Positions 1-64,000 of a stretch of 64,000 nt of DNA are shown here, piece after piece. Source of the DNA: Myxococcales bacterium (GTDB taxonomy: Bacteria; Myxococcota_A; Polyangia; Polyangiales; Polyangiaceae); the NCBI GenBank assembly GCA_947473045.1, contig CANJCO010000004.1, positions 62,001 to 126,000 of the forward strand, in the 5' to 3' direction. Both the position numbers and the translations under genes were made by a program. The notes beneath the pieces were generated by a model. It worked only from the letters and a program-made list of their open reading frames with translations, made no database searches and was not told the origin of the DNA. Position 1 is the first letter of the stretch, and the number at the start of each line of letters is the position of its first letter.

Positions 1-2
1 CG

Positions 3-2678
3 CTCGAGCGCGACGTGATGCAGATCGCGATGGGCGACACCAAGATCGATGACCTCATTCAGGGCGCCCCGGCGGCGACCTATTCCAAGCTGCTGAGCGG
101 CGGCTCAATGCCCGCAGTCGGGCTCGACGACCGCGAGCTGGCGCAGCGCGTCGGCGTGCTCGATCAGGAGACCACACGGCTTACGATCGGCCTGCCAAAG
201 CCCCCGGCCGACATGACGGCCGCGGTGCTCGCGCAGATCGGGCGTCAGAGTCAGAGCGTCAGTGATCCGACCCAGTATCCGAGCGCGTTGCTTGCGTGGG
301 ATACCCTCGCGAAAAAGGTGCAGAATACACCCTACGAGGCCGCGCTCGTTGACTCCAGTTGGCTTGTAAACGCGATGGGGGCGTCTCCTTCGACGTCCCT
401 GACCGACGACGTGATGTCCTCGGCCTCGCCGCTCCGCGGGATGGACCCGGGGAAGATGCATGCGTTCCAGGACGTGCTTCAGGCTGGGCTGCGGGATCGC
501 GGGGTGTGCTTTCTCGAAAACGAGGCGCCCGCCTACGGCAGCGTTCAGCTGCCGTCGCTCGCGGGATACTTCAAGGCGAAGTATCAGGGGCTCGATTCGG
601 TGGCGCGCGGACAGGCGATGTACAACGACTTGTGGAAGCAGGGCGTCAAGGGCATTGCGCTCCACGAGATCGGCCACTCGCTCGGAATGCTCCATCAGTT
701 CGCGTCTTCGTGGGACGCCATGAACTACCAGCCGCAGTACTGGCAGCTGCGCACCAACGAGGGCAAGTCGACCGCGAGCTGCAACGGCTCCGCGCGCGCC
801 GGCGAGACCGACTCGTGTATGGGCCCGCGCTACCTCGATCCCGAGACGAAGGACGAGCTCGGCCTCGCGGGCGAGTCGCGCCCGGACGTGCAGTATTTCG
901 GAAGCACCTCGACCATGGAATACCAGCTCGAGCGCTTCGGAGAGACGTCGGGCCTCGGCACGTACGACCTTCACCTGATGAAGGCGCTCTACGGTCGCGT
1001 GCTCGAGTCGCTCGATGACCGCGTGCTGTCGACGGTCCAGCAGCAGTCGCTCCGCTGGCGCCCCTTTTCTCAGCTGATCGAGCGTGACCTGTTTCAACAG
1101 GGCACGAACGTCAACTTCCGCCACTACACCGAGATGGCGCGTCAAATGAAGGTGTTCGACGCCGCGCGCGATTGCCGTCCCGCGACCGACGAAGAGAAAC
1201 AGTCGGCCGAGTGGCGCGTGGTTCACGGAAAGGTCTGCGCGCCCGCGCCGCGCGATCACTGGGCGTGGCAGGACTTCAAGAGCGACGCCCTCAAGCCCTT
1301 CAGCAACACCGCTCCGTTTTGGCACGCGAAGGGCGCGGGCAAGGAGTTCATTCGCTGGTTCTACCGCTGGGGCAGCACGCACAACGCGTACTTCCACACC
1401 AACGACTCCGACGCCGGCGCCGACGCGTACGAAGTCACGATGAACACCATTCACAAGTTCGACGTGACCTACCCGTGGACGTATTTCCGCAGGCAAAATC
1501 GGGAGTACTACTATCGGAGCATTCCCAGCCGCATCTCGGACGGATACTTCGAGCGCCTGCGCTCCTACCACTGGCAAGTGGCCAACACGATCGGGCAGAG
1601 CCAGCCGAGCCAAATGCTCAGCGATGACGACGCCCGTCCTGCGGCGGTCGCGCAAACCGAGATATTCAACTTCCTCGCGCGGGCCGTGCTGATGCCCGAG
1701 CCGGGGGGTATGGTCTCGAGCGACGATGACGGCGGAATCGCGGCGCGCCGCGCGCCCGAGTCGATTCGCGCGCTCTTCGACGTTCCCGGTCAGGCGCCTG
1801 CGTCGCCGGCGCTGACGCTGTCGATCGGCGATGGCCGGTATATCGTCGAAGCCTACGACAACCAGGCCGGCGGCTCGTGGGACTACCTGCACTGGATGCA
1901 ACATGCAGGTTTTTCAGTCGAGAAAGAGCTGGCGATTTCGGCCCTCGTCGACGGCCGCCCCACGCTCTACTCCGTCTCTCGCGACAACGTGACCGACGGT
2001 CGGAACAACATGATCAACTTCCGAACCGATCTGCCTGTCGCGCTCGATCGGCTCGTTGGAGGAATCATGGCGGGCGACTGGGAGACCGTCGCGATGTGGG
2101 CGCCCGGGACCGGCAAGACTCCCACGCCGCAAATGCTCGACCTGCTCCGCGTCGACGCGCCGCCTTCGCGGCCGGCTGACGCGCGCGTTCTGGCTCCCAA
2201 TCTTGGCTACAAGCAGCAGCTCGCCACGGCGATGTTCGTAGCGCTTTATTCGCGCCTGAGCACCGATATGGCGCTGATGAACAAGATGCGGCTGTGGGTC
2301 GAAGGGCAGGTCGGCGCGGTCAACGTTCCCGATGCCCAGCAGGTGCGCTTCACGGATCCGAACACGGGATACACGTACGTGGCGCGGAAATACGGCGCTG
2401 ACGTCATCGACGGGCGCAGCGTCGACAAGGGCATCGCGTCGCGGATGATCATCCACGCCAACGTTCTCCTGTCGGCGACCTATCAGGTCGCGCGCGACGG
2501 CCAGCAGAGACCCGTGGTCGACGCCTACGGTCGCCCAACGCTTCTGCTCGACGGAGCGGGCCTTCCGCAGGTCGATTTCGGCGGGACGCGCAACGAAATC
2601 GACGTCGTCCGGTACGTGGGGCTGCTCGACGCTGTGAAGCAGATCGAGATTCAGCTCGGCTACGGGCCGCTCGACTGA
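3..2678 (+). CDS. Metzincin-like zinc metalloprotease, 5'-truncated
   Basis: Probable zinc-dependent protease, cut by the left window edge. The frame is open to the first base, so the 891 visible residues lack the true N-terminus and any signal peptide; the first in-window start (GTG at 15) is unlikely to be the real one. The zinc site HEIGHSLGMLH (663-695) fits HExxHxxGxxH with three His ligands and the catalytic Glu. A Met-turn-like STMEY follows at 909-923, 84 residues after the first His, as expected for metzincins. The remaining C-terminal ~580 residues carry no motif I can name. The size suggests an exported protein, but export cannot be shown here. The last 19 bases overlap the convergent gene on the other strand. 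Protease class is fairly sure; substrate unknown. Confidence 0.85.
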   Translation, partial: LERDVMQIAMGDTKIDDLIQGAPAATYSKLLSGGSMPAVGLDDRELAQRVGVLDQETTRLTIGLPKPPADMTAAVLAQIGRQSQSVSDPTQYPSALLAWDTLAKKVQNTPYEAALVDSSWLVNAMGASPSTSLTDDVMSSASPLRGMDPGKMHAFQDVLQAGLRDRGVCFLENEAPAYGSVQLPSLAGYFKAKYQGLDSVARGQAMYNDLWKQGVKGIALHEIGHSLGMLHQFASSWDAMNYQPQYWQLRTNEGKSTASCNGSARAGETDSCMGPRYLDPETKDELGLAGESRPDVQYFGSTSTMEYQLERFGETSGLGTYDLHLMKALYGRVLESLDDRVLSTVQQQSLRWRPFSQLIERDLFQQGTNVNFRHYTEMARQMKVFDAARDCRPATDEEKQSAEWRVVHGKVCAPAPRDHWAWQDFKSDALKPFSNTAPFWHAKGAGKEFIRWFYRWGSTHNAYFHTNDSDAGADAYEVTMNTIHKFDVTYPWTYFRRQNREYYYRSIPSRISDGYFERLRSYHWQVANTIGQSQPSQMLSDDDARPAAVAQTEIFNFLARAVLMPEPGGMVSSDDDGGIAARRAPESIRALFDVPGQAPASPALTLSIGDGRYIVEAYDNQAGGSWDYLHWMQHAGFSVEKELAISALVDGRPTLYSVSRDNVTDGRNNMINFRTDLPVALDRLVGGIMAGDWETVAMWAPGTGKTPTPQMLDLLRVDAPPSRPADARVLAPNLGYKQQLATAMFVALYSRLSTDMALMNKMRLWVEGQVGAVNVPDAQQVRFTDPNTGYTYVARKYGADVIDGRSVDKGIASRMIIHANVLLSATYQVARDGQQRPVVDAYGRPTLLLDGAGLPQVDFGGTRNEIDVVRYVGLLDAVKQIEIQLGYGPLD

Positions 2679-3334
2679 CGCGTGCGGGCTCCGGCCGCGA
2701 TAAGCAGCTCGACCTCGCTGGGGTCGAGCTGCTTGGCGCGCTCTCGGAGGCGGGCGAGAGCGCTTTCGACCGCGCCCGTCGCGAGCGCCTCGATCGGCAC
2801 GGGCGGGAGGCTCGCGGTCGGCATGCGCACCGACAGCGGCCCGACTACGAACGAGTCACCTTCACTGCGCGAAGACGGCGCCGCGTCGCTTGGGGGACCG
2901 AACGGGTGCCGATCGCTCGGCGGGTCTGACGGAAGCGGTCCGCTCGGGCCGTCGGCGATCGGAAATTCGCCTGTGAGCGCGATGAAATCGGTCACGCTGG
3001 GCGTCGTGCCGGGCGCCCGTCGGGCGTCGCGCAGGGCGACCGCGCGATCGACGAGCTGCTTCGATTTCACGTCGAGCCGGGTGAAGCGCAGGGCGAGGCC
3101 GGTGCCCGAGCGGACGCTCTTCGTGCCGGTGACGCGACCTTCGCCTCGCATCGCGACGCGCCCGTCGCTCAGGGTCAGCTCAAAGCGCAACACGACGCCA
3201 TCGGGTTTGCCCGGCGCGTCGATCAACACGACTCCCGAGCGCGAGATCGTGTCGCCCTCGTGCTCGAGCAGCTCATCCTCGCTGGCGTATGGGCGGGAGA
3301 CGCGGACGGCGACAGGCGTGCGAACGTCGGACAT
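2660..3334 (-). CDS. PilZ-like domain protein
   Basis: A 224-residue soluble protein. The N-terminal ~110 residues (RVSRPYASEDELLEHEGDTI, then an alternating beta pattern ending GTGLALRFTRLD) resemble the PilZ-type domain repeated in Myxococcota proteins, with phrases such as ISRSGVVL and GEGRVTG. The canonical cyclic-di-GMP motifs RxxxR and D/NxSxxG are not clearly present, so nucleotide binding is doubtful. A Pro/Ser-rich linker follows (about residues 125-165), then a short helical tail. The 3' end overlaps the metalloprotease gene convergently. Upstream it is divergent from purD with only 49 bp between the starts. Family assignment is by pattern only; role unknown. Confidence 0.6.
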   Translation of the reverse strand: MSDVRTPVAVRVSRPYASEDELLEHEGDTISRSGVVLIDAPGKPDGVVLRFELTLSDGRVAMRGEGRVTGTKSVRSGTGLALRFTRLDVKSKQLVDRAVALRDARRAPGTTPSVTDFIALTGEFPIADGPSGPLPSDPPSDRHPFGPPSDAAPSSRSEGDSFVVGPLSVRMPTASLPPVPIEALATGAVESALARLRERAKQLDPSEVELLIAAGARTRQSSGP

Positions 3335-3383
3335 CGACGGCTACGATAGCGCGGTCCGGCGGGGCTTTGCTACAAGCCGCGGC

Positions 3384-4643
3384 ATGCCTCGAATCATCGT
3401 CCTCGGCGCGGGATCACGCGAACACGCGCTGGCTGCGGCCCTCGCTCAGGAATCGCACGAAGTGATGGTGCTGCCCGGAAACGCGGGAACCGCCGCGGTG
3501 GCTCGGAATCTGCCAGGCCGGGCCGAAGACGTGCCTGCCGTGATCGCCGCCTGCCAGCGCGAAAGAGCCGACCTCGTCGTCGTTGGCCCGGAGCTGCCGC
3601 TCGTCGTCGGCATTGCCGATGCCCTCGAAGCCGCGGGATTTGCGGTGTTCGGGCCTTCCCGCGCCGCCGCACAGCTCGAGGGGTCGAAGGCCTTCATGAA
3701 GCGCTTCCTGAAGCGACAGGGGATCGCGACCGCGGGCTTCGAGGTCTTCACCGATGCCGATGCGGCGGAAGCGTACGTGCGCGCGGCCCGCAGACCGCTC
3801 GTCGTCAAGGCGGATGGGCTCGCGGCGGGCAAGGGCGTCGTGGTCGCCATGTCGACCGAAGACGCGCTCGGCGCCGTGCACGCGATGATGCGCGAGCGCG
3901 TGTTCGGCGAGGCCGGCGACACCATCGTGATCGAGGAGCTGCTGCCCGGCGAAGAGGCTAGTTTTCACGTGATTTGCGACGGCGTGCGAGGCCTGCCGCT
4001 CGTGGCCGCGCAGGATCACAAGCGCGTGTTCGACGGCGATTTGGGCCCCAATACGGGAGGCATGGGCGCGTACGCTCCCGCGCCGATCGTCACGCGCGAA
4101 GTGCATGACAAGATCATGGAACGCGTCGTGGGGCCGACCTTGCGCGGAATGGCGGAGCTGGGTTGTCCCTTTCGCGGCGTGCTGTTCGTCGGGCTGATGA
4201 TCGAAGGCGGCGAGCCGCGCGTGCTCGAGTTCAACGTGCGCTTCGGCGATCCCGAGACGTGCGTGCTGCTGCCGCTTTACGCAGGGCACGTGTTTTCCCT
4301 GCTCTCCGGCGCCGCTCGCGGCGGCCTGCCCGAGCACGCGCCCGCGCCGCAGGGACACGCCCTGTGCGTCGTGATGGCGTCCGAGAATTATCCAGCGAAG
4401 CCGACGCTCGGAGATCGCATCGACGGTCTCCACGCAGGCCTCGAATCGAGCCAGTTCGTGCGCCACGCAGGCACGTCCGCGCGCGGAGGCGACGTCGTCA
4501 CGAGCGGCGGCAGGGTGCTGGCGGTTGGCGGCACCGGCGACACGCTCGCGAGCGCCCGGGCGGCCGCCTACGATGCGGTCGCGCGCATTTCATTCCGCGG
4601 CGAACACCATCGCACCGACATCGGCTACCGCGCGCTGCGCTGA
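3384..4643 (+). CDS. purD: Phosphoribosylamine-glycine ligase
   Basis: GAR synthetase: joins 5-phosphoribosylamine and glycine using ATP in de novo purine synthesis, in the cytoplasm. The 419-residue product has the usual family length. Visible signatures are the N-terminal GSREHALA nucleotide-fold motif, the ATP-grasp loop GLAAGKGVVV, GPNTGGMGAYAP, and the C-terminal FNVRFGDPETCVLLPL. The ATG at 3384 is chosen because the protein then begins MPRIIVLGAGSREHA, the standard PurD start. The frame stays open far upstream, but that part is antisense to the PilZ-like gene and looks like a shadow. No other purine gene is adjacent; asnS follows after 69 bp on the same strand. Confidence 0.97.
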   Translation: MPRIIVLGAGSREHALAAALAQESHEVMVLPGNAGTAAVARNLPGRAEDVPAVIAACQRERADLVVVGPELPLVVGIADALEAAGFAVFGPSRAAAQLEGSKAFMKRFLKRQGIATAGFEVFTDADAAEAYVRAARRPLVVKADGLAAGKGVVVAMSTEDALGAVHAMMRERVFGEAGDTIVIEELLPGEEASFHVICDGVRGLPLVAAQDHKRVFDGDLGPNTGGMGAYAPAPIVTREVHDKIMERVVGPTLRGMAELGCPFRGVLFVGLMIEGGEPRVLEFNVRFGDPETCVLLPLYAGHVFSLLSGAARGGLPEHAPAPQGHALCVVMASENYPAKPTLGDRIDGLHAGLESSQFVRHAGTSARGGDVVTSGGRVLAVGGTGDTLASARAAAYDAVARISFRGEHHRTDIGYRALR

Positions 4644-4712
4644 GGCGCGCGCATGCACGAGCGCAGTGGTGAACGCGCGCCCGCCTGAGTAGAGTAGCCC
4701 CCGAGGTTTCGC

Positions 4713-6113
4713 ATGGAGTCACTGTCCGTTCGTCACGTTTTGAGTGGAGTCATCGCGCCGGGCACGAAGGTGCGCGTGCGCGGCTGGGTGCGCACGCGCC
4801 GCGACTCCAAGGCCGGGTTGTCGTTCGTGCATGTGAGCGACGGCTCATGCTTCGACCCGGTGCAGCTCGTGGTCCCGAGCGCGCTGTCGAACTATGCGTC
4901 GGAGGTGCTCAAGCTGACCAGCGGTTGCTCCATCGAGGCCGAAGGCGAGATCTCCGCCTCGCAAGGTCAGGGTCAAAAAGTCGAGCTTCAGGCCACGGCC
5001 ATTCGGGTGATCGGTTGGGTGACCGACCCCGAGAAATATCCCATTCAGCCCAAGGCTCACAGTCTCGAGTTTTTGCGGGAGGTCGCCCATTTGCGCCCCC
5101 GCACCAACACCTTCGGTGCCGTATCGCGCGTGCGCCACACCATCTCGCAGGCCATTCATCGCTATTTTCACGAGCGCGAATTTGTCTGGGTCAACACGCC
5201 GATCGTCACCGCGAACGACTGTGAGGGCGCAGGGCAGATGTTCCGCGTCAGCACGCTCGATCTGGCGAATCCTCCGAGGTTGCCCGACGGATCCATCGAC
5301 TTTTCGAAGGATTTTTTCGGCAAGGAGACGTACCTCACAGTCTCGGGACAGCTCGCGGTCGAGGCCTACTGCCTCGCGCTGTCGAAGGTCTACACCTTCG
5401 GCCCGACCTTCCGCGCCGAGAACTCGAACACCGCGCGCCATCTCGCCGAGTTTTGGATGGTCGAGCCCGAGATCGCATTTGCCGATCTGTCGGCCGACGC
5501 CGACCTCGCCGAAGACTTTCTGAAATACATCTTTCGCGCGGTGCTTGCCGAGCGCCCCGACGACATGAAATTCTTCGCGGATCGCATCGAGAAAACGGCG
5601 ATTTCCCGGCTCGAGAAGTTTGTAGAAACGCCGTTCGAGCGCATTGAATACACCGAGGCGATCAAGCTGATTTTGGCCTCGAACAAGAAATGGGAGTTTC
5701 CTGTGAAGTGGGGCTCCGATCTGCAGACCGAGCACGAGCGCTATCTCGTAGAAGAGAAGATTGGCCGGCCCGTTATCGTGATGAACTATCCCGAAGAGAT
5801 TAAGGCATTTTATATGCGCTTGAACGACGACGGGAAGACGGTCGCGGCGATGGACGTGCTCGCTCCCGGTATTGGCGAAATCATCGGAGGCTCCCAGCGC
5901 GAAGAGCGGCTCGACGTGCTCGAGGCCCGTATGGACAAAATGGGGCTCAGCAAAGAGTCCTACAGTTGGTACCTCGATTTCCGCCGCTACGGCTCGGTGC
6001 CCCACGCAGGCTTCGGCCTCGGGCTCGAGCGCCTCGTGGTTTATACGTGCGGACTGGCCAATATCCGCGACGCGATTCCTTATCCGCGCACCCCGGGAAA
6101 CGCGGCGTTCTGA
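4713..6113 (+). CDS. asnS: Asparaginyl-tRNA synthetase
   Basis: Class II aminoacyl-tRNA synthetase charging tRNA-Asn, cytoplasmic. The N-terminal OB-fold anticodon-binding domain is visible as [20 protein letters not shown]. Class II motif 2 is [21 protein letters not shown] split around the ATP-binding arginine, and motif 3 is [10 protein letters not shown] near the end. At 466 residues it matches the usual bacterial AsnRS length. The ATG start follows a CGAGG ribosome-binding-like sequence 7 nt upstream. The presence of AsnRS suggests direct asparaginylation rather than only the GatCAB route. A hairpin plus T-tract follows the stop immediately. Confidence 0.97.
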
Positions 6114-6147
6114 GCGCGTCGGGCGCCCCGCGCACGCCTTTTTATTT
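6114..6147 (+). terminator. Probable intrinsic terminator of asnS
   Basis: Directly after the asnS stop, GCGCG (6114-6118) can pair with CGCGC (6129-6133) around a GC-rich loop that itself contains GGGCGCCC. CTTTTTATTTT follows and runs right up to the ATG of the next gene. The stem is short (5 bp) but all G+C. Confidence 0.5.
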
Positions 6148-6148
6148 T

Positions 6149-7288
6149 ATGAAGTCGCTATCAAAGATTCGCGTGGCCGGTTGGGCGGCCGTGGTGGGCG
6201 CGGGGGCGGTCGGCGCTTGCTCGATCTACGATGTCTCTCTTCTTGGCCGAGGGGTCGACGCCGGAGGGGCGGGCGACGCTGCCGCAGACGCTGTCGGCGC
6301 AGAGGCCGGGGGCGACTCGGGCGATCCGTGCGCGCACGCATTCCCGCCGGCGCGGCCAGCGGCCGACTCGCCGGACGGCAGCGATCGCGATTTCGTGCTC
6401 TCCCTCACGCGCGTCGACTTCGACATCGACGGCGGCGCCGGGGTCGGGTTCGACCTCGACGGGACGTGCACCTGTCCCGGCCCCGAGTCGTGCCGGACGG
6501 CTCCTGGAGCCCCGCAGCACTGCGACGACCCGGCCGGCCGTGACAACTCCGGTGGTCAGCTCGTCGCCAAGTTTGCGAAGCTCACCGACTCGTTCAGCGC
6601 TGCGAAGTTGAACGGCGCGCTCGAAAAAGGCACCAGCGGGATGCTCGTGCGCGTCCGCCGCTACAACGGCGGCGCCGACGACACGAGCGTTGAAGTGGCC
6701 GTGTTCACCTCGAACGGAATCGTCTCCACCGACGGCGGCGGATCTCCCGTTCCCCGGCACGACGGAACCGATCCGTGGTCGTCGAGTCCGAATTCGTTGC
6801 TCGGCGGCATCGGCCCACCGTTCATTCCCCAGTTCGTCGATGTGAGCGCCTACGTCGCGGGCGGCGCGCTCGTTGCGAAGTTCGACTTTCCGCTTCGGCT
6901 GTTTTCGAATGCGCGTCCGTTCACGCTTCACGGCTCGGTGCTCACCGGCGACCTCATTGTGGTGCCGGGAGGCTATGCGCTCACCCACGGAAAGCTCGCC
7001 GGGCGTTGGAGCGCGCGCGAGTTGCTGACGTCGCTACAGGCAGTCGCTGACCCGTTTTCTCCTGGGAATTTCCTGTGTGGGAGCAGCGTCACCTACCAAG
7101 GGGTCAAGTCACAGATCTGCGGCGCCGCGGACGTCTCAGACAAGCTGTCGATCGACCCGACGGCCCCCTGCGATGCCCTGTCGATCGCCCTCGGATTCGA
7201 AAGCGAGCCGGCCCAGCTGGGCGGGGTCGTCGCTGATCCGCCGGTCGTCGAGCCCTGCGGTGCAAGCTACACGGACCAGTGTCCATAA
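6149..7288 (+). CDS. Predicted lipoprotein, unknown function
   Basis: A 379-residue predicted lipoprotein of unknown role. The N-terminus MKSLSKIRVAGW has a charged n-region, a short hydrophobic core and a lipobox VGAC (Cys24), followed by an Asp/Gly/Ala-rich linker typical of lipoproteins in this window. The body is Gly/Asp/Val-rich and looks like a beta-rich domain, with CTCPGPESC giving closely spaced Cys that could form disulfides. No enzyme motif is seen. The ATG sits directly behind the T-tract of the asnS terminator, leaving no Shine-Dalgarno, so initiation may be leaderless or unusual. It ends 10 bp before the convergent gamma-carbonic anhydrase. Confidence 0.75.
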   Translation: MKSLSKIRVAGWAAVVGAGAVGACSIYDVSLLGRGVDAGGAGDAAADAVGAEAGGDSGDPCAHAFPPARPAADSPDGSDRDFVLSLTRVDFDIDGGAGVGFDLDGTCTCPGPESCRTAPGAPQHCDDPAGRDNSGGQLVAKFAKLTDSFSAAKLNGALEKGTSGMLVRVRRYNGGADDTSVEVAVFTSNGIVSTDGGGSPVPRHDGTDPWSSSPNSLLGGIGPPFIPQFVDVSAYVAGGALVAKFDFPLRLFSNARPFTLHGSVLTGDLIVVPGGYALTHGKLAGRWSARELLTSLQAVADPFSPGNFLCGSSVTYQGVKSQICGAADVSDKLSIDPTAPCDALSIALGFESEPAQLGGVVADPPVVEPCGASYTDQCP

Positions 7289-7298
7289 CCAGGGCCCG

Positions 7299-7820
7299 TT
7301 ACACGGCGATCAGTGAGCTCGCAAAGCGGGAGCACTTGTCTACGTAGTGTGCCGCCGAGAGCTCGAGCATCACGATTTCCTGGTCGGTGAGCGGGCGAAC
7401 GACCTTGGCTGGCGAGCCGAACGCGAGGACGCCGTCCGGGATCTGTTTGCCTTCGGGCACGAGCGAGCCGGCCCCCAGAATGGATCGCGAGCCGATTCGT
7501 GCGCCGTTCATCACAATCGACCCGATTCCGATGAGCGACAAATCTCCCACCACACATCCGTGGAGCATCACCATGTGTCCGACCGTGACGCGCTCGCCGA
7601 TGATGAGCTCGATGCCCGCGTCGGTGTGCAGCACGCTGCCGTCCTGAATGTTCGATTCCGCGCCGATCACGATTCGCTCGTTGTCTCCGCGCAGGGTCGC
7701 GCCAAACCACACGCTTGCGCGCTCACCGAGCTCGCATCGACCGATGATGGCCGCGGTCGGAGCAGCCCATGCGCCGCTACCCAGCAGGGGTGTCACCCCT
7801 TCGAAAGCAAAGATGGTCAT
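7299..7820 (-). CDS. Gamma-carbonic anhydrase family protein (YrdA-like)
   Basis: A 173-residue left-handed beta-helix protein of the gamma-class carbonic anhydrase/YrdA/PaaY group. Hexapeptide repeats run through most of it ([22 protein letters not shown] onward). The metal-ligand region HTDAG ... GHMVMLHGC is present with His in the expected positions. It probably forms a trimer with metal sites between subunits. Whether it hydrates CO2 or is an acyltransferase-like relative cannot be told from sequence. The ATG at 7820 is chosen because MTIFAFEG precedes the first beta-helix coil; a longer frame adds low-complexity residues over the divergent promoter region. It is divergent from the DUF1015 gene. 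Confidence 0.9.
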
Positions 7821-7907
7821 GATGGTGCGCGCGAGCGTGCCTCGGTGCGGCCGGCGCGCGCAAGGGGCCTTTTCTGTCGGCCGGATAATCGTGCTAACGA
7901 GCTGCAT

Positions 7908-9218
7908 ATGGCCGAGATCGCCCCCCTTACGCCGCTGCGCTTTGACCTCTCCAAGCTGCCCGGCGGCCTCTCCGACGTGGTCGCCCCGCCCTACGACGTC
8001 ATCGACGACGCGCAGAAACAGGCGCTGAAAGCCAGGCATTCGAACAACGTCGTGCGCCTCATTCTCCCCGATGGCGAAGGCGACGCGCGCTACGGCGAGG
8101 CTGCGCGTGTGCTGGGTGACTGGCGCGACCAGGGGGTGCTCGTTCGCGACAACGAGCCCGCGTTTTACCGCTACGATCAGACGTTCCTGCCCCCCGATGG
8201 CGGCAAGACCGGCATCACGCGGCGCGGGTTTCTAGCCCTCGTGAAGCTTCATCCGTTCTCCGACCGTGTCGTGCTCCCACACGAGCGCACGCTGTCGGGA
8301 CCGAAAGAAGATCGCCTCAAGCTCTTTCGCGCCACGAAGACGAACCTCTCGCCCGGCTTCATGCTCTACCGCGACCCGCGCGGCGAGCTCGAAGCGCCGC
8401 TCGAATCGGGTCATGTCGTCACTGAATTCGCGACGGCCGACGGCATTCATCACGTGCTCGCCAAAGTCACCGCGCGCGACGCGATCCGCGCGATCGTCGA
8501 TGGCGTCGCCAAGTCGTCGCTGCTCATCGCCGACGGTCACCACCGCTACGAGACCGCGCTGCGTTACCGCGACGAAGTCGGCGCCGCCGCTGGCACGGAA
8601 TCGCGCTATTTCATGGTCTTTCTCGTGAACGGCGACGACCCGAACCTCGTGGTCTTCCCGACCCACCGTCACGTTCACTCGCTCGCGAGCTTTTCGTTCG
8701 ACGACCTCACCACGCGCGCCGCCGACACGTTCGTGGTGCGCGCGCTGGCCGCGGGCATTTCGGCCGAGGCCGCGACCCGCGAGCTCGCGGTGGCGGGCAA
8801 GGTTGGCCCGAGCTTCTGCGTGCTGGCCAAGGGCGGGCGAGCCGCTCTGCTTACGCTCCGCGGCGACGTCGACCTGTCGAAGCACCCTACGCTGGGCGAC
8901 AAGCCCGAGGTGCTCCGCAAGACCGACGTGGCGATCCTCCACGGCGGCGTGCTCGAGGCGCTCCTCGGGATCACCCCCGAGATGCAGGCTGCCAAGTCGA
9001 ACATCTGGTACGCGCAAGACGCCCGCGGCGCGAGCGCGGAGCTTGAGGCGGGCAAGGGGCAGGCGCTTTTCCTGATGAACGCGACGCCGGTTGGCCAGGT
9101 GCGCGACGTCGCAGAAGCGGGCGAGGTCATGCCGCAGAAATCTACGTTCTTCTTCCCGAAAGTGCTCACGGGCCTCGCGATCCACACGCTCGACCCCGAG
9201 CGCACCGTCGCTCGCTGA
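7908..9218 (+). CDS. DUF1015 family protein
   Basis: A 436-residue cytoplasmic protein of the DUF1015 (COG4198) family, whose biochemical function is not firmly established. Family signatures are the N-terminal [11 protein letters not shown] and the central [11 protein letters not shown], a His-rich motif conserved in the group; the tail [11 protein letters not shown] is also typical. The start at 7908 gives the family-typical N-terminus (PLTPLRFD). It lies immediately upstream of lon on the same strand with 133 bp between them, so shared transcription is possible although a candidate lon promoter is present. Family assignment is confident; role is not. Confidence 0.9.
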
Positions 9219-9219
9219 G

Positions 9220-9249
9220 CCCCGCGCCGGGCAACATCGCTCCGCGGGG
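9220..9249 (+). other. Hairpin after the DUF1015 gene
   Basis: CCCCGCG (9220-9226) and CGCGGGG (9243-9249) form a 7-bp G+C stem with a 16-nt loop just past the stop. No T-tract follows, so it may be an mRNA-end structure rather than an efficient intrinsic terminator. Confidence 0.35.
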
Positions 9250-9262
9250 ACTGGCGCGGAGC

Positions 9263-9291
9263 TTGCGGCCTGCTTAGTTTGGGCTTTTAGT
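9263..9291 (+). promoter_or_regulatory. Candidate promoter of lon
   Basis: TTGCGG (9263-9268) and TTTAGT (9286-9291) are spaced 17 bp and lie about 60 bp before the lon start, in a locally A+T-richer stretch. The match to a sigma-70-type consensus is partial and no heat-shock consensus is clear. Confidence 0.3.
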
Positions 9292-9351
9292 AGTTCAATC
9301 GTCCTTTTCCGAGGATGCGCAACGGGCTTTGCACGGCCCAACGAGGAGACC

Positions 9352-11763
9352 ATGACCGACAAGAAGATTGCCCCCCGTCCCGACGACGAAATTGTGCAGT
9401 TCGGCGACGAGCTCCCCGTGTTGCCGATCCGCAACGCCGTGCTGTTCCCCGGCGCCGTCGCCCCGTTCGACGTCGGGCGCGAGAAGTCCGTCGCGCTCGT
9501 CGAAGACGTCGACAACCTGTCGTCGCCCGTCATCGCTATTTTCGCCCAGAAAGACCCGTCGACCGACGACCCGAACGGCGAAGATCTCCACCAGGTTGGC
9601 TGCGCGGCGCGCGTGCTCAAGGCGCTCAAGCACTCGAGCGGCAACTATTCGCTGATCTTGCAAGGCATCACGCGCATCAAGCTGCAGGACGTCACGCAGG
9701 GCGCCCCGTACATGAAGGCGAAGATTCAGCGCCTCGAAGACGCGGGTCCCGAAGACGACGAGGCCGAAGCGCTGAGCATGAGCTTGCGCGACATCGCCAA
9801 GCAGGTGATTCAGCTGATGCCCGAGCTTCCGCGTGAAGCAGGCTCGCTCATCGACTCGATTCAGGGGCCAGGCGCCCTCGCCGATCTCGTGGCCGCCAAC
9901 CTCGACGCTCCTGTCGAAGAAAAAGCCGTGCTCCTCGAGACGGTCGAAGTGAAGGAGCGCATTCGCAAGGTGCTGCGTCTGCTCACGCGCCAGCTCGAAA
10001 TCCTCAAGATGCGCGAGCGCATCAATTCGCAAATCAAAGAGGAAATGGGCAAAAATCAGCGCGAATACGTGCTGCGCCAACAGCTCAAGGCGATCAAGGA
10101 AGAGCTCGGCGAAGACGACGGCGATCAGGGTGACCTCGACGGCCTCGAAGATCGCATCGCGAAGGCCAGCCTGCCGACCGAAGCCGAACAGGTTGCCAAA
10201 AAGCAGATCAAGCGACTGCGCAACATGCAGGTCGGCTCAGCCGAGTACACGGTCGTTCGCACTTACCTCGACTGGATCCTCGACCTCCCCTGGCACAACT
10301 CGACGCTCGACAACCTCGAGATCGCGCAGGTTCGCAAGGTGCTCGACGAGGACCACTACGGCCTCGAGAAGGTCAAGAAGCGCATTCTTGAATACCTCGC
10401 TGTGCGCAAGCTCAAGAAGGACAAAAAGGGCCCGATTTTGTGCCTCATTGGTCCCCCCGGCGTCGGCAAGACCTCCCTCGGCCGCAGCATCGCGCGCGCG
10501 CTGGGCCGCAAGTTCCACCGCATCTCGCTCGGCGGCGTTCACGACGAGGCCGCTATTCGCGGTCACCGTCGCACCTACGTGGGCGCGCTGCCCGGGCAGA
10601 TCATTCAGGGCATGAAGAAGGTGGCCACCGTCAACCCGGTGTTCATGATGGACGAGGTCGACAAAATCGGTCACGACTTCCGCGGCGATCCGGCGGCAGC
10701 GTTGCTCGAAGTGCTCGACCCGGAGCAGAACAACACGTTCGCCGACCACTACCTCGAGATCCCCTACGATCTGTCGAACATCATGTTCGTCGCCACGGCG
10801 AACATCGCTGATCCGATCCCGGCGCCGCTGCGCGACCGCATGGAAATCCTCGAGATCCCCGGTTACACGCGCAACGAAAAGCTCGCCATCGCGCGGCGGC
10901 ACCTCATTCCGAAGCAGATTGAGGAGCACGGCATCTCGAAGGAGCAGCTCGAAATCGCCGACACCGCCATCGACGTGATCATCGATTTCTACACGCGGGA
11001 GGCCGGCGTGCGCACGCTCGAACGGCAAATCGCGAGCGTGATTCGAGGCGTCGCAGTGAAGATCGCCGAAGGCGATTTGACGCCGCGCAAGATCGAGACG
11101 GCCGACCAGGTTCGCGAGTTCCTGGGCGCGCAGCGATACTCGTCCGAGGTCGCCGAGCGCACCGAAGAGCCGGGCGTCGCGACCGGTCTCGCATGGACGA
11201 GCGTAGGCGGAGAAATTCTGTTCATCGAGGCCACGCGCATGCACGGCGCTGGCAAGCTCCAACTCACCGGACAGCTGGGTGACGTCATGAAAGAGAGCGC
11301 GCAGGCCGCGCTGTCATTCGTGCGGGCGAACGCCGAGCGCTTCGGCATCGCGAAGGACTTCCTCGACAAGAGCGATATCCACATTCACATTCCGGCGGGC
11401 GGAATGCCGAAAGACGGCCCTTCCGCGGGCGTCACCATGTTCACCGCGCTCGTCTCGCTGCTCACCGGCATCCGCGTCCGTCACGACGTGGCGATGACCG
11501 GAGAAATCTCGCTGCGCGGCCGCGTCCTGCCGATCGGTGGTCTCAAAGAGAAGGTGCTCGCAGCGCACCGCGCCGGCATCAAGCGGGTGCTCGTTCCTGA
11601 GCGCAACAAAGCCGACCTCGACGAAGTGCCGGTCGAAGTGAAAAACGATCTCGAGTTCGTCTTCGTCTCGAAGATGGAGCAGGTGCTCGAGGCTGCGCTC
11701 GAAGAGATGCCGAAGCCGAGGCCGGTCGAAGAGAAGGTGGCCACGCCTCCCGCTACCAACTGA
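9352..11763 (+). CDS. lon: ATP-dependent protease Lon
   Basis: Cytoplasmic AAA+ serine protease degrading misfolded and regulatory proteins. The 803-residue length is standard for LonA. Order: N-terminal substrate-binding LAN domain from about residue 20 (LPVLPIRNAVLFPG), helical middle, AAA+ module with Walker A GPPGVGKTS and Walker B-like MDEVDKIG, then the protease domain with the catalytic Ser in KDGPSAG and the downstream Lys in the GLKEKVLAAHRAGIKRV region. The start at 9352 follows AACGAGGAGACC, a good ribosome-binding site. Myxobacteria are known to carry more than one Lon; which paralogue this is cannot be decided here. A strong hairpin follows the stop. Confidence 0.97.
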   Translation: MTDKKIAPRPDDEIVQFGDELPVLPIRNAVLFPGAVAPFDVGREKSVALVEDVDNLSSPVIAIFAQKDPSTDDPNGEDLHQVGCAARVLKALKHSSGNYSLILQGITRIKLQDVTQGAPYMKAKIQRLEDAGPEDDEAEALSMSLRDIAKQVIQLMPELPREAGSLIDSIQGPGALADLVAANLDAPVEEKAVLLETVEVKERIRKVLRLLTRQLEILKMRERINSQIKEEMGKNQREYVLRQQLKAIKEELGEDDGDQGDLDGLEDRIAKASLPTEAEQVAKKQIKRLRNMQVGSAEYTVVRTYLDWILDLPWHNSTLDNLEIAQVRKVLDEDHYGLEKVKKRILEYLAVRKLKKDKKGPILCLIGPPGVGKTSLGRSIARALGRKFHRISLGGVHDEAAIRGHRRTYVGALPGQIIQGMKKVATVNPVFMMDEVDKIGHDFRGDPAAALLEVLDPEQNNTFADHYLEIPYDLSNIMFVATANIADPIPAPLRDRMEILEIPGYTRNEKLAIARRHLIPKQIEEHGISKEQLEIADTAIDVIIDFYTREAGVRTLERQIASVIRGVAVKIAEGDLTPRKIETADQVREFLGAQRYSSEVAERTEEPGVATGLAWTSVGGEILFIEATRMHGAGKLQLTGQLGDVMKESAQAALSFVRANAERFGIAKDFLDKSDIHIHIPAGGMPKDGPSAGVTMFTALVSLLTGIRVRHDVAMTGEISLRGRVLPIGGLKEKVLAAHRAGIKRVLVPERNKADLDEVPVEVKNDLEFVFVSKMEQVLEAALEEMPKPRPVEEKVATPPATN

Positions 11764-11785
11764 CAGCCGCTGCAAACACGACACA

Positions 11786-11816
11786 GGCGCCCGCACTTCG
11801 CGGGCGCTGGTGTTTT
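11786..11816. terminator. Bidirectional terminator between lon and kinase gene
   Basis: GCGCCCGC (11787-11794) and GCGGGCGC (11800-11807) form a perfect 8-bp stem with a 5-nt loop, followed by TGGTGTTTTG on the lon strand. Placed between two convergent genes it could end both transcripts. Confidence 0.7.
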
Positions 11817-11821
11817 GTGGG

Positions 11822-13648
11822 CTATTTTTCGAGGGCAAAATGCAGCGTATAGTCGACGGTCGCGAACCCGCTCGGCCCCGCTGCGTTGGCGGTCTGGCCG
11901 AGCGCCGTGCCCCGCACGCACTCGGTGAACGCGGGTGCCGCGATGTCGGACGCGTCGACCCGCGCCTCGCGCGGCAGTTGATCGAAGATCTTGAAACGCA
12001 GCTTTACCGTGCCCTCGGGAAAGCTGTCTGCGTTCTTGAACGCGGTCTCGTAACAAACCAGGTACTCCCAGCCCGCGTGATCCATCGCAGATCGAATCAC
12101 CTCGACCGCTACGTTTCCGGTCGTGCGGATGGCGCCCGACTGGACGGTCACTGTGCGCCCCGCCACCTTCCGCGAATAGACGCGCCCGGCGCCCGACGCG
12201 CCGGTTGAAACGGGGGCGGCCGCTGCGGGCGGGGGTGGCCTTGCCGCGACCACGGGCGGCGCCGGCGCGCGCGCTTGAAGCTTCGGCGCGAGGCCGGCAT
12301 CAATCGCCTCGGTCGCCGCGGGCTCGACGTGCGCGGCGGTGTCGGTCGGCACAGGTGCGGGGGTGCGCGTCGCCGTGTACTGAATCGCTACCCCTGAACG
12401 CGACACCTGGCCGTCGAGCGTGTCGGTGACGCCATCACGTGAGCGTAGAAGGGCATACGCAGAACCAAAGACCGCCAGAGCGAGCACGCTGGCGGAGCCC
12501 AGAATCCACGGCCCGACGGAGGCGGCGCGCGTTGGAGGCGTCGTGCTCGCGACAGGAGGCGGCGTCGCGCCGGTCATGGGCCCGAACGCCCCCGCTTGAG
12601 GGGGCGGAGCGTACAGCGCGTAAGGGGCTGCAGGGCCGGTTCCCGGCGCGGTTGCCGGGGCGCGCAACCCGCCGCTCGCGGACCCCGGGTTGCTGGCCGG
12701 CGTGCCCAGCGCGGTCGCAGCGAACGCCTCTTCGCCTGAGCCGGGCGCGAGATCGCCAAACAGCGCGCGCATTCCCTGCCAGCACGCGCCTCCGTGGGCG
12801 TAGCGCTCTGCGGGGGCCCTGCACACGCATCGGCCGAACCACGCGTCGAACCCCTCGGGCAGCAGGGCGCGTGAGGCGCGCTCGTCTGCGCGAACGCTCG
12901 CGGGCGGGATGTCGTCGAGCACGAGCTCGCGAAACAGCTGCGAGACCGTTGCGCCGGAATCTCGCGCCGCGCGCCAGAAGTGGTTGCCGGTGAGTGCGTA
13001 AAACGCGATCAGGCCGAGCGACCACACGTCGGCCGCAGGCGTGATGCTGCCGGGCTCGGTCTGCTCCGGCGCCATCCACAGGGGAGAGCCCATGGCCGCG
13101 GTGGTGCCTCGCGCGCCAACCTCGGCGACGAGCTTCGCGATGCCGAAATCGAGGACTTTAACAGACAGCGACGGGCCCGAGGCGCGGCGCGTTTGCGCGA
13201 GGAATACGTTCTCAGGTTTCAAGTCGCGGTGGACGATTCCTGCCGCATGCGCCGCCGCAACCGCGTGGCAGAGTTGCTCAAAAATCGGGCGCAGCTCGTG
13301 GAACGGGAGCAATCCGGTGCGCGCGAGGCGCTCGTGTAGCGTCTCGCCTTCGAGTCGCTCCATCACGATAAATGGAGCGCCGCTCGCCGCATCGACGCCG
13401 GCCGCTTGCACTTCGACGACGTGGTCGCTCGCGATGCGCGCGCCGATCCGCGCCTCCTGTTCGAAGCGTCGCCGCAGCTCGTCGTCGGAGACCAACGCCG
13501 GATGCATCAGCTTTACGGCGCGGGCCTTGCCCGTCGAAATCTGCTCCGCGAGGTACACAGAGCCCATACCGCCCTGGCCGATGCATTGCTCCAACCGATA
13601 ATCGCCAGCGAATATCGTACCTGGAGCGAACGACATCGGCGTCGACAT
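11822..13648 (-). CDS. Transmembrane Ser/Thr protein kinase with AgmX/PglI-like C-terminal domain
   Basis: A 608-residue Hanks-type kinase. The N-terminal catalytic domain (about 16-280) has the glycine loop GQGGMGSVYLAE, the VAIK-like Lys in ARAVKLM, HRDLKPENVF, DFGIAKL and the activation segment GSPLWMAPEQ, so it should be active. A Pro/Ala-rich linker leads to one transmembrane helix (about 390-412, near ILGSASVLALAVFGSAYALL). The C-terminal ~120 residues, including VIRSAMDHAGWEYLVCYETA and GTVKLRFKI, resemble the AgmX/PglI-type domain of myxobacterial motility and TonB-like proteins. The kinase is therefore cytoplasmic with a periplasmic sensor or effector domain. A second in-frame ATG lies 12 bp downstream of the chosen start. 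Confidence 0.93.
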   Translation of the reverse strand: MSTPMSFAPGTIFAGDYRLEQCIGQGGMGSVYLAEQISTGKARAVKLMHPALVSDDELRRRFEQEARIGARIASDHVVEVQAAGVDAASGAPFIVMERLEGETLHERLARTGLLPFHELRPIFEQLCHAVAAAHAAGIVHRDLKPENVFLAQTRRASGPSLSVKVLDFGIAKLVAEVGARGTTAAMGSPLWMAPEQTEPGSITPAADVWSLGLIAFYALTGNHFWRAARDSGATVSQLFRELVLDDIPPASVRADERASRALLPEGFDAWFGRCVCRAPAERYAHGGACWQGMRALFGDLAPGSGEEAFAATALGTPASNPGSASGGLRAPATAPGTGPAAPYALYAPPPQAGAFGPMTGATPPPVASTTPPTRAASVGPWILGSASVLALAVFGSAYALLRSRDGVTDTLDGQVSRSGVAIQYTATRTPAPVPTDTAAHVEPAATEAIDAGLAPKLQARAPAPPVVAARPPPPAAAAPVSTGASGAGRVYSRKVAGRTVTVQSGAIRTTGNVAVEVIRSAMDHAGWEYLVCYETAFKNADSFPEGTVKLRFKIFDQLPREARVDASDIAAPAFTECVRGTALGQTANAAGPSGFATVDYTLHFALEK

Positions 13649-13656
13649 GACGCGTT

Positions 13657-13665
13657 ATTGTAGCA
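13657..13665 (-). promoter_or_regulatory. Extended -10 upstream of the kinase gene
   Basis: On the minus strand TGCTACAAT is an extended -10 element (TGn followed by TACAAT) ending only 8 bp before the first ATG at 13648. Transcription would start almost at that ATG, giving a leaderless message or a start at the second ATG (13636). No good -35 is visible. Confidence 0.4.
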
Positions 13666-13695
13666 CGTACCGGAGGCGGGAGCGGGGCGCGCGCG

Positions 13696-14517
13696 CTACA
13701 GGTCGACCTGCGCGACCTCTCCGATTTCGCCTCCCAAAAATCGACGGGCGATCTCGACGAAGCTGCGCGGAAGGTCCGTGACGGCCAGCTCGAGGGAGCC
13801 CCGGTTGCTGCCCGCCGATCGCGCGAGACCGCGACTGCGCAGAAAGGCTTCGACGTCTTCGGCGACGGCGCTGCCGCTGTCCACCACCGCGATGTCGGGA
13901 CCCATCATGTCGCGAACTTCGTGCTCGATGATCGCGCGAAGCAGCGGATAGTGGGTGCATCCCAGCACGATCGCGTCGACGTTCGCTCGCGCGAGAGGCT
14001 CGAGATAGCGCCGCACGGCGAGCCTCGGAACCTCGCCTTCCGTCCAGCCCTCCTCGGCCAGAGGCACGAGCAGCGGAGCCGCCTGTCCGAACACTTCGCA
14101 CCGGGTCGACATCGCTGCGACCGCGCGTGCGTAGGCTCCCGATGCGATGGTCGCAGAAGTGGCCAATACGCCGACGCGACCCGAGCGCGTGGCGGCCACG
14201 GCGGCGCGTGCGCCAGGATCGATCACGCCCAGCACGGGCAGGTCGAGATCGGCGCGAAGGCGCTCGGGCGCAACGGCGCTGACTGTGTTGCAGGCGATCA
14301 CGATCGCCTTGACCTTGCGCGCCACGAGCCACCCTGCGCACGCCGTTGCATAGCGCACCACGGTCGCGGGCCCCTTGGTGCCATAAGGCACGCGCGCAGT
14401 GTCACCGAGGTAGACGATGTGTTCTCCGGGCAGCCGCTCGCGCAGCGCCCGCACGACGGTGAGCCCGCCGAGCCCCGAATCGAACACCCCCAGCGGCGCA
14501 TCGCTCGATGTCGTCAT
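13696..14517 (-). CDS. murI: Glutamate racemase
   Basis: Converts L- to D-glutamate for peptidoglycan synthesis, cytoplasmic. The 273-residue length is typical. The family start FDSGLGGLTVVRAL is present, and both catalytic cysteines are in place in VIACNTVSA and VLGCTHYPLL. VYLGDTARVPYG is also characteristic. The ATG at 14517 follows a GATAGAGA sequence. It is in tandem with, and upstream of, the kinase gene on the minus strand with 47 bp between them, but the kinase appears to have its own -10 element. Confidence 0.95.
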   Translation of the reverse strand: MTTSSDAPLGVFDSGLGGLTVVRALRERLPGEHIVYLGDTARVPYGTKGPATVVRYATACAGWLVARKVKAIVIACNTVSAVAPERLRADLDLPVLGVIDPGARAAVAATRSGRVGVLATSATIASGAYARAVAAMSTRCEVFGQAAPLLVPLAEEGWTEGEVPRLAVRRYLEPLARANVDAIVLGCTHYPLLRAIIEHEVRDMMGPDIAVVDSGSAVAEDVEAFLRSRGLARSAGSNRGSLELAVTDLPRSFVEIARRFLGGEIGEVAQVDL

Positions 14518-14553
14518 GCAGCGTCTCTATCATCAGGCGCCGCGCGCCCGGGC

Positions 14554-15243
14554 TCAGAACGACGAAATGCCGTTGGCGCACGAAATCTCGCTGCCGTGGC
14601 CGTAGTGCGCCTTCGCGAACGCCGAGAGCGTGGGCAGGTCGACGCACGCAGCCGTATAGGTGTTGCCCCACGCGGTCGCCGCGATCGGGGTAGCGAGGAG
14701 TGGATCGGGGGTGATGACGACGCGTACCCGAACGCCTGCGTCCTGATCGCACAGCGGATCGGTCTCTATCGCCGCCGCGGCCTTTCGAAGGCCCTCGACC
14801 AGCGCCTCGCACGCCGTGCCCCCGTCGCCGCCATCGAGGTCGCCAGCGTCTCCAGCATCGGCGTCGCACTTGTAGAGCAGCACGACCGCGCCGTGCTCGA
14901 TGTCATGCACATAATAGCGTCGGTCGACGGGAGTCGTGAACTCCTGGTAGGCGGCCCAGATCGGGTAGTGCGGACCGCTCGACGGCGGGTTTGAATTGTA
15001 GAGCACTTCGCTCCCGATTGGCACGTGAACGCCGTCGAGAAGCGGCGGCGAATCGATCGTCACGGCGCACGACGCGTCCGGGTGATAGGGCCCGGTGGCG
15101 CGGCCCTCCACGGCGCCGTCGAAGGCTGGCCCGCCCGGATCGATTGAGTGCGTGGCCGCTTTGCCGCCGCAAGCTGCGAAGGAGATGAGCGCAACCGGCG
15201 CGAGCGCGCCAAGCACGAAGAATGAAAGTCGCGAGTGCTTCAC
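14554..15243 (-). CDS. DUF3105 domain lipoprotein
   Basis: A 229-residue predicted lipoprotein. From the GTG at 15243 the protein begins with a signal peptide and a lipobox-like FAAC (Cys24), then a short linker. The DUF3105 domain is recognised by SNPPSSGPHYPIWAAY and by YYVHDIEHGAVVLLYKC; the conserved His residues in these two phrases suggest metal or ligand binding, but the family has no established function. A Gly/Asp-rich insert sits in the middle. The frame continues far upstream as low-complexity sequence antisense to the YihY gene, so the signal-peptide start is preferred. It is divergent from the YihY gene. Confidence 0.85.
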   Translation of the reverse strand: MKHSRLSFFVLGALAPVALISFAACGGKAATHSIDPGGPAFDGAVEGRATGPYHPDASCAVTIDSPPLLDGVHVPIGSEVLYNSNPPSSGPHYPIWAAYQEFTTPVDRRYYVHDIEHGAVVLLYKCDADAGDAGDLDGGDGGTACEALVEGLRKAAAAIETDPLCDQDAGVRVRVVITPDPLLATPIAATAWGNTYTAACVDLPTLSAFAKAHYGHGSEISCANGISSF

Positions 15244-15355
15244 ATCGCCAATCTTAGCACCGCGCGCGGCTGCCTGCGCTTTACGACCGCGGACAGCCGT
15301 GGTCTCGTCCTGTTCCCATGAGTCCGCGAGCGGCTTGGCGCCCGTCGCCCGAACG

Positions 15356-16210
15356 ATGATGAACGGGCTTTTCGATCGCGCGCGGCGCGTCTGGCTGGTG
15401 CGCTGGACGATTCGAATCGGCGCCGGAATGCGCGGGCACAGCGCCTTTTTGGCCGCCTCCGCGATGGCGTTCAATTTCTTTCTCAGCTTCATCCCGCTCA
15501 TCGCGCTCTTCGGCTTCGTGCTCGGGCACTTCGTGAAAGAGCAGGGCGCCGCGGCGCTCCTTGCTCCTCTGGGCGGCGCCGTACCCTTCGTGCGCGATAT
15601 CGCCACGAGCGAGCTCGAGCGCATGGCGGGGGCCTCGGTGACCGTCGCCCCGCTCAGCGTCGTCGGCTTCCTCTGGGTTACGAGCTCCGGCACAGTAGGG
15701 CTCATCGACACGTTCGAGGTCGCCCTGGGCACGACGCGCCGGCCGTGGTGGCTCCAGCGACTGATCGCGCTCGCGTGGGTGATCGGCATGTTGGCGGCCG
15801 TCTCGCTCAGCGTGTGGCTCGTGGTGCGCGCCGAGGATGTCTTCGTCGACTCGTCACTCCCGATCGCGCGGCGACTGACGGCGTGGTTCGATTCGAGGGC
15901 GCCCACGATTTTGCTCGTGCTCGTGGCCGCCGTGTCTGTCGCCGGTCTCGCGCTGCTCTATCGTTTCGCGGTCGTGCACGCCGACAACCGGCGCCGCGTC
16001 GTGTGGCCGGGAGCGTTCGCGTCCGCGTTGTCTCTGGTGGTCGTGACGTGGGCGTTCAGCGCCTACGTTCAGCGGCTTTCGCGATACGCAGTCTTTTACG
16101 GAAGCCTCGCCGCCGTCGCGACCCTCCTGATCTGGCTCTACCTCGTGAGCCTCGCGCTGCTCCTGGGTGCCGAGCTCAACGCCCAGCTCGAAACGCGCGC
16201 GGCCTCCTAA
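15356..16210 (+). CDS. YihY/BrkB family inner-membrane protein
   Basis: A 284-residue polytopic membrane protein of the YihY/virulence factor BrkB family. About six hydrophobic segments are visible. The family features are the early AFLAASAMAFNFFLSFIPL segment (read as two adjoining pieces), the middle WVTSSGTVGL, and the C-terminal YAVFYGSLAAVATLLIWLYL followed by GAELNA. Proposed roles for the family range from transport to envelope maintenance; none is proven. Two adjacent ATG codons (15356 and 15359) could both serve as start. It is divergent from the DUF3105 lipoprotein gene. Confidence 0.9.
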   Translation: MMNGLFDRARRVWLVRWTIRIGAGMRGHSAFLAASAMAFNFFLSFIPLIALFGFVLGHFVKEQGAAALLAPLGGAVPFVRDIATSELERMAGASVTVAPLSVVGFLWVTSSGTVGLIDTFEVALGTTRRPWWLQRLIALAWVIGMLAAVSLSVWLVVRAEDVFVDSSLPIARRLTAWFDSRAPTILLVLVAAVSVAGLALLYRFAVVHADNRRRVVWPGAFASALSLVVVTWAFSAYVQRLSRYAVFYGSLAAVATLLIWLYLVSLALLLGAELNAQLETRAAS

Positions 16211-16498
16211 GCCCCTGCGGGCAGCCTCCCCGCGTGCGCGCCCGTGCATGTGGGATTCATCTATTCTGTGCTTTTCTTCTACCGGGGTGTTGGACCGGCG
16301 CTCGATGCCGCTTCGGGTGAGGTCGCCCGCGTGCTCTCGCGTGCAGGCCGCGGCCGCGCGCCGGGCACCCAGGTGTTCGCGAAAGTGGGAGCCTACGCAG
16401 CGGTCGCCCTCCAGGCACTCGACGTCGCTCGGCGATCCGGGCAGCGCGCGGCCTCAGCGCAACGCAGTTCTCACAAAGATCTCACACTAATAAATGCA
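16211..16498. other. Intergenic stretch without a supported gene
   Basis: Open frames cross this 288-bp stretch (for example one from 16244 on the plus strand), but they run on antisense through the neighbouring glycosylase gene and show no recognisable domain. The right end is unusually A+T-rich and contains ATGCAT repeated around one base (16494-16506), overlapping the glycosylase stop codon. I see no tRNA or clear hairpin. Confidence 0.4.
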
Positions 16499-17389
16499 TT
16501 ATGCATCTTTTTGAGGAAGTTCCAGATTGAGCTCCTTCATAACCTTCCGCAGATCCTCCCACGCATCGCGCTTGGCGCCCTGCTGCTGGGGGCCGGGTCG
16601 CTGGAGGTAGGCAGGATGGTAGGTCGGCATCACGAGCGTCCGGCCCTTGTACAGCTTCCACTCGCCCCTTAGCTTGGTGATGCCAGCGCTGCCGCCGAGC
16701 AGGGCGCCGACCGCCGTATTTCCCAGCGCCACGATGACCTTGGGCGCCACGGCCTCGAGCTGCTCGTGCAAAAATGGGATGCACGCCGCAGTCTCGACGG
16801 CGGTGGTCTTGTGGCCCTCCGGCGGGCGACACTTCACGATGTTGCACACGTAGACGTCGCGCTCGGGATCGAGCCCCATCGCGCGGATCATTCGGTCGAG
16901 CAGCTGCCCTGCCGGGCCCACAAACGGTCGGCCGGCGGCGTCTTCTTCGGCGCCCGGAGCGTCTCCTACGAAGCACAGGCGCGCCTTCCCATCGCCCCGC
17001 GAAAATACGGGACGGGTACGACTCGCGCAGAGCCCGCACCGGGTGCACGACGCAGCGTCGGCCGCGATCACTTCGAGGCTGCGTCGCGCGGCTGGCGGCG
17101 TCAGCGGGCGCGCCGCAGGGCGTGAGGCGACCACCTCGGGGAACGGATCGAGCGGGGCAGGCGGCAGCGACAACGACACGGGCGCCGCCAGCGGGCGCGG
17201 GGTTCGGGGCTCCGGCGGATCTGGGGCGCGCGGCTCGGGAGCCACGTTGGGAGCAGTTGCCTGCGCGGCGACAGCCGGCGCGCGTTTTCCGCGCGGAATA
17301 CCCGAAGCGCCTGAATCGCGCTGCCACTCGAGGTACGCGCGCAGGGACGCGGCGATGGCCGCGAGCTCGGCTCTGGGATCAGCCTCCAT
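16499..17389 (-). CDS. Uracil-DNA glycosylase, family 4-like (Fe-S)
   Basis: Removes uracil from DNA to start base-excision repair. The 296-residue product has a ~110-residue N-terminal extension rich in Pro/Ala before the catalytic domain. That domain shows the iron-sulfur cysteines CTRC, KCRPP and AACIPFL, motif A GDAPGAEED, GRPFVGPAGQLL and motif B-like MPTYHPAYL. GDAPG rather than GEAPG is a known variant in relatives. Family 4 enzymes are usually ~200 residues, so the extension is the odd feature; it could be a protein-interaction arm. ATG at 17389 is preferred; a GTG lies 3 bp upstream. Confidence 0.9.
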   Translation of the reverse strand: MEADPRAELAAIAASLRAYLEWQRDSGASGIPRGKRAPAVAAQATAPNVAPEPRAPDPPEPRTPRPLAAPVSLSLPPAPLDPFPEVVASRPAARPLTPPAARRSLEVIAADAASCTRCGLCASRTRPVFSRGDGKARLCFVGDAPGAEEDAAGRPFVGPAGQLLDRMIRAMGLDPERDVYVCNIVKCRPPEGHKTTAVETAACIPFLHEQLEAVAPKVIVALGNTAVGALLGGSAGITKLRGEWKLYKGRTLVMPTYHPAYLQRPGPQQQGAKRDAWEDLRKVMKELNLELPQKDA

Positions 17390-17456
17390 CACCCTTCACG
17401 GCTACGCCCGTCGACCCCGGGCCGCAAGACCTCTGGCGCGCAATGAAAGGCGACTT

Positions 17457-17804
17457 ATGATGAACGCCATGGACCGCGTACCCGCTCCTCGGCACAAGAT
17501 TGGTCGCCTCGCAGCCTACGGACGTTTCTTTCGCGACAAGGACGCCCCGCTCTCGGGAAAGCTCTTCGTCATTGCGACGATCGTCTACGTCATTTGTCCG
17601 ATCGATTTCATCCCCGACGTCGCCCCGGTCATCGGTTGGCTCGACGACCTTGGCCTGGCAGGGGCGGCGCTCGTCTACCTGTCGCGCGTCACAGAAAAAT
17701 ACAGGGTAGCTCCCGCCGACTCGGTGACCGTCGATGCCCACGGCACGTCGGAGCCGTGGCCCGCGACCGACGCCTACGCGCCTGCCGCGGTCGTGCGTCG
17801 CTGA
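17457..17804 (+). CDS. DUF1232/YkvA family small membrane protein
   Basis: A 115-residue protein with the YkvA (DUF1232) signature: FFRDKDAPLSGKLFVIA, then the conserved YVICPIDFIPDVAPVIGWLDD. The central segment is hydrophobic and is often a membrane hairpin in this family. The C-terminal ~30 residues are unique. Function unknown. Starts are ambiguous among ATGs at 17457, 17460 and 17469. It ends against the convergent glutathione-peroxidase-like gene with no intervening base. Confidence 0.85.
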   Translation: MMNAMDRVPAPRHKIGRLAAYGRFFRDKDAPLSGKLFVIATIVYVICPIDFIPDVAPVIGWLDDLGLAGAALVYLSRVTEKYRVAPADSVTVDAHGTSEPWPATDAYAPAAVVRR

Positions 17805-18500
17805 TTATTTCGCGGCGGCGATCGCCGCTTCGATGTCGGCCGTCAAGCTCGGGTCGTCTGGCGTGACGGTCGAGTCGTAGCGCTTGATCAGCACGCCCTT
17901 GCGACTGAGCAGGAACTTGTTGAAGTTCCACGAGATGGCGCCCGCGCCGCCGGGCTGCGCTTTGAGCCAGCTGTAGATCGGGTTCTCGGTCGGCGGGTTC
18001 ACGTTGCTCTTGGTGAACATCGGGAACGTGATGCCGTACTCGGCGGTGCAGAAGGTGCTGATGTCCTTGTCGCTGCCGGGCTCTTGCGCGCCGAACTGGT
18101 TGCACGGAAAACCAAGGATGGTGAACCCCTTCGAACCGTACTTTTCAAACACCGCCTGAAGCGGCTTGTATTGCGGAGTGTAGCCGCACGCGGAGGCCAC
18201 GTTGACGACCAGCACGACGTCACCGCGGTATTCGCACATCGAGACGGTCCGCGTTTGGCCGAGGTCGGGTGACGACAGCGCGTAAAACGAGCCCGCCGGC
18301 GCTGCGGGATTGCACACGAACGCTGCGTCGGCCGCATCGTCCTGAAAGATCGCGGCGTCTTTGGGCGCCGGAGGCGAGGCAGCGTCGGCCGGCACAGCGG
18401 AGTCGGTGCCATCGACGGCAGGCGCTGGCTGCGTGTCGCTGGTGCTGCACGCGAGCAGCGCGAGGGGGGAGAGCGAGGCGATCAGGGTACGAAGCTTCAT
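17805..18500 (-). CDS. Glutathione peroxidase-like lipoprotein
   Basis: A 231-residue thiol peroxidase of the glutathione peroxidase family, predicted to be lipid-anchored outside the cytoplasm. It begins MKLRTLIASL with lipobox LLAC (Cys20), then an Asp/Ala/Pro-rich linker to about residue 70. The catalytic tetrad is visible: Cys105 in VASACGYTPQY, Gln in GFPCNQFG, and Trp and Asn in SWNFNKF. The residue at the active site is an ordinary Cys codon, so it is not a selenoprotein. It probably reduces lipid or hydrogen peroxides using thioredoxin-like partners. It lies upstream on the minus strand from nothing else in tandem except a 90-bp gap to the aldehyde dehydrogenase. Confidence 0.9.
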   Translation of the reverse strand: MKLRTLIASLSPLALLACSTSDTQPAPAVDGTDSAVPADAASPPAPKDAAIFQDDAADAAFVCNPAAPAGSFYALSSPDLGQTRTVSMCEYRGDVVLVVNVASACGYTPQYKPLQAVFEKYGSKGFTILGFPCNQFGAQEPGSDKDISTFCTAEYGITFPMFTKSNVNPPTENPIYSWLKAQPGGAGAISWNFNKFLLSRKGVLIKRYDSTVTPDDPSLTADIEAAIAAAK

Positions 18501-18590
18501 GGGCAAACCTTTTGTAGATACTCGGATGAACGCGCCCGTGATCCGGGGGCGAAAATTGCGCTCAATTCGCGCAGGCCCGCCACTGGCCGA

Positions 18591-20045
18591 CTACCGGCCT
18601 ACGAGAAACCGCAGCACCATGGCGATGGCCTTGCCGTACGGAGGGCGCAGCAGCCCGCCGCCGTTGACGCGCGCCTGATAGAAGACGGGCTTCTTCTTGC
18701 TGAACGTGTCGAAGCCCTCTTTGCCGTGATAGTGCCCCATGCCGCTGCCGCCGACGCCGCCGAAGGGCAGATCGTCCTGCGCGAAGTGCATCATCGTCTC
18801 GTTGACCGAGACGCCGCCCGACACCGTTTGCTCGAGCACCTTGGCGAGCGCGTCGTCGTCGTAGCCGAAGAAATACAGGGCGAGCGGGCGATCGTGGTCG
18901 TTTACGTACGCGATCGCGTCGTCGAGCGTGTCGTACGGCTTAATCGGCAGGATGGGGCCGAAGATTTCCTCGCTCATCGCGCCTACGTGGTCGGGCGGGT
19001 TGACGATGAGAACGGGCGCCATTTTTCGCGTGCCGGAGGTGTCTTCGGTTGAAGTGGGCACGATCTTCGCGCCCGTAACGCGCGCCTCGTCGACGAGCTG
19101 CTGAAGGCGGGCGAAGTGCCGATCGCTGACGACGCTCGTGTAGTCGACGTTATCTTTTACGGTGGGATACATCTGCGAAAAGGCCGCTTTGCACTCGTCG
19201 ACGAACGCGTCGACCTTGCGCCGGGGCACCAGCACGTAGTCGGGCGCGATGCACGTCTGCCCGGCGTTGAAGCTCTTGCCGAACATGATGCGGGTCGCGG
19301 CCACGTCGAGCGGGAAGTCATCGGCGATGATCACGGGAGACTTGCCGCCGAGCTCGAGCGTGACCGGAACGAGGTTCTCCGCCGCCGCGCGCATGACGAC
19401 CTTCCCCACGCGCGTCGAGCCTGTAAAAAGCAGGTGATCGAACGCGAGCTTCGAAAATGCCTCGCCGACTTCGGGGCCGCCCGTGACGACCAAAACTTCG
19501 TCGTCGGAGAACACCGCCGACAAGCAGCGCGCGAGCTCGCGGCTCGTCTCAGGCGTGAACTCGCTCGGCTTGATGAGCACGCGGTTGCCGGCCGCGATCG
19601 CGCCAGCAAGAGGCGACAGGGCGAGCTGCATCGGGTAGTTCCAAGGCGCGATGATGCCGACCACGCCGAGCGGCTGCGCCATCACTTCGGCGCGCGCGGG
19701 CGCGAACAGCCAGCTCACGGGTCGGGACTCGGTCTCCATCCACTCGTGAAGGTGCTCTCGGCAGTGGGAGATCGCCGCGAGGGTCATGAACACTTCTGCG
19801 GTGAGCGTTTCGTGCCTCGAACGATGTCCGAAGTCGGAGGCGATCGCCTTGACGAAGGCTTCCTTGTTGCCCTGGACTGCTTTTTCGAGCTTGTCGAGGC
19901 GCGCGATGCGAACTTCGTACGACGGCGCGGGCTGCTTGCGGTGTGCCGCCTTCATGGCCGCCAGCTGGGCATCGAGGCTGCGCGCGGGAGCGCTCTCGGC
20001 AGGTTGGTCGCTCGGCTCGTGGGAAAAATCGACGGCGTTGGCCAT
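18591..20045 (-). CDS. Aldehyde dehydrogenase, coniferyl-aldehyde-type
   Basis: NAD(P)-dependent oxidation of aldehydes to acids. The 484-residue protein has the ALDH-superfamily general base in VTLELGGKSPVI, the catalytic Cys in NAGQTCIAPDYV, the cofactor-site phrase FTGSTRVGK, and a C-terminal hydrophobic tail (AIAMVLRFLV) like that of coniferyl/fatty aldehyde dehydrogenases, which may touch the membrane. The second ATG (20045) is chosen because GGAG sits 6 nt upstream; an ATG 12 bp earlier is possible. Substrate is inferred from overall resemblance only. It is in tandem behind an alpha/beta-hydrolase gene, 46 bp apart. Confidence 0.92.
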   Translation of the reverse strand: MANAVDFSHEPSDQPAESAPARSLDAQLAAMKAAHRKQPAPSYEVRIARLDKLEKAVQGNKEAFVKAIASDFGHRSRHETLTAEVFMTLAAISHCREHLHEWMETESRPVSWLFAPARAEVMAQPLGVVGIIAPWNYPMQLALSPLAGAIAAGNRVLIKPSEFTPETSRELARCLSAVFSDDEVLVVTGGPEVGEAFSKLAFDHLLFTGSTRVGKVVMRAAAENLVPVTLELGGKSPVIIADDFPLDVAATRIMFGKSFNAGQTCIAPDYVLVPRRKVDAFVDECKAAFSQMYPTVKDNVDYTSVVSDRHFARLQQLVDEARVTGAKIVPTSTEDTSGTRKMAPVLIVNPPDHVGAMSEEIFGPILPIKPYDTLDDAIAYVNDHDRPLALYFFGYDDDALAKVLEQTVSGGVSVNETMMHFAQDDLPFGGVGGSGMGHYHGKEGFDTFSKKKPVFYQARVNGGGLLRPPYGKAIAMVLRFLVGR

Positions 20046-20091
20046 GGCGCGCTCCATTGCGGGAAGGGCCGCAGTTTAGCACGACGCTGCT

Positions 20092-20802
20092 TTAGGCGAG
20101 CGCGCGACCGAGGAAGTCGCCCAGCGAATCGACGACCAGCTGCGGAATCTCGTGCGCGCCGCGGAAAGCCTGCCAGGTGACGTCCAGTGCGGCCGTGACC
20201 ATCTCGTCGCGAAGCCGCTCAGCCAGCGAAAACGGCAGCACCGGATCGCGTACGCCGTGGCTCTGATACACGCGAAGCCCTTTCCGCGCTGGCAGCAGCG
20301 GCAGCCATTCTTCTTCCGCGATGAGCGTTCCGGAGAGCTGCACCAGGCCGGCGAGCCTGCGCGAAGTGCGAAGCGCCACATCGGTCGCGAGCATCGCCCC
20401 CTGAGAGAACCCGCCGAGCACGATGGCGCTGGGCGTCAGCTCGCGCTCGATATCTGCGAGCAGGCCTTCCATGCCCTCGCGCGCTTCGGCCAGGCCGCGA
20501 GGAACCTCGCGCGACATGTCGCGCTGCTCGCCGCGCTCCATCGCCCGCTGGAGGCGCTGCATGTCGATCATCCACCACGCGCGCGCATCGGCGCCGGGGA
20601 ACATGTCGAGCGCGATGGGGGCCGCCGGAAAAACCAGGCGCGTACCGGCTGGGACCCGCAGCGCGCCGCCGAGCCCCACGAGGTCTTCTCCTGACGCGCC
20701 AAATCCGTGGAGCAACACCACGACCGGCCCGGTCCCCGCGCCGGAACCGTCATCGCCTCCGGTAATGACGACCTCGTAGCCACCAATCTGCGTCCTTCGC
20801 AT
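20092..20802 (-). CDS. Alpha/beta-hydrolase, carboxylesterase/phospholipase type
   Basis: A 236-residue cytoplasmic serine hydrolase of the YpfH/carboxylesterase-2 group. Oxyanion segment LLHGFGAS, nucleophile Ser in GGFSQGAML, the Asp in HGVRDPVLPF and the His in GAHEIPQ form a complete triad in the right order. The likely start is ATG 20802 (MRRTQIGG); the frame extends 63 bp further upstream into the stem-loop that follows the neighbouring lipoprotein gene, so the shorter form is preferred. It may be co-transcribed with the aldehyde dehydrogenase downstream, which would suit hydrolysis of an ester followed by aldehyde oxidation, but this is inference. Confidence 0.9.
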   Translation of the reverse strand: MRRTQIGGYEVVITGGDDGSGAGTGPVVVLLHGFGASGEDLVGLGGALRVPAGTRLVFPAAPIALDMFPGADARAWWMIDMQRLQRAMERGEQRDMSREVPRGLAEAREGMEGLLADIERELTPSAIVLGGFSQGAMLATDVALRTSRRLAGLVQLSGTLIAEEEWLPLLPARKGLRVYQSHGVRDPVLPFSLAERLRDEMVTAALDVTWQAFRGAHEIPQLVVDSLGDFLGRALA

Positions 20803-20821
20803 AAGGGAGATTGTATCCCAC

Positions 20822-20862
20822 AAATGCGCGAAGGCCGCGATCCTCGCATGGAGAACCGCGGC
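20822..20862 (-). repeat. Conserved 41-nt stem-loop, copy 1
   Basis: Copy of a 41-nt element also found at 22437-22477 (40 of 41 positions identical). Here GGCCGCG (20833-20839) pairs with CGCGGCC (20857-20863). It lies 25 bp past the stop of the upstream lipoprotein gene on the minus strand, followed by a weak T-run, so it may act as a terminator for that gene. The loop sequence is as well conserved as the stem. Confidence 0.75.
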
Positions 20863-20886
20863 CACCGGACGAAGCGTGAGGCGCTG

Positions 20887-22338
20887 TCAGTTGGGCGGGG
20901 GAGGCGGCGGCGGCTTCGTCGGATCGCCGACGCATGACGACAGGTCGAAGAAGAGGAATTCGAGGGCGGCTTCCTGCTGGGTCATCGCGGCCTTTGCATC
21001 GCCGCAATCGCCGAGGGGCCCGAGTGACCCTCCTCCCGACGAGACGTGCAGGTCGGAGAACACGGCCAATCCGCACTGGGCGGCGGGCTGCGCGTTGACC
21101 GGGGCGTTGAACGACAAATAGGCCGTGTTGTACGCCTTGTTTTTGAGGTTCTGATCACCGTAATAAATCCACGGGGTGGTGGCGCCGGTGACGATGCCAA
21201 CGTCATGCGCGGCGTAGTCGAGCGTGATTTGTCCCTTGGACGGAGGCGCGCCCTTGAACACGTTTTGTACCCACGCGTCGAACGCGACGCCCTTCGGGAA
21301 GGTCGTGTTGATGTACCAGGGCGGACCGTTGCTGGGCCCGGGGGCGAGCCACTGCGCTGTGCTGTTGAAGTCAGCTTGGCCGTTTCCGGGCGCAAACCAG
21401 TTGTAGTGGTAGTGCGTTCCGAACAGGCGACCTCCGCCGTTCACGTAATCGTGCATCGCCTGGTAGCCCTGCGGCTTTCGGTCGACGGGGCTGCACTCGC
21501 AGGAGTTGATCACGATGTCGTGCTTGGTGAGCTCGGCTTTGTTGGCCCAAAACGCGTAGGCGTCTTTCGAGCCGGGTCCCGAGGCTCCGCCGCTGCCGGT
21601 GAACAGGTGCACGCGGCCGGCGGCCGAAAACTCGCTGTCGTCGATGCCGATCTTTCGCATCAGGCACTCGAGCTTGTCGCAGCCGCCGGTGGCCATCGCG
21701 AGCTGCGGCAGATTGTCGAACGGGCTGCCTTCCTTCTGCTTTTTCGGCAAGCGCGTGATGGTCTCGAAGCCGCTGCCGTCTTTTTTACCGAGGGCGGTAT
21801 CGACGCACTGCGGGACGCTCGGAATGGTGATGACGCGGCGGAACTTGCCGAGCTGCATGACGAGCGGGATGTTGGTGCCCACGGGCGCGTCGACGATCGT
21901 GAAGTGCCCCTTTGCGTCGGTCTGCACTGCGCTCGGCAGCGGCGAGCCGGAAGCGGGCGCCTGACACGACGTGCAAACGGCGCCTGAAGCAATGTCGAGC
22001 AGCGGCGCATTCGGGACGTAGACGTAGACGTTGTAAAGCGGATTGCGGCCCATCGGGTCGTAGACCGTCCCGCTGATCGTCGTGTGGTTGCCGTTGCTGC
22101 AATTGACGACCTGACACTCGAGCCCCGTGCACGTCACCACGTCTACTGCGGCGTCTCCGTTGATGATCAGGCCGCCGCCGTCTTCGTCGGCCGGGTCGAT
22201 GATGCCTGCGTCGGAATCACCGGAGTCTCCGCCTCCGCCGAAGTTGGAAGCGGGGGCGCTGCTGCAGCCCGGTGCGGCCCACAGGCCGGCGGCCCCCGTT
22301 AGGCTGGCGACAATCAATAAGGCAGGGAAGGTTTTCAT
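20887..22338 (-). CDS. Lipoprotein paralogue A, carboxypeptidase-regulatory-like plus ThuA-like domain
   Basis: A 483-residue predicted lipoprotein: signal peptide with LWAAPGC (Cys25), an Asp/Gly linker to about residue 65, then a beta-sandwich-like segment (about 85-200; SGTVYDPMGRNPLYNV, TDAKGHFTI) resembling carboxypeptidase regulatory domains. The C-terminal half holds NSCECSP, GGRLFGTHYHYNWF and FSDLHVSS and loosely resembles ThuA/glutamine-amidotransferase-like Rossmann folds. Many Cys pairs suggest disulfides outside the cytoplasm. It ends in a Pro7-Asn tail. The start is supported by GAGGAG 7 nt upstream. It is a tandem duplicate of the next gene. Function unknown; the fold reading is an inference. 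Confidence 0.8.
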   Translation of the reverse strand: MKTFPALLIVASLTGAAGLWAAPGCSSAPASNFGGGGDSGDSDAGIIDPADEDGGGLIINGDAAVDVVTCTGLECQVVNCSNGNHTTISGTVYDPMGRNPLYNVYVYVPNAPLLDIASGAVCTSCQAPASGSPLPSAVQTDAKGHFTIVDAPVGTNIPLVMQLGKFRRVITIPSVPQCVDTALGKKDGSGFETITRLPKKQKEGSPFDNLPQLAMATGGCDKLECLMRKIGIDDSEFSAAGRVHLFTGSGGASGPGSKDAYAFWANKAELTKHDIVINSCECSPVDRKPQGYQAMHDYVNGGGRLFGTHYHYNWFAPGNGQADFNSTAQWLAPGPSNGPPWYINTTFPKGVAFDAWVQNVFKGAPPSKGQITLDYAAHDVGIVTGATTPWIYYGDQNLKNKAYNTAYLSFNAPVNAQPAAQCGLAVFSDLHVSSGGGSLGPLGDCGDAKAAMTQQEAALEFLFFDLSSCVGDPTKPPPPPPPN

Positions 22339-22436
22339 GCGGACTCCTCGGGCGCGCCAAAGCCGCCGCTGCGGCAGGCTCATGCTTGTCGCAAGTTTGG
22401 CGTTAACTCGGCAGCCGATCAAGCAGTGACGGCCAA

Positions 22437-22485
22437 AAATGCGCGAAAGCCGCGATCCTCGCATGGAGAACCGCGGCTTTCGTGC
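22437..22485 (-). terminator. Terminator stem-loop, copy 2 of the 41-nt element
   Basis: CGAAAGCCGCG (22444-22454) and CGCGGCTTTCG (22472-22482) form an 11-bp stem, extendable by 3 pairs. On the minus strand it is followed by ATTTTTGG, a good T-tract, 24 bp after the paralogue B stop. It shares 40 of 41 nt with the element at 20822-20862. Confidence 0.8.
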
Positions 22486-22500
22486 AGCGTGACGTGCTGC

Positions 22501-24024
22501 TCAGTTCACGGGCGGCGGCGGCGGCGGCTTGCTGTCATCCGACACGCAAGACGAGAGGTCGAAGAAGAGGAACTCGAGCGCGACTTCGTTCACGAGGTGC
22601 GTCGCGTCGGCCTGCTTGCCGCAATAGGCCGGCCAGCCGCCGGTGCCGGGGGCCGAGCCGGAAAGGTGAACGTCGGAGTACACGGCGCGACCGCACTGCT
22701 TGTCGACTGTGGTCTTCACCGGCGTGTTGAACGACAGGTAGTACGTGTCGTACTGCGTCTGGCTCGTCTTGTAGGCGTTGCCCTTTGTGCCCGTGTAGAT
22801 CCAGCGGGTGGCCTCGTTCTTCTGGGGAGTGAGCGTGACGTTCTTCACGTCGTTGCGAATGTCTCCCAGATCGAGCTGGCCCTTGGTGTGGGTGATTTTC
22901 AGTTGGGTCTCGGACGTATCCATCCAATCAGAGAACGCCGCGCCCTTGGGGAAGTCTGTGTCGATGTAATAGGGGGCGTTGGCGAGTGAGAAGTCAGCCT
23001 GTTCCCACTGCGCGACCCCGTTGAAGTCGGCGGGGCCCTGGCAGGTGTTGTCGAACTGGCACTGCTGTTGGCTGGCGAACCAGTTGTAGTGGTAGTGCGT
23101 GCCGAACATGCGGCCGCCGGCGTCGAGGTAGGCCTTCATGTTCGCATACGCCGGACCTTTGCTGGCGCGGTCGTAGGTGCTGCACTCGCACGCGTTGAAG
23201 ATGATGTCGTATTTCATCATCGTCGCCTTGTTTCCCCACAGGGCGTAGGCGTCGCCAGGCGCGTTGCTGCCGAAATCCTGGCCGTTGTCGTTGCCGCGAT
23301 AGATGTGCATGCGCTTGGTCGGGTCGGCGAAATTCGGACCCCCGATGGCGCTCGGATCGAGGCCAAGGTGCGTGAAGAAACACTCGGCCTGATCGCAGCC
23401 CGTGGTGAGCGCGATGAGCGGGATGTTGTCAGCCGGGTCGCCTTCCTTGTGCTTCTTGGGAAGGCGCGTCTTGTTTTTGTCGGTCTGCGGGTTGTCGACG
23501 CACTGGGTGACCTGCGGGATGCTGACCTTGCGCCGCCATTTGCCGAGCTGCATCACGAGCGGGATATCGGACCCGACCGGCACGTTCTCGAGCTTGAAGT
23601 GGCCCTTTGCGTCAGTGGTCGTGAACACGACGGGCGAACCCGACGCCGGCGCCTGACATGAAGTGCAAACAGGGCCCGTCGCGATAGGGTCGAGGGGCGC
23701 GTTGGGCACGTAGACGAAGACGTTGTAGAGGCCGAGGCTCCCCGCAGGATCGTAGACCGTGCCGCTCACGGTCGTCGTGGTGCCATTGCCACAGTTGACC
23801 TGTTGGCAGGCGAGACCTACGCAGGCCGGCGCTGCTTCGACGCTCGAATCGACGCCGCCGAACGGATCGCTGGCGTCGTCGTCAAATCCGCCTTCGCCCG
23901 TGCCGCCGTCGTCACCGCTTGAATTGAACTTCGAGTCGGGAGCCGTGCTGCAGCCGGGAGCTGCCCAAAGAAGCGAGCCGACGGCCAGCCCGGCCGCTGC
24001 CAGGAATGCCCAGGTTTTTTGCAT
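22501..24024 (-). CDS. Lipoprotein paralogue B, carboxypeptidase-regulatory-like plus ThuA-like domain
   Basis: A 507-residue predicted lipoprotein, paralogous to the gene next to it along the full length: same signal peptide end LWAAPGC (Cys25), Asp/Gly linker, VSGTVYDPAGSLGLYNVFVY beta domain, PVCTSCQAPASGSP, NACECSTYD, GGRMFGTHYHYNWF, and a Pro-rich tail. It differs by an insert with extra cysteines (QQQCQFDNTC) and a polar segment around LDLGDIRNDV. The Cys-rich, exported design and HYHYN motif suggest a surface or periplasmic binding or enzymatic role, but no catalytic motif is established. The ATG at 24024 gives the signal peptide; the frame upstream is not protein-like. A candidate promoter lies ~75 bp upstream. 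Confidence 0.8.
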   Translation of the reverse strand: MQKTWAFLAAAGLAVGSLLWAAPGCSTAPDSKFNSSGDDGGTGEGGFDDDASDPFGGVDSSVEAAPACVGLACQQVNCGNGTTTTVSGTVYDPAGSLGLYNVFVYVPNAPLDPIATGPVCTSCQAPASGSPVVFTTTDAKGHFKLENVPVGSDIPLVMQLGKWRRKVSIPQVTQCVDNPQTDKNKTRLPKKHKEGDPADNIPLIALTTGCDQAECFFTHLGLDPSAIGGPNFADPTKRMHIYRGNDNGQDFGSNAPGDAYALWGNKATMMKYDIIFNACECSTYDRASKGPAYANMKAYLDAGGRMFGTHYHYNWFASQQQCQFDNTCQGPADFNGVAQWEQADFSLANAPYYIDTDFPKGAAFSDWMDTSETQLKITHTKGQLDLGDIRNDVKNVTLTPQKNEATRWIYTGTKGNAYKTSQTQYDTYYLSFNTPVKTTVDKQCGRAVYSDVHLSGSAPGTGGWPAYCGKQADATHLVNEVALEFLFFDLSSCVSDDSKPPPPPPVN

Positions 24025-24094
24025 GTTGTTGGCCTTTGCGAAGTGAGCGGTAAGGAGGTCGAGCGTAGGCGCGCCAAATCCGCGCCCTAGCGTA

Positions 24095-24123
24095 ATTGTG
24101 AACGGAAAGTATGCGGCGTTCAA
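24095..24123 (-). promoter_or_regulatory. Candidate promoter of lipoprotein paralogue B
   Basis: On the minus strand TTGAAC and CACAAT are spaced 17 bp, about 70 bp before the ATG at 24024. Each hexamer matches the sigma-70 consensus at four of six positions. Confidence 0.35.
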
Positions 24124-24220
24124 CAGCACAGTGTCGCGCGGCCTGATCTGCCGATTTTTCGGGCGTCGCGGCCTGCCGGAAAGTTGACCGCCGCTGGCGC
24201 AGCAGATACCGCTCGGCGAA

Positions 24221-25435
24221 ATGGCAGCCAACCGCGCAAAATGGGCTGGAGGCTTGGCGCTCGCCGGAGCTCTCCTCGGGCTGGTGTTCGCCGCGTACTC
24301 CACTTCGGACTATGCGGCGCACCTCGACCGTCAGATTCACGCCATCCACTGCAGCTTCATCCCCGGCGCGCCGGTCGATTCGGGCGAAGGGAATGCCTGC
24401 AAAACGGCGCTGTTTAGCCCGTATTCTGCGCTCTTTCGGCAGTCGTTCTGGGGGGGAGTGCCGATCTCGCTCTTCGCGCTCGGCTCGTTTGGATTCTTCG
24501 CTGGGTTCGCGCTCTTCGTGCTGCTCGGCGGCGCGCGCACGCCCAAGCGGGCGCTCCAGTTCATGGGCACGATCGGGCTGACGCCGCTGCTGGCGTCGCT
24601 CGTGATGTTCACGATCTCGGCCGTTCAACTGCATGCATTCTGCAAGGTATGCATCGGCATCTACTTCTCGAGCGGCCTGCTCGCCGCCGCCGGCCTGATG
24701 GCGTGGCTGGCGCTGCGTGACGACGCATCGCAGGCCTCGCCGCGACCGCCCGGCTCCGCGTTGATGCTCGGCGGGTGGCTCGCTGCGCTGGGCGCGGCGT
24801 CGGTGCTGCCTGCCCTCGTGTACGTCTCGACGCTGCCCGACTACAGGCCGATGATGAGCTCGTGCGGCAAGCTGGCCGTCGCCACCGAGGCTCACGGCGC
24901 GCTCGTAAAACTGCCGACGTCGAGCCCGGTGCAGGCGGTTACGCTGTTCGAGGACCCGCTGTGTCCGACTTGCAAAGCCTTTCACGAGCGCATGGTCGTG
25001 GAGGGCGTGTTCGAGCGCCTCGACGTGACGCTCGCGATGTTCCCGCTCGACAACGAGTGCAACTGGATGCTCGATCGCACCCTCCATCCGGGGGCGTGTA
25101 CGCTCTCGAAGGCGGTGCTCTGCGGCAAGGAGCGGGCGCGCGCTGTGCTCGAGTGGTCGTATGCCGAGCAGGAGACCCTGCGAGACATCGCCAAGACGAA
25201 TCCGAAAGCGCTGCGCGAGCGCATCTCGGCAAAGTGGGGCGCCGACGTGAACGCGTGCATCGATGAAAAAGACACGACGGTGCGACTCAACCGCCATCTT
25301 CATTTCGCCGCCGACAATCACGTGCCGGTGTCGACGCCGCAAATGTTTCTCGGTGACAAGCGCCTGTGCGACGAAGACACCGATCTCGGCCTGAAATACA
25401 CGCTCGCGCAGCTCGCGCCCCAGGTGCTCCCATGA
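24221..25435 (+). CDS. VKOR-thioredoxin (DsbA-like) fusion membrane protein
   Basis: A 404-residue inner-membrane protein for disulfide chemistry. The N-terminal ~190 residues are a vitamin K epoxide reductase-type module with about four or five membrane helices: loop cysteines Cys44 and Cys60 and the quinone-side pair Cys141-Cys144 (CKVC). A further hydrophobic segment (about 183-203) links to a periplasmic thioredoxin-fold domain with active site CPTC (Cys248, Cys251) in FEDPLCPTCKAFHE. Such fusions reoxidise their own DsbA-like domain. Extra Cys pairs (ECNW, GACT, VLCG, RLCDE) lie in the C-terminal half. Its TGA overlaps the next ATG, so the two are probably translationally coupled. Confidence 0.9.
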   Translation: MAANRAKWAGGLALAGALLGLVFAAYSTSDYAAHLDRQIHAIHCSFIPGAPVDSGEGNACKTALFSPYSALFRQSFWGGVPISLFALGSFGFFAGFALFVLLGGARTPKRALQFMGTIGLTPLLASLVMFTISAVQLHAFCKVCIGIYFSSGLLAAAGLMAWLALRDDASQASPRPPGSALMLGGWLAALGAASVLPALVYVSTLPDYRPMMSSCGKLAVATEAHGALVKLPTSSPVQAVTLFEDPLCPTCKAFHERMVVEGVFERLDVTLAMFPLDNECNWMLDRTLHPGACTLSKAVLCGKERARAVLEWSYAEQETLRDIAKTNPKALRERISAKWGADVNACIDEKDTTVRLNRHLHFAADNHVPVSTPQMFLGDKRLCDEDTDLGLKYTLAQLAPQVLP

Positions 25436-26175
25436 GCGAAGCCACGCAGCAGGAAGCGACTCCCAGCCTCGCGAACAAAGCCGGCGCTGCGCTCGTTGGC
25501 AGCCTCGTCGGGGCCGTGCTCGTGCTCGGCGCGACCCTGTCGGTACGAGGCATGGTGTCGGGCGCCGCCGACCGAATGAAGCATCCGGAGGCCGTCAAGA
25601 AAGAGCTCGCCGTGGCTGTCGCCGACGACACCGAGGCGCCTTATTGCACGCCCGCGTTCAAGACCGTTCTGCAGCGGGTGCTCAACGCGTGTGGTCTGGT
25701 TGGAAGTGAATCGCGCCGCGGCTGCCAGCCGGCCGACGTCAAGACGTTCGCCTCGATCAGCGACGAGGACTTCAACGCGCTCTTTACTCCGCTCAAGGAT
25801 CGCGGCGCCGTCCTGATGTTCGACGACGGCAAGGACGATCTCGACCCCGACGGCCGCAAGCTGCTCGAGGAAAAATGGCTCGACCGCAAGGGCGCCCGCT
25901 ATTTCTTCGTGGTCGCCCGCGCCTCGAAGAAGGGCAACGTCGACATGAACCGGGCGTTGTCGCACCGGCGGGCCAACTCGGTCATGCTCGACCTCGCGAA
26001 CGCGTTCCACGACCCTGATCTCGACAAACAGGTCGGGCTGCTGTGGCTTGGCAACGAGTTCGCGCAGCTTGGTAAAGACTGGTGTGAGTGGCCGACCTCG
26101 CGCGAAAAAAAGTCGTGCTCGCCCGAGGCCATCAACAGGAGCGCGTTCGTGTCATGGGTCGACTGCAGGCTCTAG
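25432..26175 (+). CDS. OmpA-like domain protein with N-terminal membrane anchor
   Basis: A 247-residue protein with one N-terminal hydrophobic segment (about 18-40) that can be an uncleaved signal anchor. The C-terminal half resembles an OmpA/MotB-type peptidoglycan-binding domain: FDDGKDDLDPDGRKLLEE and RALSHRRANSVMLDL match the usual D-L-x-P and LSxxRAxxV pattern. Four or more Cys (PYCTPAF, NACGL, RGCQP, DWCEW, KSCSP) suit the oxidising neighbour. The start is fixed by ATGA overlap with the VKOR fusion gene. It may be a substrate or scaffold of that system, which is inference. The 3' end overlaps the next gene by 22 bp. Confidence 0.75.
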   Translation: MSEATQQEATPSLANKAGAALVGSLVGAVLVLGATLSVRGMVSGAADRMKHPEAVKKELAVAVADDTEAPYCTPAFKTVLQRVLNACGLVGSESRRGCQPADVKTFASISDEDFNALFTPLKDRGAVLMFDDGKDDLDPDGRKLLEEKWLDRKGARYFFVVARASKKGNVDMNRALSHRRANSVMLDLANAFHDPDLDKQVGLLWLGNEFAQLGKDWCEWPTSREKKSCSPEAINRSAFVSWVDCRL

Positions 26176-26810
26176 CCCTTGCGGCGCTCGTCGTCGCAAT
26201 AAGTGTATCATGCACAGAAGCCGGCGAACGGTCGCCTGCGCCGTCGTCGCGTAGCGAGCAGATCGTGACGTCGGCGACGGCCGCGGCCACGACGGCGCCT
26301 TCCGCCCACGTGGCGCCGCCCGCGCCCTCTGCGCCGCGCACGCTGTGCTCGCCGCTCGCAGGCCGCACGCTCGCCAAAATCGCGCCCACGCGCGTCGACG
26401 CGCAGGGCAACAAGAGCGACGGCCGCATCGATTTAAGGGCGGCCAGGTTTACGTGGGTCGACTTCTTCGCGAGCTGGTGCGGGCCCTGCAAAGAGGAGCT
26501 GCCGAGGCTGGAGTCATTCGCGGCGCGCCTGTCGAAAGACGGCGTCGATGTTCAGCTCGTGCACGTGTCGCTCGACGATGACTTGCGTCAGCTCACTGCG
26601 TTTTTTGGCAAGGACACGCGCATCAAGTCGTCGCTGTGGCTCCCCGATGGACCTGCGCGCGAGGGGTTTCTCGCGAGCCTGAAGATGAAGGCAGCGCCCG
26701 CGCTCCCCGAGCACGCGATCGTGTCACAAGATGGCAGCGCGAAGTGTTTCGTGGACGGCGCGTTCACCGACGCCGACTACCCGCAGCTGCTCGAAGCGCT
26801 GCGCCGATAG
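26154..26810 (+). CDS. TlpA/ResA-type thioredoxin lipoprotein
   Basis: A 218-residue exported thiol-disulfide protein. The N-terminus MGRLQALALAALVVAI has a lipobox-like SVSC (Cys20), followed by an Ala/Pro/Ser-rich linker to about residue 60. The thioredoxin fold begins about residue 75 with WVDFFASWCGPCKEELP, active-site Cys109 and Cys112. It probably reduces or oxidises periplasmic cysteines, for example in cytochrome maturation or peroxide reduction. It overlaps the preceding OmpA-like gene by 22 bp, making a three-gene coupled unit. The gene ends 4 bp before the convergent FHA gene. Confidence 0.88.
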   Translation: MGRLQALALAALVVAISVSCTEAGERSPAPSSRSEQIVTSATAAATTAPSAHVAPPAPSAPRTLCSPLAGRTLAKIAPTRVDAQGNKSDGRIDLRAARFTWVDFFASWCGPCKEELPRLESFAARLSKDGVDVQLVHVSLDDDLRQLTAFFGKDTRIKSSLWLPDGPAREGFLASLKMKAAPALPEHAIVSQDGSAKCFVDGAFTDADYPQLLEALRR

Positions 26811-26814
26811 CGCT

Positions 26815-28305
26815 TCACAGGCGGCTGCTGGGCGAAAGATCGAACGCGAGGCGCGTGCGGCCGACGGCGATCTGATCCCCGTCCTCGATCACCTGCTCGG
26901 ACTTAAGCCGCACGAACACGCCCGTGCGCGACTGCATGTCGGTGAGCACGATGGACCCTGCCTGCTCTTCGACGAGGCAGTGCTGCTCGCTCACGAGCGG
27001 GTCGTCGGCGAAGACGAGATCGCCCACAACCGAGCCGATCGTCAGCGTCGTGCCGCGCGCAACGACGCACGCGCCAGGCGCGCCGCCTTCAAAGATTTGC
27101 ACCACCCGGAACGCCGAGGCCCACTTGGGCGACGAATAGAAATACGTTGGATCCGGATCGGGGCCGTCGTCGGCATCGGGGTTGCGCTCGATGCGAAGCA
27201 GCTGATCGCCTACGAGGAATTCGTCGCCGGGCTCGAGCTCGACCGGCGTTCGGACGCGCCAAAATACGCCGTTTCCGCCCTCGATATCGTTCAGCCACAG
27301 CGCGTTGTCGACCCAGCGAACCGTGGCCTCGCTCGGATGGCAAAACTTGTCGCCGCGAAGGGTGATGCCGCCGGACGCGCCGATGATGACCTCGTCGCCC
27401 TTGGGCTCGTAGCTCTGCGGCCCGCCCGAGAGGCTGCGAAGCACGTCGACGCGGAAGCGCGGTTTTGCAGGGCGCACGAGGGCCACGGCCTCGGGCTCGG
27501 CGGGGCGCACGAGGTCGATGGGATGCGGGTAGGACGAGATGCGCTGCGTGGCCGGCGCTTCGTCGGGATCGAACGCTGGAGCAGGCGTCTGGGGCGGTTC
27601 GGCGACGGGCGGAAGGAGCGGCTGCGTGATCGGCGGCGCGGGCAGCGCGGCGTCGGCCTTCTTGCCGAGTCGTTTGAGCTCGACGTTGGGGGCGCCCTCA
27701 AGCAGCTGCATCCCCCCGATCGCCTCGCCGGCGATGATCGCGTCGAACTTGCCGTCGCGCAGCGCGACGATCATCTCCATTTGCTGCCCCTTCATGAGGG
27801 TCTTGACCTGCAGACCCACGTCGGGGCGCGAGACGAGCTCGGCGTAGGAGCGCTTGTGGCTCTTGATGATGCGCCCACCATCGGCGAACAGGTGCGTGAT
27901 GATGTGCGGCTTGCTGAGGCCGGAGTCTTCGGTCTGAATGTGAAATACGTGATTGTTGTATTTTACATTGTTATTGAACCCAACCTGCGCGCGGTTGAAG
28001 CTCGGCTGGTTGATCTCGCGCACGAGGCGCGCGATTTCGTCTGCGCTCCACCGCGCGATCGCGGCGTCGAGCTCAGGGCGGCTGCCGGTCAGACCTTCCA
28101 TGTGCGCGAACGCATGGCGCGCCACCGGGGCGGAGGCGTCGAGGCGCAACGCTTCGGCGAGAAGTTGCTGGCCTTCGGCGTCGTTCGCTCCCGCAGCGGC
28201 GAGCGCGGAGAGCATGGCGACGGCCTCGGGAGTGCGCCCTTTGTCGACGAGCCACTTGGCGACTTTGGTGGCGGAAGCGCGTGCTTGGCTGTTGGCCTGG
28301 GTCAT
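26815..28305 (-). CDS. FHA-domain protein with a conserved middle domain of unknown function
   Basis: A 496-residue cytoplasmic protein. Residues ~1-75 look TPR-like. Residues ~95-200 form a compact conserved-looking domain (VGFNNNVKYNNHVFHIQTED, ITHLFADGGRI) that I do not recognise by name but that recurs in Myxococcota proteins. A Pro-rich linker follows. Two FHA-like modules close the protein: ~300-385 (GASGGITLRGD, DIEGGNGVFW) and ~400-490 (IGSVVGDLVFADDPLVSEQH, SRTGVFVR), the second closest to the phosphothreonine-binding consensus. It may read phosphorylation by the kinases in this region. The ATG at 28305 gives a standard-looking N-terminus; surrounding genes do not overlap. Confidence 0.85.
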   Translation of the reverse strand: MTQANSQARASATKVAKWLVDKGRTPEAVAMLSALAAAGANDAEGQQLLAEALRLDASAPVARHAFAHMEGLTGSRPELDAAIARWSADEIARLVREINQPSFNRAQVGFNNNVKYNNHVFHIQTEDSGLSKPHIITHLFADGGRIIKSHKRSYAELVSRPDVGLQVKTLMKGQQMEMIVALRDGKFDAIIAGEAIGGMQLLEGAPNVELKRLGKKADAALPAPPITQPLLPPVAEPPQTPAPAFDPDEAPATQRISSYPHPIDLVRPAEPEAVALVRPAKPRFRVDVLRSLSGGPQSYEPKGDEVIIGASGGITLRGDKFCHPSEATVRWVDNALWLNDIEGGNGVFWRVRTPVELEPGDEFLVGDQLLRIERNPDADDGPDPDPTYFYSSPKWASAFRVVQIFEGGAPGACVVARGTTLTIGSVVGDLVFADDPLVSEQHCLVEEQAGSIVLTDMQSRTGVFVRLKSEQVIEDGDQIAVGRTRLAFDLSPSSRL

Positions 28306-28348
28306 CGGTACCTGAAAGCTTCACACCAGTATCTGCCCTTGTTGCGCG

Positions 28349-28990
28349 CTAGTAAACGAGCACGCTTTCGGCACGCACCGGCAGCAGGCGCTCGCGGCCT
28401 CGGAGAAAGCCGAGCTCGACCGCGAACGCGAAAGCGATGACGTGACCGCCCTGGTTGCGCACGAGCTCGGCGGCAGCTTTCGCGGTGCCGCCAGTCGCGA
28501 GCAGGTCGTCGACGACGATGACGCGAGAGTCTTCGACGATGGAGTCCTGGTGCATTTGCAGCTCGGCCGTCGAGTACTCGGTGTCGTAGCGAACGCTGTC
28601 GACGGCGGCGGGAAGCTTGCCCGGCTTTCGCGCAGGCACGAAGCTGGCGTTGAGGCGGGCGGCAAGCGCACCACCAAAAATGAAGCCTCGCGCTTCGATG
28701 CCCACGACGGCGTCGATGTGCTCGCCGATGAAACGCTCCGCCAGCGAGTCGAGCACGATGTGGAACGCGCGCGGGTTGGCCAGCAGCGGCGTGATGTCCT
28801 TGAAGACGATCCCGGCCTTGGGAAAATCGGGGATGTCGCGGATGTGCGCGCTGGCGAAGGCGAGCTGGTCGGTGTGCGGCAGTCTCGCGCGTGCGGCCTT
28901 GGCGGGCGAAGGTTCGCGGGCTTGAACGCTCGGGGCCTCGGCAGAGCGGGGGGCGGCTAGGGGGGCACGAGCGGTGGTTTTTTTAGGCAT
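28349..28990 (-). CDS. apt: Adenine phosphoribosyltransferase with N-terminal extension
   Basis: Salvages adenine to AMP using PRPP, cytoplasmic. The catalytic part begins around residue 42 (FASAHIRDIPDFPKAGIVFK) and includes the PRPP loop VIVVDDLLATGGTAKAA and GIEARGFIFGGALA. At 213 residues it is ~35 longer than typical Apt because of an Ala/Pro/Lys-rich N-terminal tail. The tail may be a wrong start, but no other ATG or GTG with better context precedes the conserved part closely. It follows surE on the same strand, 28 bp apart, so the two may be co-transcribed. Confidence 0.93.
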   Translation of the reverse strand: MPKKTTARAPLAAPRSAEAPSVQAREPSPAKAARARLPHTDQLAFASAHIRDIPDFPKAGIVFKDITPLLANPRAFHIVLDSLAERFIGEHIDAVVGIEARGFIFGGALAARLNASFVPARKPGKLPAAVDSVRYDTEYSTAELQMHQDSIVEDSRVIVVDDLLATGGTAKAAAELVRNQGGHVIAFAFAVELGFLRGRERLLPVRAESVLVY

Positions 28991-29018
28991 GGAGGATATC
29001 GAAGCGCGCGAGGCTACA

Positions 29019-29774
29019 TCATTTGGCGGCGAGGAGCGCCGCGAGGCCGGTCAGCTGATCGCCCGCTGACAAATCGAGCATGAGGGGCGTGACCGAGACG
29101 AGCCCGCGGTCGTAGGCGTCGGTGTCGCTTCCGGGGTCTGGATCGTGGCGTACGCCCGGACCGCCGAGCCAGATGTAGTCGCGGCCGCGCGGGTCCTTTC
29201 GAAAGTCGAGCACCTCGTCGTAGATGCGGGCTCCGGTGCGTGTGGCGGTGAAGCCTCCGCTCCACTCGCGGGGGAAATTCACGTTGAGCAGCGTCGCGCG
29301 CGCGCCGGCGGACTGAAGCGTCAACACGCGCTGCGCCAGCTCGGCCACCTTCGCGGCGACCGCGTCGAAGTCGGCCTTGATGTGTGCGCTCGTTGCGATC
29401 GCGGAGATGCCGCGCAGGGCGCCTTCGCGCGCTGCCGCGACCGTGCCGGAATAGAAGACGTCCTGTCCGAGGTTGAGTCCGTGATTGATTCCCGACACCA
29501 CCAGATCGGGACGCCGCGGCAGGATTCGTCCTTCAGAGTGGAGTGCAACATACACGCAATCGGCGGGGGTCCCGTCGACAGCGAACACGCCGTCGCCCAC
29601 GTCACGAATGCGCAGCGGCTTGTGCAGCGACAGCGCGTGACTCGCCGCGGACTGCTCCGCCTCGGGGGCAGACACGATGACGTCCCCGACCTCGCGCAGC
29701 GCAGCACGCAGAGCGTGAATGCCGCGGCTGAAGTGGCCGTCGTCGTTGGAAACGAGAATGAGGGGCCTGTTCAC
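29019..29774 (-). CDS. surE: 5'/3'-nucleotidase SurE
   Basis: Metal-dependent nucleoside monophosphate phosphatase/exopolyphosphatase, a stationary-phase survival protein. The 251-residue length is typical. The metal site is visible as VSNDDGHFSRGI (Asp-Asp), the Ser/Asn region SGINHGLNLGQDV, and the family phrase SGTVAAAREG. ALSLHKPLRI and GTPADCV are also family marks. It begins with GTG at 29774. It sits upstream of apt in the same direction; both act in nucleotide salvage, which supports a small operon. Confidence 0.95.
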   Translation of the reverse strand: MNRPLILVSNDDGHFSRGIHALRAALREVGDVIVSAPEAEQSAASHALSLHKPLRIRDVGDGVFAVDGTPADCVYVALHSEGRILPRRPDLVVSGINHGLNLGQDVFYSGTVAAAREGALRGISAIATSAHIKADFDAVAAKVAELAQRVLTLQSAGARATLLNVNFPREWSGGFTATRTGARIYDEVLDFRKDPRGRDYIWLGGPGVRHDPDPGSDTDAYDRGLVSVTPLMLDLSAGDQLTGLAALLAAK

Positions 29775-29825
29775 TCCGACGCTCTTTAGCAGCGGCGACG
29801 TCGCTCGTACACGGGGCGCAAACGC

Positions 29826-31778
29826 TCAGCGCGCCCTCGCGCCCCAGCCGCGCGCGTCGGTGTCGGCGCGCTCGCGATGGCGACGACCACTGTCGACCCA
29901 GCGCTCGCCCGCGGCGTAAGCGGCCACCTGGGGCGTCAGCATCTCGACCCACGCGACCGCCTGCCCGCCGCGCGCCTGAGCGAGCACCATCGACGCGAGA
30001 CCGAGCGCGTCTTGCGTGTTTCCGGCGGCTGCGAGCGCGGCCGCGAGCGTGACCGCGCGCGAGATCCCGGGCTTCTTCCCGGCGTCGAGCGCGATCGCGT
30101 GCTGAGCTTCGCCGAGCGCCCGGCGCCCGTCGACGACGGCCGGATCACGCGCGGTGGCGAGCACCCATGCAAGGCGCTCGGAGAGGTCGCCCGAAGTCGG
30201 CATCGCAGCCGTGGCGCGCTCCGCAGAGGCGAGCGCGGCGGCATCCTGACCGATCGACAGCAGGAACGTAACCTCGTTGACGCGCGCAGCGATGTCTCGC
30301 GGATGCTGAGCGATCGCGAGCGACAGATGCGACCGCGCGAGCGCGTCCCAGCCGAGCTCCGCGGCGATGGCTCCCATGTTCGAGTGGACGTCGGCGAGCG
30401 GCTCGAGCGCCAGCGAGCGTTCGTAGTGCGAGAAGGCCTCAGCCTTGTTGCCGGCGAGCAGCAACCTCGCCGCGAGATTGCGGTGCAGGCGCGAGTTTCC
30501 GGGGCGCACGGAGACGTCGTGTCGAAAGAGGCTCTCGGCGGTGGTGAAGTCGACGTTGCGTTTGACCGTCAGCGCGCCGAGCGCCAACGTCACCGCCGCC
30601 GCGAGCGCGAACGTCGTGCGCGGGCCGCCGCCCAGTCGAGCCAGCGCGCGGGCCGCTGCCACCACCGCGAGCGCCACGAGGCCTGCGAGCGGCAGGTACA
30701 TTCTGCGCTCGGCGACGAGCTCGTGCGCGAGCGGGATGAGCGTGGACGTGGGCGCGAGGACTGCGAAGAAGACGAGGCCTGCCCAGCCCGCGCGCGGCGC
30801 CTTGAAGAAGGCCCACGCGGTTGTCGCAACGAGGGCGATGACGACGAGCGCGAAGGGAATTTGCGGGGCGAACCGGGGCGCGACGGGCCAGTCGAAATAG
30901 TCGACGCTGAGCCGCAGCGGGGCCACAGCGAGCCTGAGGTAGTAGACGATGACCTCCCACTCCGAGTTGAGGTAGTCGAGCCGCGAAATTCCGGTCTGCG
31001 TTCCCTGACTCGCCGAGCCCGGGCCGCGTGAATACACGACCGCGGCGAGCCCGAACGCCGCCGCCGCGAGACCCGCGGCCCACGCATATCGCCGCCGTTT
31101 GCTGCGAGCGTCACCCGGAGGCGAAAACGCAAATTCGTACGTCGCGATGAGCACCGGCGTAACGATCGCTACCTCCTTGCTGACGATCGCCGCGCACGCC
31201 GCGAGCACTGCGAGCGCGTACCACTTCGTCGGGCGCGCCGAGGTCGACGACCGCTGCCACGCGCTGAGCGTCGCCAGCATGAAGCCCGCTGCGAGCGACT
31301 CGTAGCGGTGCACCGCATAGGTCACCGCCGAGGTGTGGAGCGGATGAGCTGCCCAGATCGCGGCGCACGCCAGCGCGATCGCAGAGCGCCCCAGCGGCGA
31401 TTTTTCCGAGCCTTGGCGCTTGAGGGCTTCGCGAATGACCGACCAGAGCAGCGCGGCGTTCGCCGCATGAATCGCGATATTGACCAGGCGATACGACCAC
31501 GGCTCTGCGCCGGTCCACGCCCAGTTGAGCGCAAACGAGAGCGTCACGAGCGGGCGCCGGGTCGCGACCGCCCAGTCGGCGGGGATCAGGTGGTGTACGG
31601 CGTCGGCGAAGATGATGTCGTTCTCGTCGTCGAACGCGAACTCGAAAGGCAGGGTGAAGAGCCACAGCGCCAGCACCAGCACGACGGGCACGAGCCATCC
31701 GTGGCGCGCGAGGGCGCGGGTCCACGCCGGCACCTTCGTTAGCGGCAGCGGAGAATGCGAGGTCGCGGGCGGCAGCAT
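29826..31778 (-). CDS. TPR membrane protein, TMTC/GT-C-like glycosyltransferase, copy A
   Basis: A 650-residue polytopic protein with about 10-12 hydrophobic segments and a TPR-like C-terminus (about 440-650; repeats around GNSRLHRNLAARLLLAGNKA). The first periplasmic loop has FDDENDI, the acidic motif expected of GT-C enzymes using polyprenyl-phosphate sugars. The phrase HPLHTSAVTYAVHRYESLA resembles the conserved loop of the TMTC/DUF1736 group, some members of which are protein O-mannosyltransferases. It is therefore a plausible membrane glycosyltransferase for protein or lipid. The ATG at 31778 is chosen; further upstream the frame enters intergenic sequence. A paralogue lies at 40243-42150, on the other side of the sugar genes. 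Confidence 0.75.
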   Translation of the reverse strand: MLPPATSHSPLPLTKVPAWTRALARHGWLVPVVLVLALWLFTLPFEFAFDDENDIIFADAVHHLIPADWAVATRRPLVTLSFALNWAWTGAEPWSYRLVNIAIHAANAALLWSVIREALKRQGSEKSPLGRSAIALACAAIWAAHPLHTSAVTYAVHRYESLAAGFMLATLSAWQRSSTSARPTKWYALAVLAACAAIVSKEVAIVTPVLIATYEFAFSPPGDARSKRRRYAWAAGLAAAAFGLAAVVYSRGPGSASQGTQTGISRLDYLNSEWEVIVYYLRLAVAPLRLSVDYFDWPVAPRFAPQIPFALVVIALVATTAWAFFKAPRAGWAGLVFFAVLAPTSTLIPLAHELVAERRMYLPLAGLVALAVVAAARALARLGGGPRTTFALAAAVTLALGALTVKRNVDFTTAESLFRHDVSVRPGNSRLHRNLAARLLLAGNKAEAFSHYERSLALEPLADVHSNMGAIAAELGWDALARSHLSLAIAQHPRDIAARVNEVTFLLSIGQDAAALASAERATAAMPTSGDLSERLAWVLATARDPAVVDGRRALGEAQHAIALDAGKKPGISRAVTLAAALAAAGNTQDALGLASMVLAQARGGQAVAWVEMLTPQVAAYAAGERWVDSGRRHRERADTDARGWGARAR

Positions 31779-31876
31779 GTCGCCCCCATGCGTAACGGAG
31801 TTTTTGCCTCGCGGCCATCGCCCGATTTCTTGCGGCAGGCCGGCGCGAAAGAGGCGCGCGCGGGTGACACAAGCGC

Positions 31877-31906
31877 TTGGTGGGCCGCGATCGCAAGTGC
31901 TAGTTT
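31877..31906 (+). promoter_or_regulatory. Candidate promoter of rfbF
   Basis: TTGGTG (31877-31882) and TAGTTT (31901-31906) are spaced 18 bp and lie ~50 bp before the rfbF start, in the 177-bp gap to the divergent TMTC-like gene. The match is weak. Confidence 0.28.
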
Positions 31907-31955
31907 GAATCGGGAGCGCGCGTGCCTTTCGGTCCGTTACGCGGGAGAGCCATTT

Positions 31956-32744
31956 TTGAAAGTCCTGATTCTCTGCGGCGGCATGGGCACACGACTGCGT
32001 GAACACACCGAGACGAGGCCCAAGCCGATGGTCGAGGTGGGGGGCATTCCGATCGTCGTTCACATCATGCGCATGTACGCGGCGGCGGGCTTCGACGAGT
32101 TCGTGCTTTGCCTCGGCTACAAGGCGGCGTTCATCAAAGACTACTTTCTCAACTACGAAGCCATGAGTCGCGACTTCACCGTTGAGCTCGGCAAGCCCGG
32201 GGCCGTGAGCTTTCACGGTTCAAGCGACGGCCGTCCGTCGTGGAAGGTGACGCTCGCGGACACCGGAGAGTCGACGTTGACCGGCGGGCGAATTGCGCGC
32301 GCGCTGCGCTACGTGCCGGAAGGCGAGATGTTCGCAGTGACGTACGGCGACGGGGTGGCCGATGTCGACCTCCGCGCGGTCGCCGAATTTCACCGCGAGC
32401 ACGGACTCGCGGCGACGGTGACCGGGGTGCGGCCTCCGAGCCGCTTTGGCGAAATCGAGCACGACGGCCCCCGCGTGACGCGGTTCAACGAAAAGCCGCA
32501 GGCGGGGCAGGGGCTTATCAACGGCGGCTTCTTCTTTTTCGCGCCGCGCTTTCGAGACTACCTGATCGATGACGTCCACTCCGCGCTCGAGCGCGAACCG
32601 CTCGAACGGTGCTCGGCAGACGGGCAGCTCGCGGTCTACGAGCACAGCGGCTTCTGGCAATGCGTCGATACGTTTCGCGACTGGGAGCGGCTCGAGTCGC
32701 TGTGGGCCGGCGGCCAGCCGCCGTGGGTGCGCGAGGCAGGCTGA
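31956..32744 (+). CDS. rfbF: Glucose-1-phosphate cytidylyltransferase
   Basis: Makes CDP-glucose from glucose-1-phosphate and CTP, the entry step to CDP-3,6-dideoxyhexoses. The 262-residue length fits RfbF/DdhA. Signatures: nucleotide-binding LILCGGMGTRLREHTETRPK, KPMVEVGGIPI, YGDGVADVD with the metal-binding Asp, and GGFFFF near the acceptor site. The start is TTG at 31956 with GGGAG 8 nt upstream; the frame remains open upstream but is not family-like. Only one base separates it from the convergent epimerase gene. With rfbG and rfbH ~3 kb away it completes three steps of the pathway. Confidence 0.95.
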   Translation: MKVLILCGGMGTRLREHTETRPKPMVEVGGIPIVVHIMRMYAAAGFDEFVLCLGYKAAFIKDYFLNYEAMSRDFTVELGKPGAVSFHGSSDGRPSWKVTLADTGESTLTGGRIARALRYVPEGEMFAVTYGDGVADVDLRAVAEFHREHGLAATVTGVRPPSRFGEIEHDGPRVTRFNEKPQAGQGLINGGFFFFAPRFRDYLIDDVHSALEREPLERCSADGQLAVYEHSGFWQCVDTFRDWERLESLWAGGQPPWVREAG

Positions 32745-32745
32745 T

Positions 32746-33789
32746 TTACAGGCCGCGGGCCCGGTGGAAGGCCGCGCTCCTGGCGATGGCCTCGGGCAGC
32801 GAGACGTTGGCGCGGAGGCCTAGCGATTGCGCGCGACTGGTGTTCGGAACGTACCGCCGTCGTGGTGCGCCCGGGTCGGCGGCGCGCGCGATGCTAACGG
32901 GCACGCCGAAGTGGTCGCCGACTGCCGCGGCAAGGTCGGCGATGGATACCGGCTCGTCCGATCCGACGTTGTAGGCGCCGCGCGCCTCGCCCCTTACGAG
33001 CAGCGTCAGGAGCCACTCGGCGAGATCCGTTCCGTAGAGATACGAGCGCACTGCGGCGCCGTCACCCGCGACCGAGATCGGGCGACCGGCGAGTCCGTCG
33101 CGGAGAAAATTGCCGAAGGCGAAGTGTGCGTCGAGAGGCAGGTGCGGGCCCGCGAAGGCGAAGCAACGCGCGAGCACGGGGGGCGGCCCGCCGCCCTCGG
33201 CCGCGTCGAGGCAGAGCCGCTCCGCCGCCCGCTTGCCGAGCCCGTACGTCGACTCGATCCGCGACGGATCGGGCTGCCCCGCGAAGTGCTCCGGCACACG
33301 CGCGAGGTCGCTTGGCTGATCGCCATAAACTGCGCCGGAGCTCACGTACAGCAGCTGCTGGGGTTTCGCGCGCATCGCGTGCTCGAGCACGTGCGCGGTG
33401 CCTGCAGTGATGACGTCGGCGAGCTCGGCTGCGGCGGCGGGGCCCGCGGCGTTTACCGTCGAGGTAGCCCCGTGCACGAAGTGGCTGAAGGCGCCTTCGG
33501 GGGCAACGTAGTCACGAGCGTCGCCGCGGCAAAACTGCAGCCACCGCGCGTTTTCGAGCGAGGGCGCCGTGGCCAGAAAGCGCTCGGGAGCCCTCGAAAG
33601 CGCGACGACCTCGATTCCCGCCCCCTGCTCGAGGTTGGCGGCCTCGAGCGCCGCGAGCAGCCATCGTCCAAAAAAGCCGGTGCAACCGGTGACGAAGAGG
33701 CGCGCGCCGCGAAGCGCCTGAAATGTGTATTGTGCACGCGACAGGATGTCGGCCACATCGGCTGCGTCGATTAGCGGGCTGCCCGTCAT
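32746..33789 (-). CDS. NAD-dependent epimerase/reductase (sugar-nucleotide SDR)
   Basis: A 347-residue extended short-chain dehydrogenase. The cofactor motif VTGCTGFFGRWL, SSGAVYGD and the YGLGK catalytic Tyr-Lys pair are intact. Its place beside rfbF, rfbG and rfbH suggests it reduces the 4-keto group of a CDP-dideoxysugar (as CDP-abequose/paratose synthases do) or the product of the TPP enzyme (as YerF does). I cannot tell which from sequence; a 2-epimerase or UDP-sugar role is also possible. It is the second gene after the GT2 glycosyltransferase, with 6 bp between them, so they form an operon. Confidence 0.88.
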   Translation of the reverse strand: MTGSPLIDAADVADILSRAQYTFQALRGARLFVTGCTGFFGRWLLAALEAANLEQGAGIEVVALSRAPERFLATAPSLENARWLQFCRGDARDYVAPEGAFSHFVHGATSTVNAAGPAAAAELADVITAGTAHVLEHAMRAKPQQLLYVSSGAVYGDQPSDLARVPEHFAGQPDPSRIESTYGLGKRAAERLCLDAAEGGGPPPVLARCFAFAGPHLPLDAHFAFGNFLRDGLAGRPISVAGDGAAVRSYLYGTDLAEWLLTLLVRGEARGAYNVGSDEPVSIADLAAAVGDHFGVPVSIARAADPGAPRRRYVPNTSRAQSLGLRANVSLPEAIARSAAFHRARGL

Positions 33790-33795
33790 GGGCGC

Positions 33796-34758
33796 TCAGG
33801 GCCTCGCAGACGGCTGAAAATTGATGCGCTCTTTTTCGACGACCATGGGACGCCGGAGCGTTTGTGTATGCACCGCGCCGATGTACTCACCCATCAGGCC
33901 CATGAAGAACAGCTGCACCGAGAACGTCAGAAAAAGCCCGATGAGCACGGGCGCCACGCCGATGGGAAAGCGATCCCAAAAAGCCAGCTTCGCGACGAGA
34001 TAGGCGACGGCAAGGGCGAGGCTCGCGGCCGACAGCAGGAAGCCTCCGAACGTCGCGAGGCGAAGCGGCACCTTTGAATGGGTCGTGAGGCCGAGCATGG
34101 CCATATCGAAGAGCGTATAGAAGTTGTTGCTCGTCTTTCCGTGTTTGCGGAGCGGCTGGAAATAGGCGACTCGCGCGATCGGATAGCCGATCTCTGCGAG
34201 CAGACCCCGCACGTACGGGTACTGCTCGTTCATGTTGCGCAGCAGCTCGATGACGACGCGGTCGTAGATCCCAAAACCGGTGGCGTCGGCCACCATCTCG
34301 ACGTCTGAGACGCGCGACAGCACGCGGTAGTAGAGGCGACGAAGCGGACGCATCGGCCAGCCCTCCTCGGTCTTTTCCTTGACGCCGAGGGCCACCTTGA
34401 AACCGGCCTCCCAGCGCTCGATAAACCGGGGAATCAGATCCGGGGGATCCTGCAGATCGGAGGCGAGGCAAACCACCGCATCGCCCTCGGCCTGCATCAC
34501 CGCGTGGTACGGCGAGCGAATGTGTCCGAAGTTTCGGACGTTGACGATGACCTTGACCCGCTGGTCCTCGGCTGCGAGCGCCCGGAGCTTCTCGACGGTG
34601 TCGTCCTTCGACGCGTTGTCGATGAAGATGTGCTCGTAACGATAAGCGGGCACGAGCGCGAGCGCGGCTTTCACCTGCTCGTAGAGCTCCCGAACGTTGC
34701 CTTCCTCATTGTAGCAGGGCGTCACTACGCTGATGAGCCGGCGATCGTCTTGGTCCAT
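33796..34758 (-). CDS. GT2 glycosyltransferase, polyprenyl-phosphate (GtrB/DPM-like)
   Basis: A 320-residue family 2 glycosyltransferase that probably moves a sugar onto undecaprenyl phosphate. The catalytic domain (1-230) shows SVVTPCYNEEGN, FIDNASKDDT, the metal-binding SDLQDPPDL and FYTLFDMAM. Two C-terminal membrane helices (about 233-257 and 268-292) match the GtrB/ArnC layout. Lipid-linked sugars of this type feed GT-C membrane enzymes such as the flanking TMTC-like proteins, which is an attractive but unproven link. A strong promoter lies just upstream and leaves a very short leader. Confidence 0.92.
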   Translation of the reverse strand: MDQDDRRLISVVTPCYNEEGNVRELYEQVKAALALVPAYRYEHIFIDNASKDDTVEKLRALAAEDQRVKVIVNVRNFGHIRSPYHAVMQAEGDAVVCLASDLQDPPDLIPRFIERWEAGFKVALGVKEKTEEGWPMRPLRRLYYRVLSRVSDVEMVADATGFGIYDRVVIELLRNMNEQYPYVRGLLAEIGYPIARVAYFQPLRKHGKTSNNFYTLFDMAMLGLTTHSKVPLRLATFGGFLLSAASLALAVAYLVAKLAFWDRFPIGVAPVLIGLFLTFSVQLFFMGLMGEYIGAVHTQTLRRPMVVEKERINFQPSARP

Positions 34759-34772
34759 GGGCGGAGGCGAGC

Positions 34773-34800
34773 ATTACACGACCCAGCGCGGCGATGTCAC
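34773..34800 (-). promoter_or_regulatory. Promoter of the GT2-epimerase operon
   Basis: On the minus strand GTGACA (34795-34800) and TGTAAT (34773-34778) are spaced 16 bp, each matching the sigma-70 consensus at five of six positions. Transcription would begin about 8 nt before the GT2 ATG, so the message is nearly leaderless. Confidence 0.55.
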
Positions 34801-34878
34801 GTGGCGGACGAGCGCAGAGCGCGCAGCGCGTAGACCGCGCGCGCCGAGTCGCGCTAACGTGGCGCCGAGAGACCGCGT

Positions 34879-35898
34879 GTGATCCCATACGAACCCAGCG
34901 CCTCGCCCGACTCTTCTGTTCGCGGGCGTGGCTACTTCTCTCAGGTCGCCAGGCTGGTCTTGCGCGGTGCGCTGCTGGTAGTGCCGGCGGTGTGGCTCGC
35001 GGGCAAGCTGCATCCCGTCGCCCTCATCGGAGCGATGGGGCAGCTGGGCTTCGTGCCGCTCGTCTCGTCGCTGGCGCTCGTGCTGCTCTGTTTCGCTGCC
35101 GGAGCGCTGCGCTGGCAAATTCTGCTGCGCGCCTACGGGGGCGTCGGCGTGCCCCGATTCGGTGTGCTGCTGAGGCACTTGCTGGTAGGATTCTACTTTA
35201 ATCTCCTGCCGGGGAGCGTGGCGGGCGAAGCGGTTCGCGCGCACCGCGTACGGAAGGTATTCGCCGACGGCGCGACGACTTATCTCGTGGTGCTCGCCGA
35301 CCGACTGATGGGGCTGGCCGGACTCGCGGCGCTCGCCGCCCTCACGCTCTGCGGCGCTGACCTGCCGATTCGGCTGCCGCGCGCAGTCGTGGTGCTGGGC
35401 ATCCTGTTTACGGCGACCGCTGCGCTGGGAGGGTTGCTCGCGCCAGCGGTGATCGAGCGCTCGGCGGCGCTGCGGCGCATCCTGCAGCGTCTGCCCGGAG
35501 CCGGCGCGCAGCTCGCGGCGCTGCGGGCGCCGCACGGAAAAATGACGATCGTGACCGCCGGGGCGCTGTCGCTTTGCACGCAGATTTGCGTCGCGCTCGC
35601 GTGCGCGGTGCTCGTCATCTATGCCGCGCCCGTGGCAGACCCGGTGATGGTGATTCGGCTCGCTCCGTTCGTTGTATTGCTCACCTTCATACCTCTGACT
35701 CCCGGAGGCTTCGGACAGCGCGAGGCCGTCTTTGCCGCGACGTTTGCGCTGGCAGGTGCCCCGGAAGACGCCAGCGTCGTCGCGGGCCTCGCGCTTTTCG
35801 CCGTCGGCCTGCCGATCGCGCTGGCCGGCGCGGCCTGCCTTGCTCTTGAACGACTCGGAGTGTTTGTCGAACCAGCCTTCGATTCCTCATCGAAATAG
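34879..35898 (+). CDS. Flippase-like/LPG-synthase-type transmembrane protein
   Basis: A 339-residue integral membrane protein of the UPF0104 (lysylphosphatidylglycerol synthase transmembrane/flippase-like) family with about eight hydrophobic segments. Recognisable pieces are LRWQILLRAYG, the loop FYFNLLPGSVAGEAVRAHRV, the conserved middle DRLMGLAGL and the late FIPLTPGGFGQRE. There is no C-terminal aminoacyl-transfer domain, so it should not make lysyl-PG; a role in lipid or lipid-linked sugar translocation is guessed from family and context. The start is GTG. It leads the rfbG-rfbH-TPP genes on the plus strand with a 50-bp gap. Confidence 0.88.
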   Translation: MIPYEPSASPDSSVRGRGYFSQVARLVLRGALLVVPAVWLAGKLHPVALIGAMGQLGFVPLVSSLALVLLCFAAGALRWQILLRAYGGVGVPRFGVLLRHLLVGFYFNLLPGSVAGEAVRAHRVRKVFADGATTYLVVLADRLMGLAGLAALAALTLCGADLPIRLPRAVVVLGILFTATAALGGLLAPAVIERSAALRRILQRLPGAGAQLAALRAPHGKMTIVTAGALSLCTQICVALACAVLVIYAAPVADPVMVIRLAPFVVLLTFIPLTPGGFGQREAVFAATFALAGAPEDASVVAGLALFAVGLPIALAGAACLALERLGVFVEPAFDSSSK

Positions 35899-35948
35899 CG
35901 ATTTTCATCGCGCGCCGCTGCTATCCTTTCGGCGAGGTAGATCGGCCC

Positions 35949-37049
35949 ATGCGCTCCCATTTTCAAGGCGCCCGCGTGCTCGTTACCGGGCACACCGGCT
36001 TCAAGGGCTCGTGGCTGGCCCTGTGGCTTTCGACGCTGGGGGCGCGGGTCACGGGCCTCTCCCTCGCGCCACCGTCGGAGCCGAACCTGTTCACCCGCGC
36101 GAACGTTGCCCGCGATCTCGTCGATCACCGCGGTGACATCTGCGACGCTGCGGCGCTCGCGAAGCTCGTGTCTGAAATCCAGCCGGATTTCGTGTTTCAC
36201 CTCGCAGCGCAGCCGCTCGTGCGGCGGTCGTACGACGCTCCGCTCGAGACGTTCGCGTCCAACGTGCTCGGCACGGCCAGCGTCCTCGACGCGCTGCGCG
36301 GCGCGCGGCGCGCATGCGTGGCGGTCATCGTCACGAGCGACAAGTGCTACCAGCCGTCCGGCGGCGAGATGCGCGCCCGGAGCGAGGGCGACCCGCTCGG
36401 CGGCGATGATCCTTACAGCGCGAGCAAGGCCTGCGCCGAGCTCGTGACTGCAGCCTACAGGCGGAGCTATTTCGAGCTCGCGTCGCCCGGCGAGCGCGTG
36501 CGCGTCGCCACGGTTCGCGCGGGGAACGTGATCGGCGGCGGCGACTGGGGCGACGATCGACTCGTCGCTGACATCGCCCGAGCGCTCTCGGCAGAGCGCG
36601 CGGTCGCGCTTCGCAATCCCGGCTACGTGCGGCCGTGGCAACACGTGCTCGACCCTCTCTCCGGGTACCTCTGGCTGGCCGCGCGCATGGCTCGTCGCGA
36701 TGGCCTCGAGCTGTGCGAGGGTTGGAATTTCGGCCCGCGCGCAGAGTCCTGGCGAACGGTGCGCGAGGTCGCGGACGCCGCCGTCGCTGCGTGGGGAGGC
36801 GGAAGCGTCGCGCAAGGCACCAGCGATTCGCACAAGCCCGAGATGTCGCTGCTCACGCTCGATACGGGCAAGGCCCAGCGCGAGCTTGGCTGGGCGCCGG
36901 TGTGGGCGTTCGAGCGCGCTGTGCGCGAGACGATGGACTGGTACGCGGCGGAGCATCGCGGCGGCGACGGGCGGGCGCTCTGCCTCTCCCAAATCGCCGC
37001 CTACGAGCACGACGCGGCTGCGGCGCATGCGCCCTGGAGTGAGCGATGA
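35949..37049 (+). CDS. rfbG: CDP-glucose 4,6-dehydratase
   Basis: Converts CDP-glucose to CDP-4-keto-6-deoxyglucose with bound NAD. The 366-residue length is typical. The cofactor site VTGHTGFKGSWLALWL is the hallmark of this subfamily; HLAAQPLVRRSY, TSDKCY and the YSASK catalytic pair follow, then NFGP and the C-terminal LLTLDTGKAQRELGW. Its last 4 bases overlap the start of rfbH (ATGA), so expression is coupled. It acts after RfbF and supplies the substrate of RfbH. Confidence 0.96.
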   Translation: MRSHFQGARVLVTGHTGFKGSWLALWLSTLGARVTGLSLAPPSEPNLFTRANVARDLVDHRGDICDAAALAKLVSEIQPDFVFHLAAQPLVRRSYDAPLETFASNVLGTASVLDALRGARRACVAVIVTSDKCYQPSGGEMRARSEGDPLGGDDPYSASKACAELVTAAYRRSYFELASPGERVRVATVRAGNVIGGGDWGDDRLVADIARALSAERAVALRNPGYVRPWQHVLDPLSGYLWLAARMARRDGLELCEGWNFGPRAESWRTVREVADAAVAAWGGGSVAQGTSDSHKPEMSLLTLDTGKAQRELGWAPVWAFERAVRETMDWYAAEHRGGDGRALCLSQIAAYEHDAAAAHAPWSER

Positions 37050-38380
37050 CCGACACGAATCCCGATCCCGATGACGTAGCAGCGCTCGAGGCGAAGATCC
37101 TCGATCTCGTGACCGAGCTTCACGCCAGGAAGACTGCCAAACGTGCGCTCTTCGTGGCGGGCGCAACGGCCATTCCTTACGCCGGCCGCGTGTACGGCGC
37201 GGAAGAGGTGCGGGCCGCCGTAAAATCGAGCCTCGATTTCTGGCTCACGCTTGGCCCCGAAGGCGCGGCGTTCGAACGCGAGCTCGCGCACTATGTTGGG
37301 GTCAAGCACGCGCTGCTCGTCAACTCGGGCTCCAGCGCCAACCTCGTGGCGTTCATGACGCTCACGAGCGATGCGCTCGACCGCCCGATTCGCCGTGGCG
37401 ACGAGGTGATCACGGTTGCCGCTTCATTCCCCACGACGGTCAATCCCGTCATTCAAGCGGGCTGCATTCCGGTGTTCGTCGACGTCGACCCGCGCACGGC
37501 GAACATCGATGTGAGCCGCCTCGAGGCCGCGCGCTCCGATCGCACCCGCGCCGTGATGATCGCCCACACGCTTGGCAATCCGTTCGACGTTGACTCAGTG
37601 CGTGCATTTTGCAAGCAATACGATCTCGCGCTGATCGAAGACAACTGCGACGCGCTCGGCAGTCTCTATCGCGGGGTGCGCACGGGCACCTTCGGCGATT
37701 TGGCGACGTCGAGTTTTTATCCGCCGCATCACATCACGATGGGCGAAGGCGGCGCGGTTTACACGAAGAGCTCGAAGCTGCGCACCATCGCCGAGAGTTT
37801 TCGCGACTGGGGGCGCGACTGCTGGTGCGCCAGCGGAAAAGACGACACCTGCGGCAAGCGTTTTGCGTGGCAGTGGGAGACCTTGCCGCACGGCTATGAC
37901 CACAAATACGTCTACAGCCACATCGGCTACAATTTGAAGCCGACCGACATTCAGGCCGCGATCGGTCGCGCGCAGCTGCCTCGGCTTCAAGGGTTTGTCG
38001 AAGCGCGCCGGCGCAACTGGGAGAGGCTCCGCGCGCGGCTCGATGTCGCTTCGGGCGACTGGGACTTCATCGAGGCGACGCCGAATTCCGAGCCCAGCTG
38101 GTTCGGCTTTCTCGCCGTGATGAAGCGCCCCGATCACGAGCGACTTACGCGGATCTGCCGCGGTCTTGACGCGCGCAAGATTGGTCACCGTCGCCTCTTC
38201 GGAGGTAACCTGCTCAAGCAGCCAGCATATCGCGCGATCGAACATCGCGTCGTCGGCGGCCTCGAGGCAACCGACGCGATCATGAACGGCGGGCTCTTTC
38301 TTGGGGTCTACCCTGGGCTCACCGATGAGATGCTCGACGCGCAGGCCGACGCGCTGCTGCTGCTGACGCGCACGGCCTAG
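37046..38380 (+). CDS. rfbH: CDP-4-keto-6-deoxyglucose 3-dehydrase (E1)
   Basis: PMP- and iron-sulfur-dependent enzyme that removes the C3 hydroxyl of CDP-4-keto-6-deoxyglucose. In the 444-residue protein the usual PLP Lys of aminotransferases is replaced by His228 in FYPPHHITMGEGG, as in the E1 group. The cluster cysteines Cys201, Cys259, Cys261 and Cys269 have spacing 57-1-7, which matches the published C-x57-C-x-C-x7-C pattern of Yersinia E1 exactly. The start overlaps rfbG. E1 needs an electron-donating reductase (E3, DdhD/RfbI); no gene for one is in the window, so it must lie elsewhere or be replaced. Confidence 0.96.
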   Translation: MTDTNPDPDDVAALEAKILDLVTELHARKTAKRALFVAGATAIPYAGRVYGAEEVRAAVKSSLDFWLTLGPEGAAFERELAHYVGVKHALLVNSGSSANLVAFMTLTSDALDRPIRRGDEVITVAASFPTTVNPVIQAGCIPVFVDVDPRTANIDVSRLEAARSDRTRAVMIAHTLGNPFDVDSVRAFCKQYDLALIEDNCDALGSLYRGVRTGTFGDLATSSFYPPHHITMGEGGAVYTKSSKLRTIAESFRDWGRDCWCASGKDDTCGKRFAWQWETLPHGYDHKYVYSHIGYNLKPTDIQAAIGRAQLPRLQGFVEARRRNWERLRARLDVASGDWDFIEATPNSEPSWFGFLAVMKRPDHERLTRICRGLDARKIGHRRLFGGNLLKQPAYRAIEHRVVGGLEATDAIMNGGLFLGVYPGLTDEMLDAQADALLLLTRTA

Positions 38381-38409
38381 CAGGGTGTGCGATAGAGGGG
38401 ATACCGATC

Positions 38410-40239
38410 ATGGCACTTGTTCGCGTTGCAGACTTCATCGCCTCATTTTTGGCCGAACACGGCGTCGCAGACGTGTTCCTCGTGACCGGCGGCGGTGCCA
38501 TGCACCTCAACGACGCCTTCGGCCGCGAGCGTCGCCTGCGTTACTGGGCGTGCCATCATGAGCAGGCCTGCGCGATCGCGGCTGAGGGCTACGCGCGCGC
38601 GAGCGGGCGCATGGCGGCCGTCAACGTGACGACAGGTCCGGGCGGCACGAACGCGATCACAGGCGTTTGGGGCGCCTACGTCGACTCGATACCCATGATC
38701 GTGGTCTCGGGGCAGGTAAAGTTCGAGACGGTGGTGCGCAGCACCAACTTGCCGCTGCGCCAGCTCGGCGATCAGGAAATCGACATCGCGCGGGTCGTGG
38801 CGCCGATGACGAAATACTCCGTCATGGTGACCGACCCGCAGACTGTTCGCTATCACCTCGAACGCGCGCTGCACCTCGCGACGAGCGGTCGCCCGGGACC
38901 GGTTTGGCTCGACATTCCGATGAACGTGCAGGGCGCGCGGGTCGACCCCGATACCTTGAGCGGATACGAGCCGGCCGAAGACGCGATCGCGTTTGCGACG
39001 ACCGACCTCGCCGGCGCGGCGCGTGATGTTGTGTCGCGCCTGCGCGCGGCCCAGCGCCCTGTCGTCATGGTCGGCACCGGGGTGCGTGTTTCGGGAACGC
39101 ATGACGCGTTTCTTCGAGCCGTATCGGCGATGGGAGTGCCCGTTGCGGTGAGCTTCAACGCCCTCGACGCATTGTGGGCAGAGCATCCTTGCTTCGTCGG
39201 CCGACAAGGCACCATCGGCGACCGCGCGGGAAACTTTGCGGTGCAGAATGCCGACTTGCTGCTGGTGCTCGGCGCGCGCCTGCCGATTCGTCAGGTCAGC
39301 TACGGTTGGCAGGGGTTTGCCAGGCACGCGCTGAAGATCATGGTCGACGTGGACGCGGCGGAGCTCGCCAAGCCGACCCTCTCGATCGACGTGCCCATCC
39401 ACGCCGATCTGCGCGCCTTTTTCCCGGCGTTCGAGGCAGCCCTTGCCGAGGGCGGTCCTGGCGATTACCGCGCGGGCGATCACAGCGCGTGGCTGCGGTG
39501 GTGCCAGGCGCGCGCGGCTCGCTATCCGGTTGTCTTGCCGGAGTACTGGAACACGGCAGGGAGCGTAAACCCGTATTGTTTTATGGAAGCGCTGTCTCAG
39601 CAGGTGCGGCCCGGCGAGATGATCGTGAGCGGAGATGGAACGGCGTCGGTGGCGAGCTTTCAGGCCATGCGTCTGCCGCGAGGCGCGCGCCTGTTTCACA
39701 ACTCGGGATCGGCGCCGATGGGCTTTGATCTGCCCGCGTCGATCGGCGCCGCCGTCGCGACGGGCGAGCGCGTCGTGTGCCTCGCCGGAGACGGCAGCAT
39801 TCAGATGAACCTCCAGGAATTGCAGACGATCGCGACGCATCGCCTGCCCGTGAAGGTATTTGTGCTCAATAACGGCGGCTATCACTCGATTCGCCAGACG
39901 CAGCAAAACTACTTTTCGGACAACATCGTTGGGTGCGGACTCGAGAGCGGCCTCGGGTTTCCCGATTTCGGCGGACTCGCGCGACTGTACGGATTTGGCT
40001 TTCGGCGGGTTTCGTCGCACGGCGACCTCGCGGCGGCGATCGCCGATACGCTGGGCGATGACGGGCCGCAGATGTGTGAGGTAGTGGTTGACCTCACGCA
40101 GGCGTTTGCTCCGAAGCTCGCGTCGAGGCAACTGCCGGATGGCCGCATGGTGTCTTCGCCCCTTGAAGACATGGCGCCGTTTCTGACCCGCGAAGAGTTG
40201 CTCGAAAATATGCTCGTTTCGCCTGCGCCGCAGGAGTGA
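38410..40239 (+). CDS. TPP-dependent enzyme, acetolactate-synthase-like (YerE-like candidate)
   Basis: A 609-residue thiamine diphosphate enzyme with the three-domain layout of acetolactate synthase. The catalytic Glu51 lies in CHHEQACAIAAEGYAR; the TPP/Mg site is GDGS at 460-463 with NNGGYHSIRQ following. Placement 29 bp after rfbH makes true branched-chain amino-acid synthesis unlikely. YerE of Yersinia, a TPP flavoenzyme of this family, adds a two-carbon unit from pyruvate to CDP-3,6-dideoxy-4-keto-glucose to form a branched sugar; this gene is well placed to do the same. The FAD region cannot be judged by eye. It ends 3 bp before the convergent TMTC-like gene. Confidence 0.9.
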   Translation: MALVRVADFIASFLAEHGVADVFLVTGGGAMHLNDAFGRERRLRYWACHHEQACAIAAEGYARASGRMAAVNVTTGPGGTNAITGVWGAYVDSIPMIVVSGQVKFETVVRSTNLPLRQLGDQEIDIARVVAPMTKYSVMVTDPQTVRYHLERALHLATSGRPGPVWLDIPMNVQGARVDPDTLSGYEPAEDAIAFATTDLAGAARDVVSRLRAAQRPVVMVGTGVRVSGTHDAFLRAVSAMGVPVAVSFNALDALWAEHPCFVGRQGTIGDRAGNFAVQNADLLLVLGARLPIRQVSYGWQGFARHALKIMVDVDAAELAKPTLSIDVPIHADLRAFFPAFEAALAEGGPGDYRAGDHSAWLRWCQARAARYPVVLPEYWNTAGSVNPYCFMEALSQQVRPGEMIVSGDGTASVASFQAMRLPRGARLFHNSGSAPMGFDLPASIGAAVATGERVVCLAGDGSIQMNLQELQTIATHRLPVKVFVLNNGGYHSIRQTQQNYFSDNIVGCGLESGLGFPDFGGLARLYGFGFRRVSSHGDLAAAIADTLGDDGPQMCEVVVDLTQAFAPKLASRQLPDGRMVSSPLEDMAPFLTREELLENMLVSPAPQE

Positions 40240-40242
40240 CCG

Positions 40243-42150
40243 TCAGCGCGAAATTGGCGCTCCGTCCGGTCCCTCGCGCCAAGGCTCGCGCGCGGAGAAC
40301 TGCTGCAGCATTCGTTCGGCGACGTTTGCCATCGGGGCGCGCCCCCGTCGCGTGGCCTCTGTCGCGAGCGCGGTTGCCACACCTGTTGCTTCGTTCCACG
40401 CGCCGCCTTCGGCGTACGCAGCGGCGAGCGTCTCGAGCAGGCGCAGCGAGGTCGCGTTCGCGGCGCGGGCATCGGCCGCAGCGCTCTCGCCGATCGCGAT
40501 CGCCTCGGCGCCGTTGCGGGCGCGCGCGTCGGGGGCCGTGCAGAGAATTCGCGCCAGTTTCTCCCGGTTCGCGATGCTCGGATCGCGAGCGACGACGTCG
40601 CGCTGCGCATGAAGGGCCTCGGGCCATTTGCCCTGAGCGATCAGAACGTTTGCCAGGTTTACTTGAACGGTGAGATCGTCGGGCGTCAGCTTCGCAGCGC
40701 GCGAGAAGGCGATCTCGGCGTCGGCGAACCTTCCCTTGCGCGCTTGCACCGTGCCGATGTTGTTGATGCACACTGCGCACGTCGGTCCGTCTTTGGCCGC
40801 CAGCTCGAACTGGACGAGCGCCTCGTCTTCTGCGCCACGCGCAGCGAGCTCGACGCCGTAATGGTAGCGCGCGCGCACGTTGGCCGGGTGCGCGAGCACG
40901 ATGCGGTGAAACAGCTCCTCGACGTTGCGGAACTCGGCATTTCGCTCGATCGTCGTCGCGACGAGCGCGCACGACAGGGTGACGACGATGGCGCCGAACG
41001 CGCGCGGAATTCGCCGCGACGCGAGCTCGATTCCGGCCACCGCGGCGGGGATGAGGAGCGCGAGCGGAACGTACATTCGCCGCTCGGCCAGCAGCTCATT
41101 TTTCAGCGGCAGCAGCGACGAAGTCGGCAGCAGCACGATGAGCCAACCGAGCGCCACGAACGCCATCGGCGGGGCGCGCCGCAGCGCAGCGAGCCCGCTG
41201 ACGACAATGGCTCCGATGAGGGCTGCCGGAAGCGCGACTTCGCGGATCGACCGGGCGACCGGCCAGTCCCAGTAGTCGATGGACAGCCCGCGAGGCCATA
41301 CCGCGAGCTCGAGATACCGCACCAACACGCCGAGCTCGCTCCTCGCGTAGTCGATCGGCCGAAGGTCGACGAAGCCGAACCCCTGCGATGCGTTGCGGCT
41401 GCCAAACGCGACGAGCAGGCCCACCACCGGCAAGAGCGCAAATAGCGTGAGATGGCTCGCGCGGCGCTTGCTCCAGAGTTCGGGCAGCCGCTCGCCCACG
41501 AAGCAGTGATCATACAGCAACACGAGCAGGGGGGCCGTGACGAGCGTCTCCTTCGTCGCCAGGCCGAGGAGGCACGCGAGCGCCATCGCGCCGCGAAGCC
41601 TGCTCGGATTCGCCGCCGTGACGCTCCGCGCGAACGTCGCGAGCGTGAGCAGATAAAACAGCCCTGCGAGCGACTCGTAGCGGTGAACGACGTAGGTGAC
41701 CGCGCTGGTGTGCAGCGGATGGACGACCCACAAAACCGCGCTCGCGAGGGCGATGCCGCTGGCGCCGCGGGCGAAACGCGCGGAGAGCGCCGGGAGTCGA
41801 AGGGTTGTGCGTACGAGGTCGAAGAGCACGAGCCCCGAGACCGCGTGGATGGCCAGGTTCACGGCGTGCCAGCCGCCCACGCGATAGCCGTTTATGAAAT
41901 AGTTGAGCGCGAACGACAGCTGCGCAAACGGCCGCGAGGCGCCCCGCGCCCAACGCAGCGATCCGAGATCGCGCAGGGCGGCGTTGTCTACGATGTTGGC
42001 GATGTCGTCCCAGAGGAACGGCACATCGAAGGTGCGGTGGTAGGCCACGAACGCGGCCGCGACGATCAGGGCGAACGCGAGCGCGACGCGCTTCGTCGCC
42101 AGCTGGGCGACGGGCTCCTGGGCGATTGCGGGATCGTGTTGCTCGTTCAT
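40243..42150 (-). CDS. TPR membrane protein, TMTC/GT-C-like glycosyltransferase, copy B
   Basis: A 635-residue polytopic protein, paralogous to the gene at 29826-31778. It shares the loop HPLHTSAVTYVVHRYESLA, a first-loop acidic motif (FLWDDIAN) and a C-terminal TPR array (about 430-600; YHYGVELAARGAEDEALVQF). About ten hydrophobic segments precede the array. A membrane glycosyltransferase using lipid-linked sugar is the likeliest role. The two Cys of PTCAVC in the TPR part are unusual. It is downstream of the kinase and membrane ATPase genes on the same strand (51-bp gap), so it may belong to their transcript, or to the sugar locus it borders. Confidence 0.75.
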   Translation of the reverse strand: MNEQHDPAIAQEPVAQLATKRVALAFALIVAAAFVAYHRTFDVPFLWDDIANIVDNAALRDLGSLRWARGASRPFAQLSFALNYFINGYRVGGWHAVNLAIHAVSGLVLFDLVRTTLRLPALSARFARGASGIALASAVLWVVHPLHTSAVTYVVHRYESLAGLFYLLTLATFARSVTAANPSRLRGAMALACLLGLATKETLVTAPLLVLLYDHCFVGERLPELWSKRRASHLTLFALLPVVGLLVAFGSRNASQGFGFVDLRPIDYARSELGVLVRYLELAVWPRGLSIDYWDWPVARSIREVALPAALIGAIVVSGLAALRRAPPMAFVALGWLIVLLPTSSLLPLKNELLAERRMYVPLALLIPAAVAGIELASRRIPRAFGAIVVTLSCALVATTIERNAEFRNVEELFHRIVLAHPANVRARYHYGVELAARGAEDEALVQFELAAKDGPTCAVCINNIGTVQARKGRFADAEIAFSRAAKLTPDDLTVQVNLANVLIAQGKWPEALHAQRDVVARDPSIANREKLARILCTAPDARARNGAEAIAIGESAAADARAANATSLRLLETLAAAYAEGGAWNEATGVATALATEATRRGRAPMANVAERMLQQFSAREPWREGPDGAPISR

Positions 42151-42201
42151 TGCAGGTTGGCGCGGCGATGGCGAAGCGCAGGTGCAGACTGCATGCCGCC
42201 G

Positions 42202-43458
42202 CTACCGGCCGCGCGCGCGTACCGGCTCGGCGGTCGTGGGCCTGACCGGAATCTCTTCGGCCGCGATTCGCGCCCGCACGACCAGCACAGCAAGCATCAG
42301 CGCAGCGAAGGCGAGCAGCAGCGTGGCGGCGAGGTGAAGGCGCTCGGGTGAAGTGGACGCGTGAGCCGCGATCGGCGCAGCAGCCGCTTTCGGCGCCTCG
42401 GCGCGCGGGCGGGGCAGCGGCGGCGGCGGGACGGCGAGCTCGAGATGCATGTCGTCAGCGCGCTTGACCTCGGGTTCGGGCTCCGGATCGGGTTCGATGT
42501 CGAGCGTGAGATCGGTGCGAACGAGCGACAGGGGCGGCGCGTTGTCCTTGGGCTTCGCGGCACCATCGGAGACAACGGCAAGCGCGGGTTCGACGTCGCC
42601 CGTGAAAGGCGCAAGGGCGCTCGCGAACGCTCGCATGTTCGGCGTTCGGTTCGCGGGGTCGCGCCTCAGCGCCGCCTTGAGCACCTCCGCAAGCGCCGCG
42701 GGAGCCGCCGGTGCGCGCTCGAGCAGGCTTGGCGCGTCGTGCTGCGCGATCGTGGAAAACAGCTTCCATACTGTCTCGCCCGTGAAGAGCGGGGCGCCCG
42801 TGAGCGCTTCATACAGAATCACCGCGAGCGACCACACATCACTCCGCTCGTCGGCGGTGCGCGCGCCGTTGACCTGCTCGGGTGACATGTAGCGCGGCGA
42901 GCCCACGAGCACATCGGCGTGGGTAAGCGAGACGGCGTCTGCATCGAGGGGCGCGTCGAGCTTCGCGATGCCGAAATCGATGAGCTTGACGGTCTCGGTG
43001 CCGCGCGCCGAACGCGAGATAAAAATGTTCGAAGGCTTGACGTCGCGATGAATGATTCCCGCTTCGTGCGCTGCGGCGAGACCCTCCGCGGCCTCGCACA
43101 AATACCGGCATGCGAGGCCCACCGGCAGCCGCCCGCGCGCGATTGCGTGCATCAGATCTTCGCCCACCAGGCGCTCCATCACGATGTAGGGCGCCGTTTT
43201 TCCGACGCTGCCGACGTCGAAGATTCGAACGACGTGAGGGCTCTCGAGCTTGGCGAGCGCCTTGGCTTCGCGCCGAAAGCGCGCGAGCAGCGTCTCATCA
43301 GCCAGCCCGCCTTCGAGCAGCAATTTGATCGCGACCGGGCGGTCGAGCTCTTCGTGTCGCCCAAGAAGAACCACGCCTCGCGGCGACCGTCCGAGAACGC
43401 CTTCGATGCGGTACTTGCCGTCGAGCAGATCGCCAATCTGAAGCGGATCTGCGCTCAT
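42202..43458 (-). CDS. Transmembrane Ser/Thr protein kinase
   Basis: A 418-residue Hanks-type kinase. The catalytic domain (about 16-270) has VAIKLLLE with the ATP Lys, HRDVKPSNIF, DFGIAKL and GSPRYMSPEQ. The glycine loop is degenerate: GRSPRGVV lacks the middle Gly, which may lower activity. An Asp/Glu/Pro-rich linker (about 300-360) leads to a single C-terminal membrane helix (about 378-398) and a short tail, so there is no sizeable extracellular sensor. Its ATG overlaps the stop of the upstream ATPase gene (ATGA), implying coupled synthesis and a shared job. Confidence 0.93.
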   Translation of the reverse strand: MSADPLQIGDLLDGKYRIEGVLGRSPRGVVLLGRHEELDRPVAIKLLLEGGLADETLLARFRREAKALAKLESPHVVRIFDVGSVGKTAPYIVMERLVGEDLMHAIARGRLPVGLACRYLCEAAEGLAAAHEAGIIHRDVKPSNIFISRSARGTETVKLIDFGIAKLDAPLDADAVSLTHADVLVGSPRYMSPEQVNGARTADERSDVWSLAVILYEALTGAPLFTGETVWKLFSTIAQHDAPSLLERAPAAPAALAEVLKAALRRDPANRTPNMRAFASALAPFTGDVEPALAVVSDGAAKPKDNAPPLSLVRTDLTLDIEPDPEPEPEVKRADDMHLELAVPPPPLPRPRAEAPKAAAAPIAAHASTSPERLHLAATLLLAFAALMLAVLVVRARIAAEEIPVRPTTAEPVRARGR

Positions 43459-44960
43459 CCGGCCACCCGCATCGCTTCGGCCAGCGTGGTTCGGCCCAGT
43501 CGGGCGTGTTCCACGGCTGCTTCAAACAAGGGAACGGTCCCCTCGGCGATCGCCAGCTTCATGAGCTGGGACGTGTCGAGGTTCTTCTGCAGGGCCTCTC
43601 GCACTGCCGGGGAAATCTCGAGGATTTCGTAGACCGCCGTTCGACCGTTCCAGCCGGTCGAGTCGCAGCGCGGACATCCTCGCGGCGCAAAGAACGACGA
43701 GCCTGTGAGCTTGGCGGCGGCGAGGCGGACCGCCTGCTCGGGCGTCGGTTTGGCGGGTACGCGGCAGTGCGCGCAAAGCTGTTTGACGAGGCGCTGCGAC
43801 ACGCACGCAAGCGACACCGACGCGAGCACGAACGGCTCGATGCCCATCTCGAGGAGGCGGTTGAACACGCCGGCCGCAGAGTCGGCGTGCACCGTCGTGA
43901 GAATGAGATGGCCGGTCAGGCCCGACTGCATGGCGATGTTGGCCGTCTCAGAGTCGCGAATCTCGCCGACCGCGATGACGTTGGGATCCTGCCGCAGCAG
44001 TGCGCGGAAGCCCTGCGCGAAATCGAGACCTGCCTGCCTGTTTACTTTGGTCTGCGCGAACGCGGGCACGACCAGCTCGATGGGGTCTTCGATGGTCGCG
44101 ATTTGAGCGCCGCCGCGGCGGGTTGCGCGAATGTGTCCGAGCGCCGCGTAGATGCTCGTGGTCTTCCCGCTACCGATCGGACCGGTGAAAAAGATGAGGC
44201 CCTGCGGCTTGTCGAGCATCGCCTTGACGCGTTCGAGCAGCGCAGGCGTGAGCCCCACTTCTTCGATCGACGGCAACTTCATTCCCGTGCGGCCTACACG
44301 CAAAACGATTTTCTCGCCGTGTTCGGTCGGGAGGAACGACGCGCGAATCTCTGCGGAGCCGTCGGGTGTCGCGATCGGGAAGTGTCCGTCCTGCGGCCGG
44401 TCGGTGACGTAGAGCACGAGGCGCGTGAGCACTTTGAGCCGGTTGGTAATCGGGCCTTGCAGGTCGGGCGGAAGAAGCCCGACGTCGATCATGTCGCCGT
44501 CGACGCGCAGCGACAGCTGCATGCCGCCGTGGCGCGGGTGCAGGTGGATGTCGCTCGCTTCCGCCCGGATCGCGGCTTGTACGGTCAGCGCAACGAGGGC
44601 CGACGCGTCGAGCTTGTGCATGCGCAGTTTCAGCGCCTCGATCGCGAGCGCGGCTTTGCGGGCTCGGATGGTTCCGGGCGGGAGCGCCGGCAGAAATTCG
44701 TCGACTTCAACGGGCGCTGTTACGGGGCGGCGCCGACTTGCGAGCTCGCATGCGCCAGCCCCCGCGAGCGCGAGGAGCACCACCGGGTGAATGAGCGAGC
44801 CGGCGAGCATGCGCGCCGCGGAGCTCGCGTCGGGAGCCGCAGCATAAAATGGGTAGATGTCGGGCACGACCAGCGCGAGCAGCGCGCACGCCGCGGCGAT
44901 CACGGCGATAAGAGTGAGTGCCCGAGCTGCTTTCTCCACCGGGGGCAGTCTACGCGCCAA
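43455..44960 (-). CDS. Membrane-anchored GspE/PilB-type secretion ATPase
   Basis: A 501-residue hexameric-type AAA ATPase of the type II secretion/type IV pilus extension family. Walker A GPIGSGKTT is near residue 258, the Asp box is TIEDPIELV, Walker B VGEIRDSETANIA and the His box TTVHADSA. The zinc tetracysteine typical of GspE/PilB (CAHC ... CPRC) is present around 397-430. Unusually, the N-terminus is not the normal N1 domain: it has two hydrophobic stretches (about 14-34 and 52-70), suggesting membrane anchoring. The start is TTG with no clear ribosome-binding site; a GTG at codon 8 is an alternative. No pilin or secretin gene is nearby. Confidence 0.9.
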   Translation of the reverse strand: MARRLPPVEKAARALTLIAVIAAACALLALVVPDIYPFYAAAPDASSAARMLAGSLIHPVVLLALAGAGACELASRRRPVTAPVEVDEFLPALPPGTIRARKAALAIEALKLRMHKLDASALVALTVQAAIRAEASDIHLHPRHGGMQLSLRVDGDMIDVGLLPPDLQGPITNRLKVLTRLVLYVTDRPQDGHFPIATPDGSAEIRASFLPTEHGEKIVLRVGRTGMKLPSIEEVGLTPALLERVKAMLDKPQGLIFFTGPIGSGKTTSIYAALGHIRATRRGGAQIATIEDPIELVVPAFAQTKVNRQAGLDFAQGFRALLRQDPNVIAVGEIRDSETANIAMQSGLTGHLILTTVHADSAAGVFNRLLEMGIEPFVLASVSLACVSQRLVKQLCAHCRVPAKPTPEQAVRLAAAKLTGSSFFAPRGCPRCDSTGWNGRTAVYEILEISPAVREALQKNLDTSQLMKLAIAEGTVPLFEAAVEHARLGRTTLAEAMRVAG

Positions 44961-44999
44961 CAGGGCTTACATGAAGCGATAACGCGACGGATCACGCGG

Positions 45000-45971
45000 T
45001 CATCGCACGGCGAGGGCGACCGCGCTGGCGACCAAAAAGGTGCTCTCGGCGCAGAGCGCGAAGGCCAGCGCTGACAAGGTCGACAGCCTCGCGGCCGAGT
45101 TCGATCGCCCTGAGATTCTTGGCTTGAAGTAGGCGCGCGCGAGCCTCATCGCCACCAGCCCCACGGGCACCGCGATGGCGAGCGCGACGAGGCCGGGCTC
45201 GGAACAGCCGGGCTTGAGGTTCGTATCGCCGTCTTCCGGGCCCGGCACGGTGCAGCCGACGGCGGCGGCCATCGCCATGTACGCAGCAGGGGCCGCGATA
45301 CCGACGAGGCCGGCCACCGTTGTGGCGAGCACGATGGGCCAGGCGAGGCCGTCTTTTGGGCCTGCCCCCGACGGCTGCACCGCAGGGAGGCCCGAGAGCA
45401 CGCGCGCAAACGCTTCGACCATGTCCGCCGCGCGGCCGTCGCGCTCTGCGGCAGACGAGAACGAGACCAGCATCGCGCTCACCCTGCCGTCCTTGTCGTC
45501 GATGGAAACGTTGGCGAACCCCATCGCGATCAGCGCTGCAGCACCTTCGCGCACGCCGGGGCCGAAGACCTCCGCGAGCAGCTCGGCGTCTGTTGTCGGC
45601 GAGTCGATGTACACGGCGCGATCGAAGCTCGCGTCGCCAGTCTGAAATTCGCGGTTGAGCCCCTCGGCCTTCGCATTTTCGTCGGCGGCCGACTCGCGCC
45701 GCAGCAAGATCCGCATCGGTCGCGGCGCCCGAAGATTTCCCCGCGCGCTTTGCCGATAGCCGGCCGTTCCGCCTGGCCGCACGTGCGTTTCTTTGGCATG
45801 CGTGTCGTAGAGGGCAGACATCGAAATCGACGAGGAGCTGCCCGATGTGTATTCTACACGAATTCGCACTCCGTCGCGGTCGATCTCGAACTGGCTCGCG
45901 CTCGAAGGGGCCCTCGCCAGCGCGCGGAACTCGGAGACGAGCGCGGACTCAGGGGTTTCGGTGAACGCCAC
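45000..45971 (-). CDS. Hypothetical protein with C-terminal membrane segments
   Basis: A 323-residue protein I cannot assign. The N-terminal ~190 residues are soluble and beta-rich (FEIDRDGVRIRVEY, FDRAVYIDSPTTDAELL, VSIDDKDGRVSAML). About three hydrophobic segments fill the last 130 residues, with a Gly/Cys-containing loop (GCTVPGPEDGDTNLKPGC) between two of them. The GTG at 45971 is chosen because it lies just after the stop of the upstream GST gene; the frame runs 63 bp further into that gene. It lies between the GST and the secretion ATPase on the same strand, 39 bp before the latter. Confidence 0.65.
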   Translation of the reverse strand: MAFTETPESALVSEFRALARAPSSASQFEIDRDGVRIRVEYTSGSSSSISMSALYDTHAKETHVRPGGTAGYRQSARGNLRAPRPMRILLRRESAADENAKAEGLNREFQTGDASFDRAVYIDSPTTDAELLAEVFGPGVREGAAALIAMGFANVSIDDKDGRVSAMLVSFSSAAERDGRAADMVEAFARVLSGLPAVQPSGAGPKDGLAWPIVLATTVAGLVGIAAPAAYMAMAAAVGCTVPGPEDGDTNLKPGCSEPGLVALAIAVPVGLVAMRLARAYFKPRISGRSNSAARLSTLSALAFALCAESTFLVASAVALAVR

Positions 45972-45981
45972 GAGGCCTGCG

Positions 45982-46593
45982 CTAGTGCTTGGCGCGCCAA
46001 GCGGCCACGCCGGCGTGATCGTGCACGGCGCCAAACAGACGCATGAGCTTGGGCAGCGCGTCGAAGATGCTGGCGGGAATGTGGTCGAGCGCTCCGTTTT
46101 TGAACCAACGCACGACCACGTACAGCTTGATATCGACCACCTGAATCGCGTCGCCGGCGAAAAACGGGCCGTCCCCCATCTGTCGCTCAGTGAACGCTCC
46201 CCACTCGGGAAGAAAACCCGCGACGAGCTGCGCTCGCGCGCGCTGCTTTTCGTCTTCGGTTTTTAGCCGCATGGTCGGCGAGACGGCCGCCCGGAGGTCT
46301 TCGACGTGGGCCATCATCGCTTCGTGACGGGCCGCTTCGTACGGCTCCGTAGGGTGCAGGCCGTGAAGTCTGCCGACCAGTCCAAGAATCGCGTTCGACT
46401 GCCCGAGCGGCGCGTGCCCCGGGGCCTCGAACACGGGCAGCGCCCCGAAGGGAGTGTGCGCCTTCATCGCGGCCCAATCCGCGTGCTTGATGCGGTGATC
46501 GTCGAACGCCACGCCCGCGAGATGCAGGGCGATGCGGCACTCCTCGCCGCGGCTTACGGGCGCATCGAAATAGGTCAGCTTCGGCTTTTGCAT
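45982..46593 (-). CDS. Glutathione S-transferase family protein
   Basis: A 203-residue GST-like protein. The thioredoxin-fold N-terminal domain includes LTYFDAPVSRGEECRIALHLAG and the cis-Pro/Glu-Ser-type region TPFGALPVFEAPGHAPLGQSNAIL, which binds glutathione in the superfamily. The all-helical C-terminal domain follows (about 80-200). The ATG at 46593 (MQKPKLTYFD) gives a normal N-terminus; a longer frame adds a low-complexity stretch. Sigma-class-like Tyr in TYFD may be the catalytic residue. Substrate unknown. Confidence 0.88.
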   Translation of the reverse strand: MQKPKLTYFDAPVSRGEECRIALHLAGVAFDDHRIKHADWAAMKAHTPFGALPVFEAPGHAPLGQSNAILGLVGRLHGLHPTEPYEAARHEAMMAHVEDLRAAVSPTMRLKTEDEKQRARAQLVAGFLPEWGAFTERQMGDGPFFAGDAIQVVDIKLYVVVRWFKNGALDHIPASIFDALPKLMRLFGAVHDHAGVAAWRAKH

Positions 46594-46716
46594 CCTCGGC
46601 AGCCTACACGTCGCGCCGCCGCCCGGGGCGGAGTGTTTGGCCACCAGTATCGTCTCCCCGTGCGGGCCGCGCCTTTGCCGTTGCGATGGATCGCGAACGG
46701 CGGCACCATGGTCGTC

Positions 46717-47739
46717 ATGCGCTCTTTTATCTTTGCTGGGCTGTCTGCGGTTGCTCTCGCCTGTGGTGCCGATGACAGCGAGTTGTTCGCGCCGGTGCCA
46801 CAGGCTTCAGCAGACGGTGGGAGCTCTGCGACGGATGGCGCGGCAACGGCCGACGGGTCGACTGGCGCCGATTCCAGCGCCACGCCCGACGGAGCAGCGA
46901 CGGTCGACGGGAGCGTCACGCCGGTGCCGGACGCAGGGCCGACATGCGGCGGCGCGAACCCTCACGCCTGCGACAACCTGAAGGCCGGCGGCTGGATCCC
47001 CGTCGCCTTTGCGGCCGCCCAAAACAAATGTCCGGCGAAGTTCAACAAAGAGCAACACCCCGTGACGACTCCGGTTGCGGCCGATGGCGCGTGCGCTTGC
47101 GGCATTGCGACGCAGACGCCGCCTGATTGCCAGTCGGGCAACATGACTACCTTCTACGACGTTGGCATTAACGCAACCTGCGGCACCCAGGGAAGCACAA
47201 TCAACTTTGCCAGCGGCAACTGCCGGCAAGGTGGGGGCCAGTTTGGCAATCACTTCAGCGGCAATCCGCTTCCGCCGACCGGCGGCGCCTGCACTGCGGC
47301 CGCGCCGAAGACCGACCTGTCGAAGGTCACCGCCACGACCACGACGACGTGCGAGCCGACCGCCTGCGCCGAGTCCATCTGCGAGGGAACAGCGCCGAGC
47401 ACCTTCGCGGCCTGCGTCGAGCAAGCCGGCGATCTCGTCTGCCCCGCGCCGTTCATCAACCGCACGCTGGTGGGCGACTCGGCCGCGGTGAGCGCGTGCG
47501 GCGCCTGCGCGTGCACCGTGACCAACAAACTGTGCAGCAAGGGCCAGTTCTACTCGTACTCCGACGGTCAGTGCGGAAACCAGACCAACGTCCTGCCCGT
47601 TGACACCACGTGCAACGGCGTAGGCAACAAGTTTTTCGGCAGTCTGCGGTACACCGCAACCGCCAGCGCGACCTACACCGCCGGGCCCTCCACGCCGACC
47701 CTCGGCCTGCTCAACACGAAGACGGTTTGCTGCCGTTGA
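46717..47739 (+). CDS. Cys-rich predicted lipoprotein
   Basis: A 340-residue predicted lipoprotein: MRSFIFAGLSAVALAC gives a lipobox at Cys16, then a long Ala/Asp/Gly/Ser/Thr linker to about residue 75. The remainder has about two dozen Cys, many as close pairs (GACAC, CGACAC, TTCEPTAC, VCCR at the very end), suggesting a disulfide-rich surface protein. An in-frame ATG 9 bp upstream is an alternative start; neither has a clear ribosome-binding site. No enzyme motif is seen. It is divergent from the GST gene with ~120 bp between. It could be a client of the disulfide system at 24-26.8 kb (inference). Confidence 0.75.
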   Translation: MRSFIFAGLSAVALACGADDSELFAPVPQASADGGSSATDGAATADGSTGADSSATPDGAATVDGSVTPVPDAGPTCGGANPHACDNLKAGGWIPVAFAAAQNKCPAKFNKEQHPVTTPVAADGACACGIATQTPPDCQSGNMTTFYDVGINATCGTQGSTINFASGNCRQGGGQFGNHFSGNPLPPTGGACTAAAPKTDLSKVTATTTTTCEPTACAESICEGTAPSTFAACVEQAGDLVCPAPFINRTLVGDSAAVSACGACACTVTNKLCSKGQFYSYSDGQCGNQTNVLPVDTTCNGVGNKFFGSLRYTATASATYTAGPSTPTLGLLNTKTVCCR

Positions 47740-47818
47740 GTGAAGGGGCGTTTGGCCCGCCCGTCGTGACGCTCGGATCTCGCGTGCGGCGCCTGCGCGC
47801 CGTGGGGATCGGGTAGCC

Positions 47819-49150
47819 GTGGGGATCGCAACGGTCGCGCGGGGTCCCGCTCTTCCGCTCATCGGCTCGACCGCTCACTACTTGCGCAATCCGCTCCGCT
47901 TTCTCGAGCAGTGCGCTCCGCTCGCCGACCTCGTCGCGCTCGATTTCATTCGCTACCAGCCGTGGCTCATCAACGATCCGGCGCTCGCCGAGCAGGTGCT
48001 CGTAAAAAACGCGGCAAACTTCACGAAGGACATGTTCGCGCGTGAGCTCATTCCAGTGCTCGGCGAGGGGCTGCTGACCTCGGAGGGCGCGTTCTGGAAG
48101 AAGCAGCGTCGCCTGATTCAGCCGGCGTTTCACCGCGAGCGCATCGCAGGATATGCGACCACCATGGTCGAGCAGACCTTGCGCGCGCTCGAAGGCTGGC
48201 GCGACGGCGCGACGATCGACGTGCACCACGCGATGATGTCGCTCACGGCCGAAATCGTGACCCGCGCGCTGTTCGGAACGGTCGCCGGAGATCTGCACGA
48301 AATCGCCGCCTGCCTCGACGTCGTCATGGATCGCTTCGGAGACCCGCTTTACACGCTGCTTCCGAGCCTCGAGCGTCTGCCCCTCGAACGAAACCGACGC
48401 TTTCGCACAGTGACCGCGCGACTCGACGCCATCGTTCGCGGCTTTATCTCCGAACGCCGCGAAAAGGGGCCCTCGGGCCCGCACGACGACCTGCTCGCCA
48501 TGCTCCTCGCCGCGCGCGACGAAGACGGTTCGAGCATGGACGACAAGACCGTGCGCGATGAGGTGCTCGTGCTCTTCCTCGCGGGGCACGAAACGACCGC
48601 CCTGTCGCTGTCGTGGACGCTCCACCTGCTGTCCGAAAATCCGCCGGCCGCGCGCGCGCTCCGCGCCGAGCTGGACGCCGTTGTTGGGGGCAGGACGCCG
48701 ACGGTCGACGACTTCGCCAAGCTCACCTACGCGCATCACGTGGTGCGTGAAGCGATGCGGCTGCGTCCGCCGGCGTGGGCGCTCGGCCGGGTCGCCGTCG
48801 CTCCGTTCGAACTGGGAGGTCACCACTTCGACGCGGGCACCTGGCTGTGGGTCACGCCCTGGACGCTGCACAGAAATCCGAAACACTTTCCCGAGCCCGA
48901 GCAGTTCCTGCCCGAGCGCTGGGAGGGCGACCTTCACAAGCGACTGCCCAAGTTTGCTTATTTGCCATTCGGAGGCGGGCCGAGGGTCTGTATTGGGCAG
49001 CAATTCGCGATGATGGAGTCGGTCTTGCTGCTGGCCACCATCGCGCAGCGCTTCGAGCTCCGCACCGCGGCCACGCCGGTCGTCGCGCCGCACCCCTCGA
49101 TTACGCTTCGGTTCAAGCACGGTCTGCACATGGTCGCCACGAAGCGATAG
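47819..49150 (+). CDS. Cytochrome P450
   Basis: A 443-residue heme monooxygenase. The I-helix oxygen-activation motif AGHETTALSLSW, the K-helix EAMR (ExxR), the PERW-type region FLPERWEGD and the heme-binding FGGGPRVCIGQQFAM with the thiolate Cys are all present. The sequence resembles bacterial P450s related to fatty-acid and xenobiotic hydroxylases, but the substrate cannot be predicted. No ferredoxin or reductase gene is adjacent. The start is GTG at 47819. It stands alone between the Cys-rich lipoprotein and the HEAT-PilT gene. Confidence 0.95.
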   Translation: MGIATVARGPALPLIGSTAHYLRNPLRFLEQCAPLADLVALDFIRYQPWLINDPALAEQVLVKNAANFTKDMFARELIPVLGEGLLTSEGAFWKKQRRLIQPAFHRERIAGYATTMVEQTLRALEGWRDGATIDVHHAMMSLTAEIVTRALFGTVAGDLHEIAACLDVVMDRFGDPLYTLLPSLERLPLERNRRFRTVTARLDAIVRGFISERREKGPSGPHDDLLAMLLAARDEDGSSMDDKTVRDEVLVLFLAGHETTALSLSWTLHLLSENPPAARALRAELDAVVGGRTPTVDDFAKLTYAHHVVREAMRLRPPAWALGRVAVAPFELGGHHFDAGTWLWVTPWTLHRNPKHFPEPEQFLPERWEGDLHKRLPKFAYLPFGGGPRVCIGQQFAMMESVLLLATIAQRFELRTAATPVVAPHPSITLRFKHGLHMVATKR

Positions 49151-49317
49151 CGCGTCTCGCCTCTGTGGGAGTGGCACCAGCGCCGTCGCTCCGCACGCTC
49201 TTCAGCCGCGGCACGCTCGACGCGGGTCGGGTGCGGGCCGCTTCCGATTGCGTGCGCACACCGGCGTCCCCTCATGATATTCTACCAGTTAGGCGGGGGC
49301 CGCGGGAGGGCGCTGGG

Positions 49318-52098
49318 ATGTTATCGATTCGAGAGGTGAGCAAGCAGCTCGCGTCGGCCTCGTGGGCGACCGACGGCGCGCGCACGGCGTTCGTCGCCGA
49401 GGCGTGTCCGCTTGGCCCGGCCGATGTGCTCAAGGCGCTGTCTGCAGTCGTGGAGGGTGGTGCGCGCTCAGACGGCGGCAATCACGCGGCTCGATGCGCC
49501 GCTTTCTCAGCCATTGTCGAGAGCTCCGCCGATCCTGACCTCTTCGTTCCGCTCGTCCGTGCCCTGCGAACGGCCGACGCGCTGCTGCGCGCGCACCTGG
49601 TTGCGCTGCTGCCGAAGGTCAACGCGTCGAGCGGGCACGCTCACCTGTGTCAGGCGCTCGGAGACGAGGCGCCGGAGGTGCGCGGCGCGGCCGCGGCGGT
49701 GCTGCGTCAAGTGGGAGGTCGATCCGCGTTTGAGATGATCGTCGAGCTGGCGCGCCAGCCCCTGTTTCCCGGTCGCATCGATGCCCTCGACGTCTTCGCG
49801 TTGAAGGCCGGCTCGCTCGCGGTCCCGCTCTTTGAAGCGGTGATCGATGCGGGCACTCCCCATGAGGTCGTGCACGCGCTCTCCTATATCGGCGACGCGC
49901 GACTGATGTCGAAGAACCTCGGTGAGGCTGTCGCGCTCGCGACCAAGGTGCTCGCGCGCCAGACGGCGGCCGAGTCGGCCGATGCGGCCGTGCTTGCCCT
50001 CGCAAACCTGGCGAGCGAAGACGAATTTTTCCTTGTCATGGGCGACAGGCTCGACAACCCTCCGCCGAATCTCGCGCGCGCGCTCGTCGCGGGCATGCAG
50101 CGGTTCAGCTCAAAGCGCGTGATCGACTACCTGCTCGAGCGCTTCCGCGCTGGCCCAAACGTGGTGCGCCATGCCGTCCTCGAGGCTGCGCGGGCCATCG
50201 CGAGCGAGCAGTCGATTCCCATCATCATCGAGGCGCTGCAGTTCGGTAGCCTCGTCGTCCGAACGCGGGCGGCCGAGATCATCGCCGAGCTTGGCAGGAG
50301 CGAGAAGGTCGATCCCGCTCGCTGCATCATTTGGCTGTTGCGCAGTCGCGACGTCAACGTGCGGCGCTTGGCGATCGAGATCGCCAAGCAGGTCGGTGAT
50401 CGCCGCGGTGACCTCGGTCCGAGCTTGCTCAAATACCTCCGCGACGAGGACTGGTGGGTGCGCGAGCGAACGGTAGACGCGCTCATCGAGACGATGGGCA
50501 CGGGCCTGACGCGCCACCTCGCCGAGTTTCTCAACGACGACTCCGACGTGGTTCGCCGCTGGGCGGTCGGGAGCCTTCGGCGCGTAAAAGACCCAAAATC
50601 ACTCGGCGCGCTGGTGCGCGTCGCCGGCGACGACGCCGACTGGTGGGTGCGCGAGCAGGCGATCGAGGCCATCGGCGAGCTCGGCGATTCGCGCGCCGTT
50701 CCTCACGTGATTGACCTGCTCCGCCGATTGCCCGACGCTCGCATTTCGTGCATCTCGGCGCTCGGCGCCCTCAAGGGGGCCGCCGCGTGCTCCGACGTCG
50801 CGCCGCTCGTGGTCGACCCTGACGCCGATGTTCGCCTCGCCGCGCTCGCCTTCGTCGCGTCGCTCGACGCATCGGCGGAGCTCGCGTGGGTCAAGCGCGC
50901 CGAGAGCGACGCAGACCCGCGCGTGCAGCGCGCCGCGCTCGAGCTCCTCGCGCGCTGGAAGGTCCCGGCCGCCGTGCTGCCGGGCGACGATCGCATCAAG
51001 AGCCTGCTCGACCGCCTCCTCGCAGCTGTGGCAAGGGCAGAGGCCGACGACCTTTTGATCGCAGTCGGTCAGCGCCCGTACGTCAAGCGTATGGGCAAGA
51101 TGGTCGCGCTCTCGGAGGCGCTGTTCACCGAAGATCAGGTGAAAGGCATTCTGCTTCCGCAGCTCACGATCGCCCAGAAGACGCAGCTGGAGGCCCTGCG
51201 CGATGTCGATTTCTCCTATGAGGTGAAGTCGCTCGGACTGCGCTTTCGCGCGAACGTATTTCAGCAGATGAAGGGCCTGTCGGCCGTATTTCGAATCGTC
51301 AAAAACACCATCCCCGAGCTCGGAACGCTCGGTCTTCCGCCCGTGGTTCGCAGCTTTGCTGATTTTAAAAATGGCCTCGTCATCGTCGGCGGACCGACGG
51401 GGTCAGGCAAGTCGACCACGCTCGCGGCGCTCGTCGACTTCGTCAATCGCAATCAATCGGAACATATCATTACGATAGAAGACCCGATTGAGGTCGTTCA
51501 CGGCACCAAGCGGTGCCTCATCAATCAGCGCGAGGTGGGCGCGCACACAACGTCGTTCGAGGCGGCGCTGCGGCGTACGCTGCGGCAGGATCCGGACGTG
51601 ATTCTGATAGGCGAAATGCGCGATCTGGAGACCATATCGTTCGCGGTGACGGCGGCCGAGACCGGCCACCTCGTCTTCGGAACGCTGCATACGGCTTCGG
51701 CCGACACGAGCATCGACCGCCTCATCGATACGTTTCCGCCTGGGCAGCAGCCGCAGGTTCGCGCGATGCTCTCAGAGAGCCTGCGCGCCGTGCTTTGCCA
51801 GCACCTGCTCAGGCGCAAAGACGGCCCCGGCCGGGTCGTCGCCGCCGAAGTGATGCTGGGCAACGCCGCCGTGTCCAACCTGATTCGCAAGGGAAAGTGC
51901 TTTCAGATACCCCAGGTCATCACCACCGGTCGTGAGCTTGGAATGCAGAGTATGGATATGGACCTGTCGCGCCTCGTTCGGGAGGGCGTCGTCGACCTCG
52001 ATGATGCGTACGCGAAGGCCGTCGACAAAAAGGCATTTGAGGCCATGGTAGGCGACGGCATCGGCGCCAATGGCGCCTTACCGCCAGTGCCCTCGTGA
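49318..52098 (+). CDS. HEAT-repeat/PilT fusion ATPase
   Basis: A 926-residue protein with an unusual architecture. Residues ~1-560 are alpha-helical repeats of HEAT type (for example EVRGAAAAVLRQVG, DWWVRERTVDALIE, DWWVREQAIEAIGE). The C-terminal ~350 residues are a PilT/PilU-type ATPase: N-terminal PilT domain, Walker A GGPTGSGKST (about 692-701), Asp box ITIEDPIEVVH, Walker B LIGEMRDLETI, His box GTLHT and a NLIRKGK motif near the end matching AIRNLIRE of PilT. PilT alone is ~350 residues, so the HEAT part is an added interaction module. The ATG at 49318 has GGGAGG upstream. It is followed after 12 bp by a second PilT gene. Confidence 0.92.
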   Translation: MLSIREVSKQLASASWATDGARTAFVAEACPLGPADVLKALSAVVEGGARSDGGNHAARCAAFSAIVESSADPDLFVPLVRALRTADALLRAHLVALLPKVNASSGHAHLCQALGDEAPEVRGAAAAVLRQVGGRSAFEMIVELARQPLFPGRIDALDVFALKAGSLAVPLFEAVIDAGTPHEVVHALSYIGDARLMSKNLGEAVALATKVLARQTAAESADAAVLALANLASEDEFFLVMGDRLDNPPPNLARALVAGMQRFSSKRVIDYLLERFRAGPNVVRHAVLEAARAIASEQSIPIIIEALQFGSLVVRTRAAEIIAELGRSEKVDPARCIIWLLRSRDVNVRRLAIEIAKQVGDRRGDLGPSLLKYLRDEDWWVRERTVDALIETMGTGLTRHLAEFLNDDSDVVRRWAVGSLRRVKDPKSLGALVRVAGDDADWWVREQAIEAIGELGDSRAVPHVIDLLRRLPDARISCISALGALKGAAACSDVAPLVVDPDADVRLAALAFVASLDASAELAWVKRAESDADPRVQRAALELLARWKVPAAVLPGDDRIKSLLDRLLAAVARAEADDLLIAVGQRPYVKRMGKMVALSEALFTEDQVKGILLPQLTIAQKTQLEALRDVDFSYEVKSLGLRFRANVFQQMKGLSAVFRIVKNTIPELGTLGLPPVVRSFADFKNGLVIVGGPTGSGKSTTLAALVDFVNRNQSEHIITIEDPIEVVHGTKRCLINQREVGAHTTSFEAALRRTLRQDPDVILIGEMRDLETISFAVTAAETGHLVFGTLHTASADTSIDRLIDTFPPGQQPQVRAMLSESLRAVLCQHLLRRKDGPGRVVAAEVMLGNAAVSNLIRKGKCFQIPQVITTGRELGMQSMDMDLSRLVREGVVDLDDAYAKAVDKKAFEAMVGDGIGANGALPPVPS

Positions 52099-52110
52099 CC
52101 GGAGCATTTC

Positions 52111-53190
52111 ATGGCGCGCATTGACTCTTTCCTTCGGCTCGTCGTCGAGCAGCACGCGAGCGACCTGCACTTTCATGCCGGCAGCGTGCCCATCATCCGA
52201 CACGACGGAGACCTCGTGCCGCTCCCGTTCCGAGTGCTGTCGGACGTCGAGGCGAGGCGGTTTCTCACCGAAATCATGACTCCCGACCAGGTCGCCGCGT
52301 TCGACGCCGACCGCGAGCTCGATTTCGCCTACGTGCTCGCTGGAGTCGGCCGATTTCGCGTGAACGCGCTCGTTCAGTCGCGCGGAGTCGGCGCTGTTTT
52401 TCGCATCATTCAAGCGAAAGTTCCGACGCTCGACGAGCTCGGCCTGCCGCCGGTGGTGAAGAAAATCGCCGCGTACAGCAGCGGGCTCGTGCTGATTACA
52501 GGGCCGACCGGATCGGGAAAGACGACTTCGCTCGCGGCCATCGTCAACGAGATCAACCTCACCGCCCGGCGGCACATCATCACCATCGAAGACCCGATTG
52601 AAGTCGTGCACGCCCCGATGAAAAGCGTTGTCACCCAGCGCCAGGTCGGAGCGCACACTGACTCATTTTCGTCGGCGTTGCGTTCCGCGCTTCGCGAGGC
52701 GCCCGACGTCCTGGTGGTCGGCGAAATGCGCGACCTCGAGACGGTGAGTCTCGCCCTCGCGGCTGCCGAGACTGGCGTGCTCGTCTTCGGCACGCTCCAC
52801 ACGGGGTCCGCGCGCAAATCGATTGACCGCATTCTCGATATGCATCCTGAGTCGGTGCGTGAACAGGTCCGCGGCGTGCTCTCTGTGATGCTTAAAGCGG
52901 TAGTCTCGCAGCACCTCTGCAAACGCGCGTCGGGTGATGGGCGCATCGCCGCCTTCGAGGTCCTCCTGCAGAGCTACGGGGTGTCTCACATGATTCGCGA
53001 CAACAAGGTTCACCAGCTCGACGCATTCATGCAATCGACGGAAAACGCGGGCGACGCGATGCAGACGCTCGACGGCTGCCTGCTGTCTCACGTGCGCGCG
53101 GGACTGATTGAGGTCGACGAGGCTGTTCGCGTCGCCAATTATCCCGATACGCTGCGGCGCATCTTATCCGAGTTGCCGCCGCAGGAGTAA
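52111..53190 (+). CDS. pilT: PilT/PilU-type twitching ATPase
   Basis: A 359-residue hexameric ATPase of the type IV pilus retraction family. The N-terminal PilT domain has HASDLHFHAGSVPIIRHDGD. The core has Walker A GPTGSGKTT, Asp box TIEDPIEVVH, Walker B VVGEMRDLETVSLA and His box GTLHTGSA, and the C-terminal motif MIRDNKVHQL corresponds to AIRNLIRDGKxHQ. All catalytic features look intact. The gene lies 12 bp after the HEAT-PilT fusion with GGAG 7 nt before the ATG, and 69 bp before a kinase gene, making a three-gene set. Whether it acts on a pilus or another machine is open, as no pilin gene is near. Confidence 0.93.
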   Translation: MARIDSFLRLVVEQHASDLHFHAGSVPIIRHDGDLVPLPFRVLSDVEARRFLTEIMTPDQVAAFDADRELDFAYVLAGVGRFRVNALVQSRGVGAVFRIIQAKVPTLDELGLPPVVKKIAAYSSGLVLITGPTGSGKTTSLAAIVNEINLTARRHIITIEDPIEVVHAPMKSVVTQRQVGAHTDSFSSALRSALREAPDVLVVGEMRDLETVSLALAAAETGVLVFGTLHTGSARKSIDRILDMHPESVREQVRGVLSVMLKAVVSQHLCKRASGDGRIAAFEVLLQSYGVSHMIRDNKVHQLDAFMQSTENAGDAMQTLDGCLLSHVRAGLIEVDEAVRVANYPDTLRRILSELPPQE

Positions 53191-53259
53191 CGCGCGAGGT
53201 CGAAGGCGGGGCGCCTCCGAGCGCGCCGCAGGTTCACCTTTTTTTACGGAGCCACGCGC

Positions 53260-55293
53260 TTGTCAGACGATACCCGAAATCAGGTCCTCGCAGCGGCCAC
53301 CCGTCTCGCTGGCGAAGGTAAGGTCGACGCCGCCGTCAGCGCGCTGCTGAGCGTCTCGGCGATCGACGAGGCGGCCACGCTGCTGGTGGGCGTTCGTCGA
53401 TTCGCGGACGCCGCGCGAATCATCATGGAGGCGCTCGCGCCGGTGCTCGACGCGCGGCGGCCCCCCGACGCCAGGCAGCGCCAGTTGCTCCAAAAGGCTG
53501 CGGTGTGCTTCGCGAACAACGGCGACGCGGACGTCGCTGTGGAGCTGTATCTCGGTATCGGCGAGCCGCATCGGGCGATGCAGGTGCTCGAGCGCGCGGG
53601 CGATGCGGTGGGCGCCGCCCGACTCGAGGCCGACCTTGGTCAGGGACGCCGCGTCGCAGCCGCGAGCCTCGCGGGGATTGCAGCGCGCGCCGTGACGATG
53701 GCGGCGGCCCAGCGTCTCGAGCAGGAGGGCAAGCTCCGCCCCGCGCTCGCGGCGTTCATGCAGCTTCGCCGTCACGCCGACGCGGCGCGCGTCGCCCGCA
53801 AATTGGGAGATTTGTCTCAAGCGGCGCACCTGTATCTGGGAGGCGCGATGCCTTTCGAGGCCGCCGGCTGCTATTTCGAGGCGGGAGACTCCGGAAAGTG
53901 CCTCGATGCGCTCGTGCACGTGCCGCGCGAAGATCCGCGCTACCGTGACGCTTGCGTGCAGGCTGTGCGCATCGCGAGCGAGCTCGGCGTGCTCGACTTC
54001 GCGCTCGACCAGTTTCTCGCGCCCTTTGCCCGATCCAACCCGCGCGGCGACGCAGAGTTCGCGGCGTTTTCAGCGCTCGGTCGCATGTACGAAGCGCACG
54101 ACTTCGGCGACAGCGCGCGACGGCTGTACGAAAAACTGTGCGCCGTGTTTCCGAGCGCGTCCGAGCCTCGCGAGCGCCTCGCTGCGCTCAGTGAGCGGGC
54201 GCGCGGCGGTGACATGGCCTTCGCGAAGATCGTTCGCGAAGACGCCTCTTTCATGGGCGATGAACTGCGTCGTCCGCGTCGAGTCCCGACTTCGGGCGGC
54301 GATGCCCTGCCCGAATTGCCCGACCTTCCCGAGCTCCCGCCGCTCGGCTTGTCATCCGTCGCGCGCAGTCCGCTCGCGGCCACTCTGCCGCAAGTCGAGG
54401 CCCCGGCCCGCTCGCCAGCGCCACCGCCCGCGGCGATTCACGCAGCGGCCTCCGACGAGAGCGCGCAGGTCGCCGTGGGCGAGCTGATCGCAGGTCGCTA
54501 CCGCGTCGACCGCGTGCTCGGGCAGGGCGGGATGGCGGTGGTCTACCTCGCGAGCGACGTCGAGCTCGGCGAGCCCATCGCGATCAAGCTGTTCAACTCG
54601 GTGGTCACTGACGAAGGCCTCATCGCGCGCTTCAAGCAGGAGCTTAGTCTCTCGCGGCGCCTCGCCCATCCCAACATCGTGCGCATGTACGACATCGGCA
54701 CGCACCGCGGCCGGAAGTTCATCACGATGGAGCTGCTGCGGGGCCACGCGCTCGCCGATTACATGGGCGCTCCGGTCGATCTTGTCAGCGGGCTTTGGTA
54801 TCTCGTTCAGGCCTGCGAGGGGCTCGCGGCCGCGCACGCGCAGGGCATCATTCATCGCGATATCAAGCCCGACAATTTCTTCGTCACAGACGACGGCGTG
54901 CTCAAGGTCGTCGATTTCGGCATCGCGAAGGCCGGCGCCAGCGAAGGACTGACGCAGGCTGGCTTCATGGCGGGTACGCCGGGCTACATGTCGCCCGAGC
55001 AGATCAACAACTTCACCGCCGTGACGCACCTGTCTGACATCTATGCGCTCGGCATCGTGGCGTTCGAAATGTTCACCGGAGCCGTGCCGTTTGGCGGCGA
55101 TGACCTGATGCCGATTCTCATGGCCCACCTGAACGAGGTGCCGCCCACGCCGACTTCGCGCGGGGCAAAAATCTCTGCGGAGCTCGAGGCGGTCATCTTG
55201 CGCCTCCTCGAAAAAGATCCGGCGCGCCGGATACAGAGCTGCGCCGAACTTGGGGCCATTTTTCGCCGGATCGCGGGCCTGGTGCGCGCCTGA
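53260..55293 (+). CDS. Ser/Thr protein kinase with N-terminal TPR-like repeats
   Basis: A 677-residue protein with reversed layout: residues ~1-320 are alpha-helical repeats (AAVSALLSVSAIDEAATLLV, AVELYLGIGEPHRAMQVLER), a Pro-rich linker follows (~345-405), and the kinase domain is at the C-terminus (~412-677). It has GQGGMAVVYLAS, AIKLFN with the ATP Lys, HRDIKPDNFF, DFGIAKA and GTPGYMSPEQ, so it should be active. No membrane helix is seen, so it is cytoplasmic. The start is TTG at 53260 with ACGGAG 8 nt before. Its position behind two PilT-type ATPases suggests it regulates them or senses their state (inference). Confidence 0.92.
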   Translation: MSDDTRNQVLAAATRLAGEGKVDAAVSALLSVSAIDEAATLLVGVRRFADAARIIMEALAPVLDARRPPDARQRQLLQKAAVCFANNGDADVAVELYLGIGEPHRAMQVLERAGDAVGAARLEADLGQGRRVAAASLAGIAARAVTMAAAQRLEQEGKLRPALAAFMQLRRHADAARVARKLGDLSQAAHLYLGGAMPFEAAGCYFEAGDSGKCLDALVHVPREDPRYRDACVQAVRIASELGVLDFALDQFLAPFARSNPRGDAEFAAFSALGRMYEAHDFGDSARRLYEKLCAVFPSASEPRERLAALSERARGGDMAFAKIVREDASFMGDELRRPRRVPTSGGDALPELPDLPELPPLGLSSVARSPLAATLPQVEAPARSPAPPPAAIHAAASDESAQVAVGELIAGRYRVDRVLGQGGMAVVYLASDVELGEPIAIKLFNSVVTDEGLIARFKQELSLSRRLAHPNIVRMYDIGTHRGRKFITMELLRGHALADYMGAPVDLVSGLWYLVQACEGLAAAHAQGIIHRDIKPDNFFVTDDGVLKVVDFGIAKAGASEGLTQAGFMAGTPGYMSPEQINNFTAVTHLSDIYALGIVAFEMFTGAVPFGGDDLMPILMAHLNEVPPTPTSRGAKISAELEAVILRLLEKDPARRIQSCAELGAIFRRIAGLVRA

Positions 55294-55319
55294 AAAAAAT
55301 CGTCGCCGAAAACTGTACG

Positions 55320-55347
55320 AGTGTTCAGTGGGTGTCTAGTGTGCAGT
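55320..55347 (+). promoter_or_regulatory. Direct repeat, candidate operator
   Basis: AGTGTTCAGT (55320-55329) and AGTGTGCAGT (55338-55347) differ at one position and start 18 bp apart, ending 2 bp before the ATG of a small winged-helix-like gene. The region is also bounded by TGTAC and GTACA. This could be an autoregulatory operator. Confidence 0.35.
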
Positions 55348-55349
55348 AC

Positions 55350-55616
55350 ATGCAATACGACATCTCGGTTCTGCGCGCCATTCTTCGGCTCTCTCGCCAC
55401 CGTCGTCAGGTCGATCTCGCCGCCGTCGCGCTGCGCGTCGCGGGGGAGCTCCCCGAGCTTCGCGATGCGCTTCGGCGTCTCGAGCAGCAGGGACTCGTCA
55501 TTCGTGAGCCCGACGTCGCACGCCTGACCCTGCAGGGCCTCGCGGTCGCCGTCGCGTCGATTCCTGCCCGCAGCAAGGCTGCCCGCGCGCCGCGTCGACT
55601 TCAGCGCGCAGCGTGA
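55350..55616 (+). CDS. Small winged-helix-like protein
   Basis: An 88-residue protein. The segment QVDLAAVALRVAGELPELRDALRRLEQQGLVIREPDVARLTLQGLA fits a winged helix-turn-helix: helix 2, turn, recognition helix, then a two-strand wing (shown here in pieces no longer than needed: RRLEQQGLV and ARLTLQGLA). A basic tail follows (ARSKAARAPRRLQRAA). The ATG at 55350 gives MQYDISVLRAILRL; a start 18 bp upstream is possible. A direct repeat lies just before the start. Its end overlaps the convergent patatin-like gene by 16 bp. DNA binding is a structural guess; target unknown. Confidence 0.6.
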   Translation: MQYDISVLRAILRLSRHRRQVDLAAVALRVAGELPELRDALRRLEQQGLVIREPDVARLTLQGLAVAVASIPARSKAARAPRRLQRAA

Positions 55617-56365
55617 TCGGCCGACAGCGAGATCACGGCCTCGCGCGGCAAGTCGAGGGCGGTCTGCATCGCCTTCCTCGCTTGCGCGAAGGCCGCTCCT
55701 CCTCGCTTCAAACGAAACGGGCCGAGTCTCGGAAGGTCATCGACCGCGACTGTGGTCATGTTGCTGCGCGACGGAGCGGCGGGCGCTTGCCGCCGCCAAG
55801 GCGACTTCGACGGCAAATGGTGAAAGAGCGTGCGCTCTGCGTGAGCAAGCGACGCGTGCCCGGGACGGTCCGCGATCCCGCCATCGAGGTAGGGCCTGCC
55901 GTTCATCCAAACAGGCTGAAACATGCCCGGAAATGCGCACGACGCGCAGATCGCCGGCGCAAGCGCGCCTTCGGAGCGCACGACTGTGCTCGCGGCGAAC
56001 ACGTCCCAAACGCTCAGGCTGACGGGTACGCGCGCCTGCGCGAAGCTGCGCACGCGGAGCATTGATTCGACCCGGTCGTGAAATTTGCGGCCTCGCAGAA
56101 GGCCCGGGCCGGGCGCCGGATCCCAGAAATCTTCTCGTTTCAAACGAAGCAGCTCGGCCTCGATGGCGCGGCTGTCCACGCCGCCCGCCCACAGCCCGCT
56201 GATCAGCGCGCCGGCGCTTGAGCCGGTCACGCGCGCAGGAACCAGCTTGGCCTCTTCGAGCGCCGAGAGGGCACCCGCGTGCGCGAAGAAACCAAAGAAG
56301 CCCGCCGAGAGCGCCAGCGTGAACGGCGCCTCGGCGAGCCAGTCGCGTAGCAGAGGGAGCGTCAC
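55601..56365 (-). CDS. Patatin-like phospholipase family protein
   Basis: A 254-residue protein with a patatin fold: nucleophile Ser in GSSAGALISGLW (GxSxG) and the catalytic Asp in the DGGIADR dyad region. The oxyanion segment is atypical: AGFFGFFAHAG replaces the usual GGGxRG, so the Gly-rich loop and its Arg are missing. It may still be an active lipase subtype or have altered activity. No signal peptide is seen. It lies 7 bp downstream of the thiolase gene on the same strand, in a lipid-metabolism operon with thiolase and MFE-2. Confidence 0.85.
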   Translation of the reverse strand: MTLPLLRDWLAEAPFTLALSAGFFGFFAHAGALSALEEAKLVPARVTGSSAGALISGLWAGGVDSRAIEAELLRLKREDFWDPAPGPGLLRGRKFHDRVESMLRVRSFAQARVPVSLSVWDVFAASTVVRSEGALAPAICASCAFPGMFQPVWMNGRPYLDGGIADRPGHASLAHAERTLFHHLPSKSPWRRQAPAAPSRSNMTTVAVDDLPRLGPFRLKRGGAAFAQARKAMQTALDLPREAVISLSADHAAR

Positions 56366-56372
56366 GGCAGCG

Positions 56373-57551
56373 TCAGTCGTTGCGGTACATCGTCACGACG
56401 CACGCGCCGCCGAGGCCGAGGTTGTGCTGCAGTCCGACGCGCGCACCGAGCACCTGCCGGCGATCGGCCTTGCCCCTCAGCTGCCAAACCAGCTCGGCGC
56501 ACTGCGCGAGGCCTGTCGCCCCAAGGGGGTGCCCCTTCGACAGCAGGCCTCCCGACGGGTTGGTGACGTACTTTCCCCCATAGGTGTTGTCTCCCTCCCA
56601 GATGAACTTCTCGGCGCCGCCTTCGGGGCAGAGGCCGAGGCCCTCATACGTGAGCAACTCGTTCGCGGTGAAGCAATCGTGCAGCTCGACGACGTCGACG
56701 TCTTCGGGGCCGACGCCGCTCTCGGCGTAGACCTTCGCCGCGGCGCTGACGGTCATGTCGTAGCCGACCATCTTGATCATGCTGTCCGAGAAGCTCGACG
56801 CGAAGTCGGTCGTCATGGCCTGACCTGCGATGTAGACCGATTTGCCGATCCCGTGCGCGCGCGCGAAGTCGTCGGACGCGAGGATCGCCGCGGCCGCGCC
56901 GCAGGTCGGAGGGCAGCACTGGTAGCGCGTGAGCGGGTCGAACACCTCGGGCGAGGCCATGATGTCGTCAAGGCTGAGGGGATCGGTGAACACCGCCAGC
57001 GGGTTGTTCGCGGCGTGCCTGCGGGCCTTCTCGCTGATCTTGCCGAACGTCTCTTTCCTGGTGCCATAACGCCATCGGTACTCGCGACCCGCGCCGCCAA
57101 ACATCTGCGCGGCCGGAGGAGACGTGTCGAAGCCCTGCGTGCGGCTCATGACCCCCGCGTGCTGATCGAGCGGGTTGGTGCGGTCGGTGTATTTGCTGCC
57201 GAGCGCGCCCTTTTCCATTTGCTCGAAGCCGACGACGAGCACGCACTCCGCGAGCCCGCCCGCGATCGCCTGCCGACCCAGCATCAGCGCGCTCGACCCG
57301 GTGGAGCAGTTGTTGTTGACGTTGAAGACCGGGATGCCGGTCGTGCCCAGCTCGTAGACGGCGCGCTGTCCGCACGTCGAGTCGCCGTAGACGTAACCCG
57401 CGTACGCCTGCTCGACCTTTTCGAACTCGACGTTGGCGTCCTTGAGCGCCGCGCGTGCGGCCTTGGCCGCCATTACGTTGTAGTCCTCGCTCGCTCCGGG
57501 CTTGGAGAACTTGATCATTCCGACGCCGATGACGTTTACCTTGCGACTCAT
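56373..57551 (-). CDS. SCP-x/lipid-transfer type thiolase
   Basis: A 392-residue thiolase of the sterol-carrier-protein-x group, which cleaves 3-oxoacyl-CoAs, often with branched or sterol side chains. The nucleophile Cys is in NVNNNCSTGSSAL, the His in VELHDCFTANEL, and the second site GHPLGATGLAQ plus the late NLGLGGACVV complete the active-site set. The ATG at 57551 has AGGAGA upstream. The gene follows MFE-2 on the same strand with 17 bp between them; together they cover hydration, dehydrogenation and thiolysis of an acyl-CoA chain. Confidence 0.94.
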   Translation of the reverse strand: MSRKVNVIGVGMIKFSKPGASEDYNVMAAKAARAALKDANVEFEKVEQAYAGYVYGDSTCGQRAVYELGTTGIPVFNVNNNCSTGSSALMLGRQAIAGGLAECVLVVGFEQMEKGALGSKYTDRTNPLDQHAGVMSRTQGFDTSPPAAQMFGGAGREYRWRYGTRKETFGKISEKARRHAANNPLAVFTDPLSLDDIMASPEVFDPLTRYQCCPPTCGAAAAILASDDFARAHGIGKSVYIAGQAMTTDFASSFSDSMIKMVGYDMTVSAAAKVYAESGVGPEDVDVVELHDCFTANELLTYEGLGLCPEGGAEKFIWEGDNTYGGKYVTNPSGGLLSKGHPLGATGLAQCAELVWQLRGKADRRQVLGARVGLQHNLGLGGACVVTMYRND

Positions 57552-57568
57552 GATGATTTCTCCTGGCC

Positions 57569-60500
57569 TCAGAGCAGGCCTTTGAAAATGCCTAGTTTGT
57601 GGGCGAATCGCACGTCGCCATCGACGCGCAGATCGCCATGTTGGTAGAGGTCCTGCGCCGAACGGGCGCCGGAGACGAGCGCGACTAGATGCTCGTCGGC
57701 CAAGGTGAAAGTGGCGGCGGCTTCGGTGGCTGCGCCCAGCGAGACCGAGCCCTTGCCGGCCGCGCCTCCCACCACCCAGCGCTGGTCGCCAATCGCGAAC
57801 GCGAGCGCTGCGCCGAGCTCGTCGGCCAGGTTGGGCTGCAAGGTGAGCAGCTTGCCGAGGGCAGCGAAAATCGCCGGAGCCTGCGCCGGTCCGGCAGGCG
57901 CGGCGGCCGCCTTCGGTGCGTCGGGCATGGGCAAGAGCGACTTTTTGACCGCGATCGCTTTCGCGGCGGCGGCGCGATCGATCTTCTTCAGGAAGTCGAG
58001 CTTCTGGCTCGCCATGATGTCGCCCGAGATGCGCAGCCTCTTGTCCATGAAGAGCTTCATCGGATCGGCCTTGCCGCTCGTCATCGCGATGAAGTCGTCG
58101 TCGGACAGCTCGAGGGTGCAGCCGGGCTTCGCGGTCTCGCCCGCCGAGACCTTGCCGTCCTTGAGGTCGACCGTCCAGCTCGAGTCGGGCGCCGTGAGCT
58201 TGAACAGGTAGACAACGCCGATCTTCGTGGCCTCGGCCCTGTTCTTTTCAATGTAATCTTCGATGGCCACGAACGTGTCCGCGGACGCGCTCGCGACCTC
58301 GGCCGAGGGCGGTGTGGCCGCTGCCGAGGGGGCCCCGCCAGCGCCTGCGCGCGCCTTCGCCGCCGCGAGCACAATCGCGGGATCGATCTTCTTCAGGAAC
58401 TCGAGCTTCTGGCTGGCCATGAGGTCGCCGGAGATGCGCAACTTCTTGTCCATGAAGAGTTTCATGGGGTCAGCCTTGCCGGTGCACATCGCCATGAAGT
58501 CGGCATCGGACAGCTCGAGCGTGCACTGCGGAGGCGTGGCCGAGCCGGCCGCGACGCCGCCGGCCTTCGTGTCGAGCGTCCACACGCTCTCGGGCGAAGT
58601 GAGCTTGAACTGGTAGACGACGCCGATTCTCGTGACGGCTTCGGCGTTCGCTTCAAAATAATTTTTGATGCCCGCGAACACGTCCGCGCTGATGGGCTCG
58701 CTCGACTGCGGCGCTGCGGCAGGGGCCGCGATCGCAGCCGCTACCGGCTTGGCTTTGGCGCGCGGCTTGGGGATTTCCGCGTACAACTCGATGGCCGCGT
58801 TGGAGATCACGACCTTGTCGCGCTCGACCACCTTCGTGCGGAACACGATCCGGCTCTCCGACTCCTTCCACATTTCGGTCACGAGCGTCTCGCCGGGGAA
58901 CACGCTCTCGGCGAAGCGCACCTTGATGCTCTTGAAGTAGCGGGGATCAGCGTCCTTGGCGAAGGCCTTGATGACGGCTCGCGCTGCGAAACCGAAGGTG
59001 CACAGGCCGTGCAAGATCGGCTTGTCGAAGCCGAAGCCCTGCGCAAAGCCCGGATCAGCGTGGAGCGGGTTGATGTCGCCCGAGAGGCGGTAGAGCAGCG
59101 CCTGGTTCGCGTGCGTCTTCTCGGTGCTCGTCGCATCGGGGGCCCGCTCAGGCGGCACGTTGACGTCTCCCGACGGGCCGCGCTCGCCGCCCCAGCCGCC
59201 GGCTCCGCGCACGAACGCGGTGAGCTCGTTGTACGCGAGCTCTTCGCCCGTCTCGTCGAAGGTCGTGATGCCGGTGACGACGACGGCGTTCTTGCCCTTG
59301 TCGAAGATGTCTTTGATCTTCACTTCGTGGCGTAGCTTCGCGCGCGCGGGCAGGGGGCGCTTCACCTCGGTGTACTGCTCGCCGTGCAGAATGCGCTCGA
59401 AGCCGTAGTTGAGGCCCGGGGCCTTGTCGCCCTTTTTGAACTGATCGAAAATGACCTTCATCGACGGCACGACCGCGAACGTCGGCAGCACGTGGAAGCC
59501 CTCGCCGCTCATCTCGTAGACGAGTGAGAGGTCCTTGCTGTCGAGGGGATTTTCCGCGGCGCCGACGCCCAGCGCGTAGAGCGACACGTCGCGCTCGTCG
59601 TAGCTCGATTCGGCGACGATCGCGGGCGCGTCGAGCGCCGCGTCCACGTCGATGAGCTCGTTGCCGCCGCGGCTGCGCGTGTCGAGGTTCGACAAAATGG
59701 GCTGCATCGAGCCCTGAATGTCGCTCGGATGCGTGGCCTTGCCGAAGTCGGTGACCTCGCCCCAGGCCTTGCGCAGCGCTTCAGGGGCGATCTCGCGGCC
59801 GAGCTTGAACGTCTTGCCGACGGTGCGCTCCCAGCGGAGCTTGCCGAAATAGCCGCCGCCCACTTCGAACAGGCCTCCCGACTCCTCGCAGCTCTCGTGC
59901 GACAACCACGCGACCAGCGGCGAGACGTACTCCGGCTTGAGCGCGTCGATGAGGTTTTGCGGCAACACCGTCTCGGTCATGCGCGAGCCCGCGATCGGCG
60001 CGATGGCGTTGACGCGGATGTTTCGCTTCTTGCCTTCGATCGCGAGCGTCTGCATGAGACCCACGAGCCCCAGCTTCGCCATCGCGTAGTTCGACTGGCC
60101 GAAGTTGCCGTAAATCCCCGCCGCGCTCGACGTGAAGATGACCCGCCCGTACTCGCGCTCGCGCATGCCGCCGGCGACGTTCCACGCGGCGTGCGTCACG
60201 CGGTAGGCGCCGAGCACGTGCACGCGGTAGATGAGGTCCCAGTCGTCCTGGGTGATTTTCTGAAACGATGTGTCGCGAAGGATGCCGGCGTTGTTGACGA
60301 CCACGTCGATTCGCCCGAACGCGTCCATCGCCGATTGCACGATCTTGTCGCCGTCTTCTACGGAGTCGTAGTTGGCAGTCGCCTCACCGCCGGCCGCCAC
60401 GATCTCCGCGACGACCGCATCGGCGGCTGCCGAGCCCTTGCCGGTGCCGTCGTGGCTGCCGCCAAGATCGTTGACGACGACCTTCGCGCCGCGCGAAGCG

Positions 60501-60589
60501 AGCAGCAGCGCGTGTGATCTGCCGAGGCCGTTTCCGGCGCCTGTGACGATGGCGACGCGGCCTTCAAACCCGAGACGATCGCTGGACAT
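57569..60589 (-). CDS. MFE-2-type multifunctional beta-oxidation enzyme with three SCP2 domains
   Basis: A 1006-residue fusion resembling peroxisomal multifunctional enzyme type 2. Residues ~1-300 are a short-chain dehydrogenase (TGAGNGLGRSHALL; Ser in SSAAGIYG and catalytic YAMAK) for 3-hydroxyacyl-CoA oxidation. Residues ~320-605 are an enoyl-CoA hydratase-2/MaoC pair with the active-site SGDINPLHADP (~505). Three sterol-carrier-protein-2 domains follow at ~630-735, 766-870 and 906-1006; the first two are near-repeats (both with GKADPMKLFMDK). Standard MFE-2 has one SCP2. The ATG at 60589 has GAGGAA upstream. A palindrome 60 bp upstream is a candidate operator. Genes downstream encode thiolase and a patatin-like protein. 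Confidence 0.94.
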   Translation of the reverse strand: MSSDRLGFEGRVAIVTGAGNGLGRSHALLLASRGAKVVVNDLGGSHDGTGKGSAAADAVVAEIVAAGGEATANYDSVEDGDKIVQSAMDAFGRIDVVVNNAGILRDTSFQKITQDDWDLIYRVHVLGAYRVTHAAWNVAGGMREREYGRVIFTSSAAGIYGNFGQSNYAMAKLGLVGLMQTLAIEGKKRNIRVNAIAPIAGSRMTETVLPQNLIDALKPEYVSPLVAWLSHESCEESGGLFEVGGGYFGKLRWERTVGKTFKLGREIAPEALRKAWGEVTDFGKATHPSDIQGSMQPILSNLDTRSRGGNELIDVDAALDAPAIVAESSYDERDVSLYALGVGAAENPLDSKDLSLVYEMSGEGFHVLPTFAVVPSMKVIFDQFKKGDKAPGLNYGFERILHGEQYTEVKRPLPARAKLRHEVKIKDIFDKGKNAVVVTGITTFDETGEELAYNELTAFVRGAGGWGGERGPSGDVNVPPERAPDATSTEKTHANQALLYRLSGDINPLHADPGFAQGFGFDKPILHGLCTFGFAARAVIKAFAKDADPRYFKSIKVRFAESVFPGETLVTEMWKESESRIVFRTKVVERDKVVISNAAIELYAEIPKPRAKAKPVAAAIAAPAAAPQSSEPISADVFAGIKNYFEANAEAVTRIGVVYQFKLTSPESVWTLDTKAGGVAAGSATPPQCTLELSDADFMAMCTGKADPMKLFMDKKLRISGDLMASQKLEFLKKIDPAIVLAAAKARAGAGGAPSAAATPPSAEVASASADTFVAIEDYIEKNRAEATKIGVVYLFKLTAPDSSWTVDLKDGKVSAGETAKPGCTLELSDDDFIAMTSGKADPMKLFMDKRLRISGDIMASQKLDFLKKIDRAAAAKAIAVKKSLLPMPDAPKAAAAPAGPAQAPAIFAALGKLLTLQPNLADELGAALAFAIGDQRWVVGGAAGKGSVSLGAATEAAATFTLADEHLVALVSGARSAQDLYQHGDLRVDGDVRFAHKLGIFKGLL

Positions 60590-60904
60590 GCTCGTTCCTC
60601 TTCGTTGGTCGTAGCCTCGCCGCTCCAGATTGAGTCGGCGGGCGGCGAAATGCGGTGTGCGAAAGTTTCGCATGCGAAGTATTGGGTGTTTCGCGCGCGC
60701 GTCAACCCCTACATCACCCCCGATACAACCGCGGCCCAACGCGTCCGGATCGGCGATCAGCCAGCGCTGCTGTGGTGCGTCTCGCGACCCTTCGCGAACC
60801 GCCGATTTTCGCGCACAAAGCCTCGCGCCAAAGAGCGATGTCGCGCCCCATCGCGAGCGCGCGGCCGCGACGCGGCTGGCCTGCCGCGTGCAAACTTCGC
60901 TGGC
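60590..60904. other. Divergent intergenic region
   Basis: A 315-bp gap between the MFE-2 gene (minus) and the M15 peptidase-like gene (plus). It contains the inverted repeats at 60658-60694 and no convincing gene. The remainder is GC-rich without clear hairpins or a good sigma-70 promoter. Confidence 0.5.
60658..60694 (-). promoter_or_regulatory. Candidate operator upstream of MFE-2 operon
   Basis: TGCGAAAGTTTCGCA (60658-60672) is a perfect 7-1-7 palindrome. A second, overlapping inverted repeat is formed by GCGAA (60674-60678) and TTCGC (60690-60694). Both lie ~70-105 bp before the MFE-2 start, where a TetR-type lipid-responsive repressor might bind. Confidence 0.45.
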
Positions 60905-61468
60905 ATGAGCCGATCAAAATGGTCCTGGGCAATCGTCGTTGCATCGAGTCTCTCCGCCTTCGGTTGCACCACAGCGGTCGACGACGGCGTCACCGACGAA
61001 GAGACCGAACCCACCGCGTCTTCGACGAGCGAAGAGCTCACCGTGAGCTGCACGCGCCACGCTGAGACGGGCTACGTGAGCGGCAGCGCGAAGGCGCTGA
61101 CGGCGGTGACCGTCGACGGCAAGCTCGTCGAAGAGCACACGGCGAACGCGTACATCGTGATGGCGCAGGCCGCGAAGAAAGACGGGATCTACCTCAAGGT
61201 CGTCAGCGGTTTCCGATCGATGGCCGAGCAGAAATACCTCTACGGTTGTTACACGCATTGCTCCTGCAACTCGTGCAACCTCGCCGCGAAGCCGGGATAC
61301 AGCAACCACCAAAGCGGTCACGCGCTCGACCTCAACACGAGCGGCTCGGGCGTCGCCCATTGGCTCTCACTCCACGCAGCGCACTACGGCTTCAAGCGCA
61401 CCGTGCCGAGCGAGGCCTGGCACTACGAGTGGTGGGGCGGCGGCCCGGGCGGCGGTCCGTGCCATTGA
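60905..61468 (+). CDS. M15B-type (VanY-like) D,D-carboxypeptidase lipoprotein
   Basis: A 187-residue predicted lipoprotein with signal peptide and a lipobox-like AFGC (Cys21), then an acidic linker to about residue 45. The M15B zinc motif SNHQSGHALDLN fits SxHxxGxAxD, and the second part EAWHYEWW gives the Glu and His. GFRSMAEQKYLYGCY is the typical preceding segment. A short Cys cluster (CYTHCSCNSCN) is unusual for the family. It probably trims D-Ala-D-Ala peptides in peptidoglycan. The ATG at 60905 is chosen for the signal peptide. A strong bidirectional terminator follows. Confidence 0.88.
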   Translation: MSRSKWSWAIVVASSLSAFGCTTAVDDGVTDEETEPTASSTSEELTVSCTRHAETGYVSGSAKALTAVTVDGKLVEEHTANAYIVMAQAAKKDGIYLKVVSGFRSMAEQKYLYGCYTHCSCNSCNLAAKPGYSNHQSGHALDLNTSGSGVAHWLSLHAAHYGFKRTVPSEAWHYEWWGGGPGGGPCH

Positions 61469-61482
61469 TGTAAAATACACGA

Positions 61483-61524
61483 AAGGCGCGCTCCCTCCAC
61501 CGAGGTGAGCGCGCCTTGTTCTTT
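61483..61524. terminator. Bidirectional terminator
   Basis: AAGGCGCGCTC (61483-61493) and GAGCGCGCCTT (61507-61517) form a perfect 11-bp stem with a 13-nt loop. TTGTTCTTT follows on the plus strand and a T-rich run (TTTCG...TATTTT) on the minus strand. It lies between convergent genes. Confidence 0.8.
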
Positions 61525-61538
61525 CGATACGGCTGCGA

Positions 61539-63326
61539 TCAGAAGCGAGCTTGCAGCGCCGTCGAGAGACCGAAACGAACGGGATCTTGAAACACGCGCA
61601 GCGAGGCGGTGCCTTCGGTGGGATCGCGCACGACGAGCGTGCCGTTGTTGTCGCGAATGATCTGACCCCAGACGACCGCCGTGACGATCGGCGAAAGCTC
61701 CCACTTGAGACTGAGGCGCGCCTGAACGATGGGCGTCCGGTCCTTGTCGAGCGGGAGAATCGACTCATCGCCCTGCTGGCGGACGATGATCGTGCGCGAG
61801 GCGACGAGGCCGCCATCGTTGAACTCGCTCTTGAAGGTCGAGGGCATCTGCAGGCCGGCACCGACGCCAGGCGTCAGGTGCAGAGCGGGAATATAATAGT
61901 CGGCAGTGAGCGCGCCGAAAAGCTCGGGCGCAGTCGATGCCGCGCTCGGCAGCGTTTGGAACGGAATAAATCCGGGGACGTTTCGCACGACATAGTTCAA
62001 GTCGCGAATGATCCCCGTCGCAGCGAACCGGAAGTAGCCGGTGTTCAGCACGCCCTGAAGCGCGCCGGCGTAGGCGAGCTGGTTTTTCGTCTCGCCCGCC
62101 GCGTCGTAGTTCTTGAGGTGCTGGCTGAGGGTCGTCGCCTCTGCGCTGACGCTCCACTTCGTCTTCTCGGGCTCATATTTCGCGGGCGCGAAGAGCATCA
62201 TCGGCGACATCGGATCGTTGCGGTACAGGAGGTAATCGAGCGACTGGGGCACGGGCATGTTGTCGTGCATCACCACGCGCGCGCTCCCGCCATACGTGAA
62301 AACGTTCTGGCCACGCACGTCCTCGAGGTCGAACTTTCCCTGCTGGAAATAGCCGCCCCCGAGATCGAAGCGGAAGTGGTCCGTGGCATCTACGCCCACG
62401 CCGCCGAGCCAGCCGAAGTTCGTCTCGCCGACGCGCACAGTCTCGACGTCGTTCTCGCCGCCGGGCGACAGCACCTGCTTGGGTTCGATGATGGTGGCGG
62501 TCTTGAAGCCGGCGAACGCATAAAACCGATCGGGCAGATCGAACTGCAGCTTGAGGCCGGGAGAGGCTCCCTGAATTCGCGGGAAGATCGACTGATTGAT
62601 GGCCGCCGCGGTGCCGCCCCAGGAGATGTCATAAAGGTAGCCGAGGCGGAAGCGATCGGTGTCGAGCGGGAAGAAGGTGGCCGACACGCCGGCGGGCTTC
62701 TGATCGGTGCCGCCGGTGCGGTAAAACAGGCGAATGTAGGAGCCTGCGTCGTAGAGCGCCTGATTGAGGTTGCCGGTGTTCGCAGCGAGCGCCGCGAGAT
62801 CAAAACGCAGCGCCACGGCCGCCTCGGTCTCGAGCCCGGGAATGAAGCCGGGCATCTTTTTGTACATCACGAGGTGCGTGAGATTTTCGCGGCCGGCGAA
62901 GCGCGAGTTGAGGTTGTCGAAGAACATGCGGTACTGCGGGCGATCGCCGATCGAGAACGTCGGCGAGATCGGAATCAACTCGCCGGTGCCGTGCAGGATG
63001 TCGTCATCGCCGAACGTCCACGTGATGCGCGTGTCCATGAAGTTGCCGAAGTTCGTCCCGGGCGGGGGCAGACCGACCGCCCGCGCGCCTGCGCTTCCGA
63101 GCTGGAGCTGGTCGCTCGCCGGCGCGGGCTTCGCGTCCTGCGCCGGCTTCGCGTCTGCGGGCCCGGGGTCGGTGCCTTTGGCATCGATCGGCCTCGTTTC
63201 GGCGGGCGCAGCCTGAAGCGGCTTGGTTTCCGCGCTGGGAGCGCCAGCGTCGGCGTCGTCGGCGTGGGCGAGCCCCGCAAGCGACAGCGAGAGGGGGAGA
63301 GACAGCAGGAGCGTGCGCTTCTTCAT
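61539..63326 (-). CDS. Predicted outer-membrane beta-barrel protein
   Basis: A 595-residue exported protein with an N-terminal signal peptide (MKKRTLLLSLPLSLSLAGLAHA, cleavage near AHA-D), then an Ala/Pro/Lys-rich linker to about residue 75. The body has alternating hydrophobic/aromatic strands (TRITWTFGDDD, FRFDLGGGYFQQG, FRFAATGIIR) and ends in an aromatic residue (QARF), the typical beta-barrel assembly signal. Function is unknown; a porin-like or structural role is possible. It is downstream of another exported protein gene with 11 bp between stop and start. Confidence 0.8.
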   Translation of the reverse strand: MKKRTLLLSLPLSLSLAGLAHADDADAGAPSAETKPLQAAPAETRPIDAKGTDPGPADAKPAQDAKPAPASDQLQLGSAGARAVGLPPPGTNFGNFMDTRITWTFGDDDILHGTGELIPISPTFSIGDRPQYRMFFDNLNSRFAGRENLTHLVMYKKMPGFIPGLETEAAVALRFDLAALAANTGNLNQALYDAGSYIRLFYRTGGTDQKPAGVSATFFPLDTDRFRLGYLYDISWGGTAAAINQSIFPRIQGASPGLKLQFDLPDRFYAFAGFKTATIIEPKQVLSPGGENDVETVRVGETNFGWLGGVGVDATDHFRFDLGGGYFQQGKFDLEDVRGQNVFTYGGSARVVMHDNMPVPQSLDYLLYRNDPMSPMMLFAPAKYEPEKTKWSVSAEATTLSQHLKNYDAAGETKNQLAYAGALQGVLNTGYFRFAATGIIRDLNYVVRNVPGFIPFQTLPSAASTAPELFGALTADYYIPALHLTPGVGAGLQMPSTFKSEFNDGGLVASRTIIVRQQGDESILPLDKDRTPIVQARLSLKWELSPIVTAVVWGQIIRDNNGTLVVRDPTEGTASLRVFQDPVRFGLSTALQARF

Positions 63327-63337
63327 CGTGGTTCTCT

Positions 63338-64000
63338 TCAGTTGCCTTGGCCGAGTTCGAGATCGGTACGGGGACGTACGCAGGCGAGGCTCGAGGGCAT
63401 CGGCTGCGCTTTGGTGTCGGTCACGATGTCGTCGCCGCAGCGCGCTTCAATCGTGAATTGAGACCCGCCCGAGAAATATCGGAGCGTGCCTGTGAGGCTC
63501 TTGATGGGTTGTCCCTTCGCCAAAACGGGGTCGAACCCGGGCGCGGCAGAGCCGTTGGCTTGCGCGCGCGCGCTGGCTTTGCTCGCCGAATCGGCGACGA
63601 CCACGTTGAAATTGGACTGCGACAGGAACCCCGAAAATTCGCTGCACTCTACATCGGCCGTGCACGCGGTGTTGCACGCGCTCTCCTGAGCGTCGGCGAA
63701 GTCGATTTTGCCGCTGTGGTTGATGTCGCAGTTGCTCGCATCGGCGGTCGGCGCATAGGCAGGCGCCGCAGGATATCCCGGGCCGAAGTGCCCGCCGATG
63801 TGCACCGAGACGGTGCCGGCGGTAAGCACGCGCACCAGCGACGATTCGTACCGGAACAGCGCCTTCGGATTGGCAAGATCGGCGGTCGTCAGGACGGAAG
63901 GCTCGGGCACGAGGCACGGCCTCGCCGCCGGGTCGTAGTACTCGACGCTCCAGGTTGGAAAGCCGATCTCGGTGAAGCCGTAGAAGTCGGATGCCGTGCC
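63338..64000 (-). CDS. Exported protein with EF-hand-like loop, 5'-truncated
   Basis: The frame is open to the right window edge, so the start and any signal peptide are missing; 220 residues are visible. The first part (FYGFTEIGFPTWSVEYYDP) resembles a domain frequent in Myxococcota lipoproteins. A loop NCDINHSGKIDFADAQESAC fits an EF-hand/dockerin-like calcium pattern (D-x-N-x-S-G-x-I-D-x-x-D) framed by Cys. The tail ends in LELGQGN. It lies directly upstream of the barrel gene on the same strand, 11 bp apart, suggesting the two are co-expressed and might act together at the surface. Confidence 0.75.
   Translation of the reverse strand, partial: GTASDFYGFTEIGFPTWSVEYYDPAARPCLVPEPSVLTTADLANPKALFRYESSLVRVLTAGTVSVHIGGHFGPGYPAAPAYAPTADASNCDINHSGKIDFADAQESACNTACTADVECSEFSGFLSQSNFNVVVADSASKASARAQANGSAAPGFDPVLAKGQPIKSLTGTLRYFSGGSQFTIEARCGDDIVTDTKAQPMPSSLACVRPRTDLELGQGN

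Follow-up and report, generated by a model that had tools for sequence, protein, structure and literature searches.

A HEAT-repeat solenoid fused to a PilT-family motor within a conserved three-gene set of a Myxococcales bacterium

Introduction

In the extension ATPases PilB and GspE, the docking domain lies N-terminal to the PAS-like domain and contacts PilM or GspL. PilT, which has been called the strongest molecular motor known, is followed in V. cholerae and P. aeruginosa by a gene just downstream that encodes PilU, a motor that works only with PilT, and the AIRNLIRE motif was suggested as a site that might serve the coupling with PilU (PMC6762196). Among the PilT sites described in PMC6858323, D31 sits at both subunit interfaces and has its side chain placed in the closed interface; R123 is linked to the conformation required for PilC binding. 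Scattered extra PilT copies are reported for M. xanthus and myxobacteria (PMC6060248).

Here, we describe a PilT-family motor that carries a long HEAT-repeat arm and is encoded together with a second PilT-family motor and a kinase, in a window of 64,000 nucleotides (the whole stretch of DNA analysed) from a Myxococcales genome. We found no published description of this gene set in the openly licensed literature, where nothing relevant was found on a fusion of HEAT repeats with PilT or on a link between PilT and a kinase, no experimental work on any member of the set was found, and no papers were found for the locus tags MXAN_6705 and MXAN_6706. The words 'fused' and 'heat' are absent from the main text of a survey of myxobacterial pili (PMC6060248).

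Results

Architecture of HEAT-PilT

The gene, hereafter HEAT-PilT, comprises the following parts.

49318..52098, plus strand: HEAT-PilT, 926 aa, a HEAT solenoid joined to a PilT-family motor (frame, Pfam/NCBIfam profiles, AlphaFold2 model)
49318..50961, plus strand: HEAT solenoid, residues 1-548, about 16 repeats (HEAT_2, AlphaFold model, alphaRep match)
50335..50661, plus strand (residues 340-448): best-conserved stretch of the solenoid (about residues 340-460), with two DWWVRE-type repeats at 379-383 and 442-446 (74-row profile)
50998..52062, plus strand: PilT-type motor, residues 561-915 (TIGR01420; Z 40.2 to 6ojy_D)

The frame of 926 aa begins with ATG at 49318 and ends with the stop at 52098. 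It extends open upstream to 48775, and this extension overlaps a cytochrome P450 gene (47819-49150); the start at 49318 is sound because, in most relatives, the alignment to HEAT-PilT begins within residues 1-13. The arm matched Pfam HEAT_2 in six stretches with 132.7 bits (gathering score, 27.7; E-value, 5.8e-39), and the motor matched Pfam T2SSE with 160.7 bits and the NCBIfam model TIGR01420 (pilT_fam) with 428.1 bits over residues 564-905, where the curated cut-off is 319.1 bits. The scores against the PilB and GspE models were 121.5 and 135.2 bits versus cut-offs of 675.65 and 630.25 bits, respectively, and the DotB and VirB11 cut-offs were also far above the scores obtained. We placed HEAT-PilT in the PilT/PilU family and not with canonical PilT, because the AIRNLIRE motif reads AVSNLIRK in the protein of the window.

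The AlphaFold2 model, computed as a monomer from 61 relatives (pTM 0.50, with an uncertain placement of the arm against the motor), had a mean pLDDT of 85.3 and consisted of 32 helices over residues 4-546, a weak linker at residues 553-558, and the motor at 563-915; the solenoid blocks mostly reached pLDDT values of 78-95. In structure comparisons with VIA-align, the motor matched Geobacter PilT4 (6ojy_D) with a Z of 40.2 over 350 residues at 2.3 Å, residues 332-549 matched a HEAT-like alphaRep (Z 19.3), and residues 1-485 matched the human 17S U2 snRNP (6y5q, Z 16.6). With HEAT_2 above its gathering score and a paired-helix alpha solenoid, HEAT-PilT is a HEAT repeat protein. The original prediction, made from the letters and their translations, had proposed about 560 residues of HEAT-like repeats before a complete PilT-type motor. 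The HEAT-like solenoid was confirmed by the structure prediction with its 32 helices, but at residues 1-548 it is slightly shorter than claimed; the completeness of the motor was borne out by the TIGR01420 score (428 bits versus 319), the intact catalytic motifs, and the match to PilT4 (Z 40.2).

Over the whole motor, the fold resembles P. aeruginosa PilT (3jvu) and Geobacter PilT4 (6ojx/6ojy), with Z values of 38.5-40.2 and 44-46% identity, and the Walker A motif, Asp box, Walker B motif and both His-box histidines are held in common. HEAT-PilT differs from these proteins in its 546-residue arm, in DDL followed by a hydrophobic residue in place of SDLH, in an AIRNLIRE equivalent that ends in K, and in a residue that is mostly N at the position of R123. 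PilB and GspE belong to the same ATPase superfamily and likewise have an additional domain ahead of the PAS-like one, whereas the extra part of HEAT-PilT is a HEAT solenoid, no N1/MshEN domain was listed for it, and its scores fell far under their cut-offs.

The operon and its surroundings

HEAT-PilT is the first gene of a three-gene set that spans 49318-55293 of the window and includes the following two genes.

52111..53190, plus strand: PilT2, a HEAT-less PilT-family motor of 359 aa, with ASDLH kept and AETGV for AETGH (TIGR01420, 417.6 bits)
53260..55293, plus strand: TPR-kinase, 677 aa, a TPR-like alpha solenoid (residues 3-336) followed by a Hanks-type Ser/Thr kinase (404-676) (Pkinase, E-value 4.1e-45)

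PilT2 begins 12 bp after HEAT-PilT. The adjacency of two PilT-family motor genes resembles the PilT-PilU tandem, but here the first gene is HEAT-armed, the second keeps SDLH and an AIRNLIRE-type E and is without H222, and a kinase gene follows; the likeness to PilU refers to gene adjacency, and the motor tree described below was built without a PilU sequence. The third gene encodes a Hanks-type kinase, as judged from its Pkinase domain and catalytic motifs, and among the 55 kinases found downstream of HEAT-PilT genes, the DFG motif was observed in 55, the HRD-type motif in 51, and the ATP-site Lys motif in 53. The model of the TPR-kinase had a pLDDT of 87.2, and its kinase part was structurally closest to PknA/PknB, from which the protein differs by the TPR-like solenoid N-terminal to the kinase and by its linkage to two PilT motors.

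Within the window, the set is neighboured by the P450 gene upstream and by patatin-like and lipid-metabolism genes downstream on the other strand, and no core pilus genes adjoin it. One large chain containing dehydrogenase, MaoC, and three SCP2 stretches is encoded at 57569-60739 on the minus strand. A second group, located 4 kb upstream of the set (40243-44960, minus strand), also combines an ATPase, a kinase, and a TPR protein: a GspE/PilB-like ATPase of 501 aa (T2SSE, E-value 5e-94), which scores under the cut-offs of GspE and PilB, stands next to a Ser/Thr kinase and a TPR protein. A defence role was set aside, the PADLOC matches being generic kinase and HEAT models.

Conservation and distribution of the gene set

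When 84,980 named genomes were scanned, 285 relatives were obtained, and the following locus counts refer to the best 80 of these 285, all of which are titled MAG. HEAT repeats and motor were encoded in one frame in 75 of the 80, of which 73 were free of internal stops (the exceptions were L081 and L116). The five non-fused relatives were L056, whose motor lies in another frame, L122, which reaches a contig end, and L123-L125, which contain a HEAT protein only. A gene split by a frameshift in relatives, which the original prediction had named as grounds for abandoning the fusion, is thus contradicted by these 75 in-frame loci, and an artefact was ruled out by the same count.

PilT2 was found directly downstream in 71 of the 75 fused loci, or in 71 of the 72 with contig room; in L072, L077, and L100 the contig stops no more than 8 bp further on, and L102 represents a true absence. 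The median gap between the HEAT-PilT stop and PilT2 was 4 bp (69 loci). A kinase followed in 55 of the 75 fused loci, corresponding to 55 of the 60 with room: among the 20 misses, 15 had <1.8 kb of contig remaining, and in the other five (L102, L109, L118, L120, and L121) no kinase was found despite contig room. In G048 and G038 (L034:11857-13161 and L035:11973-13520), the third gene has a TPR-like region and no kinase match, and the kinase may therefore have been lost there. The three genes thus form a conserved unit that travels together and is not a one-off. No conserved secretion gene was seen alongside the set in the relatives examined.

In L120 (3-2705), a HEAT-PilT truncated by the start of the contig continues into PilT2 in one open frame with no stop between them. 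This single chain, which could reflect either a sequencing error or a genuine fusion of two motors, is given as a lead only; a comparable read-through was sought in four other loci, and none was seen there.

In a set of 59 genomes including the host (G000), full-length matches were present in G000, G018, G034 (two), G038, G041, G048, and G058. Across 377 genomes of the phylum, at least 77 places in at least 64 genomes span the junction between HEAT repeats and motor, both counts being lower bounds with five candidates scored per genome. The distribution within the family of the window's organism is patchy, and one other sampled genome of the genus gave a weak PilT-type match only. According to the record titles of the best 80 of 285 relatives, fused loci also occur beyond Myxococcota: among them are loci titled Vicinamibacteria/Acidobacteria (L070, L080-L082, L100, L106, and L107) and candidate division CSSED10-310 (L114, L116, L117, and L119), while single contigs labelled Oligoflexia (L103) and Phycisphaeraceae (L089) may be mis-binned.

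Residues of the two motors

The motifs of the HEAT-PilT motor were compared in a 74-row alignment of the class to which the gene of the window belongs (class A).

51043..51069, plus strand: N-terminal-domain motif ADDLLIAVG, residues 576-584 (canonical ASDLH...G) (74-row alignment)
51388..51420, plus strand: Walker A motif GGPTGSGKSTT, residues 691-701 (K and T in 74/74 each)
51655..51693, plus strand: His box AETGHLVFGTLHT, residues 780-792, with both histidines present (H784 in 74/74, H791 in 73/74)
51865..51897, plus strand: AAVSNLIRKGK, the AIRNLIRE equivalent, residues 850-860, final E changed to K (R857 in 74/74, K858 in 58/74)

The catalytic set is conserved in HEAT-PilT: the Walker A lysine, the Asp-box E and D, and the catalytic E occur in 74 of 74 rows each, and the phosphate-contacting His in 73. 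Further sites are numbered as in P. aeruginosa PilT (S16, H19, D31, R123, H222, and E295; sites as given in PMC6858323). The canonical SDLH motif is missing from HEAT-PilT, with D (67/74) or E (4/74) at S16 and no histidine at H19 (0/74), so that the altered motif ADDLLIAVG, already pointed out in the original prediction, is a trait of the subfamily. The D31 equivalent is L or M in most rows, K stands in place of E295 in 58 of 74, and H222 is kept in 74 of 74, a single V in one table probably reflecting L120, whose frame runs into PilT2. PilT2 of class A showed the reverse arrangement over 68 rows: S16 is retained in 68, H19 in 64, and E or D at 295 in 67 (E in 64), whereas H222, the first histidine of the His box, is never H (V in 55, T in 5, I in 4, S in 3, and L in 1). 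Its catalytic K, E, and phosphate-contacting H are present in 68 of 68 rows each, and most rows of both class A motors have N at the position of R123. At the sequence level, HEAT-PilT and PilT2 thus depart from canonical PilT in complementary ways, which suggests, rather than proves, a specialisation of two co-acting parts.

In the arm, the W and E of the DWWVRE-type repeats are nearly invariant over the 74 rows, and a surface for a shared partner is probably located in this conserved region (residues 340-460).

A second class of HEAT-PilT

A second group of HEAT-PilTs (class B) is shorter, mostly about 820-880 aa, and was followed by a HEAT-less PilT of its own in all 20 loci examined; no kinase match was listed adjoining these 20 pairs, and the genes downstream of them vary. 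Upstream of the class B pair in L154 (808-8109), a 740-aa frame contains more PilT-type matches, giving motors in a row. H222 is likewise missing from PilT2-B (0/20), and HEAT-B keeps SDLH (H in 19/20).

A tree of 59 motors resolved HEAT-A, PilT2-A, HEAT-B, and PilT2-B as four clades with support of 100/99 each; the two PilT2 clades joined at 94/89, and the canonical PilT of the host grouped with Geobacter PilT4. The separate, fully supported clades of HEAT-PilT and PilT2 indicate that the pair is old and has been kept as two distinct parts. When HEAT-A and HEAT-B were constrained together, the AU test gave p = 0.641, the constrained tree being 3.5 log units better; since a single origin of the two classes passes this test, two separate fusions are not claimed. 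Class labels were mixed, through their naming, in a free tree of 105 rows (L146 and L160 are class A, and L154 has extra motors). The simplest history would be one old HEAT-PilT/PilT2 pair that gave rise to two lines, one of which became linked to the TPR-kinase.

PilT complement of the host and association with pilM

The host genome (138 contigs) contains seven pilT_fam matches above the cut-off. One contig (C5) carries a pilB of 792 bits, which exceeds its cut-off, consecutive with a canonical pilT of 485 bits; the HEAT-PilT set is therefore additional to the normal retraction motor. Another tandem PilT pair is encoded on contig C59 (L039:5480-8347), where the first motor has a non-HEAT N-terminal extension of ~200 residues; in the second, as in PilT2, the first histidine of the His box is missing (GVLIF). 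PilT-family motors also end long frames at L038:8733-10952 and L041:8525-12412 (both minus strand), with 739 and 1295 aa, respectively, by mechanical call.

Of the genomes with HEAT-PilT, 24 were tested for pilM, and the gene scored above its cut-off in every one. Among 95 sampled genomes of the phylum, pilM was present in 80, comprising 16 of 16 genomes with HEAT-PilT and 64 of the remaining 79 (Fisher p = 0.067), and no HEAT-PilT was found in the 15 genomes that lack pilM. This co-occurrence is a trend that is weak alone, and it would fit a role of HEAT-PilT in type IVa pili.

Discussion

Taken with a rough probability of 0.5, our main reading is that the set retracts type IVa pili as an accessory tandem motor linked to a kinase, and that the HEAT arm would serve docking or regulation. 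HEAT-PilT and PilT2 would act as an obligate pair, like PilT and PilU, the closest known parallel. The arm, positioned N-terminal to the PAS-like domain, would tether or gate the motor, with a partner that may bind its conserved C-terminal third, and the TPR-kinase may control the two-motor assembly by phosphorylation or by binding.

The rather unlikely reading that the set powers another PilT-dependent envelope machine, for secretion or adhesion, with the HEAT and TPR parts as connectors, draws on its position away from pilus genes, on the canonical PilT already present in the host, and on the GspE/PilB-like ATPase that lies 4 kb upstream beside a separate Ser/Thr kinase and a TPR gene. However, the motor lies well above the pilT_fam cut-off and far under those of GspE, PilB, DotB, and VirB11, pilM was found in 24 of 24 carriers tested, and the relatives show no conserved secretion gene beside the set.

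It is similarly doubtful that HEAT-PilT is a scaffold or sensor joining PilT2 or canonical PilT with the kinase, its ATPase only gating assembly. The arm accounts for more than half of the protein, and the equivalents of S16, H19, D31 (L/M), and E295 (K) are altered, D31 being a subunit-interface residue according to PMC6858323, all of which would suit such a part; a pure scaffold is nevertheless disfavoured because some catalytic motifs should then have been lost, whereas they are kept, including the catalytic Glu in 74 of 74 rows.

An ordinary PilT paralogue, with an arm of no special function and an operon kept by vertical descent only, is very improbable, because although the host has seven PilT-family genes above the cut-off and M. 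xanthus is described as having extra copies (PMC6060248), the gene order is kept across phylum labels, the distribution in the window's own family is patchy, and subfamily-specific residues are preserved in both motors.

Within the reading as a tandem retraction motor, the original prediction of PilT hexamers with six long helical arms may need revision, since a second PilT in the conserved set makes a mixed ring possible, and the number of arms would then not be six. We speculate, while considering it unlikely, that HEAT-PilT and PilT2 alternate in a single mixed hexamer that carries three HEAT arms and is switched by the TPR-kinase; this idea comes from the altered N-domain and intact H222 of HEAT-PilT and the intact N-domain and absent H222 of PilT2. 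Such an alternating ring, if true, would let altered surfaces face altered ones and intact surfaces face intact ones.

The set described here bears on how work is divided and controlled in bacteria with several PilT copies. It equips what may be a retraction engine with a long putative docking arm, a second motor of its own, and a kinase, and it offers a route to ask whether pulling can be under phosphorylation control and whether two motors can share one ring.

Follow-up and report, generated by a model that had tools for sequence, protein, structure and literature searches.

Many bacteria carry several PilT paralogues, and in the open-access literature searched no role was found for those encoded outside the pil cluster. 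One question then is what such a motor could be doing when it is encoded next to a second motor of the same family and to a protein kinase, and this is the situation met in the window analysed here, a stretch of 64,000 nucleotides from a genome of the Polyangiaceae (Myxococcota). The parts of this trio belong to known families; their combination, a PilT fused to HEAT repeats (HEAT-PilT), a second PilT (PilT2) and a kinase with a TPR-like solenoid (TPR-kinase, or TPR-STPK), is apparently undescribed, and no account of a HEAT-PilT or PilT-kinase operon turned up in the open-access literature searched, a scope outside which most subscription papers fall. Comparative genomics argues strongly for a link between the motors and the kinase; as to its meaning, we infer the pilus as partner, a physical complex, and phosphorylation and its direction. 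We give an even chance to the reading that the trio is a portable operon encoding a regulated, accessory pair of retraction motors that would serve type IVa pili (T4aP) in trans. The cassette would then offer a testable answer to the question of the paralogues, in that retraction could draw on interchangeable motors that have input domains built in, along with a phospho-switch, and if this were true a cytoplasmic, TPR-tethered bacterial kinase would gain an obvious candidate substrate.

The three genes and their products

The three genes are adjacent on the plus strand and separated by gaps of 12 and 69 nt, and a re-reading of the open reading frames found the coordinates, single strand and spacing given in the initial annotation to be correct (Table 1). 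Shine-Dalgarno-like sequences precede the starts of HEAT-PilT (GGGAGG), PilT2 (CGGAG) and the TPR-kinase (ACGGAG), and the TTG start of the last is consistent with the N-termini of its orthologues. The same annotation had described two PilT-type motors followed by a cytoplasmic kinase with an N-terminal repeat solenoid, and this was borne out by the HMM domains and by the lack of membrane spans in all three proteins. Chance reading frames as an explanation of the trio were ruled out by the HMM scores and by conservation. The 94-aa reading frame that follows the kinase gene at 38 nt gave a HemN_C match below threshold; it is not kept along with the cassette and has the look of a remnant.

Table 1. 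Features of the cassette and its surroundings, in window coordinates.
Feature	Position	Strand	Description
HEAT-PilT	49318..52098	+	ATG start, 926 aa; HEAT solenoid fused to PilT-family hexameric ATPase
Most conserved HEAT segment	50326..50664	+	residues 337-449 of HEAT-PilT; 49-row alignment
PilT2	52111..53190	+	ATG start, 359 aa; stand-alone PilT-family ATPase, second motor of the pair
Shine-Dalgarno-like ACGGAG	53246..53251	+	ahead of the kinase TTG start
TPR-STPK	53260..55293	+	TTG start, 677 aa; TPR-like solenoid and Hanks/PknB-type Ser/Thr kinase
94-aa reading frame	55332-55616	+	
GspE-like ATPase	43455-44960	minus	501 aa; hydrophobic N-terminal (membrane) segment, no MshEN
Second ATPase-kinase pair	42202-44960	minus	kinase overlaps ATPase; kinase with C-terminal TM
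TPR membrane protein	40243-42150	minus	beside second ATPase-kinase pair
796-aa reading frame	29826-32216	minus	

In the Pfam/NCBIfam scan HEAT-PilT matched HEAT_2 in six stretches (5.8e-39), its HEAT-repeat solenoid (approximately residues 1-548) being followed by the PilT-family ATPase (564-905), and both HEAT-PilT (428.1 bits) and PilT2 (417.6 bits) exceed the curated cut-off of 319.1 bits of TIGR01420, the model of the PilT/PilU family. The AlphaFold model of HEAT-PilT (mean pLDDT 90.4) consists of an all-helical solenoid (residues 1-546) and then the PilT fold, with PilT4 of Geobacter as its best solved match (TMt up to 0.95, 44-46% identity). Walker A and the Walker B/catalytic Glu are present in HEAT-PilT (GPTGSGKST and LRQDPDVILIGEMRD) as well as in PilT2 (GPTGSGKTT and LREAPDVLVVGEMRD), and a motif tally of the relatives found Walker A and B kept in nearly every copy of both motors and an AIRNLIRE-like C-terminal motif in most copies of both. 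At the AIRNLIRE position the HEAT-PilT of the window reads AVSNLIRKGK and its PilT2 a looser GVSHMIRDNK, most PilT2 relatives being AVSNLIRENK-like.

PilT is marked by this motif, which PilU lacks (PMC6762196). Given its presence in relaxed form, and scores for both motors of 311-314 bits against solved PilT but 239-252 bits against solved PilU, an identity as PilU was rejected. Likewise rejected was an identity as a PilB/GspE extension ATPase, HEAT-PilT reaching 121.5 bits on the PilB equivalog TIGR02538 against a cut-off of 675.65, and 135.2 against 630.25 on TIGR02533, with no MshEN domain. Within the HEAT solenoid the most conserved segment contains two near-invariant D(E/D)DWWVRE-type motifs (residues 377-384 and 439-446) and is the strongest candidate for a putative docking surface.

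The third protein consists of a TPR-like helical solenoid (residues 1-336), for which there is a weak GEMI5-TPR match, a disordered Pro-rich linker (337-400) and a kinase domain (407-676), and its AlphaFold model (pLDDT 86.6) has the corresponding short-helix solenoid, disordered linker and kinase domain. The Pkinase fold (154.7 bits) together with the HRDxKxxN, DFG and (S/A)PE motifs places it among the Hanks-type Ser/Thr kinases, and HRD and DFG were intact in the motif tally. Foldseek with the full model gave mainly kinases (PknB/PknA/Stk1, 34-35% identity) and returned no solved fold for the TPR solenoid. Kinases of the PknB/Stk1 type share the kinase fold and motifs with TPR-STPK but have a TM segment and PASTA domains, whereas TPR-STPK is cytoplasmic and has the TPR solenoid instead; an identity as PASTA kinase (NF033483) was rejected, at 283 versus 450 bits and without a TM segment. 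The TPR-kinase itself has neither a sensor domain nor a membrane domain, and its input must therefore come through protein partners.

Conservation and spread of the cassette

A profile of full-length HEAT-PilT, run on 377 sampled Myxococcota genomes, found the gene sporadically, in 28 of them. The HEAT part was also scanned against 84,980 species genomes; the best 80 of 377 relatives were taken and, with the Myxococcota profile matches, make up 82 distinct loci, a set biased towards close relatives by that choice of the best 80. Counting the 67 distinct loci that have PilT2 and, past it, either 1.5 kb or more of sequence or an identified kinase, the third gene has a TPR solenoid in 64: it is a TPR-kinase in 59 and a TPR protein without kinase in five (L042, L043, L089, L092 and L177, Sandaracinaceae-type and kin), and the remaining three (L109, L111 and L189) have neither. 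Gene order and strand are identical at every locus where the genes were found, and the gaps, with starts chosen by script, are mostly -4 to +12 nt across the relatives.

The initial annotation, which took the three genes for one operon, had proposed a comparison of gene neighbourhoods, and in this comparison the trio proves not to be scattered, the kinase standing third throughout those 59 loci in three phylum-level groups: Myxococcota, Acidobacteriota (Vicinamibacteria; carriers include L140, L147, L148, L150, L171 and L174) and the candidate division CSSED10-310 (carriers include L179, L183 and L184). An order kept at this frequency places the association beyond chance, and its recurrence in scattered Myxococcota, in Acidobacteria and in one candidate division shows the trio to be a real operon and module. 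Only close relatives have the same genes on either side of the cassette, which indicates that the cassette is portable and rules out a wider conserved locus around the trio. The pairwise distances of the three proteins are correlated (Spearman 0.80, 0.65 and 0.79 over 51 loci, at a permutation floor of p 0.003), a correlation which in part reflects species phylogeny.

Could the genes nevertheless be co-inherited and functionally separate, with a kinase that is merely carried along with the PilT pair and hits unrelated targets? The absence of the kinase domain from the Sandaracinaceae-type loci and from L109, L111 and L189 would agree with this, as would the abundance of kinases in the host genome, whose 5.15 Mb contain 114 kinase-domain matches, besides 12 matches to T2SSE-superfamily ATPases, so that a single ATPase-kinase adjacency alone is weak evidence. 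We nonetheless hold such a separation to be very improbable, the order being preserved across the three groups while the flanks change, and the genes being only a few nt apart.

Since five loci retain the TPR protein without a kinase, the scaffold is the better conserved of the two. CSSED10-310 is the first branch in both motor clades and has the kinase, from which the kinase would be ancestral and was probably lost later in Sandaracinaceae. The wider retention of the TPR solenoid is equally what might be expected if the direction were reversed, with the twin PilT ring as sensor and the TPR-kinase reading its engagement or load and signalling to unrelated targets such as gene expression or exopolysaccharide. 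The input of the kinase, which must come via partners, speaks for this alternative, and it has a parallel in M. xanthus, where PilB acts in signalling for exopolysaccharide (PMC5544727); but both motors retain the full set of ATPase motifs, and a pure sensor needs no two active motors, for which reason we regard it as unlikely.

In one genome (L189, Polyangiaceae MAG SKYG56, positions 3-2705) HEAT-PilT and PilT2 lie in one frame of 900 codons with no stop, a single-genome hint that the two may act as one unit; there may be an internal start inside this frame. Five genomes contain two diverged cassettes or HEAT-PilT/PilT pairs (L103/L107 in G285, L100/L106 in G194, L109/L111 in G061, L041/L045 in G034 and L140/L147 in G400), and in two related MAGs a second, divergent kinase gene is found directly upstream of the cassette (L117:6954-7787 and L118:6992-7783, minus strand).

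Relation to known motors

In a tree of 68 PilT-family domains, with 23 rows each for HEAT-PilT and PilT2 and built without a PilU reference, the two motors form one well-supported clade each (100/99), and both fall outside the canonical PilT clade of the pilB-pilT-pilC clusters. In the tandem PilT pairs found elsewhere in Myxococcota, the second members group with PilT2 (97/91) and the first members have large, unnamed N-terminal extensions. This makes the HEAT cassette a branch of a more ancient arrangement of two PilT motors. Judged from the tree and the domain layouts, this arrangement allows different N-terminal domains on the first motor, and the HEAT branch is the one with a kinase partner. 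The other pairs (in the host genome itself, contig C59, and in G008, G012, G015, G028 and G051) thus resemble the cassette in having an extended first and a plain second PilT, but their first members carry something other than HEAT at the N-terminus (no Pfam match), and no kinase follows directly. The pair of the host genome (L049, 5480-8347), whose first member has an N-terminal domain of approximately 200 aa without Pfam match, is flanked by an IgGFc-binding-family protein on its upstream side and, downstream, by a paralogue of the TPR membrane protein of the window. Another HEAT-PilT subfamily (L047:6646-10808 and L048:7170-11422; HEAT_2 at about 1e-37) has no kinase, and there the PilT after HEAT-PilT itself bears an N-terminal extension of 200 aa.

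Both motors are like canonical PilT (Geobacter PilT4, 6ojx; P. aeruginosa PilT, 3jvu) in fold (44-46% identity for the motor domain of HEAT-PilT), in Walker A/B and, for most copies, in a motif resembling AIRNLIRE, and unlike it in forming separate clades and in being encoded outside the pil cluster; canonical PilT, moreover, has no N-terminal HEAT solenoid, and its ASDLH motif is replaced by xDDL in HEAT-PilT. PilU, the PilT-dependent accessory retraction ATPase (P. aeruginosa PilU, 9n32), is likewise a PilT-family ATPase whose gene immediately follows that of another, but lacks the AIRNLIRE motif that the PilT2 relatives keep in similar form, and PilT2 scores lower against it than against PilT. 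PilB is, like HEAT-PilT, a T2SSE-superfamily motor with an N-terminal regulatory domain, which is MshEN in PilB and HEAT in HEAT-PilT.

Type IV pili and the upstream region

A classical T4aP cluster, with pilin, PilC, PilM-Q and secretin alongside, is not found in the window, and T4P genes are nearby in one of the 82 loci, which is about the chance rate. At this sole T4P-adjacent locus (L094/L145, in G059) pilB (TIGR02538, 834 bits), pilT, pilC and a histidine kinase lie next to the cassette in divergent orientation. A T4P neighbourhood as strong support was therefore rejected. At the level of whole genomes, PilM and T2SSF proteins occur in 29 of 29 Myxococcota carriers, and T2SSE and T2SSF proteins in 17 of 17 further carriers, several of them in pilB-pilT-pilC order, such that none of the 46 carriers tested lacks PilB-like or PilC-like proteins. 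As T4aP are near-universal in the carrier groups, this co-occurrence with the cassette proves little; nothing found contradicts an action on T4aP in trans. The proposal that the module is separate from a classical pilus cluster accordingly holds by position only, for 81 of the 82 loci, given the PilB-like and PilC-like proteins of every carrier tested.

An alternative is that the motor pair serves some other machine, be it T2SS- or Tad-like, an unknown envelope machine or soluble remodelling. The 81 loci apart from T4P genes are compatible with this, as is the distinctness of the motor clades from canonical PilT, and in five Vicinamibacteria carriers (G400, G401, G404, G405 and G406, the genomes of L140, L148, L174, L156 and L172) no strong PilM match was found despite the presence of T2SSE and T2SSF, these being either T4P variants or incomplete genomes. 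We consider it improbable, however, since the PilT-family scores lie well over the cut-off, an AIRNLIRE-like motif is retained in most copies, T2SSF and T2SSE-type genes are present in every carrier tested, and the flanks hold no other conserved partner gene.

If the accessory retraction pair is the correct reading, HEAT-PilT and PilT2 would both be active PilT-type ATPases working jointly, in rings stacked on each other or in a single mixed hexamer. They would dock in trans on PilC, the platform of the T4aP machine that the cell already has, with the HEAT solenoid taking the place of PilB's MshEN input domain and serving as docking arm. The third protein would bind the motors via its TPR solenoid, on the HEAT arm, and in most lineages its kinase domain would phosphorylate a motor or a partner, such that motor engagement follows a cellular signal. 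M. xanthus, for comparison, encodes four additional PilT paralogues (PMC6762196). A bolder version, in which the two motors form an obligate alternating 3+3 hexamer whose HEAT arms carry the TPR-kinase, as a self-contained, phosphorylation-gated 'gearbox' transferable between the pilus machines of different phyla, seems doubtful to us.

The initial annotation had further noted an absence of pilin, PilB, PilC and secretin genes, and had counted the second ATPase-kinase pair as part of the module. Models of pilin, PilC and secretin indeed gave no match among the window ORFs scanned, and the PilB/GspE-like ATPase of that pair is real, lying on the other strand 4.4 kb upstream. This GspE-like ATPase has relatives in 29 of 144 genomes of the order, a kinase directly adjoining it is absent in 13 of 13 neighbourhoods examined, and it was not seen near the cassette elsewhere; the second pair thus drops out of the module, its proximity to the cassette being, on these neighbourhoods, incidental. 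The minus-strand region of the window at 40243-46034 also encodes a 344-aa protein of no known family. The 796-aa reading frame, without Pfam match at 1e-5, is approximately 35% identical to the TPR membrane protein beside the second pair.
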